Source: Candidatus Zhuqueibacterota bacterium
GTDB lineage: Bacteria; Zhuqueibacterota; Zhuqueibacteria; Residuimicrobiales; Krinioviventaceae
Assembly: GCA_016934825.1 (NCBI GenBank)
Contig: JAFGSB010000027.1
Location: forward strand, 1-32,120
Direction: 5' to 3'
DNA length: 32,120 nucleotides
Position numbers and translations under genes: made by a program. The notes beneath the pieces are model-generated. The model saw nothing but the letters and a program-made list of their open reading frames with translations, was not told the origin of the DNA and ran no database searches. Shown in pieces: positions 1 through 32,120 of the stretch (position 1 is its first letter; every line of letters starts with the position of its first letter).

Positions 1-476
1 CAACCCTGATTTAAAAGTACGTATTGGGATTTTAATCTTATTTTATACCTGCAAAAATGTGAATTTGGAGAATATAAAATTATCATATTAATAAAAAATG
101 CAGACTCTTATTTGTATCCGATAAATATCCCAAGTTCAATATATACAAAATTTATATTTCCCGATGTAATATAAATTATAATTTCTGTTTTATTAATCAC
201 CGCTCAATATAAAAAACAAGTTGATTAAAAACAACAAATTAATTATCAAATTAACGTTTTTTTTGATATTTTTACACAACTTTAATATTTAATATTATAA
301 CAATAGTGTCCAATTAGCGGACGCCGCTGCTTAATCCGGTTTACATGCTCTATATAATCAATTAAAATAATTATAAATATTCAATTTTATATAAAATCTA
401 ATAATCATTACATAACTGAAAATATTAATAAAATAATATGTAAAGAGTGCCGTGTTCGGGTTAAACCGGACTCTGG
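1..476. other. AT-rich intergenic region at window start
   Basis: I see no supportable gene in these 476 bases. A short open frame from base 2 to a TAA at 89-91 could be the tail of a gene entering from the left, but its 29 codons match no family I know. The stretch holds one copy of the recurrent GC-richer motif (306-343) and a small hairpin at 445-475 with arms AGAGT and ACTCT. The hairpin could end transcription of the minus-strand acetyltransferase, but its T-tract is weak. Confidence 0.5.
306..343 (+). repeat. Dispersed intergenic repeat, copy A
   Basis: This 38-base segment begins GTGTCC and ends CCGGTTT. It aligns with about 38 bases downstream of the CDF gene (11650-11687), sharing GTGTCC, CCGCTG and CGGTTT in the same order. 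It contains a small stem AGCGG-ACG-CCGCT at 316-328. Both copies are followed by AT-rich DNA containing ATCAATTA. Related shorter cores lie in other gaps. The origin (decayed mobile-element end, regulatory motif or structured RNA) is unknown. Confidence 0.5.
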
Positions 477-974
477 TTATAAATAACCTGTAATGTTACT
501 TCTTCGCTCCAGGAGCATCACATCACGCCATATTCCGTTTATCTTACCGATTTTTTCTCTAATTCCAACTATACGAAATCCGCATGATATATGCAATTTT
601 ATACTGGCGCTATTTTCAGGAAAAATCCCGGCTTGCAATGTCCAAATTCCATATTCTTCCGATTCCTTTATTAACCGGTTTAATAGAATCTTTCCAATTC
701 CTTTTCCCCTTTGATGATCAGTAACGTAAATACTGACTTCCGCAACGCCGCCATAAACACACCTGTCAGATACCGGACTCAACGCCGCCCATCCTGTCAT
801 TAATCCATCGATTCGGGCCACCAATCTGCACTCCCTTAAATGAGATTTATCCCATAACTCCCATACCGGAACAGATGTTTCAAAAGTTGCATTTTGAGTG
901 GCTATCCCTTCCCGATAAATCCGGGCAACTGACTGCCAATCATTGTCAGTCATTTTTTCTATAATTATATCCAT
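477..974 (-). CDS. GNAT N-acetyltransferase, phosphinothricin acetyltransferase-like
   Basis: This 165-residue protein is a single GNAT domain, probably cytoplasmic, that would transfer acetyl from acetyl-CoA to an amine. The N-terminal IYREGIATQNATFET resembles the substrate-side segment of the PAT/Bar/ArsN-like subfamily. The acetyl-CoA loop is visible as RGKGIG near residue 90, preceded by the strand AEVSIYV. The end (GFRIVGIREKIGKINGIWRDV) is also typical of this group, and the length is normal. The start has no clear Shine-Dalgarno sequence, and an internal Met eight codons in is an alternative. It stands alone, divergent from the sensor gene at 1469. The true substrate could be a phosphinothricin-like compound, an arsenical or an unrelated amine, and the sequence does not decide. 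Confidence 0.9.
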   Translation of the reverse strand: MDIIIEKMTDNDWQSVARIYREGIATQNATFETSVPVWELWDKSHLRECRLVARIDGLMTGWAALSPVSDRCVYGGVAEVSIYVTDHQRGKGIGKILLNRLIKESEEYGIWTLQAGIFPENSASIKLHISCGFRIVGIREKIGKINGIWRDVMLLERRSNITGYL

Positions 975-1468
975 AATTGATCATATATTGTCTGAATGGT
1001 TACAACGAGAAATCCGGTTGACTTTTTCAAAGCTACCGGAATATAGGTATTTTTTAAAATATAATAAATAATTCAATATATCCCTTAAAAATTTCTTATG
1101 CACAAATATTAATTTATCCGGTTGTTGCCTGACCGATAAATTCCCCGATTATAAATCCTGAATGCTGATATATACAAAAAGCAAAGGTGAACATTATTGA
1201 CAGAACATATATTTGTACCAATAAATAACTTGATAATAAATAATTATTCATAACTAATACATAACTTTGATATTCATGGATTTAATAATCCCTATGAGTT
1301 TAATAACACAGTTAAAAACTGCCCAATACCACAAAATATATGTTCGTCAAGTTATTTGTACTTTCTAAATTTAATTATTTTGAATTTCTATGCTTTTTAT
1401 GTAAATTAATGTTTTATTTAAATTATTGTTGATTAAATTTATAAAATTTATTAAAAAGAAAATAAATT
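975..1468. other. AT-rich divergent intergenic region with crossing inverted repeats
   Basis: This gap separates the minus-strand acetyltransferase from the plus-strand sensor and must hold both promoters, though I cannot place either confidently. No coding potential is evident. Two inverted-repeat pairs stand out. Bases 1203-1214 are the exact reverse complement of 1334-1345 (12 bp), and 1223-1233 of 1347-1357 (11 bp). The pairs cross rather than nest. AT-rich sequence raises the chance of coincidence, but both pairs lie in the same two short windows. Confidence 0.5.
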
Positions 1469-2746
1469 ATGTATCCGAGTATTCAATTCCATTTTCAGCT
1501 TTATAGTTGGATCCTTCTGATATCAACTATTCTTGCACTCGGTATCGCTATAATGATATCGAAAAGGAGGGATAATCTCAGTGTTAAATATCTTGTATTG
1601 CTTGAAATTGCAGTTGCCATCTGGTCTTTTGCCGGAGTTTTTGAAGCCGCCGCTCCGACAGTTGCATTAAAACAACTCTGGTCTCAAATCAGTTATATCG
1701 GAATCACTACTTCCCCGGTTTTTTATTTTTTATTTGCCCTGGCTTACAGTCAGAATGAAAAATATTGCACCAAACGAAACCATATATTATTATTCATCTT
1801 TCCGGTACTAACCATTATTGTTGTTGCCACAAATTCCTGGCATCACTTGCATTGGACAAATATTACCATTAACCCGGAAACCAATAATGGCATTTATAGT
1901 TATGGCCCCTTCTTTTGGGTATTTATTGTCTTTGCATATTCAATTTTATTATCAGGCATTATTATTTTAATTTTTGCCCGGCGTCATTTTTCCGATTATT
2001 TCAAATTACAATTATTAGCATTGATCATTGCCTCTGTATTTCCTTTTGCCGGGAATGTAATATATGTTTTTAAAATTAATCCGATACCCGGATTGGATTG
2101 GACTCCGGTGGCGTTTATGCTGACCGGGTTGATCCTGGCGCTTTCAATATTCAAATTTAAAATGTTCAATCTCATCCCAATTGCCCGTAACAATATAGTT
2201 GATACGATTAATGATGGTATTATTGTTATTGATAACAACAATCGTATTGTTGATATAAATAGAGCAATACTTAATATGATACCTCAACAGACCGGGGAAT
2301 TTATCGGCAGCATCATTACTAATTTGCCGGAGTTGTGGCGCCATACGTTAACTGCTATACCTGAAAACTCTAACGGCTATTATGAAGTGGCAATCGGGGA
2401 AAAAGAAAAAAAAGAATATTATGATATTCATACAGAGACTATATATTCCCGTAAGAATAAAAAAATCGGACAAATTTTTATTATCAGGGATATAAGCAAA
2501 CGAAAACAGTTCGAACTTGAACGCGAAAAATTAATTGAGGAACTGCAGGACGCTTTAACTCAGGTGAAAACTCTCAGTGGGTTGCTGCCCATCTGTGCAA
2601 GTTGTAAAAAAATCAGGGACGACAAGGGTTACTGGCACCATGTGGAAGCGTATGTTATGAAACATTCGGATGCCCAATTCAGTCACAGTATATGTCCGGA
2701 TTGCCGTCAAAAACTATACCCGGATATCCCCCGGCATAAGGATTAA
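1469..2746 (+). CDS. 7TM-PAS membrane sensor with C-terminal four-cysteine motif, no kinase domain
   Basis: This 425-residue protein resembles membrane sensor kinases at its N-terminus but has no kinase core. Residues 1-230 hold about seven hydrophobic segments in the pattern of the histidine-kinase 7TM domain. A PAS-like domain follows at about 240-350 (NIVDTINDGIIVIDNNNRIVDIN, ending in FIIRDISKRK). A charged, probably coiled-coil linker spans about 350-375. The tail carries CASC, then KKIRDDKGYWHHVE, then FSHSICPDC, a CxxC...CxxC arrangement that may bind metal. This tail is often appended to PAS and receiver proteins, but I know of no established function. No HisKA H-box and no N, G1 or G2 ATPase boxes are present, so output is probably by protein contact. 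The gene is convergent with cydAB and has no clear partner. Its upstream RBS is weak. Confidence 0.85.
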   Translation: MYPSIQFHFQLYSWILLISTILALGIAIMISKRRDNLSVKYLVLLEIAVAIWSFAGVFEAAAPTVALKQLWSQISYIGITTSPVFYFLFALAYSQNEKYCTKRNHILLFIFPVLTIIVVATNSWHHLHWTNITINPETNNGIYSYGPFFWVFIVFAYSILLSGIIILIFARRHFSDYFKLQLLALIIASVFPFAGNVIYVFKINPIPGLDWTPVAFMLTGLILALSIFKFKMFNLIPIARNNIVDTINDGIIVIDNNNRIVDINRAILNMIPQQTGEFIGSIITNLPELWRHTLTAIPENSNGYYEVAIGEKEKKEYYDIHTETIYSRKNKKIGQIFIIRDISKRKQFELEREKLIEELQDALTQVKTLSGLLPICASCKKIRDDKGYWHHVEAYVMKHSDAQFSHSICPDCRQKLYPDIPRHKD

Positions 2747-2782
2747 CTATCTTCCCAAAAGTATCCTTTGCTTCTTAGGCCA

Positions 2783-2816
2783 ATGATAAAAATAAACACC
2801 AACTTATTTTTGTCAT
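2783..2816. terminator. Possible bidirectional terminator between convergent genes
   Basis: Thirteen-base arms (2783-2795 and 2804-2816) pair with one G-U position around an 8-base loop. The structure lies 36 bases after the sensor stop and before the end of cydB on the other strand. The stem is AT-rich and so weak, but its place between convergent genes and the T-rich flank (TTTTAAG) fit a shared terminator. Confidence 0.45.
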
Positions 2817-2974
2817 TTTAAGATATAAATATTAGAACTTTAAATTTCCCCCTTCCAAAATTTAACAAATCCCTGATTTTTCCTGCATATTATTCAAAGT
2901 TACTGTTAAATATTTATTTTTTTTTACTAACAAATAACTGTTCAATACAACTCTTCAAATTCCAGGATATCCAC

Positions 2975-4003
2975 TCAATAACTATGCGAATCCAGTTTCA
3001 CCTTGCCACGAAAAATCCAGAAAATGGTTGACGTATACATAATCACAAACGGCATCCCGATCATTGCTATCGTAAGCATAATCCGGAGCGTTTTCTGCGA
3101 AGATGCGGCGTTATATATATTTAGCGTATTTTCAGGATTGTTATAAGAATACAACATATCCGGGTAAATACCCAGGCCGAATATAAACATCAATAACAAA
3201 ATTGTTGCGCAGGACGAAAAAAACGCTGCCAGTTCCTTACCGCGTTTATTCTGCCAATAAATATTGGCTATTGTTAATACATTAAGAAGCGGGAAAACAA
3301 TAAGAAACGGACTGGCCTTAAAATGTTCCGTAAGGTTTTTAGCAAACAAAAACGTGGCAATCGTAATCACCATATAACCGATTACAAATAATATAAAAGT
3401 TTTACTGAACAATTTTTGAAGCTGTTTTTGCAGCATTCCCTCGGTTTTAATGATTCCGAATAACGCGCCGTGCATCATAAACAGGGCCACAACAAACAGC
3501 CCTACAAGTAATGCGTACGGATGCAAAATATTCCAAAAAGTTCCGGTGTACTCGTGTTTATCATTTAATGTCACTCCCCGTGCGATATTACCCAACGCCG
3601 TACCGATGAGCAGTGATGCCAGAATACTACTCACACAAAAACTGATGTCCCAAATTTTCCGCCACAAGGGATAAATCTGTTTACTGCGGAAATCAATGGC
3701 CACCGCACGAAATATGAGACTGAATAATAACAGCATAAACGCCATATAAAAACCGGAAAAGGCCGTAGCGTAGACCTCAGGAAAGGCGGCAAACAGAGCG
3801 CCCCCGCCGGTCACCAGCCAAACCTCGTTTCCGTCCCAAATAGGCCCGATGGAATTTAACATCACCCGGCGGTCATGGTCCGTTTTTGTAAATAAATGCA
3901 GGGCGCCAATTCCCAGGTCAAAGCCGTCCAGGATAGCATACCCGGTCAGTAAAAGCCCAACCAGGAAAAACCAGATCGTATTCAAATCAAATACTAAATT
4001 CAT
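2975..4003 (-). CDS. cydB: Cytochrome bd ubiquinol oxidase subunit II
   Basis: This 342-residue multi-span membrane protein is subunit II of the bd-type terminal oxidase, which oxidises quinol and reduces O2 to water with high affinity. Family signatures are clear: DGFDLGIGALHLF near residue 30 and SIGPIWDGNEVWLVTGGG near residue 55, followed by regularly spaced hydrophobic segments. Length matches the family (about 335-380). The start ATG overlaps the cydA stop in an ATGA (4000-4003), so the two are translationally coupled. A strong GAGGAGGG ribosome site sits nine bases upstream, inside cydA. Neither the small CydX subunit nor the CydCD assembly transporter is visible in the window. Confidence 0.97.
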   Translation of the reverse strand: MNLVFDLNTIWFFLVGLLLTGYAILDGFDLGIGALHLFTKTDHDRRVMLNSIGPIWDGNEVWLVTGGGALFAAFPEVYATAFSGFYMAFMLLLFSLIFRAVAIDFRSKQIYPLWRKIWDISFCVSSILASLLIGTALGNIARGVTLNDKHEYTGTFWNILHPYALLVGLFVVALFMMHGALFGIIKTEGMLQKQLQKLFSKTFILFVIGYMVITIATFLFAKNLTEHFKASPFLIVFPLLNVLTIANIYWQNKRGKELAAFFSSCATILLLMFIFGLGIYPDMLYSYNNPENTLNIYNAASSQKTLRIMLTIAMIGMPFVIMYTSTIFWIFRGKVKLDSHSY

Positions 4004-5349
4004 GCGATATGTCCCTCCTCAATTTGTTCTTCTACTTCCGGACCATGTTGAATTTTTTGATTCAATAAAAATATAAAAAGAGCAAACAACAAAAAATATA
4101 TAAAACCGAACATAAAAATCGACGTTAACACTTCACCGCCGTTTAAAACGGGTGAGAATGCGTCATCTGTTTTTAACAAGCCGTAAACGATCCATGGCTG
4201 TCGGCCGATTTCAGCGGTCATCCAGCCGACCTGATTGGCAACCTGCGGGCCGAGTACGGTAAACACATATACCCATAACAGCCAGCGGATATTAAACAGT
4301 CTGCCGCGCCACCACAGGAATAATCCTGTCCACGAAATCAGGATCAAAAACAGTCCCGTGGAAACCATTATATGATATGCCTGAAATACAATATTGACGG
4401 GCGGACGTTCGTCTTCCGGAAAAGCATTCAGTCCTTTTACCGGTTCGGACGTTTTTCCATGTACCAGAAAACTCAGCATTCCAGGCATTCTGATACTTAG
4501 TTGGACCTTTTGTTGTTTGTTGTTCACCCAGCCAAACAGATACAGGTCGGCCGGAGCAAATTCGTCGTAATGGGCTTCCATGGCCGCCAGTTTCGCAGGT
4601 TGGGTCTCACTGACCGTTACTGCACTGGAATGCCCGGTTACAAGCTGCAACATCGAAGCTGTAACAGCAAGCACGAGGGCGATTTTTATACCGGCTTTGG
4701 CGAACTCCACATGTTTGCGCTTTAACAGATACCAGGCGCTGACACTGATTACAAAAAACGCGCCTGTCTGCCAGGCACCCATCAGGGTATGAGTAAGGCG
4801 ATCCAGTGTGGAAGGACTTAACACCATCTGCCAGAAATCCACAATTTCCGCCCGCGTACCCAATGCGGTATTGACAATATGGTGGCCCGCCGGAGTTTGC
4901 TGCCATGAATTTGCAACAATGATCCAAACCGCGCTGAAATGCGCTCCAAAACAAACCATAATGGTTGACAAAAAATGCGTCCGGGGTTTGACTTTGTTCC
5001 AGCCGAATAATAATATGGCCAGGAATCCCGACTCCAGGAAAAAAGCAAATATCCCTTCGGCGGCCAGGGCGCTGCCGAATACATCCCCCACGAATCGCGA
5101 ATAGGTCGACCAGTTTGTACCAAACTGAAATTCCATGACTATTCCTGTCGCAACTCCAAGTGCGAAAACCAGTCCGAATATCTTGACCCAAAACCGGGTC
5201 ATTTGATGATACAATTTATTTTTGGTCTTTAGATATATACCTTCCATGATTACGAGCAAAAGTCCCAAACCGATACTTATCGGCGGGAACAAATAGTGAA
5301 ATGCAATAGTCAAGGCAAACTGAAGTCGGGAGAGAAAAAACGGATCCAT
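4000..5349 (-). CDS. cydA: Cytochrome bd ubiquinol oxidase subunit I
   Basis: This 449-residue membrane protein is the catalytic subunit carrying hemes b558, b595 and d, and it oxidises quinol at the outer face. Visible signatures include SRLQFALTIAFHYLFPPISI with the conserved heme-ligand His18, GIVMEFQFGTNW, the second ligand region RLTHTLMGAWQTGAF, the Met-ligand segment AYHIMVSTG, and GWMTAEIGRQPW. In AYHIMV a His sits where the E. coli protein has Arg (RIMV), a variation I do not regard as damaging. The length implies a short Q-loop form as in Bacillus-type enzymes. The start has AAGGAG seven bases upstream and a consensus-like promoter before that. It forms an operon with cydB. Confidence 0.97.
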   Translation of the reverse strand: MDPFFLSRLQFALTIAFHYLFPPISIGLGLLLVIMEGIYLKTKNKLYHQMTRFWVKIFGLVFALGVATGIVMEFQFGTNWSTYSRFVGDVFGSALAAEGIFAFFLESGFLAILLFGWNKVKPRTHFLSTIMVCFGAHFSAVWIIVANSWQQTPAGHHIVNTALGTRAEIVDFWQMVLSPSTLDRLTHTLMGAWQTGAFFVISVSAWYLLKRKHVEFAKAGIKIALVLAVTASMLQLVTGHSSAVTVSETQPAKLAAMEAHYDEFAPADLYLFGWVNNKQQKVQLSIRMPGMLSFLVHGKTSEPVKGLNAFPEDERPPVNIVFQAYHIMVSTGLFLILISWTGLFLWWRGRLFNIRWLLWVYVFTVLGPQVANQVGWMTAEIGRQPWIVYGLLKTDDAFSPVLNGGEVLTSIFMFGFIYFLLFALFIFLLNQKIQHGPEVEEQIEEGHIA

Positions 5350-5369
5350 ACCAAAACTCCTTCCACTAC

Positions 5370-5388
5370 ATTTAATATTGAATTAAAT
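5370..5388. promoter_or_regulatory. Inverted repeat at cydA transcription start
   Basis: ATTTAAT (5370-5376) and ATTAAAT (5382-5388) form a perfect 7-bp inverted repeat with a 5-base spacer. It begins four bases downstream of the cydA -10 hexamer and so would overlap the predicted transcription start. This is a classic place for a repressor, for instance a redox or oxygen regulator, but the sequence matches no Rex, FNR or ArcA consensus I know. AT-richness makes chance possible. Confidence 0.4.
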
Positions 5389-5391
5389 ATC

Positions 5392-5420
5392 ATATTATTC
5401 ATTTTATTTTACAATGTCAA
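5392..5420 (-). promoter_or_regulatory. Predicted sigma-70-type promoter of cydAB
   Basis: On the minus strand TTGACA (5420-5415) is followed by a 17-base spacer and TAATAT (5397-5392). This is a perfect -35 and a one-mismatch -10 at ideal spacing, about 43 bases before the cydA start codon. Confidence 0.75.
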
Positions 5421-5669
5421 GTATTCATAAAAGGTATATTATTATCTCAACATTCTCACAGCATATAATATAGTATCAAAAGTATGTTAAAATTTATTCT
5501 CCGGCCTTGCCGTTTGGAATTCAATCAAATATATAAATATTTTTTGGAAAAAATACTGTATAAGAATTGTTTTGATATTACGAAAATAAATTATCCCGGA
5601 ATAAACTTGATTATGACAAAATAAAAAATTATAATATTTGAATCGTTTAACAAATATGTGGTAATTACT

Positions 5670-6338
5670 ATGTGTGGACATTTTGCAATTAATTACATGA
5701 GATTAAAAAGTTTGATTGACAGGTATGGTCTTGAAATTATGCCGCCGGGTGATATTTCCGATATCTTGAACGACAGCAATTTTTACCCCTCCAGAGGAGA
5801 CGCACATACAAAAGTCCCGGTTGTTCTTGAAACCCCGGAGGGACGAAAATTAGACCTTTTTCGTTGGGATATTGTTCCGGCCTGGTGGAACAAATCCTTA
5901 AAAGAAAAAAAATTCAGTACTTTTAACGCCCGGTCGGAATCCATAACGGAAAAAGCGTCATTTAAAAACGCCTGGAATAAAAACCGGCGATGTATTATAC
6001 CGGCAACATCATTTTTCGAATGGCCGGATAAAAAATTAATATCACAAAATAAAAAACGGGTTGAACACAGAATAACTCTCAGCGATTTGGAAATTTTTTC
6101 GATTGCGGGAATATGGGATCAGTGCACTTTACCGGGCAGTGAATCACTTTATTCCTGCACGATGATAACTGTTGATGCAAACGAAAAAATGCGTGAAATA
6201 CCTCATACCCGGATGCCCGCAATTTTAACACGGGAAGATGAGGATGTCTGGCTCGATCAAACCACCTCAGCAAATGACGCAACGGGTCTTGTACGGCAAT
6301 ATCCTGCGGATAAAATGATTGTAGAAAAAAATTATTAA
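5670..6338 (+). CDS. SRAP-domain abasic-site processing protein (YedK/HMCES family)
   Basis: This 222-residue protein belongs to the SRAP family, which crosslinks covalently to abasic sites in single-stranded DNA through an N-terminal cysteine and shields them from cleavage. An upstream GTG at 5658 is possible. I choose the ATG at 5670 because it places Cys at residue 2 (MCGHFAIN), where the exposed cysteine is needed after Met removal. Family residues are present: Asn86 in STFNARSES, Glu117 in SFFEWP and His179 in IPHTRMPAIL. The length is normal. It lies 110 bases before umuD-umuC on the same strand, which suggests a shared DNA-damage role. A degenerate copy of the umuD operator half lies upstream at 5561-5572. 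Confidence 0.95.
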   Translation: MCGHFAINYMRLKSLIDRYGLEIMPPGDISDILNDSNFYPSRGDAHTKVPVVLETPEGRKLDLFRWDIVPAWWNKSLKEKKFSTFNARSESITEKASFKNAWNKNRRCIIPATSFFEWPDKKLISQNKKRVEHRITLSDLEIFSIAGIWDQCTLPGSESLYSCTMITVDANEKMREIPHTRMPAILTREDEDVWLDQTTSANDATGLVRQYPADKMIVEKNY

Positions 6339-6405
6339 CTCTGGTTATTGAAAACATTTTTTTTTATATTTAAAAAGTATTTATTCATTTTTATTTATTG
6401 AACCT

Positions 6406-6427
6406 GAACAGTAATTAAGAACTGTTC
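6406..6427. promoter_or_regulatory. Candidate LexA (SOS) operator upstream of umuD
   Basis: GAACAGT (6406-6412) and ACTGTTC (6421-6427) are exact inverted arms around an 8-base AT-rich spacer, ending 9 to 21 bases before the possible umuD starts. It matches neither the E. coli (CTG-N10-CAG) nor the B. subtilis (GAAC-N4-GTTC) box exactly. It does contain GAAC and GTTC ends. LexA boxes differ between phyla, so this may be the lineage-specific form. Confidence 0.6.
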
Positions 6428-6448
6428 GTCAAGCGGTTGGCAGTTATT

Positions 6449-6907
6449 GTGACAAACAAAAGAAAAAACCTTAAAGTCAAGGCAATATATCCGGTATCCA
6501 CGGATGAAGAACTGGAATTGCTGGTTTTTTACCCGAAAATCCAGGCGGGATTTCCTTCCCCGGCGGATGATTATCTCGCAGAAAAACTGGACCTCAATAA
6601 ATATTTGATCAAGAACAAAGCCACAACCTATTGTGTTCGTGTGGAGGGTGATTCCATGACCGGAGCCGGTATTTACTCCGGCGACATACTGATCGTAGAC
6701 CGGTCCATTCACCCAAGGGAAAATCTCATTGTCATTGCCATACTGGATGGTGAATTGACGGTAAAATGGCTCAAACGTGAAAACGGCAAGCTGTACTTGT
6801 GCCCCGACAACAATGATTTTTCCCCAATCCACATTAATGAAGAATCAGAGTTTCAAATCTGGGGTGTGGTGATACATTGTATTCATACATTTTATAAATC
6901 TTTTTGA
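6449..6907 (+). CDS. umuD: UmuD-like S24 autopeptidase, DNA polymerase V accessory subunit
   Basis: This 152-residue protein is a UmuD homologue that self-cleaves on the RecA filament and, as UmuD', joins UmuC to make polymerase V. The predicted cleavage site is Ala33-Gly34 in IQAGFPSPADDYL, matching the Cys-Gly site of the E. coli protein. The Ser-Lys dyad is Ser69 (VEGDSM) and Lys106 (GELTVKWL), with the same 37-residue spacing as E. coli Ser60/Lys97. The start is uncertain. The GTG at 6449 gives an N-terminal arm closer to the usual length, while a TTG at 6437 would add four residues. Neither has a strong ribosome site. No DNA-binding HTH is present, so it is not LexA. umuC follows after 116 bases. 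Confidence 0.93.
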   Translation: MTNKRKNLKVKAIYPVSTDEELELLVFYPKIQAGFPSPADDYLAEKLDLNKYLIKNKATTYCVRVEGDSMTGAGIYSGDILIVDRSIHPRENLIVIAILDGELTVKWLKRENGKLYLCPDNNDFSPIHINEESEFQIWGVVIHCIHTFYKSF

Positions 6908-7023
6908 AACCAGCATTCCGTTAAAAAAACACATTCCGCTGTTAAGTATTTACATAAAAGTTAATTGACCTGTTTTTTGATAACAAATCGTATCGGGTTT
7001 AATTTTAACGACCGGATCCATAT

Positions 7024-8298
7024 ATGAACAAAATATTTGCACTCGTAGATTGCGATAATTTTTACGTATCCTGTGAAAGGGCGTTTAACCCGTTGTTGCG
7101 AAACCGTCCGGTAATTGTTTTGTCCAATAACGACGGCTGCATCATCGCGCGCTCCAACGAGGTCAAAAAACTGGATATCCCGTTCGGCCAGCCATATTTC
7201 AAGTGCAGGGATAAAATTGACAAGTATAATATCGCGGTATTCTCATCAAATTATGAATTGTACGGTGATATGTCCCGTCGGGTCATGGAAATACTGGCTC
7301 AATATGCCGTCGATATAGAAATTTATTCTATTGACGAAGCCTTTCTGGAACTTGAAGGCCTGAGACGTTTTGATCTTGATGATTACGTGAAAGAAATCCA
7401 GCAATATGTATTAAAGGGAACCGGTATTCCCGTTACCATAGGGGTGGGCCAGACAAAAACACTGGCCAAAATCGCTAGCAAATACGCAAAAAAGAACAAA
7501 CAAAACAATGGCGTTTTTAACATTGTGAATCATCCGGATATCGATCAATTACTGGAAGCCGTTCCCGTTGAGGACATCTGGGGAATCGGGCGGCAATATG
7601 ATAAATTTCTCAAAAAGTTCAATATTAATAATGCCCGGCAACTCAAATACTCCCAGGACAAGTGGATAAAAAAACACATGACGGTCGTGGGTCTACGGAC
7701 CGTATGGGAATTGCGTGGTCAGTCGTGCCTGTCCCTTGAACAACTTCCTCCCGCCAAAAAGGAGATTTGCACATCCCGAAGTTTTGGCAGACCCGTAGAG
7801 TCGCTTCAGGAAATGAGGGAAGCCATTGCCGATTACGCCAGCCGCGCCGCGGAAAAACTCCGTAAACAAAATTCGGCCGCTTCCATATTACAGGTTTTTT
7901 TGACGACCAACCGGTTCAAAGAAGAACCGCAATACTTTAATTGTATTCAGATTAATTTACCAACACCGACAAACGATACCTTTGAAATCGTCAAATTTGC
8001 CTGTAAAGGCATCGAAAAAATCTATCGGTCAAATTTTCGTTATAAAAAAGCGGGAGTGTTTTTAACAGATATCGTATCAAAGGACAATATTCAGACAAAT
8101 TTATTCGATACATATCCCAACAGGGATAAATCAAAAAAGTTAATGGAAATTCTGGACCTGTTGAATTCAAAATACGGCTCGAAAACGGTACAAGTGGCTT
8201 CCGCCGGGACGAAAAAAGAATGGGCCATGCAGCGAAATTTAAAATCAAATAATTACACGACCAACTGGGACGAATTGCCCAGAGTTAAAGCAAAATAG
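7024..8298 (+). CDS. umuC: UmuC, Y-family translesion DNA polymerase
   Basis: This 424-residue protein is the catalytic subunit of the polymerase V type, copying damaged templates. The Y-family catalytic motifs are intact: ALVDCDNFYVSCERAF at residues 5-20 with the first metal-binding Asp, and IYSIDEAFLELEG near residue 100 with the Asp-Glu pair. Helix-hairpin-helix (VPVEDIWGIGRQY, about 180) and little-finger regions follow. The end (QTNLFD, then KKEWAMQRN) is the UmuC-specific tail. Full length for the family. It follows umuD in the usual order and ends in TAG, which shows that TAG is an ordinary stop in this genome. Confidence 0.97.
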   Translation: MNKIFALVDCDNFYVSCERAFNPLLRNRPVIVLSNNDGCIIARSNEVKKLDIPFGQPYFKCRDKIDKYNIAVFSSNYELYGDMSRRVMEILAQYAVDIEIYSIDEAFLELEGLRRFDLDDYVKEIQQYVLKGTGIPVTIGVGQTKTLAKIASKYAKKNKQNNGVFNIVNHPDIDQLLEAVPVEDIWGIGRQYDKFLKKFNINNARQLKYSQDKWIKKHMTVVGLRTVWELRGQSCLSLEQLPPAKKEICTSRSFGRPVESLQEMREAIADYASRAAEKLRKQNSAASILQVFLTTNRFKEEPQYFNCIQINLPTPTNDTFEIVKFACKGIEKIYRSNFRYKKAGVFLTDIVSKDNIQTNLFDTYPNRDKSKKLMEILDLLNSKYGSKTVQVASAGTKKEWAMQRNLKSNNYTTNWDELPRVKAK

Positions 8299-8322
8299 TT
8301 AGCTCAAATAATCAACGCCGGC

Positions 8323-8391
8323 ATGAATATAAAACGAAAAACATAGCTTCTTTTACTGTTTACCGGATTATTTATTTACCTGTTGTGTTCA
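8323..8391 (+). other. Interrupted lipoprotein signal sequence (in-frame TAG)
   Basis: An ATG at 8323 opens MNIKRKT, then a TAG at 8344-8346. The same frame then reads LLLLFTGLFIYLLCS and runs without another stop into the DUF4380-type gene. A basic n-region, a hydrophobic core and a cysteine is the shape of a lipoprotein signal, although the residues before Cys are not a textbook lipobox. The nonsense codon would prevent export of the downstream protein unless it is read through or is a sequencing error. Confidence 0.6.
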
Positions 8392-8442
8392 GATAAATCG
8401 GACATAATAAAACTCGCAATGAGTAAAGAGGGAGTACCAACA

Positions 8443-9363
8443 ATGAAATGGAACGGCTGGGAAAATTGCCGGCAAATTAGCAACGCGACTGCTCAGGTTA
8501 TCGTTGTGCCGGCCATCGGCCGCATCATGTATTATGGTTTTAAAAACGGGGCAAATATATTATGGAATGATACCGGATTGTATGGTAAAACTTTACCGAC
8601 CGATTTACATACGGTTAAAAACTGGTCAAATTTCGGCGGTGATAAAGTATGGCCGACGCAAGAGGACGATTTCGGAAAAATCAACGGTATGGAATGGCCG
8701 CCGGACCCCTGGTTCGACGGCGCACCACATACCGTTAAAGAACTTGAGAACAGCGTGGAAATCACCAGTCCGGTCAGTGATTACTGCGGCGCACAGAGCA
8801 TCAGGGAAATTCATCTTGACAAAGAAAGCAGCCGGCTGACAATTCATCAGCGAATTAAAAAAATAAAAAAGGCACATCTCAGGTCCGTCGAGCCTGTCAG
8901 GTATACTATCTGGAACGTCACACAGATAAAATCTCCTTTACAGGCTTTGTTCAATTTAAATCCGGACAGCAAGTTTTCTGACGGATACTATATTTTCCCC
9001 ACCGGCGGCGCGGAAAATTTTTGCGTCGATGGGAGCACGGGGATATTAGTCCCACATATCTCCAGGGAGCAAAAAGCCGGTGCGGATTCCGGTAAATGGC
9101 TGGCGGCTATTATCGACAATGTTGTATTCGGTGAATTTTTCGCCTTTGATCCCGGCGGCGCCTATCCGGATAACGGCTGCAGCGCCGAGGTTTATACATC
9201 AGGCGATTATACAGAGATCGAATTATTAAGTGCTATGCAGTACCTGGATATTAACGAAGAAATATCTTTTACCATAGAATGGGAACTATATCGATTGCCG
9301 GAGAACGCAAAATCGGAGGCAGATAAACGGAAAGCTGCGGTAGAATGGCTGAACAGTAAATAA
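8443..9363 (+). CDS. DUF4380-type, mutarotase-like protein (signal peptide lost)
   Basis: The 306-residue product resembles the DUF4380 family, which has a galactose-mutarotase-like beta-sandwich of unknown activity. The opening WNGWENCRQISNATAQVIVVP, then AIGRIMYYGFKNGANILW, and the WSNFGGDKVWPTQED segment near residue 65 are typical. I choose the ATG at 8443 because GAGGGAG lies eight bases upstream. TTG 8383 and ATG 8419 are in frame but lack such a site. The same frame runs back through a broken lipoprotein signal (8323-8391), so the ancestral form was probably exported. The current product would be cytoplasmic or the gene is decaying, though the body has no internal stop. A secreted FG-GAP lipoprotein follows 66 bases later. 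Substrate unknown. Confidence 0.75.
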   Translation: MKWNGWENCRQISNATAQVIVVPAIGRIMYYGFKNGANILWNDTGLYGKTLPTDLHTVKNWSNFGGDKVWPTQEDDFGKINGMEWPPDPWFDGAPHTVKELENSVEITSPVSDYCGAQSIREIHLDKESSRLTIHQRIKKIKKAHLRSVEPVRYTIWNVTQIKSPLQALFNLNPDSKFSDGYYIFPTGGAENFCVDGSTGILVPHISREQKAGADSGKWLAAIIDNVVFGEFFAFDPGGAYPDNGCSAEVYTSGDYTEIELLSAMQYLDINEEISFTIEWELYRLPENAKSEADKRKAAVEWLNSK

Positions 9364-9429
9364 TCGATAATTTAAACAAATGTATAAAAATTTTTTCGTC
9401 ATATTAAAACCTGTGAAGGAGTACGGTTC

Positions 9430-10644
9430 ATGAAAACAAAATTGTTTATAATTTTTTTATTTTTTGTTCTCTTTCTGGCGGCAGGTTGTGTAGAAAAAAA
9501 ACAAAAGGTCCAGTGGAAACATCTTTCAAGCGCGAACGGGGAAATTGAGGTGCCGAATAGCGGCTCGCAACAAACGGCAACCGCAGTATTTGATATCGAT
9601 AAAGACGGGGATAACGACTTTATCATCACCGAACGGACAAAAGCGCCAGCGGTTGTCTGGTATCAAAGAAATGACGACGGCTGGAAACGGTTCGTTCTGG
9701 ACAAAGATGCGTTACGAATCGAGGCGGGATCCGCAATCGAGGATATTGACGGCGACGGAGACCAGGATGTTGTCTTTGCCGGAGATTCCGGCAGTAATAT
9801 GGTCTGGTGGTGGGAGAATCCATACCCGGATCATGATCCGGCTAAACCATGGAACCGGTACGAAATAAAAAACAGCGGCAAAACCAAACACCATGATCAG
9901 TTGTTCGGTGATTTTGACGGCGACAGCAGACCCGAACTAATTTTCTGGAACCAGAATGATCTGACACTTTTTCTTGCGGAAATACCGGCGGAGCCGAAAA
10001 CCGCCGGTGAATGGGAAAAAACCGCCATATATACATACGAGGATACCGCTGAGCCCCCGCAGCGCGGCGCTTATCCCCAATGGAAAGGCGTCAATGAACA
10101 TGAAGGTCTCACCAAAATGGATATCGACGGCGACGGTAAACCGGATATTATCGGCGGAGGCCTCTGGTTTAAACATATAAGCGGAAACACATTTATCGCA
10201 CATGTTATTGACGACACATATGCTTTCTCACGTTCAGCGGCAGGACAGCTTGTCCATGGCGGTCCGCCCGAAGTGATACTTGTTGTCGGTGACGGCAGGG
10301 CGCCTTTGGTAATGTATGAGTTACGGGAAAATCAATGGAAAGATAAAATACTGATCGACGCCATTCAGGACGGACACAGTCTGGATTTGATTGATTTCAA
10401 CGGCGACGACAACCTGGATATATTTATCGCCGAAATGCAGCTTGGCGAATTTAAAAATGCAAAAATTCGTATATTGCTGGGTGACGGCGCTGGTAATTTC
10501 ACAACTACATTAGTCGACAGCGGTTTTGGTCTGCATGAATCCCGTATAGCCGACCTGGACGGCGACGGCGATTACGATATACTCGGCAAACCATATAACT
10601 GGAAAACGCCAAGACTGGATATTTGGCTGAATACAACAAAGTAA
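9430..10644 (+). CDS. FG-GAP/VCBS repeat lipoprotein
   Basis: This 404-residue protein starts with a clear lipoprotein signal (MKTKLFIIFLFFVLFLAAGC, lipidated Cys20) and would sit in the outer or inner membrane facing the periplasm or the surface. The rest is a run of calcium-binding loops of the FG-GAP/VCBS type, probably a beta-propeller: DIDKDGDND near 50, DIDGDGDQD near 107, DFDGDSRPE near 160, DIDGDGKPD near 235, DFNGDDNLD near 325 and DLDGDGDYD near 378. There is no catalytic motif that I recognise, so carbohydrate or protein binding is the usual guess. The start has AAGGAG eight bases upstream. It follows the DUF4380-type gene by 66 bases and may be co-transcribed with it. Confidence 0.88.
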   Translation: MKTKLFIIFLFFVLFLAAGCVEKKQKVQWKHLSSANGEIEVPNSGSQQTATAVFDIDKDGDNDFIITERTKAPAVVWYQRNDDGWKRFVLDKDALRIEAGSAIEDIDGDGDQDVVFAGDSGSNMVWWWENPYPDHDPAKPWNRYEIKNSGKTKHHDQLFGDFDGDSRPELIFWNQNDLTLFLAEIPAEPKTAGEWEKTAIYTYEDTAEPPQRGAYPQWKGVNEHEGLTKMDIDGDGKPDIIGGGLWFKHISGNTFIAHVIDDTYAFSRSAAGQLVHGGPPEVILVVGDGRAPLVMYELRENQWKDKILIDAIQDGHSLDLIDFNGDDNLDIFIAEMQLGEFKNAKIRILLGDGAGNFTTTLVDSGFGLHESRIADLDGDGDYDILGKPYNWKTPRLDIWLNTTK

Positions 10645-10666
10645 TTTATTGATTCACAAGCGCCCC

Positions 10667-10679
10667 TTAACCGGACACC
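10667..10679 (-). repeat. Dispersed GTGTCCGGTTAA core, copy C
   Basis: TTAACCGGACACC here is the exact reverse complement of the 13 bases at 11649-11661 downstream of the CDF gene, so the two cores flank that gene in opposite orientation. No terminal-repeat or transposase signature accompanies them. Confidence 0.45.
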
Positions 10680-10727
10680 GGCGATGAATAACTAACTCGA
10701 AGAAAAAACTATTTAAAGATACTGACA

Positions 10728-11630
10728 ATGAATAAAACCAAATCAAAAAAACTTGTACAATTTGAAGGCTGGTTATCTATTATTTTTAATATCTTTTTGT
10801 TCGGGCTCAAATACTGGGCGGGTATTGTTACCGGATCAATAGCATTGATGGCGGATGCGTGGCATACTTTATCCGATTCCGTATCCTCCGTTATCGTACT
10901 GGTCGGCGCCAGGGTATCCCTCAAACCGGCGGACAAGAAACATCCGTTCGGACATGGCAGGGCGGAGTTGATCGCCTCCATGGTTATCGGAGTATTACTT
11001 TCAATCGTTGCCCTTAATTTTATACAGGATTCCGTAGACAAACTAAAAAATCATCAAAAAGTTATATTTGGTACTGTTGCCATTGTTGTTACGATTATTT
11101 CAGCAATCACTAAAGAGGGACTGGCCCGGTTCGCGTTTTGGGCATGGGGAAAAACAGATTCCACTGTTTTAAAAGCAGATGCCTGGCACCATCGCAGCGA
11201 CGCAATATCATCAGCAATAATTTTAATCGGTATTTTTTTCGGAAAATATTTTTGGTGGATCGATGGCGTTTTGGGTATACTTGTCGCATTATTAATATTA
11301 TACGCCTCGTATGAAATTTTCCGCGACGCAGTTAATCCTTTACTCGGCGAAGAACCTGACAGGGAAATGCTCGATAAAATTCATAAGATGTGTAAACAAA
11401 TATCGGGAAAAGAAGATATTATCACTCATCATTACCATGTGCATAAATATGGCGATCATACGGAACTCACTTTTCATCTTAAATTACCCGGTAATATGAA
11501 GCTCGAAAAAGTTCATGATATTGCCAGTAAAATAGAGGAGGCAATAAAATTAAAATTCAGCATTGAAGCGACAATACATATGGAACCCCTGAAAAAGGAT
11601 AAAATACAGCCGCATCAGAATGTCCCTTGA
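10728..11630 (+). CDS. Cation diffusion facilitator (CDF) metal exporter
   Basis: This 300-residue inner-membrane transporter exports divalent metal, most likely Zn2+ or a related ion, in exchange for protons. Six hydrophobic segments fill residues 15-205 and a cytoplasmic ferredoxin-like dimerisation domain fills about 210-290. The transport-site motifs are intact: DAWHTLSDS with His46/Asp50 in TM2, and DAWHHRSDA with His154/Asp158 in TM5. The KHPFGHGRAE loop follows TM2. His-Asp/His-Asp geometry favours zinc-type selectivity by family knowledge. The histidine-rich ITHHYHVHKYGDHTE segment in the C-domain could bind regulatory metal. No dedicated metal regulator gene is adjacent. The ribosome site is weak. 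Confidence 0.95.
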   Translation: MNKTKSKKLVQFEGWLSIIFNIFLFGLKYWAGIVTGSIALMADAWHTLSDSVSSVIVLVGARVSLKPADKKHPFGHGRAELIASMVIGVLLSIVALNFIQDSVDKLKNHQKVIFGTVAIVVTIISAITKEGLARFAFWAWGKTDSTVLKADAWHHRSDAISSAIILIGIFFGKYFWWIDGVLGILVALLILYASYEIFRDAVNPLLGEEPDREMLDKIHKMCKQISGKEDIITHHYHVHKYGDHTELTFHLKLPGNMKLEKVHDIASKIEEAIKLKFSIEATIHMEPLKKDKIQPHQNVP

Positions 11631-11648
11631 AAAAAAATCAATGTCACT

Positions 11649-11729
11649 GGTGTCCGGTTAACAGACACCGCTGTCTGATACGGTTTTTACATTCAATAAA
11701 ATCAATTAATGATTTCATATTTATTGAAT
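11649..11729 (+). repeat. Dispersed intergenic repeat, copy B, with hairpins
   Basis: Directly downstream of the CDF gene lies the best-preserved copy of the recurrent motif (GGTGTCCGGTTAA at 11649-11661). It is followed by a perfect hairpin CAGACA-CCGC-TGTCTG (11662-11677) and then CGGTTTTT, which could act as a weak terminator for the CDF gene. A second inverted repeat, ATTCAATAAA (11691-11700) with TTTATTGAAT (11720-11729), follows. The first 38 bases align with copy A at 306-343. Confidence 0.5.
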
Positions 11730-11772
11730 GTCTTTCCGGTCATGGTAACAGTTTAATTAATTGGAGCAGCAT

Positions 11773-12480
11773 GTGAATCATACTCCCGTATCTAAATATA
11801 AACCTTATTCCGGCAGGAGTTCAGGTCCTGTATATATCATTATAATTCTGCTGTTTGCACTCATGTTTGCGGGAATTCGCTATGGTTATAATTCTATTCA
11901 AAAAGCGCAGCAAAGATCCAAACTGTTACTGACAGCTACCCTGATAGAAGGCAGGCACAAACTGATCGGACCCTTTTTTTCACTCTATACGTGGTTCGGC
12001 ATTTTTAACAAAGTTGAAAATTTTTATTATCAACGTTATCAAGAATATACCGGACCGGCCGGTTTGACGGATGAACTGATTACCGCCATCGATCCGGGCG
12101 ATGTATTGAGAAAAATAAGAACGACATTTTGGGATAATGGTTTGTTTCTTGATACTTTTATCCCCTATGATTCCCTGAAAAGCACTATGTATAACAAATA
12201 CGGCCGAAACTTTCGGTATTTTTTAACCGGATTGGACAGCGCCGTTTTTAAATATGAATTCATCCTCGGTAAAGATAAATCGGAGTATACGATCAAAGTA
12301 ATGGAATTAAAAGATATAAATTTTGATCACGATACGAGAGATTATTTTATATATAAAAGTAACTCAAAAGAACCTGAAATCAGGTTTTTTGACAGAGGGA
12401 AAAAAACAGATCCCGATCTCTTCATTCAGGAATATTCAAATTGGATTTATAAAGACTCCGACCCTGATAAAAACGAATAA
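11773..12480 (+). CDS. Unknown single-span membrane protein
   Basis: I do not recognise this 235-residue protein. It has one transmembrane segment near the N-terminus (GPVYIIIILLFALMFAGIRYG, about residues 17-37) after a short polar start, so it is probably anchored in the inner membrane with a soluble C-terminal domain outside. The domain is rich in aromatic and charged residues, with no cysteine or catalytic signature. I place the start at GTG 11773 because GGAG lies six bases upstream. A TTG at 11761 would overlap that site. It stands alone between the CDF gene and an apparent gene remnant, and may be a lineage-specific gene. Confidence 0.65.
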   Translation: MNHTPVSKYKPYSGRSSGPVYIIIILLFALMFAGIRYGYNSIQKAQQRSKLLLTATLIEGRHKLIGPFFSLYTWFGIFNKVENFYYQRYQEYTGPAGLTDELITAIDPGDVLRKIRTTFWDNGLFLDTFIPYDSLKSTMYNKYGRNFRYFLTGLDSAVFKYEFILGKDKSEYTIKVMELKDINFDHDTRDYFIYKSNSKEPEIRFFDRGKKTDPDLFIQEYSNWIYKDSDPDKNE

Positions 12481-12894
12481 TATTTTGAGGCCATATCATA
12501 ATTAAATTTGCTCAATGACTTATAATCGACTTTTTCTCTTCCCAAGCGAAGATCCCTATCAAACCGGCCGGAAGTTACTTCAGAAAGGTAACAGATAAAT
12601 TATGAAATTGTTTATGAGTCAGATATTAAAACAAACGGTAGTCGTGACGGTAAAATAAATATTATTCGTAATGTGTACATGATTTTTAAAACGACAGTAC
12701 AGATAAAAGGGCTCGGTGAATAGTTTTGCTACAAATTAATTCCCGGTACGGCTGCTCCCGGATTTCTTGATAATAAGGCAAACGTTTATTTGAGGGTGTA
12801 TTTCCCCAAATTGGTGCCTGATTTTATCACTGGTATCTGGTTTTAATCGGACACTCATGGAATTTTATAATCCATAAAATTAAAGGCGGATAAT
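12481..12894. other. Intergenic region with a possible decayed gene and motif D
   Basis: No intact gene is visible. The middle and right parts contain an open frame broken by stops (see 12592-12846). The right end carries TTAATCGGACAC (12843-12854), a one-mismatch reverse-complement relative of the GTGTCCGGTTAA core. The left 110 bases are AT-rich with stops in the same frame. Confidence 0.45.
12592..12846 (+). pseudogene. Possible decayed coding fragment (one in-frame TAG)
   Basis: Reading from 12592, 43 codons run to a TAG at 12721-12723, and the same frame continues 40 more codons to a TAA at 12844-12846. The two stretches have protein-like composition (for example NVYMIFKTTVQIKGLGE, then LIPGTAAPGFLDNKANVYL). 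A TAA directly precedes the first stretch at 12589-12591, and there is no ribosome site or start. I recognise no family. It may be the remains of a gene or chance, since the stretch is only about 250 bases. Confidence 0.3.
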
Positions 12895-13398
12895 ATGAAT
12901 GTTACGGCGGCAGTGCCGGAAGATATAAATGACATCATGTCTCTTGTTCATGCGGTTATCAGGGACATGCAAAATAAAAATCTGGACCAGTGGGACGATT
13001 TTTATCCCGATATTCATACTATAAAGAATGATTTAAAAAATCATTCTTTATATATACTCCGTGAACAACAAAAATGTATGGGTATGGTGGTTCTTAATGA
13101 AGAACAGGATAAAGAATATGAAACCATAAACTGGTCAGGGGGACTTGAACATATTTTGGTTATACACCGTTTATGTATTCACCCGGACTGGCGCGGAAAA
13201 GGGCTTGCGAACAGTTTAATGGATTTTGCAGAAGAGTACGCGGTAAAACACCATTATCAATGTATCCGCCTTGACGCTTATTCCGTAAATCCGGCGGCAA
13301 TAGGACTATATAATAATCGTGGTTACCGCAAAGTTGGGCATGTTTATTTCCCGCGAAGAAAATTTCCTTTTTATTGCTTTGAAAAAATTCTTTCATAA
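12895..13398 (+). CDS. GNAT family N-acetyltransferase
   Basis: This 167-residue cytoplasmic protein is a single GNAT domain that would acetylate an unknown small molecule or protein amine. The N-terminal WDDFYPDIHTIKNDLKNHSLYI resembles a common GNAT subgroup whose members read QWD..YP...I..DI in the same place. The acetyl-CoA loop is HPDWRGKGLANSL near residues 98-110, and the end (NPAAIGLYNNRGYRKVG) is typical. The start has AGGCGG a few bases upstream. Within the coding sequence lies a perfect 15-bp inverted repeat with a 3-base loop at 13020-13052. A glutamine amidotransferase gene follows 55 bases later. Confidence 0.9.
   Translation: MNVTAAVPEDINDIMSLVHAVIRDMQNKNLDQWDDFYPDIHTIKNDLKNHSLYILREQQKCMGMVVLNEEQDKEYETINWSGGLEHILVIHRLCIHPDWRGKGLANSLMDFAEEYAVKHHYQCIRLDAYSVNPAAIGLYNNRGYRKVGHVYFPRRKFPFYCFEKILS
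13020..13052. repeat. Perfect 15-bp inverted repeat inside a GNAT gene
   Basis: Bases 13020-13034 and 13038-13052 are exact reverse complements around a loop of AAA, entirely within coding sequence (residues around KNDLKNHSLYI). The mRNA would fold into a long AT-rich hairpin. Confidence 0.85.
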
Positions 13399-13453
13399 TA
13401 TATATTCATTTATATCCATACTTGGTATATTTACATCTCAATAGGTAAAAATC

Positions 13454-14140
13454 ATGAACCTGCATTATTTTCAACATGTGCCCTTTGAAGGGCCTGGCAG
13501 TATTGAAAGTTGGGCGTTGGAGTATAAACTGAATATATCCAAAACCCGTTTTTATTATGGAGATCCCCCCCCTGATTTGAATAAGATAGACTGTCTGGTT
13601 GTTTTAGGCGGGCCGATGAATGTCAACCATGATGATAAATATCCCTGGCTGGTTCAGGAAAAAGATATTGTTAAAGAGGCCATTGAAAAAAATAAAGTCG
13701 TAATCGGGATATGTCTCGGCGCCCAAATTATAGCCGATGTTCTTGGAGCTAAAATTACTCCCAACAAACAAAAAGAGATAGGCTGGTTTAACATTATAAA
13801 AAATCCTGCTGCTCAATCTGTAAAAATTGCAGATTTTTTACCTGACGAAACGTTGGTGTTTCACTGGCACAGCGACACCTTTGACATACCTGATAATGCT
13901 ATTCCTCTTGCTCAAAGTGAGGCATGTCAAAATCAGGGTTTTGTTTATAACGATAATGTAATAGCAATGCAGTTCCATCTTGAATCGACAAGAGAATCCA
14001 TAGAATTATTGATAGAAAACAGCAAAGATGATCTTGTTGACGGACCCTTTGTCCAGGAACCCGAAAAAATGCTGAAATGTGAACAACGGATTGTTGAAAT
14101 AAATTTTATCATGGAAAAATGTCTATCTGCCTTATTATAA
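13454..14140 (+). CDS. Class I glutamine amidotransferase-like protein (GMP synthase GATase fold)
   Basis: This 228-residue protein is a stand-alone class I glutamine amidotransferase domain, related to the glutaminase half of GMP synthase and to YfeJ-like proteins. The catalytic triad is complete: Cys87 in GICLGAQIIADVLG, and His175 with Glu177 in AMQFHLES. Other family features are VLGGPMNVNHDDKYPWL near 49-65, which forms the oxyanion strand, and VFHWHSDTFD near 135-144. It has no synthetase partner in the window, so the acceptor of the ammonia is unknown. In related proteins the activity can be hydrolysis of gamma-glutamyl amides. It lies 55 bases after the GNAT gene and 106 before the metallo-hydrolase gene. 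Confidence 0.92.
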   Translation: MNLHYFQHVPFEGPGSIESWALEYKLNISKTRFYYGDPPPDLNKIDCLVVLGGPMNVNHDDKYPWLVQEKDIVKEAIEKNKVVIGICLGAQIIADVLGAKITPNKQKEIGWFNIIKNPAAQSVKIADFLPDETLVFHWHSDTFDIPDNAIPLAQSEACQNQGFVYNDNVIAMQFHLESTRESIELLIENSKDDLVDGPFVQEPEKMLKCEQRIVEINFIMEKCLSALL

Positions 14141-14193
14141 AATCACCAAACGGCTGCTATTTCATATAACCGGATTTAAGAATATTTTTACAA

Positions 14194-14231
14194 TTCTGTT
14201 TGTTAAAGTCAAAAAGCTTCACTTTACAGAA
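14194..14231 (+). other. Possible leader hairpin before the metallo-hydrolase gene
   Basis: TTCTG (14194-14198) pairs with CAGAA (14227-14231) and TAAAGT (14204-14209) pairs with ACTTTA (14221-14226), giving an 11-bp stem with a 5-base bulge. It ends just before the GAGG ribosome site. It may be a structured leader, an operator or chance. Confidence 0.25.
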
Positions 14232-14246
14232 TAGAGGTAACGATAT

Positions 14247-14888
14247 ATGCTGGTCAAACAATTCAGAACCGGCGGGGATAGAAATTTCGGCTATCTTGCA
14301 GCGGATGACACGACCAAAATGGCCGTTGTTGTTGATCCATCCTATTCACCCGACATGATCGTCGATTTTGCAGATGAAAATGGTTACAAGATTAATTATA
14401 TTTTCATAACACATAACCATTATGACCACAAAAACGGCAATAAGGAAATTGAAAAACGGACCGGAATAAAGCCCCTCTTTTTCGGGAACAAGGACCCAAA
14501 AACAAATACACTGATTATGAACGGCGCCGTATTACCTCTTGGCAGCCTGGAAATCAAAATTATCCACACCCCCGGCCATACGGATGATTCAATATGTGTT
14601 TTTGTCGGCGACGCAGTTTTTACCGGTGATACGCTGTTCGTCGGAAAAATCGGTGGTACGGATTTCGGGAGGCAGGCTAAAACGGAATATGAATCACTGC
14701 ATAATAAATTAATGACATTGCCGGATGAAACCAGGATATTTCCGGGACATGATTACGGCACCGCCCCGGAATCGACCATTGCCCACGAAAAAAAGACCAA
14801 TCCGTTTCTTGTACAGCCGGATTTTAATTCTTTTTTGCATCTGAAAATGAACTGGGCCGAATATAAACGCGAACATGGGATCCAATAG
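14247..14888 (+). CDS. Metallo-beta-lactamase fold hydrolase, glyoxalase II-like
   Basis: This 213-residue cytoplasmic protein has the metallo-beta-lactamase fold of glyoxalase II and persulfide-dioxygenase relatives. Metal ligands are all visible: His56, His58, Asp60 and His61 in [11 protein letters not shown], His111 in HTPGHTDD, Asp128 in FTGDTLF and His168 in FPGHDYG. The [11 protein letters not shown] segment is typical of the glyoxalase II-like branch. No glutathione-specific C-terminal helical domain is obvious, so the substrate thioester is uncertain, and a persulfide-type activity cannot be excluded. The start has GAGG nine bases upstream, and the stop is TAG. It is convergent with the large CotH gene. 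Confidence 0.92.
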
Positions 14889-14974
14889 GAATATTTTTTA
14901 AAATCCCCTCTTTCAAGATTAAAACAACTTTTGTCCCAATTTTAATGCTGAACACCGTTAACCGGGTGCAGATA

Positions 14975-17900
14975 CTACTTTATAAGTAATAATTTCCTGG
15001 TTATTCTATTTCTTGTACCATTGTTAAATTCGGCGTTGAGTTGATAAAAGTATACACCGCTGGCAAGCTGACCCGCGTCAAAAACAACACTGTAATTCCC
15101 GCCCGGCTGATTCTTGACATTTACAAGTTCTTTTACCTTTTGTCCCATAATATTATATATAAAAAGTGTAACATGTGCACGATCAGGCAGATCATAATTT
15201 ATAGTTGTATAAGCGTTAAATGGATTCGGATAATTCTGCTTTAAATCAAACCTGGACGGGATATTGTCTCTTTCAATATCAGCCATACCGGCGCCGTTTA
15301 TCCTTCCGGGTGTTCCGCCTTTTTCGAGTGATGCTTCCCAATAATTACCTACGGAATTATCAAACTGGATACTTTTCAAAGACAAACTATATCCATATCC
15401 ATCGGCCATCACAGGCCAGGGCGCTTTATTTTCAAAAGCCACACTATCTACAGATTGCATTATGGTAGAATATAGTCTGACCTGGTCACTCCGTCCCAAA
15501 CCAAATCCGGTATTTCCGATAATATTTCTCACATTCGGATAAATCATCCTGAAATCATCCACATTTTCGCATATAACCAGCAAACTGTCCGGGGGCAGGA
15601 CCGTACCATCGGGAATATAAAAACTGTGCGCGTTATTATTATCTTTTATAATCCAGCCTGATAAATTCTGGGAAACGGATTGCGGATTATATAATTCAAT
15701 CCAATCGCCGGAATCTATATCATTTCCGGTATTGTACATAATTTCTGTAATAACAACCGCCCCATAATTCAGACCTTCAAAATCGAAAAGTCCCATGTTT
15801 GAACCGTTTTTGCCTTTGCCGGTGCCGATTGTCCCGGGAAGTAAATAATAATCCTCATCGAATTGAGGCGTACCCGAAATACAATACGGGTAATCATTAT
15901 AATCCGTATCATTGGTCATTGAAAAAGAGATATCTATCGCGCCTTCTACGGGCGCCTGGGTCGGATTGATATAATTGCGGATATTGTCCTGGTTGTTGTA
16001 TATAATCGAGTTCGTGGCGGTTATATGGCCGTTATAGGTCCATGCCTGACTATTGTACCCGTCGCCGAAGCGGAGTCCGGTGTCGTTATTGATAAGGACA
16101 CAATGATCAACAAAAACATTCGGACCGGGAATGTCAAAATTATTAGTCCATCCGCTTTCTATCCCCTGATCGCAATTCTGCACAACCGTATTGCAGACCC
16201 TGATCGTGTCCAGGCCGGAAGCAGCCACACCTTCGTGCATCCAGCCGTCAATCCAGCAATTGGTCATTTTTAGCCGTGCTCCGTGGTGATCTATTGCGTC
16301 ATCCTTGCCGGTTATGAAATAACAGTTATCAATAACCGAATACTCATCGGAACCGGGATACATATAAGCTATATAATATCCGTCACTGTCTTTATCTTCA
16401 AATACGCCGTCATCATTCGGGATATTCATAATATAGCTGTCACGGCAATTCAACAGTGTATAATGTAACTCGCCGCCGTGAAAAATAAACGCCGACAAAG
16501 ATTCTGAGACATTCACAATGCTTTTATGCGAACACAAGCCCTTGCCGGGTGAATTGAGTAAATAACAATTATTTAAATTCAATTCCGAATTGTCCCTGGC
16601 AAAAAGAATGGGCTGCCGGTTCGTATGCGCCCAGCCTTTGTCCGGATTTCCGCCGCTGTTCACAAAGAAACAATAACGGAAATCCGCTCTGGTATTATAA
16701 AATTCAAAACCGCCCCATGGTTCATCACGGTTTTCCGAAATGAACACAACGGGATTTTCCGCATTACCGTTTACCGTTATCCGGCCCCTGACAATCACAT
16801 CCACATATTTTTTTATATAAACACAAGTCCCCGGTTCTATAATCAAATGCAGATTTTCAGGAACAGTCAAATCACCTGCGATCAGGCGATCTTTATCTGC
16901 CGTCCAGTGAACTTCTCCTTCAGATAGCTGCCCGGAATATGTCTGCACCGGGTAGTTATTATTAACCGTAATATTTTTCTGCGCTTCGGCAATATTTGAA
17001 TCTTTGACTTTAAGAGAAAAACCGGAACTATAATCTACAGGCAGTACAATACTCCCCGCACCTTTCTGTATATTAAATGTCGTATCCAGGGTTGTCTGAT
17101 CGATCTGTATTTTTACGGCGCTATTTTTATGATCATCGATTTCCCAGTTCATATCCCGGATTCGCGCCACGACCGGCAAAATACTGCCTGATCGTACCCT
17201 GGGCGGCGCGATCAATTCCGTATTTGTCTCCCCCAGTTTTTTAAAATTCGCTGATACAACCTGACCCTCAACAGGATTTATTCGTATCTCAGGGTCAGTG
17301 GGTAATTGACTATCAGCCCACCCTGCAAACGTGTACCCCGCTGCCGGAACAGCTTTGATCTCAACCGGCACATCCGAGTAGTATTTACCCGTCCACGGGA
17401 AGGTATCAATTTTAAGGGTATTAATCTTATAATAACCCTTACCCGCCGGTGCCTCAATAATGATATTAACCAGATCACCAAGCTGAAAATATTGTTTCAT
17501 CTGGTCTCTGACAATACCCGGCCGGTTCCGGATCTTTGTCCGGAGTATTTCGACATTGTTATCCCAGTCTTCCCGTTTGGCGTCCCAGCGCTGTAATTCA
17601 TAATGTATATCCGGTCTTATACTATTTGCCAGCGAATCCAGGACGGTGATCGCTTTTCCCGGGATAAAAAGTGTATTCAACACATCCGAGATACGATTAA
17701 CCAGCAAATCCCGGTAAGACTGGTTATGCAATAATTTTTGGGTAATAATATTCGGCCAGTATTCACCGCTCGGATCATCATAACGGGAAAATCCGTTCCA
17801 GTTACTACTGGCGTAGGCGCGATCCATATCCCAGAGGGTCCACTGCCATTTCGCGCCGGGGTATTTCGCTTTGAACATTGATGCCCCATAGGTCCAGCTG

Positions 17901-19366
17901 TGATATTCCGTTGGATGGGAAAGCACCTGGATTGCTGTAAAATTATCTATATCAATCAGATCGGCGGCTTTAGCAAACTGCTCGTCGGTATACAGATCAT
18001 TTGTTTTGAAAAAATTAATGGTGTCGGTAAAATCGGCCGAGCTGCCGTACACCAATTCCCAATTTGTCCACCGGTAACGGATGATATCCATATCATTATA
18101 AAAATAATAGTCGCTGATAAAGTGCTCATTGACACTTTCGCGTATATCATAAATCCCCCAAAACTGGCCGTTCAGGTACAAAACCGCCAGTTTGCTGTGC
18201 GATGTTAAAAAGCCCAGACGCCGCCAGAATTCATTAGTAAGCGGGTCCCTCAGCAAAGTACCGTTATAGTTCTTTAAATCATCGTCGTAACCTGCCCGTA
18301 AAACGAGATTTTTAAAACTCTTGACAAATGTATTTTCAAACATCGGATATTCAAGCCGGTCATTGCCGAATTCTTCCCGAAAATATAACCGGAAAGATTT
18401 TTTTTCCATCTCCCTGCCTGTATTGCCCTGAATCCGAAGGCCGGAGGTTATTCTAAATTTTTCCTGCTCTTCCTGGAAAAATTCTACATCTACTTTTCTT
18501 TCCCATTTTCTGCCGCTTTCTAAAGAATTGGTATAAATACCGGTTGAATCATCAAACAAATTTTTAGGATCGGTAATTATCGAAACAACAGGCAGGGAAT
18601 GAATGGTGTTGATAAAAAACGATCTTGATGTGACTAATCCGGGACCATAACCATCTCTGAACGCGCGGGCGCTTAAAATGCAGGTGCTGTCAATAGTGAC
18701 CGGCCCGGCGTATTTTGCCGAATTCAAATCCGGAACTGAGCCGTCCAGCGTATAATAAATGGACTCTGCATTATCTCCCGGTTCAATCGTCACAGTGACC
18801 GGACTGCTATAGAATCCGGCTTGTTGTTTTATGACGGGCCGCTCTGTAAATACGGTATATACCATGTTATTTGCAGCATTAGGGGACGGTTCCGGCATAT
18901 ATCCGAGATTTGCCGAGGCATCAGGATATCGGCCAAAAGAAATATCGGTTTCCTGTTCGGGGAAAACGATATCATCAACAATTGTTGATCCATCCGCTTC
19001 GACAAGGAATATATGTTCTCCCGATTTTGCCAGTTTGAAATTTGTATGCAAGGGGCCTTCGTCTTGTTCCTCATCCGCCCAAATCAGCATAAAACCACCG
19101 GCAGGAATGGTCGTTTCGGCCGTATGATCTGAAGGAAATTTCCATTTTGTCAGGTTGTCCTTATCATCACTTAAATAATATCCGGCTAAATTTACGGATG
19201 TGGACATGGCATTATAAATTTCTATCCAGTCATTATAATTATCCCGCTCATCCCCTAATGTAAGAACATTGGAGGCCATAAATTCATTAATAAATATTTC
19301 TCCGGCGGGAAGACAGATTTCCGCAGTTAAAAGGAATGCCACAATATAAAAACTTATTTTTTTCAT
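14975..19366 (-). CDS. Secreted CotH kinase-like, lamin-tail, beta-helix protein with type IX sorting domain
   Basis: This 1463-residue mosaic is probably exported and surface-anchored. In order: signal peptide (1-21); lamin-tail domain (about 22-165, INEFMAS and DWIEIYN); chitobiase-like C-terminal domain (about 173-253, YYTLDGSVPD); CotH kinase-like domain (about 258-620) with GLRIQGNTGR, SFRLYFREEFG, LRDPLTNEFWRRLG and WQWTLWDMDRAY; an InlB-like repeat (about 642-710); a parallel beta-helix (about 815-1132); a second lamin-tail domain (about 1200-1310); and a C-terminal FlgD-like sorting domain (about 1373-1463, NYPNPFNAYTTINYDLP). CotH proteins of spores phosphorylate protein serines. Here substrates are unknown, and the WDMD segment may carry metal-binding acids. 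It is monocistronic on the minus strand. The ribosome site is weak. Confidence 0.9.
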   Translation of the reverse strand: MKKISFYIVAFLLTAEICLPAGEIFINEFMASNVLTLGDERDNYNDWIEIYNAMSTSVNLAGYYLSDDKDNLTKWKFPSDHTAETTIPAGGFMLIWADEEQDEGPLHTNFKLAKSGEHIFLVEADGSTIVDDIVFPEQETDISFGRYPDASANLGYMPEPSPNAANNMVYTVFTERPVIKQQAGFYSSPVTVTIEPGDNAESIYYTLDGSVPDLNSAKYAGPVTIDSTCILSARAFRDGYGPGLVTSRSFFINTIHSLPVVSIITDPKNLFDDSTGIYTNSLESGRKWERKVDVEFFQEEQEKFRITSGLRIQGNTGREMEKKSFRLYFREEFGNDRLEYPMFENTFVKSFKNLVLRAGYDDDLKNYNGTLLRDPLTNEFWRRLGFLTSHSKLAVLYLNGQFWGIYDIRESVNEHFISDYYFYNDMDIIRYRWTNWELVYGSSADFTDTINFFKTNDLYTDEQFAKAADLIDIDNFTAIQVLSHPTEYHSWTYGASMFKAKYPGAKWQWTLWDMDRAYASSNWNGFSRYDDPSGEYWPNIITQKLLHNQSYRDLLVNRISDVLNTLFIPGKAITVLDSLANSIRPDIHYELQRWDAKREDWDNNVEILRTKIRNRPGIVRDQMKQYFQLGDLVNIIIEAPAGKGYYKINTLKIDTFPWTGKYYSDVPVEIKAVPAAGYTFAGWADSQLPTDPEIRINPVEGQVVSANFKKLGETNTELIAPPRVRSGSILPVVARIRDMNWEIDDHKNSAVKIQIDQTTLDTTFNIQKGAGSIVLPVDYSSGFSLKVKDSNIAEAQKNITVNNNYPVQTYSGQLSEGEVHWTADKDRLIAGDLTVPENLHLIIEPGTCVYIKKYVDVIVRGRITVNGNAENPVVFISENRDEPWGGFEFYNTRADFRYCFFVNSGGNPDKGWAHTNRQPILFARDNSELNLNNCYLLNSPGKGLCSHKSIVNVSESLSAFIFHGGELHYTLLNCRDSYIMNIPNDDGVFEDKDSDGYYIAYMYPGSDEYSVIDNCYFITGKDDAIDHHGARLKMTNCWIDGWMHEGVAASGLDTIRVCNTVVQNCDQGIESGWTNNFDIPGPNVFVDHCVLINNDTGLRFGDGYNSQAWTYNGHITATNSIIYNNQDNIRNYINPTQAPVEGAIDISFSMTNDTDYNDYPYCISGTPQFDEDYYLLPGTIGTGKGKNGSNMGLFDFEGLNYGAVVITEIMYNTGNDIDSGDWIELYNPQSVSQNLSGWIIKDNNNAHSFYIPDGTVLPPDSLLVICENVDDFRMIYPNVRNIIGNTGFGLGRSDQVRLYSTIMQSVDSVAFENKAPWPVMADGYGYSLSLKSIQFDNSVGNYWEASLEKGGTPGRINGAGMADIERDNIPSRFDLKQNYPNPFNAYTTINYDLPDRAHVTLFIYNIMGQKVKELVNVKNQPGGNYSVVFDAGQLASGVYFYQLNAEFNNGTRNRITRKLLLIK

Positions 19367-19533
19367 CGAGAACCTGTTTTTATCATCCGTAAAATATTTT
19401 TTTGAATATCAAATATAACAAAAAAAATTAAAAATAATCAAATTATTTTCAAATATCGAATTTTGCAGACTAAAAATATCTCCATGATAAATTTTTTGGG
19501 GTAGAATGGCGACTTTTCAATTGCTAAAATAAA

Positions 19534-19585
19534 AGCCCCAACATGAAAGACTATCTTTTAATAATTGGATTTTCATGTTGGGGCT
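19534..19585 (-). terminator. Rho-independent terminator of the DUF3078 gene
   Basis: Perfect 15-bp arms (19534-19548 and 19571-19585) with a GGGGC-containing stem enclose a 22-base loop. On the minus strand the stem is followed by TTTTATTTT. It lies about 40 bases after the DUF3078 stop and before the CotH gene, so it separates the two transcription units. Confidence 0.85.
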
Positions 19586-19626
19586 GTGGGAAAGCGGTTT
19601 TTAAGAACTTTTAACTTGTTCTCCGG

Positions 19627-20490
19627 CTATTTAAAAAAATTATAACTAATACCTACTGCCAGTGCCTGTTTCAACTGACGCTTTTTGGAAATATCCTTAT
19701 CATAGAGCACCTTTACATTAAAATTCAAATTGACATATTCAGACACCTTGGCGGTTAACATCGTATCCCAGTTCACATCAATTTGATCGAATGCTTTCAG
19801 GTTCGAAAACAATTCCAATTTCGATTTCAGGTTACTGTTTTCCGTAATATTTACATCCAGATCGGTGACGGATTCAATACCATATTCATATTTTTTCTTT
19901 TCGATGATGGTCGTTTTCGGATCATCCGCAAAAGGGGCCGGATAGTCATTGGTTAATGTTTGTTTCATCGAAAAACCAAGCCTGGTTTTAATTTCTTCAC
20001 GTGGTTTATATCCGAAACCGGCGCTTTCCCTTAAGTACAACGGATCCATAAAATCGGAGACCTGAAGCTTGGGGTTCTGGCCATAATCATATCCCGGAGC
20101 AAACTGAGTCTCCCCGGTGCCGGCCACGTACGGATCAATATTGATTCCCAGTTTATAGGTGTAAACGGTTTCCAGTTTAATCTCATCAATTGATTTTTTT
20201 GTCTCCCCATTGCCGATTTTTATCATACCGTAATTCAATTTCCCGCTGTTTGCCCAGTTGGTTTTTTCCTGATCATTCACAAATTTATAGGAATAATTTA
20301 ACTGCCATGCCATAGAGTTTTCACCACCCTGAACATAATTATCAAAGCTGGTTTGCGTCAAGTTAATTCCCACAATCATTTCTTTTTGCCAGCCGTATTT
20401 TGGCTCCTCGGTTTCCGGCGTTTGTGCGTTTACTAATACGGAAATAACGATGATAATACCAAATGTGAAAATTTTTATATTTTTTTTCAT
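19627..20490 (-). CDS. DUF3078 outer-membrane beta-barrel protein
   Basis: This 287-residue protein is a probable outer-membrane barrel of the DUF3078 family, whose function is unknown. I choose the ATG at 20490 over one ten codons upstream because GGAGGG lies four bases before it (20500-20495) and it begins a proper signal peptide (MKKNIKIFTFGIIIVISVLV, cleavage near VNAQ). Family marks follow: GWQKEMIVGINLTQTSFDNY, the GGENSMAWQLNYSYKF strand, NSGKLNYGMIKIG and LKLNYGI-like strands. It ends in KQALAVGISYNFFK with a near-terminal Phe. A strong terminator follows. It lies 272 bases downstream of the OMP gene and probably has its own promoter there, which I could not place. Confidence 0.88.
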   Translation of the reverse strand: MKKNIKIFTFGIIIVISVLVNAQTPETEEPKYGWQKEMIVGINLTQTSFDNYVQGGENSMAWQLNYSYKFVNDQEKTNWANSGKLNYGMIKIGNGETKKSIDEIKLETVYTYKLGINIDPYVAGTGETQFAPGYDYGQNPKLQVSDFMDPLYLRESAGFGYKPREEIKTRLGFSMKQTLTNDYPAPFADDPKTTIIEKKKYEYGIESVTDLDVNITENSNLKSKLELFSNLKAFDQIDVNWDTMLTAKVSEYVNLNFNVKVLYDKDISKKRQLKQALAVGISYNFFK

Positions 20491-20762
20491 TTTTCCCTCC
20501 ACAAAAACTTGAATATTCATTATTTAAAATTTAACACCTTAAACAATCCATGTATAAAATTATTCCCAAATAAAATAAATAATAACGCAAAATAATATAA
20601 TTTTATATGATATCCCATGCCCCATAAATACATATTAATTAACACCCGTATATGTTAAAACCCGGATACCGGTGAAAAAAAAGTATTATGAATGTCCCCG
20701 TTATACACAACACCCGTGGAATTGACGACATATTATTATAACAAATTGTGTATTTGATCCCT

Positions 20763-21935
20763 TTAAAACAAATTACCAAATGTAGCATAAATAGCAAGAT
20801 CACTGTAACGGGAACGTCCGATATCCAGTGCGCCGATAAAATCCTTGTTCCAACGGACATGCAATCCAACGCCTTCCGCAATCCGTAAATGATTCAGGTT
20901 CTTCGGATCATGATCAAGCCACACTTTACCGCAATCAATATATGTATGCAAATAAAAGGTAAAATCCTGTTTCAATATCATTTGATGATACATTCTATAC
21001 CGGAATTCAAAATTTGCCAGAAATTTGTAGGGGCCGATAAACATTAATCTTGGGATACCCCTCAGAGTGTAGGAGCCTCCCAGTCCCTGTCGTCTTTGAT
21101 AGGAACTGCTTATAAAACCCATTTCATAAAAGGGCGGATTCCCCGGCATTGCTTCGACTAATAATCGCTGCGCATAGATAAGACGCGGATGTAATAAAAA
21201 ATAACGCCGGTCCGTTACCGTGATCCGGGAATAGGAATAATCGCTTCTCAAAAAACGTGCAGCTCTTTCCAATAAAATTTCACTCCAATATCCTTTTGCA
21301 GGAACGGCCTCATTATCTCTTTTATCATATACAATTCCCAACTGAATATAATTACTTTGTCCGCCGTCTCTGCCATAAGGCGGGTCCGAGGAAAATTTTG
21401 TCATTCCGGCCTGAGAATTTATTTTTGTATGAAAAAACCCCATGCCCGCAAGTCCTTTTAAACCGTCAACTAACAGCGGAAATTGAATTTTTGACATCAG
21501 CGCCAGGTACTCCCGACGATAGGTATAAAAATTTTCGTTTATAAATCGACTATTCCCCTCTTCCTGGTAGGCGGGTTCATAGGCAATACTATTCCCCACT
21601 CCAAAAAAGTCGTCAAAGACAAAACGCTTGGAGTCAAGATATATATCAAAACGTGAATTCTTTCCAAATATTTCCGGCACGTCAAAAAACAGGAAAAGAT
21701 CCCGCCTTTGTTTGGTTGTCCAGGTAAAATTAAAGACTAAATTCCACTTGTATGGATTTATCTTGCCGTTTCCGTACTGATACAGGAATACACGGCCGCC
21801 ATACTGTAATCCTTCCCCACTGCTGTAAGAAAAATTCGGCAATCCGGCCAGAGATAATCCTGTAGGTTGTTCCTGTGAGTAGCTCGAAATTGAAAAACAA
21901 AACAGTATAAACAGAAATAAAATATGTTTTATCAA
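20763..21935 (-). CDS. BamA/TamA-family (Omp85-like) outer-membrane barrel protein
   Basis: This 390-residue protein begins with a signal peptide (MIKHILFLFILFCFSISSYS, cut before QEQP) and is otherwise a series of amphipathic beta strands. It resembles the bacterial surface antigen barrel of the Omp85 superfamily. Supporting features are RRQGLGGSYTLRGIPR near residue 285, similar to the conserved VRGF/Y-type loop, LGIVYDKRDNEAVPAKGYWSE near 205, and a C-terminal Phe (YATFGNLF). It lacks POTRA domains and so is too short for BamA itself. The start ATG overlaps the stop of the upstream methyltransferase in an ATGA, so the two are coupled. Cargo or role is unknown. Confidence 0.82.
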   Translation of the reverse strand: MIKHILFLFILFCFSISSYSQEQPTGLSLAGLPNFSYSSGEGLQYGGRVFLYQYGNGKINPYKWNLVFNFTWTTKQRRDLFLFFDVPEIFGKNSRFDIYLDSKRFVFDDFFGVGNSIAYEPAYQEEGNSRFINENFYTYRREYLALMSKIQFPLLVDGLKGLAGMGFFHTKINSQAGMTKFSSDPPYGRDGGQSNYIQLGIVYDKRDNEAVPAKGYWSEILLERAARFLRSDYSYSRITVTDRRYFLLHPRLIYAQRLLVEAMPGNPPFYEMGFISSSYQRRQGLGGSYTLRGIPRLMFIGPYKFLANFEFRYRMYHQMILKQDFTFYLHTYIDCGKVWLDHDPKNLNHLRIAEGVGLHVRWNKDFIGALDIGRSRYSDLAIYATFGNLF

Positions 21936-22780
21936 ACCGTGAATCCCTTTTGTTTTACGGCTTTAATGGTGAGAAACGAATCAACATGTATAAAATCCAG
22001 TACTCGTTTTATCCCAGCCAATAAAGGCCGTTGTTTATCAGTATAATTCATATGTATTACCCTAATACCGGTAAAACCGGATTTTTTCAGCATTTTTCGC
22101 AACGTGCCAATCGTAAAAAACGATAAATGATAGCGCGGGTGATTACCGCCCGCCCAGCGGTTTTTTCCGCCCGCTAATTGAAATTTAAGGCTGTTTAAAT
22201 TCGGGACCTCTAAAATCAAATATCCGTCCGTATTGAGCAATTTATTTACTTTTTCCAGCACGGCAGCAGGATCATTAAAATGTTCCAGAACATGCCACAG
22301 AGTAATGATATCGAACGACGTATTTAACGGACCTATCCTTTCCATATCGCCGGTTAACACATGAATATTATATTTTCTTTTGGCATATTCCGCAGCGACC
22401 GACGATATATCAATCCCTGTTACATCATAACCGCGTTCTTTAGCCAGGTGCAAAAAATATCCTCGTCCGCAGCCAATCTCCAGTAACCGCCCCTCTGGCA
22501 CGATACGCTCTAATAAACCGATACGACAATGATAAATATTCCAGGAACTTTGCTGCTCCGCATCCATATTTTGAGTCCGTTCCTCTATTACATCCGCATT
22601 CTCAAAATAGGTATTATAGTTTTGCGGTTTACTGTCGGCCCGAAACGGATTTTGTACATATACAAAGCCGCATGTCTTACATTTAACGATACGGAATCCA
22701 TCTATGACATACCTGAGTTTACAGGAAGAACGACGACAATACGGACAATTACGAATTTTTCTATCCCTAAAATGATCCAT
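21932..22780 (-). CDS. Class I SAM-dependent methyltransferase with N-terminal zinc ribbon
   Basis: This 282-residue cytoplasmic protein has an N-terminal zinc-ribbon-like motif (Cys12/Cys15 and Cys34/Cys37, NCPYC and CKTCGFVYV) and a Rossmann SAM-binding domain. Motif I is RLLEIGCGRGYFLHLA (about residues 98-113), with the acidic GIDIS strand after it. The ITLWHVLEHFNDP segment near 155-170 is typical of SAM-dependent enzymes of the Methyltransf_23 type. Such proteins are common in polysaccharide and antibiotic clusters, where the ribbon marks the methyltransferase family. Substrate unknown. It overlaps the OMP gene by four bases, which suggests that the two products act together or are only co-regulated. 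No glycosyltransferase is adjacent. Confidence 0.88.
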   Translation of the reverse strand: MDHFRDRKIRNCPYCRRSSCKLRYVIDGFRIVKCKTCGFVYVQNPFRADSKPQNYNTYFENADVIEERTQNMDAEQQSSWNIYHCRIGLLERIVPEGRLLEIGCGRGYFLHLAKERGYDVTGIDISSVAAEYAKRKYNIHVLTGDMERIGPLNTSFDIITLWHVLEHFNDPAAVLEKVNKLLNTDGYLILEVPNLNSLKFQLAGGKNRWAGGNHPRYHLSFFTIGTLRKMLKKSGFTGIRVIHMNYTDKQRPLLAGIKRVLDFIHVDSFLTIKAVKQKGFTV

Positions 22781-23056
22781 TGCGAATCCATATATAATAT
22801 AACAGGAACAAAAACGATTATTTTACACGACCAGATACTCCAAAAATATTTAATCCATCTAATTTATATAATTTTCTTATTCATGCAATTTTAAAACCTG
22901 AACATACCGGTTTTCAATGCAGAATTTTCGTCAAGCTTTACCGGACATATTCTTTTCATCCCGGTATAAACAACTTATTATTCTTAATATATACTTTTTT
23001 ATACACAATAATCATCCGTTTTTTCAGAATACTATTTAACCGGGCCAACATTATTG

Positions 23057-24037
23057 TTATTCGGATTTATTGCTCCTGTCAATGACGACAGCAACAATAA
23101 TCACAAATCCTTTTACAACCTGCTGCCAGAAGGGAGATACATTCAGCAGTACCAGCCCGTTATTCAAAACGCCGATAATCAATGCTCCCAGAACTGTTCC
23201 CGCGATGGAGCCCCTGCCCCCGGACAACGAGGTGCCTCCCACCACAACCGCGGCAATGGCATCCAGTTCGTAGGAAATCCCGGCATTTGGCTGCGCCGAA
23301 TCGAGGCGGGCCGTCACAATCACGGCGGCAACCGCGGACAACAAACCGCATATCGCATAGACAATTATTTTTACCCGTTTTACATTTAATCCCGATAAAT
23401 GGGAAGCCTGCTCATTGCCGCCAATCGCGTAAACATAACGTCCGAACCTTGTTTTTCTCATAATGATCATAAATATCCCGACAACAATCCCGGTTACCCA
23501 TACCGGCAGGGGTATACCTAAAAACCAGCCGGTTCCGATGACGCTAAACTTTCCCAGACCGGTTATGGGATACCCGCCGGTCCACAACATAGTTAACCCG
23601 CGGGCGATAGTCAGCATACCCAGTGTAACCACAAACGGTGCGACTTTGAACCGTGTAATGACCACGCCGTTGAACAATCCCAGGATCAAACCCAAAAACA
23701 AACCCGCGCTTACCGCGCCAAAAGTATTATAACGGATCAATATATTTAACGGCTCAATGGCGATACCATTTTTTAACAGCCCGGCTGTTACGGCTCCGGT
23801 CAAAGCCAGAACTGAACCGACAGACAGATCGATGCCCCCGGTCAATATGACCAGGGTCATGCCGACCGAAATACATAAATTGACCGAAATCTGCCGTAAT
23901 ACGTTCCAAAAATTCCCGGTTGTAAAAAAATTATCCGTCAAAATCGTCATCAGGACAATCATCAGTAAAAGGGCGAAAAGGGATTGGGACTTTTGTAGTA
24001 TTTCCTTATACCGATTTTGCGGCATTCCACATATCAA
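23057..24037 (-). CDS. Sugar ABC transporter permease, RbsC-like
   Basis: This 326-residue inner-membrane protein is the permease of a ribose-type (CUT2) sugar importer and has about eight to ten hydrophobic spans. Family signatures include ISVNLCISVGMTLVILTGGIDLSVGSVLAL near residue 55 and GTSLSGGRGSIAGTVLGALIIG near residue 275. The TTG at 24037 is preferred because AGGGTGA lies seven bases upstream, while an ATG at 24025 has no ribosome site at a usable distance. It follows the ATPase gene after 33 bases. It should work with the binding protein encoded divergently at 25953. The sugar (ribose, another pentose, a hexose or an inositol) cannot be told from the permease. Confidence 0.92.
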   Translation of the reverse strand: MICGMPQNRYKEILQKSQSLFALLLMIVLMTILTDNFFTTGNFWNVLRQISVNLCISVGMTLVILTGGIDLSVGSVLALTGAVTAGLLKNGIAIEPLNILIRYNTFGAVSAGLFLGLILGLFNGVVITRFKVAPFVVTLGMLTIARGLTMLWTGGYPITGLGKFSVIGTGWFLGIPLPVWVTGIVVGIFMIIMRKTRFGRYVYAIGGNEQASHLSGLNVKRVKIIVYAICGLLSAVAAVIVTARLDSAQPNAGISYELDAIAAVVVGGTSLSGGRGSIAGTVLGALIIGVLNNGLVLLNVSPFWQQVVKGFVIIVAVVIDRSNKSE

Positions 24038-24070
24038 AGTAAAATCACCCTGTAGTTATTATTTGTGCTG

Positions 24071-25594
24071 TTATGGGATTGCTGCTTTCATGATTTTTTC
24101 TTCGGTGGCTTCTTCTCTGCCGAATTCCGCCTTCTTTTTGCCTTCGGCGAAAACAACGATCCGGTCGGATATTCCCAAAATTTCCGGCAGTTCGGATGAA
24201 ACCACAACAATACTCATATCCGCCTTAACCAGTTCATCAATTAACGCGTAAATTTCCCGTTTGGCGTTGATATCTATCCCCCGGGTCGGTTCATCGAGTA
24301 AAAGAATTCTGGGATTCGTGGCAAGCCATTTGGCCAGGATCACTTTTTGCTGATTCCCGCCGCTGAGATTGGCAACCTTTTGATGCAATGAAGGTGTTTT
24401 TATTTTTAATTTTTCGACATATTGACCGGCATATTCTTCTTCCAGTTTTTCACTGATCAGTCCCATTTTCTCGGAACGCTTCAGGCTGGCAAGATTTATA
24501 TTATCCCTGACGTTCATCATCATAATCAAACCCCGCAGTTTCCGGTCTTCCGGCACGAAACCAATTCCTGCTTTGATAGCCCCGCTGGGATTGGTTATGT
24601 TGGTCTTTTGCCCGTCAATATAAACATCAACCGAGGACATATTCGGATGCAAACCGAAGATCGTTTCCAGCATTTCTGTTCTACCTGCGCCCATTAAACC
24701 GAAAATTCCAAGCACCTCGCCTTTATTTACCGTAAAATTAACATGATCGACCGTGTATTTCCCGTCAATGGTCGGATGCACGAGTGTACAATTTTCGATT
24801 TTAAACATTTCATCCCCGGAAACCGTATGCGTTCTCGGGAAAAGTTCCTTCAGGGGCCGGCCGACCATCTTTTGAATAATCAAATCCTCTGTAACTTCCC
24901 CCGTCTTAAATGAATCGACAACCCTGCCGTCCCGCAGTACGGTAATTCTGTCGCTGATTTGAAACAGTTCGTCCATTTTATGACTGATATAGACGATAGT
25001 AACACCCTGGTCGGTTAACAGCTTTATCAGTTTAAAAAGAGTGGCTATCTCCTCATCGCTGATCGCGGAGGTAGGCTCGTCCATAATCAATATTTTCGGT
25101 TTGAGCGACAGCGCTTTTGCAATTTCCACTATTTGCTGCTGGCCCACGCGTAACCCGGATATCGGCGCCCTGGGATCAAGATCCAGATTTAATTCTTTCA
25201 GTAAAACAGAGGTTTTGCGGTACATTTTATTATAATCGATGAACTTAAACGGGGTTAACGGTTCACGGCCGAGAAAAATATTTTCCGCTATGCTCAAATT
25301 ATGTATTAGATTCAATTCCTGGTATATAATTCCTATACTGCTTGACTGGGCGTCCCTGGTATTGGTAAATTTTACTTCCCCGCCATCCAGTAATATTTGT
25401 CCCTCGTAATCCTGATAAACTCCTGAAAATATTTTCATTAATGTCGATTTTCCGGCGCCGTTCTCACCGATCAACGCGTTGACTTTGGCCCGGTGAACCT
25501 TAAAACTTACATTATTCAGTGCGATTACGCCAGGAAATTTTTTTGTTACTCCCCTTGCCTCGAGAATAATATCTTTCTTTTCCAAATTGTTCAT
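24071..25594 (-). CDS. Sugar ABC transporter ATP-binding protein, RbsA/MglA-like
   Basis: This 507-residue protein holds two fused ABC domains, as usual for CUT2 sugar importers, and drives uptake from the cytoplasmic face. In the first domain the Walker A is GENGAGKST (43-51), the signature-like LRVGQQQ follows, and Walker B is ILIMDEPTSA. The second domain has a degenerate Walker A (FGLMGAGRTEM, no lysine), typical of the family, then the signature LSGGNQQKV and Walker B LLLDEPTRGID. Full length. The start has AAGGA upstream. It is transcribed ahead of the permease, and away from the binding protein gene across a 358-base divergent region. Confidence 0.95.
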   Translation of the reverse strand: MNNLEKKDIILEARGVTKKFPGVIALNNVSFKVHRAKVNALIGENGAGKSTLMKIFSGVYQDYEGQILLDGGEVKFTNTRDAQSSSIGIIYQELNLIHNLSIAENIFLGREPLTPFKFIDYNKMYRKTSVLLKELNLDLDPRAPISGLRVGQQQIVEIAKALSLKPKILIMDEPTSAISDEEIATLFKLIKLLTDQGVTIVYISHKMDELFQISDRITVLRDGRVVDSFKTGEVTEDLIIQKMVGRPLKELFPRTHTVSGDEMFKIENCTLVHPTIDGKYTVDHVNFTVNKGEVLGIFGLMGAGRTEMLETIFGLHPNMSSVDVYIDGQKTNITNPSGAIKAGIGFVPEDRKLRGLIMMMNVRDNINLASLKRSEKMGLISEKLEEEYAGQYVEKLKIKTPSLHQKVANLSGGNQQKVILAKWLATNPRILLLDEPTRGIDINAKREIYALIDELVKADMSIVVVSSELPEILGISDRIVVFAEGKKKAEFGREEATEEKIMKAAIP

Positions 25595-25952
25595 TTTTTC
25601 CTTCTGCTTATTTCATATTATTCATTCAATCCATAAAGCATAACGAATACATTTCACGATCCAATTTTTGTATATTCAGACAATAATTCTCATGCCGACG
25701 TATCAGAATATAACAAATATATTTATAATTTAAACATACTTTTGTATCATTCAACTTTAAACATTGAAAAAAATCATTTGTTACGCCGCTATCCATATGG
25801 CAGCAGCCGCTCTCCTGGCCGTCCAAGTTTACACTCGAGCAAAATAGTATTTATTCTATCCTCATATTACGGGATATCTTTACCTTGATTGCTAATCAGA
25901 TTATTTTAAATTAGTAAATATTTTTGATTGCTAAAAACAGGAGGTATGAAAA
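25595..25952. promoter_or_regulatory. Divergent control region of the sugar locus
   Basis: This 358-base gap separates the minus-strand ABC operon from the plus-strand binding-protein operon and must hold both promoters. The right end carries two copies of TTGATTGCTAA (25885-25895 and 25924-25934), 39 bases apart and the second just before the AGGAGGT ribosome site. The first also forms TGATT-GCT-AATCA, a small inverted repeat, which fits an operator. I could not assign -10 and -35 elements confidently. A minus-strand open frame at 25626-25826 looks non-coding. Confidence 0.5.
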
Positions 25953-26894
25953 GTGAAAAAAACCGTCACACTGTTAATGATTACTGTTCTGTTTGTTATT
26001 AATGTTCACATAGCGCTGTTTGCCGATGAAAAAAGTAAAATCGCGGTCGTTATCTCCACAATGAATAACCCCTGGTTTGTGGTACTGGGTGAAACTGCTG
26101 CCGAAAAAGCACGACAACTCGGTCACGATGCATTTATATTTGATTCCCAGAACGATACCAATAAGGAAGCCTCCCATTTCGAAAATATCATTGCCGCCGG
26201 TTTTAATGCAATCATTTTTAATCCAACCGATTCCGACGGTTCTATCGCCAATGTCAGACTGGCAAAAAATGCTGGGATTCCCTGTTTCTGTATTGACCGG
26301 GTTATCAATTCGACCGGGGACGCGGTGGCGCAGATATTTTCGGACAATTACACCGGCGGCATGCTCATGGGCCGGTATTTTGTCAAGACACTGGAGAAAA
26401 AAGGCAATTATGTGGAACTGCTTGGCGTTCTAAGCGCCAATCCCACCTGGAGCCGCTCCAAAGGTTTTCACAATGTGGTTGATAACTATAATGAATTAAA
26501 AATGGTCGCCCGGCAAAGCGCTGAATTTGACCGCAATAAAGCCCTTGAGGTACTGGAATCCATCTTACAGGGACGTTCCGATATCGACGCCGTCTGGTGC
26601 GGCAACGATGCCATGGCGATGGGCGCTTACCAGGCGCTGCTGGCTGCCGGGCTTGCCGACAGTGTAAAAATATTCGGGTTTGACGGCACAAAGGATGTGA
26701 TCGATGCCATTGCCGACGGTAAAATTACGGCGACCATAATGCAGTTTCCCAAAGCAGTTGCCAGCATGGGTGTGGAAACTGCCGATTTATATCTTAAAGG
26801 TAAAAGGGATTTCCAGGAGAAAATTCCGGTAGCGGTAGAACTGGTAACGCAAAACAACATTTCAAATTACACCGGATACGGGAAAAAAGAATAA
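25953..26894 (+). CDS. Periplasmic sugar-binding protein, RbsB-like
   Basis: This 313-residue protein is the substrate-binding part of a ribose-type importer. It has a signal peptide ([20 protein letters not shown], cleavage near FADE), then the two-lobed periplasmic-binding fold: [20 protein letters not shown] at the start, [31 protein letters not shown] for ligand contact, [13 protein letters not shown] and [13 protein letters not shown]. The start is GTG with AGGAGGT eight bases upstream; the ATG inside that site is too close to use. It is divergent from the ATPase and permease genes and heads an operon with the DUF2291 lipoprotein 15 bases later. Ligand not determined from sequence. Confidence 0.93.
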
Positions 26895-26909
26895 AACGAG
26901 TCCATAGCC

Positions 26910-27527
26910 ATGAACAAAAAACTGATTTTACCAGTGATGATTCTACTCATAACACTGTCTTGCAAGATTGAACGCCTGGATGAGGCCAGAAGAAAAGATA
27001 CACAAAAGGAATTTAACGCTGCCGACTATGCCGAAAATTTTTGGCAGACGATTCTTTTAAACAACCTGCAAAAAGCTATGGATGCCAAATTACTGATCAA
27101 GGAAATTGAATACAATCCCGCCAGGGCCAGAAAAAAATATGCCCATACACTCGGCAACAGCAGTCTTTATTATTATTTTATTCGCGGAGCGGGTTATATT
27201 CTGTCCATCGAAGAGGATATGATACGGATCAGTTTGAACCCGGACGGCATCGAACCTGAGCTGGCCATTATGACCAGTGAAATATACGGCAATGCCATCA
27301 GGGATGGCGCCGGTCTTTTAAATATTAATGACTTTGACAACATTCAAAATTTTAACGACATCTCTAACGAGATCAATAAAATCGTTTTGGAAAAAGTAGT
27401 CCCCACTTTTAAAAACAAACTGAAAACGGGTGACAAGATCTCTTTTACCGGCTGCGCCGAGGTCATGGATGAAACTCTTGATCTGGATCCGTTATTGCTG
27501 GTACCTGTTATTGTCGAAAAAATGTAA
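26910..27527 (+). CDS. DUF2291 periplasmic lipoprotein
   Basis: This 205-residue protein has a short lipoprotein-like signal (MNKKLILPVMILLITLSC, Cys18; the lipobox is not canonical) and matches the DUF2291 family. Supporting motifs are YYYFIRGAGYILSIEEDMIRI, then IYGNAIRDGAGLLNINDF and FNDISNEINKIVLEKV, which correspond to the family's conserved ALRDA, INDF and N-terminal-of-helix segments. DUF2291 genes commonly sit beside ribose-type ABC transporters. Their role is unknown, perhaps an accessory lipoprotein of the transport system. It follows the binding-protein gene by 15 bases and is probably co-translated with it. It has no catalytic signature. Confidence 0.85.
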   Translation: MNKKLILPVMILLITLSCKIERLDEARRKDTQKEFNAADYAENFWQTILLNNLQKAMDAKLLIKEIEYNPARARKKYAHTLGNSSLYYYFIRGAGYILSIEEDMIRISLNPDGIEPELAIMTSEIYGNAIRDGAGLLNINDFDNIQNFNDISNEINKIVLEKVVPTFKNKLKTGDKISFTGCAEVMDETLDLDPLLLVPVIVEKM

Positions 27528-27663
27528 TTTTAGTTTACTTTTATATCCCAAAATTTAAAGCTCTGTTTAAAAATTCTTTTTTTATTTTAAATTATTCTTA
27601 AATTATTATTAATTGTGCAGAATATATTTCTAAAATATATTAACACTAATTAAAGGGGTCTCT

Positions 27664-28614
27664 ATGAAAAATATTTTTCAATTTTCAAGAAGGGATTTCC
27701 TGAAATTCTCGGGTATCAGTATGGGGGCGACAGCATTAACCGGCCAGAATTTGTATGCTCAAAATGAAATGATATTAAAAGAACAACAAAAGATTTGTAT
27801 TTTCTCAAAACATCTACAATGGCTGGACTATGACGGCATGGCCAAAACTGCAGCAAATATCGGTTTTGACGGAATTGATCTGACCGTCCGTCCAAGAGGA
27901 CATGTACTGCCCGGGAATGTGGAAACGGATCTCCCCAGAGCCGTTGAGGCGGTAAAAAAAGCCGGCCTGGAAGTCCCGATGATCACAACAAACATACAAG
28001 ATGCGGACGATCCGCTGACCGAAAAAATTTTAAAAACAGCATCAAAGCTGGGTATTCAATATTACCGCATGGGCTGGTACGATTATGATCCAAAGCTGGA
28101 AATTCAGCAAAATCTGGATAATTTTGTCTCCAGGCTCAAAGCGTTAGCCGCTGTGAATGAGCACCATCAGATTAAAGGTGCGTACCAGAACCACTCGGGA
28201 ACCGGATTCGGAGCGCCGGTATGGGATATCTGGCTGACACTGAAAGAAGTTAATTCAAAATGGCTTGGCTGTCAATTCGACATCAGGCATGCCGTCGTGG
28301 AAAACGGGCACACCTGGCCAATAACGTTAAAAGCGCTCGGGTCCTACATCAATACGTTGGATATTAAAGACTTTATCTGGAAAAAGGATGAAAAGACCTG
28401 GCAGACCGAGAATGTCCCTCTTGGGGAGGGTATGGTCGATTTTAACGAGTATTTTAAACTGATAAAAAGCTATAACATCAGGGCCCCTATTTGTCTGCAT
28501 TTGGAATACCCGCTTGGCGGCGCCGAACATGGTAATACGTCTTTAACTGTGGACCCGCAGGTTGTTATAACCGCCATGAAAAAAGATTTGACTTTTCTGA
28601 AAGATTTGTTGTAA
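27664..28614 (+). CDS. Tat-exported sugar phosphate isomerase/epimerase-like TIM barrel
   Basis: This 316-residue protein has a twin-arginine signal (SRRDFLKFSGISMGATAL, near residues 8-25) and so is exported folded to the periplasm. The rest is an AP endonuclease 2 / xylose isomerase-like TIM barrel, which in related enzymes uses a divalent metal to isomerise, epimerise or dehydrate sugars and inositols. Likely metal and substrate segments are GFDGIDLTVRPRG near 63, QNHSG near 175, CQFDIRHAVVENG near 205 and LHLEYP near 285. The name is from the family and does not mean a phosphorylated substrate. SD is AAGGGG. It lies 136 bases after the DUF2291 gene and 55 before pirin. Confidence 0.9.
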   Translation: MKNIFQFSRRDFLKFSGISMGATALTGQNLYAQNEMILKEQQKICIFSKHLQWLDYDGMAKTAANIGFDGIDLTVRPRGHVLPGNVETDLPRAVEAVKKAGLEVPMITTNIQDADDPLTEKILKTASKLGIQYYRMGWYDYDPKLEIQQNLDNFVSRLKALAAVNEHHQIKGAYQNHSGTGFGAPVWDIWLTLKEVNSKWLGCQFDIRHAVVENGHTWPITLKALGSYINTLDIKDFIWKKDEKTWQTENVPLGEGMVDFNEYFKLIKSYNIRAPICLHLEYPLGGAEHGNTSLTVDPQVVITAMKKDLTFLKDLL

Positions 28615-28669
28615 AATTTTGATGTTTTAACTCCCTGTTAATTTTTTATAAATGATAGAGGAGAACATC

Positions 28670-29581
28670 ATGAGTGTTACAAGAAAAATAAACAAAGTTT
28701 TCAAAAGCGTACCGACATTGGAAGGAGCCGGAGTACACCTGAAAAGGGCGTTCGGAAACAGGGAGCCCACCCTATTAGACCCTTTCCTGCTGTTAGATGA
28801 TTTCCACTCAAACAATCCGGATGAGTACATTAAAGGATTTCCCTGGCACCCGCACCGGGGTATCGAGACTATTACTTACATGCTGCGCGGTACGGTTGAA
28901 CATGCCGACAGTATGGGCAACAAGGGGACCATTCATTCGGGAGATGTGCAATGGATGACGGCGGGCAGCGGGATCATACACCAGGAAATGCCGAAAGGAG
29001 AAAAAGGGGGTGAAATGTGGGGCCTGCAGCTCTGGGCCAACCTGCCCGCATCAAGTAAAATGATGGCCCCCCGCTATCGGGATATTAAAAGCGGCAACAT
29101 CCCTGAAGTGATTCTGGAAACCGGTACTAAAATTAAAGTTATTAGCGGTTCGGTAAACGGCTTTACAGGACCTGTCAGAGATATCGTTATCGAACCGGAA
29201 TACCTGGATGTATTCGTGCCCCCGGATACTACGTTTAACCACCCCGTACGATCAGATTATACAGTTTTTGCTTATGTTTTAGAAGGACAAGGTTTTTTTG
29301 ACAGGGGACGGGATTCTTATGCCTACGAAATAGAAGGTGCAAGTTATATTGATCTTGACAGGGAATGTTTGATTAAAAACGAAAGCCTGGTTATATATGA
29401 AAACGGCGACCATGTCGAAATAACAACCCAGGAAAGCACGTTGCGTTTTCTGCTCATCTCCGGCAGACCTATTCGTGAACCGGTGGCGTGGTACGGTCCA
29501 GTTGTTATGAATACACAGGATGAATTACGTGTCGCCTTTCAGGAATTTCAAAATGGGACGTTTATTAAACATAAAAAATAA
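28670..29581 (+). CDS. Pirin family protein
   Basis: This 303-residue protein is a bicupin of the pirin family. Bacterial members bind a transition metal, and some act as quercetinases while others regulate metabolic enzymes. The metal ligands are complete: His60, His62, His104 and Glu106, in PWHPHRGIE and SGIIHQEMP. The N-terminal RAFGNREPTLLDPFLLLDDF is typical. The start is the ATG at 28670, not the one at 28652, because GAGGAG lies six bases upstream of it. It has no signal peptide and should be cytoplasmic, unlike its neighbours. It lies between the Tat-exported isomerase and the oxidoreductase in the same direction. Confidence 0.93.
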   Translation: MSVTRKINKVFKSVPTLEGAGVHLKRAFGNREPTLLDPFLLLDDFHSNNPDEYIKGFPWHPHRGIETITYMLRGTVEHADSMGNKGTIHSGDVQWMTAGSGIIHQEMPKGEKGGEMWGLQLWANLPASSKMMAPRYRDIKSGNIPEVILETGTKIKVISGSVNGFTGPVRDIVIEPEYLDVFVPPDTTFNHPVRSDYTVFAYVLEGQGFFDRGRDSYAYEIEGASYIDLDRECLIKNESLVIYENGDHVEITTQESTLRFLLISGRPIREPVAWYGPVVMNTQDELRVAFQEFQNGTFIKHKK

Positions 29582-29700
29582 AATTTGAGCGGCAACACTG
29601 TTCATAATAACGGTTTTAAATTTTGTGTTTTCGGTTGTTAAACGTGTATAATAACTAAAAATTAATGATAAAAAAATGATAATTTCAAAAGGAAGACAAA

Positions 29701-31218
29701 ATGGAAAATAAAAAAAACATCAACAGGCGGTCTTTTTTAGGGGCGTCATCGACTGCCGCAATCGGCATGATGATCGTGCCCCGTCACGTATTGGGCGGAC
29801 CCAAATACGTGGCCCCGAGTGACAAGGTCAATATCGGTTATATCGGTACGGGAACTCAGGGTATACGGGTTTTAATGGAATTCTTACGTCATGAGGAAGT
29901 GCATATCGCTTGCATCTGTGACGCAAACCGGGACAGCCAGGATTATCCCGAATGGTCAAAAAACGAAATTCGGGACAAAATTCGAAATTTTCTCGACATT
30001 CCAGACTGGGGTGAGGGAAATAAGGGCTGCCGCGCCGGCCGGGAAGTCGGCAAGGAAATTGTTGAAACTTTTTACAAAAAAATCCGCGGCGTCAGCGATT
30101 ACAAAGGCTGTAAAGCGTATGAAGATTTCCGTGAACTGCTGGAGAAAGAAAAAGACCTGGATGCCGTTTGTATCCTGACACCGGAACACCTTCACGCCAC
30201 AATTGCAATTGCCGCCATGAAAAAAGGCAAACATGTCATCACACACAAACCGGTTTCCAATTTCCTGTCCGAGGTCCGGCTGGCGGCCAAAACCGCCGAA
30301 GAAACAAAAGCCGCCTCGCACATGTTTTGTTCCGCCTCAAGGCACACGACCCCCCTGTTGTGTGAATGGATATGGAACGGCGCAATCGGTCAGGTTCGCG
30401 AAGTACATAACTGGACAACCAGACCGTTCTGGCCGCAGGGCATGACGGAATATCCGAAAGAGACGCCGCCCGTTCCCGATGGTTTTAACTGGGACCTGTG
30501 GCTGGGTCCGGCGGAATACCGGCCTTATCATCCGGCATACACTCATGCCGTGTTCCGTGGCTGGTATGACTTTGGCACCGGCCCCATGGGTGATATGGGA
30601 CATTACAGCTTTTACCAGTTGTGGCAAATTTTGAAACTGGGTTCACCCCTCACCATAGAAGCCTGTCGGAGTGAATACTGGTCCATTTCAGATTGTTCCT
30701 GGCACAAAAATGTGAATACGGTATCCCTGCCCCGCGCCGCAATCGTCCATTGGGAATTCCCGCAGCGCGGTGATATGGCCCCGGTTACTCTGCACTGGTA
30801 CGACGGCGGAATGAGACCGCCCCTCCCGAAAGAACTGGAAGAGGATGACAGAAAAATGCCGGAAGAGGGTATGCTGTTTGTTGGAGATGAAGGGAAAATT
30901 CTGGCCGGTTTTGCCGGGAACAGTCCCCGTATTATCCCGGAAAAACAAATGAAAGAATTCAATCGTCCGCCTGAAACATTGCCCCGACCAATTGACGAAA
31001 TCGACCAATGGATCAGGGCCTGCCGCGGTGGTGAACCGGCGGGTGCGAATTTTGAAGCGGCCCGGCCCATTAATGAAACCATTTGTCTCGGTACAATAGC
31101 TCTACGCGCCGATAAAAAACTGCAATGGGACGCCGACAAAATGCAAATCACCAATGACGATGAAGCAAACAAACTCATTTACCGGAAATACCGCAAAGGC
31201 TGGGAATTGGAGGTTTAA
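29701..31218 (+). CDS. Tat-exported Gfo/Idh/MocA family oxidoreductase
   Basis: This 505-residue protein starts with a twin-arginine signal (NRRSFLGASSTAAIGMMIVP) and so acts in the periplasm. After it come the NAD(P)-binding Rossmann motif NIGYIGTGTQGIRVL (GTGTQG, about residues 42-56) and the dehydrogenase segment EHLHATIAIAAMKKGKHVITHKP near 162-184, where the usual EKP is THKP with the lysine kept. The C-terminal half is the family's substrate-binding beta-sheet domain (DFGTGPMGDMGHY, WEFPQRG). Periplasmic members such as glucose-fructose oxidoreductase hold the cofactor tightly. It closes the plus-strand sugar operon, followed by a terminator. Substrate unknown. Confidence 0.93.
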   Translation: MENKKNINRRSFLGASSTAAIGMMIVPRHVLGGPKYVAPSDKVNIGYIGTGTQGIRVLMEFLRHEEVHIACICDANRDSQDYPEWSKNEIRDKIRNFLDIPDWGEGNKGCRAGREVGKEIVETFYKKIRGVSDYKGCKAYEDFRELLEKEKDLDAVCILTPEHLHATIAIAAMKKGKHVITHKPVSNFLSEVRLAAKTAEETKAASHMFCSASRHTTPLLCEWIWNGAIGQVREVHNWTTRPFWPQGMTEYPKETPPVPDGFNWDLWLGPAEYRPYHPAYTHAVFRGWYDFGTGPMGDMGHYSFYQLWQILKLGSPLTIEACRSEYWSISDCSWHKNVNTVSLPRAAIVHWEFPQRGDMAPVTLHWYDGGMRPPLPKELEEDDRKMPEEGMLFVGDEGKILAGFAGNSPRIIPEKQMKEFNRPPETLPRPIDEIDQWIRACRGGEPAGANFEAARPINETICLGTIALRADKKLQWDADKMQITNDDEANKLIYRKYRKGWELEV

Positions 31219-31275
31219 TGCGGTTTTTATTTAAACTAATTTTTTAACCTGAATTTTTGTATAGATTTAAAATTG

Positions 31276-31313
31276 AGGTACAGTCCGCTTTAAAGCTGGC
31301 TGTGCCTTTTTTT
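31276..31313 (+). terminator. Rho-independent terminator of the sugar operon
   Basis: AGGTACAG (31276-31283) pairs with CTGTGCCT (31300-31307) with one G-U, and the stem is followed by a run of seven T (31307-31313). It lies 57 bases after the oxidoreductase stop. The next genes read from the other strand. Confidence 0.8.
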
Positions 31314-31392
31314 ATAATCAAAATTTTATTATCCTTATAAATTAGTGTGAGCCGTGGGCAGGGAATAATGATAAAATACTTAAAAATTACAA

Positions 31393-31767
31393 TTAATTTT
31401 GTTTTTTTATCGGTAAATGACGGATTCGGTATGTTCTATCGTTGACACTAATGATCGTTCCTTTTTGCAGTGCAGATATTGAATGTTTCAACACCTGACT
31501 CAGGTGTTCATTTACATTATCAGGCCTGGCATTCTTCAATCGAAAAATAATAATACTTGGCAATTTTTCTCCGGATGCAGCCATGATATCCCCAAAATCC
31601 AAATCAAAGGTTAAAATAACATATTTCTCCTTAAATGCCAAATCGAGTATATCCGAATCCATAGCCGTTATCATACCCAGTTCACGAACATGGATTACAT
31701 CAAATCCTTGCTCACGAAGCCAACTTACAGTAGTTTGGGATATACCCATATCAGCTAAAAATGTCAT
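31393..31767 (-). CDS. DUF5615 PIN-like toxin
   Basis: This 124-residue protein belongs to the DUF5615 family (PIN-like), predicted RNase toxins of type II toxin-antitoxin pairs. The acidic pattern expected of a PIN nuclease is present: Asp6 in FLADMGIS, Glu29 in HVREL, Asp37 and Asp39 in AMDSDIL, and Asp55, Asp57 and Asp60 in LTFDLDFGD. The rest is compact with no other domain. Its start overlaps the stop of the upstream DUF433 gene by four bases, the usual antitoxin-first order. No experimental target is known to me for this group. Confidence 0.9.
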   Translation of the reverse strand: MTFLADMGISQTTVSWLREQGFDVIHVRELGMITAMDSDILDLAFKEKYVILTFDLDFGDIMAASGEKLPSIIIFRLKNARPDNVNEHLSQVLKHSISALQKGTIISVNDRTYRIRHLPIKKQN

Positions 31768-32003
31768 AGTAATGACACGCCTGTATCAGCATATACTTCA
31801 TCAGAGGCCAAATATGCGGCATATTGCAAGCATTGTTGTATATCTTTATTTTCCAGATCAGGGTAATCATCTATAATCTCTTTTGAAGTCATTCCGTTTG
31901 CCAACAGGTTAAGAACCAATGATACAGTTATCCGTAAACCGCGTATACAGGCTTTTCCTCCCAAAACCTGCGGATTGTATGTAATTCTGTCAAAAGTAGT
32001 CAT
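31764..32003 (-). CDS. DUF433 antitoxin
   Basis: This 79-residue protein is a DUF433 antitoxin, small and probably DNA-binding through a helix-turn-helix, that should neutralise the DUF5615 toxin. The signature VLGGKACIRGLRITVSLVLN, then ANGMTSKEIIDDYPDLENKDI, is typical, with the ITVSLV strand and the helical DYPDL segment. A GGAGAA ribosome site lies a few bases upstream of the ATG. It is coupled to the toxin by a four-base overlap. An 11-bp inverted repeat 39 bases upstream may be its autoregulatory operator. Confidence 0.92.
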   Translation of the reverse strand: MTTFDRITYNPQVLGGKACIRGLRITVSLVLNLLANGMTSKEIIDDYPDLENKDIQQCLQYAAYLASDEVYADTGVSLL

Positions 32004-32041
32004 AATTTTCTCCGTTTTTGTTATTTATAACATATCACTCT

Positions 32042-32069
32042 TGTCCAAAATAGGTTTTTATTTTGGACA
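32042..32069. promoter_or_regulatory. Inverted repeat upstream of the toxin-antitoxin operon
   Basis: TGTCCAAAATA (32042-32052) and TATTTTGGACA (32059-32069) are perfect 11-bp arms with a 6-base spacer, starting 39 bases before the DUF433 start codon. Operators for antitoxin autoregulation have this form. A terminator for a gene beyond the window edge is the main alternative. Confidence 0.55.
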
Positions 32070-32120
32070 GCACTTTGATTGAATATTAGCTACATGTAAA
32101 AAATGCTAATTTAAATATTG

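Follow-up and report, generated by a model that had tools for sequence, protein, structure and literature searches.

A TAG codon inside the signal peptide of a DUF4380-like gene and the possible loss of export of a mutarotase-fold protein

Introduction

What becomes of an exported protein when a stop codon appears within its signal peptide? This question is raised by a locus in the window, by which we mean the whole stretch of 32,120 nucleotides from a Candidatus Zhuqueibacterota bacterium that was analysed here. At this locus a frame that opens with a short basic peptide is interrupted by a TAG at its eighth codon, and then continues through a signal-like segment into a gene for a mutarotase-like protein. 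A preliminary description, made from the letters alone, suggested that a secreted protein may have become cytoplasmic by way of an internal start, or that the base call is wrong. Here we compare the locus with its relatives, and weigh these readings and several others against one another.

Results

A signal peptide split by an in-frame TAG

The ATG at 8323, the TAG at 8344-8346 and the TAA at 9361-9363 lie in one common frame, which is open after the TAG and translates as MNIKRKT*LLLLFTGLFIYLLCSDKSD... (Table 1). MNIKRKT and the TAG are followed by LLLLFTGLFIYLLC and then by an open frame up to the TAA, so that the stop separates the start and basic residues from a hydrophobic segment that ends in a Cys. 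Coordinates and translation thus agree with the preliminary description, in which an in-frame TAG breaks a lipoprotein-like signal in a frame running into a mutarotase-like gene. Of the elements that define a lipoprotein signal (a start, a basic n-region, a core and a Cys in one unbroken frame), only the unbroken frame is missing, the n-region being split from the core. The residue before a lipidated Cys is usually Gly, Ala or Ser. It is Leu in the window and Ala, Asn, Met or Gly in the relatives (Met in four, Asn in one), and the Leu found here, like the Met or Asn of those relatives, appears to fall outside the usual lipidation motif. Judging by their sequences, the form made by the near relatives is most likely exported, as a lipoprotein.

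Table 1. Coordinates of the interrupted frame, its parts and its upstream neighbour in the window.
Feature	Position	Strand	Observation
MNIKRKT: former start and basic n-region of the signal peptide, reduced to a frame of 7 codons	8323..8343	+	Aligns with the signal peptide of L003 without gaps; ribosome site weak (-1.3 kcal/mol)
In-frame TAG, codon 8	8344..8346	+	L003, the orthologue of the same genus, has the sense codon ATA here
Hydrophobic core of the former signal (LLLLFTGLFIYLL)	8347..8385	+	From any start downstream of the TAG, basic residues ahead of the core would be lost
Cys, presumed lipidation site	8386..8388	+	Aligns with the L003 Cys
Linker from signal to domain, still open	8389..8442	+	
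GAGGGAG, Shine-Dalgarno-like for ATG 8443	8428..8434	+	-8.0 kcal/mol; overlaps Lys-Glu-Gly-Val codons
Intact DUF4380-like domain with predicted galactose-mutarotase fold, 306 aa	8443..9363	+	Internal ATG 8443 to TAA
umuC, upstream neighbour, TAG-terminated	7024..8298	+	Same neighbour in the sister species

As a check on chance, we inspected 215 stop-to-stop frames of at least 200 codons in 336 kb of the window's genome. In six of them (6/215) the preceding stop has an ATG no more than 12 codons ahead of it, and there is a signal-like peptide as well. The five other frames have an ATG with basic residues after the stop and so look like ordinary genes; among the six, only at 8323 is the core cut off from every ATG with basic residues. 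The pattern at 8323 exceeds chance, and homology is a stronger argument than this frame count.

Relatives with and without a signal

Searches covered relatives, order, class and phylum (82 phylum genomes), together with one scan of named genomes. Matches at E <= 1e-25 occur in 10 of the 82 phylum genomes, the window's own included, and the named-genome scan gave one relative, L015 (Latescibacterota). The 11 other copies considered below (L003-L008, L010, L075-L077 and L015) do not include L002, L009 and L011-L014, six paralogues with longer open frames (522-552 aa). L003-L008 are 52-67% identical to the window protein. The same-genus copy, L003 (67% identity), also follows umuC within a conserved block of genes, and is thus the syntenic orthologue. 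Its signal is complete, has 20 codons between Met and Cys as in the window, aligns without gaps, and has ATA (Ile) in the column of the TAG, so that the alignment with close relatives proposed in the preliminary description finds codon 8 to be sense.

The equal Met-Cys spacing in the window and L003 indicates that the stop arose by substitution and not by a single insertion or deletion, and for the same reason we rejected a single-indel sequencing error. An error would therefore have to be a substitution in the consensus, with codon 8 sense in reality and the protein ordinarily exported. Such an error is possible because the window corresponds to one entire contig (C63) in a draft assembly of metagenome type (5.39 Mb, 179 contigs, 95.39% complete); in addition, the signal core and Cys are kept and the body of the protein is constrained, as expected of an unbroken gene. 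However, an error leaves the weak ribosome site at 8323 unexplained, though weak sites are common here. Overall, we regard a consensus error as somewhat unlikely, if a serious contender.

Signal peptides were judged by eye in all copies. One free of stops is present in 8 of the 11 (L003-L008, L010 and L015); a Cys follows the core in seven of these eight, and L015 has an ordinary-looking signal peptide. L003-L008 thus share the domain with the window and differ from it in that their signal is intact. The remaining three copies, L075, L076 and L077, are all distant (40-47% identity); they belong to a single other family of the phylum and begin at the domain, as would a product from 8443; no signal remnant was seen upstream of them. 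The preliminary description had named relatives without a signal-like extension as evidence against its reading: the near relatives have one, whereas the three distant copies do not. Since these 3/11 copies are signal-less, an unexported form has a natural precedent, and the architecture of an unexported domain exists. Support at the nodes that place them, in a tree with L002, L012 and L013 as outgroup, is 32-78% (98% for L076 with L077), so that one and several signal losses or gains are indistinguishable.

L075 has no ATG at the start of the domain and seems to start at a TTG behind GGAGG. The sister species also carries a second copy, L010 (G001:C84), which is 42% identical and has a lipoprotein-like signal of its own; no second copy of this kind turned up when the window's genome was searched.

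TAG as a stop codon

Could the TAG be read through, by a suppressor tRNA or by programmed readthrough, so that the exported form is still made? Retention of the signal segment beyond the TAG would fit this. Against it, the genome encodes RF1 (536.4 bits, cut-off 423.25), and TAG terminates 31 of 187 ORFs of at least 200 aa across 336 kb, the next stop following after a median of 9 codons. In the window TAG ends umuC (8296-8298) and a metallo-hydrolase (14886-14888), in keeping with the earlier remark that it is a normal stop here. The stop is also absent from all eight signal-bearing copies. Finally, none of the 42 distinct tRNAs named by ARAGORN has a CTA anticodon, and one partial match at a contig end was read by eye as GAC (43 matches in all). 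These come from scoring 150 of 241 first-look candidates and form an incomplete set, with no Ile-GAT or Ala-TGC, so the absence of a CTA tRNA is not proof. With RF1 present, no CTA tRNA among those scored and TAG a regular stop, we rejected recoding, which the preliminary description had also thought unlikely, and consider readthrough hardly credible. A second release-factor match, L067 (G000:C8), probably encodes release factor 2; it carries the classical frameshift site CTTTGA, closely preceded by GGAGG.

Two candidate starts

Ribosome-site strength was computed as pairing to the 16S tail, which we took to have the standard sequence. The site at ATG 8323 (-1.3 kcal/mol) compares with medians of -4.8 for long-ORF starts and -2.7 for all ATGs, and is equalled or surpassed by 83% of long-ORF starts; long-ORF starts were taken as the first possible start, which biases their strengths to the weak side. 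The eight signal-bearing copies reach -3.0 to -8.6 at their own starts. However, of 11 other gene starts in the window two are weaker than the 8323 site and a third is nearly as weak, and so the weak site alone proves nothing.

The strong internal ribosome site and start noted in the preliminary description are borne out by the computed -8.0 kcal/mol at ATG 8443, a value equalled or exceeded by 4% of all ATGs and 17% of long-ORF starts. GGAG at 8431-8434 ends 8 nt before this ATG, an arrangement (GGAG, 8 nt, ATG) that recurs at the corresponding internal position in the sister species, at -5.9. The seven other signal-bearing copies have no Met at the internal-start position. As the site overlaps the codons of a shared Gly-Val, it may have arisen by coincidence from the coding sequence. 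No promoter-like site was found on the + strand from 8100 to 8443; a scan of 8100-9450 gave five such sites in all, against 3.1 expected.

Age of the stop

The segment after the TAG keeps its uncharged hydrophobic core and Cys. In neutral simulations started from the present letters (4000 runs per point), the segment stays open and hydrophobic and retains its Cys in 50% of runs at 0.05 substitutions per site, a share that falls to 8% at 0.2, 2.7% at 0.3 and less than 0.1% at 1.0. Neutral changes on the window branch amount, very roughly, to 1.4 per site (half of a near-saturated dS of 2.79). Given such low survival, the stop would be recent, or not real, or the segment would still be in use.

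These simulations bear on the possibility that 8443 (or 8419 or 8383) is the native start of a protein whose signal was given up long ago. The strong site at 8443 and the existence of signal-less relatives are consistent with such a history, but the segment after the TAG is still signal-like and aligns without gaps to that of the sister, and the simulation makes an old loss unlikely. We therefore consider a native internal start very improbable.

Constraint on the protein body

Against L003, the 306 codons of the body give a dN of 0.253 and a near-saturated dS of 2.79, hence a dN/dS of 0.090, compared with 0.082 for the cation-efflux gene and 0.091 for cydB; 10 of 14 syntenic pairs have saturated dS and hence no ratio. 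Relative-rate tests with six outgroups counted 22-26 window-only and 16-24 sister-only changes, none of them significant (largest chi-square 2.38). By these measures the body appears constrained.

We then compared conserved positions, in counts that exclude the three signal-less copies. Of 82 columns invariant in the eight signal-bearing copies, the window differs at 5, and the sister, in the matching leave-one-out, at 1 of 78; across the eight, leave-one-out departures are 0, 0, 1, 2, 2, 3, 3 and 23. For the invariant columns of the six closest copies the window departs at 9 of 117 and the sister at 4 of 112 (leave-one-out range 1 to 7). The window branch is also longer than that of the sister (0.37 versus 0.29; 0.31 versus 0.20 in the tree with the paralogue outgroup). 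Together, the changed invariant columns and the longer branch hint at relaxation.

The same observations could be read as gene decay that has just begun, with a genuine stop and little if any useful protein produced. A stop inside the signal, the weak upstream ribosome site at 8323, the 5/82 changed columns and the longer branch would all fit. Set against this are the 306 open codons, the dN/dS of 0.09, the non-significant relative-rate tests and a complete fold that is predicted with confidence (see below). Incipient decay thus seems to us unlikely.

Predicted fold and family

The window protein scores 21.3 bits against PF14315 (DUF4380), below the Pfam gathering cut-off of 29.4. Alignment A1, whose ten members are the window, the eight signal-bearing copies and the long paralogue L002, with the signal-less three excluded, fares better: all ten match PF14315 at E <= 0.001 (best 2.6e-10). 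The label 'DUF4380-type' given in the preliminary description is thus weak for the window protein alone, and we describe this protein as a divergent relative of DUF4380 and do not class it among the members.

The predicted structure of the 306-residue product from 8443 is of high confidence (pLDDT 92.2, pTM 0.90). Foldseek matched this model to mutarotases and aldose 1-epimerases (best E 5.5e-8), and in structure comparison the top four chains gave Z scores of 20.5-22.2 over 236-267 residues, the best being 3ty1_A (Z 22.2, 3.3 Å over 267 residues). The model thus has a galactose-mutarotase-like fold, with a domain predicted to be complete from 8443. Galactose mutarotases and aldose 1-epimerases of solved structure (3ty1, 4bze, 3nre) resemble it in this predicted fold but share 9-12% identity with it, and His is absent from the invariant or nearly invariant columns of A1. 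Catalysis by GalM aldose 1-epimerase uses histidines and a glutamate. The missing conserved His speaks against a GalM-type enzyme, as far as an alignment can tell; sugar binding or another reaction is possible. A search of solved-structure sequences with the A1 profile gave no match up to E = 1, and the term 'DUF4380' was not found in the literature searched.

Neighbouring genes

The DUF4380-like gene is adjoined at 9430-10644 by an FG-GAP-repeat gene with a lipoprotein-like start. This gene is absent among the ORFs of at least 120 aa of the same-genus syntenic block, where the cation-efflux gene is directly next in its place (L068: 10390 to 10498). We took the names umuC, DUF4380 and FG-GAP from Pfam; other neighbours (cydA, cydB, SRAP, umuD-like, cation efflux and so on) were named by reading their sequences.

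Discussion

Taken as a whole, the preliminary reading stands as regards the broken signal, the strong internal start at 8443 and the improbability of recoding, and is qualified by the three distant copies without a signal. The account that we tentatively favour is that a recent base substitution turned codon 8 of the signal peptide into TAG. The exported form could then no longer be made, and translation would most likely begin at 8443, behind its good ribosome site, to yield a 306-residue protein consisting of the complete, unexported domain and residing in the cytoplasm. In this we infer that the TAG is real, that 8443 is used as a start, and that the product is cytoplasmic and active.

A more speculative extension takes up the second in-frame start (GGAG, 8 nt, ATG) that both species of the genus have at the first residue of the domain. 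The gene might make an exported and a cytoplasmic form, and the TAG might have switched off the former, moving a mutarotase-fold protein to the cytoplasm in one step and giving it the architecture of the signal-less copies of the distant family. We think it doubtful that the gene works in this way.

The type of event is ordinary, and the gene is unstudied. If the stop is not real, the locus provides a routine caution for annotation, as a gene caller must start at 8383, 8419 or 8443 and will thereby hide the lost signal. If it is real, the locus would offer a clean natural case in which the change of one codon has possibly relocated an exported protein, and one that could be compared both with the sister species, where the exported form is intact, and with a distant family, whose forms lack a signal.
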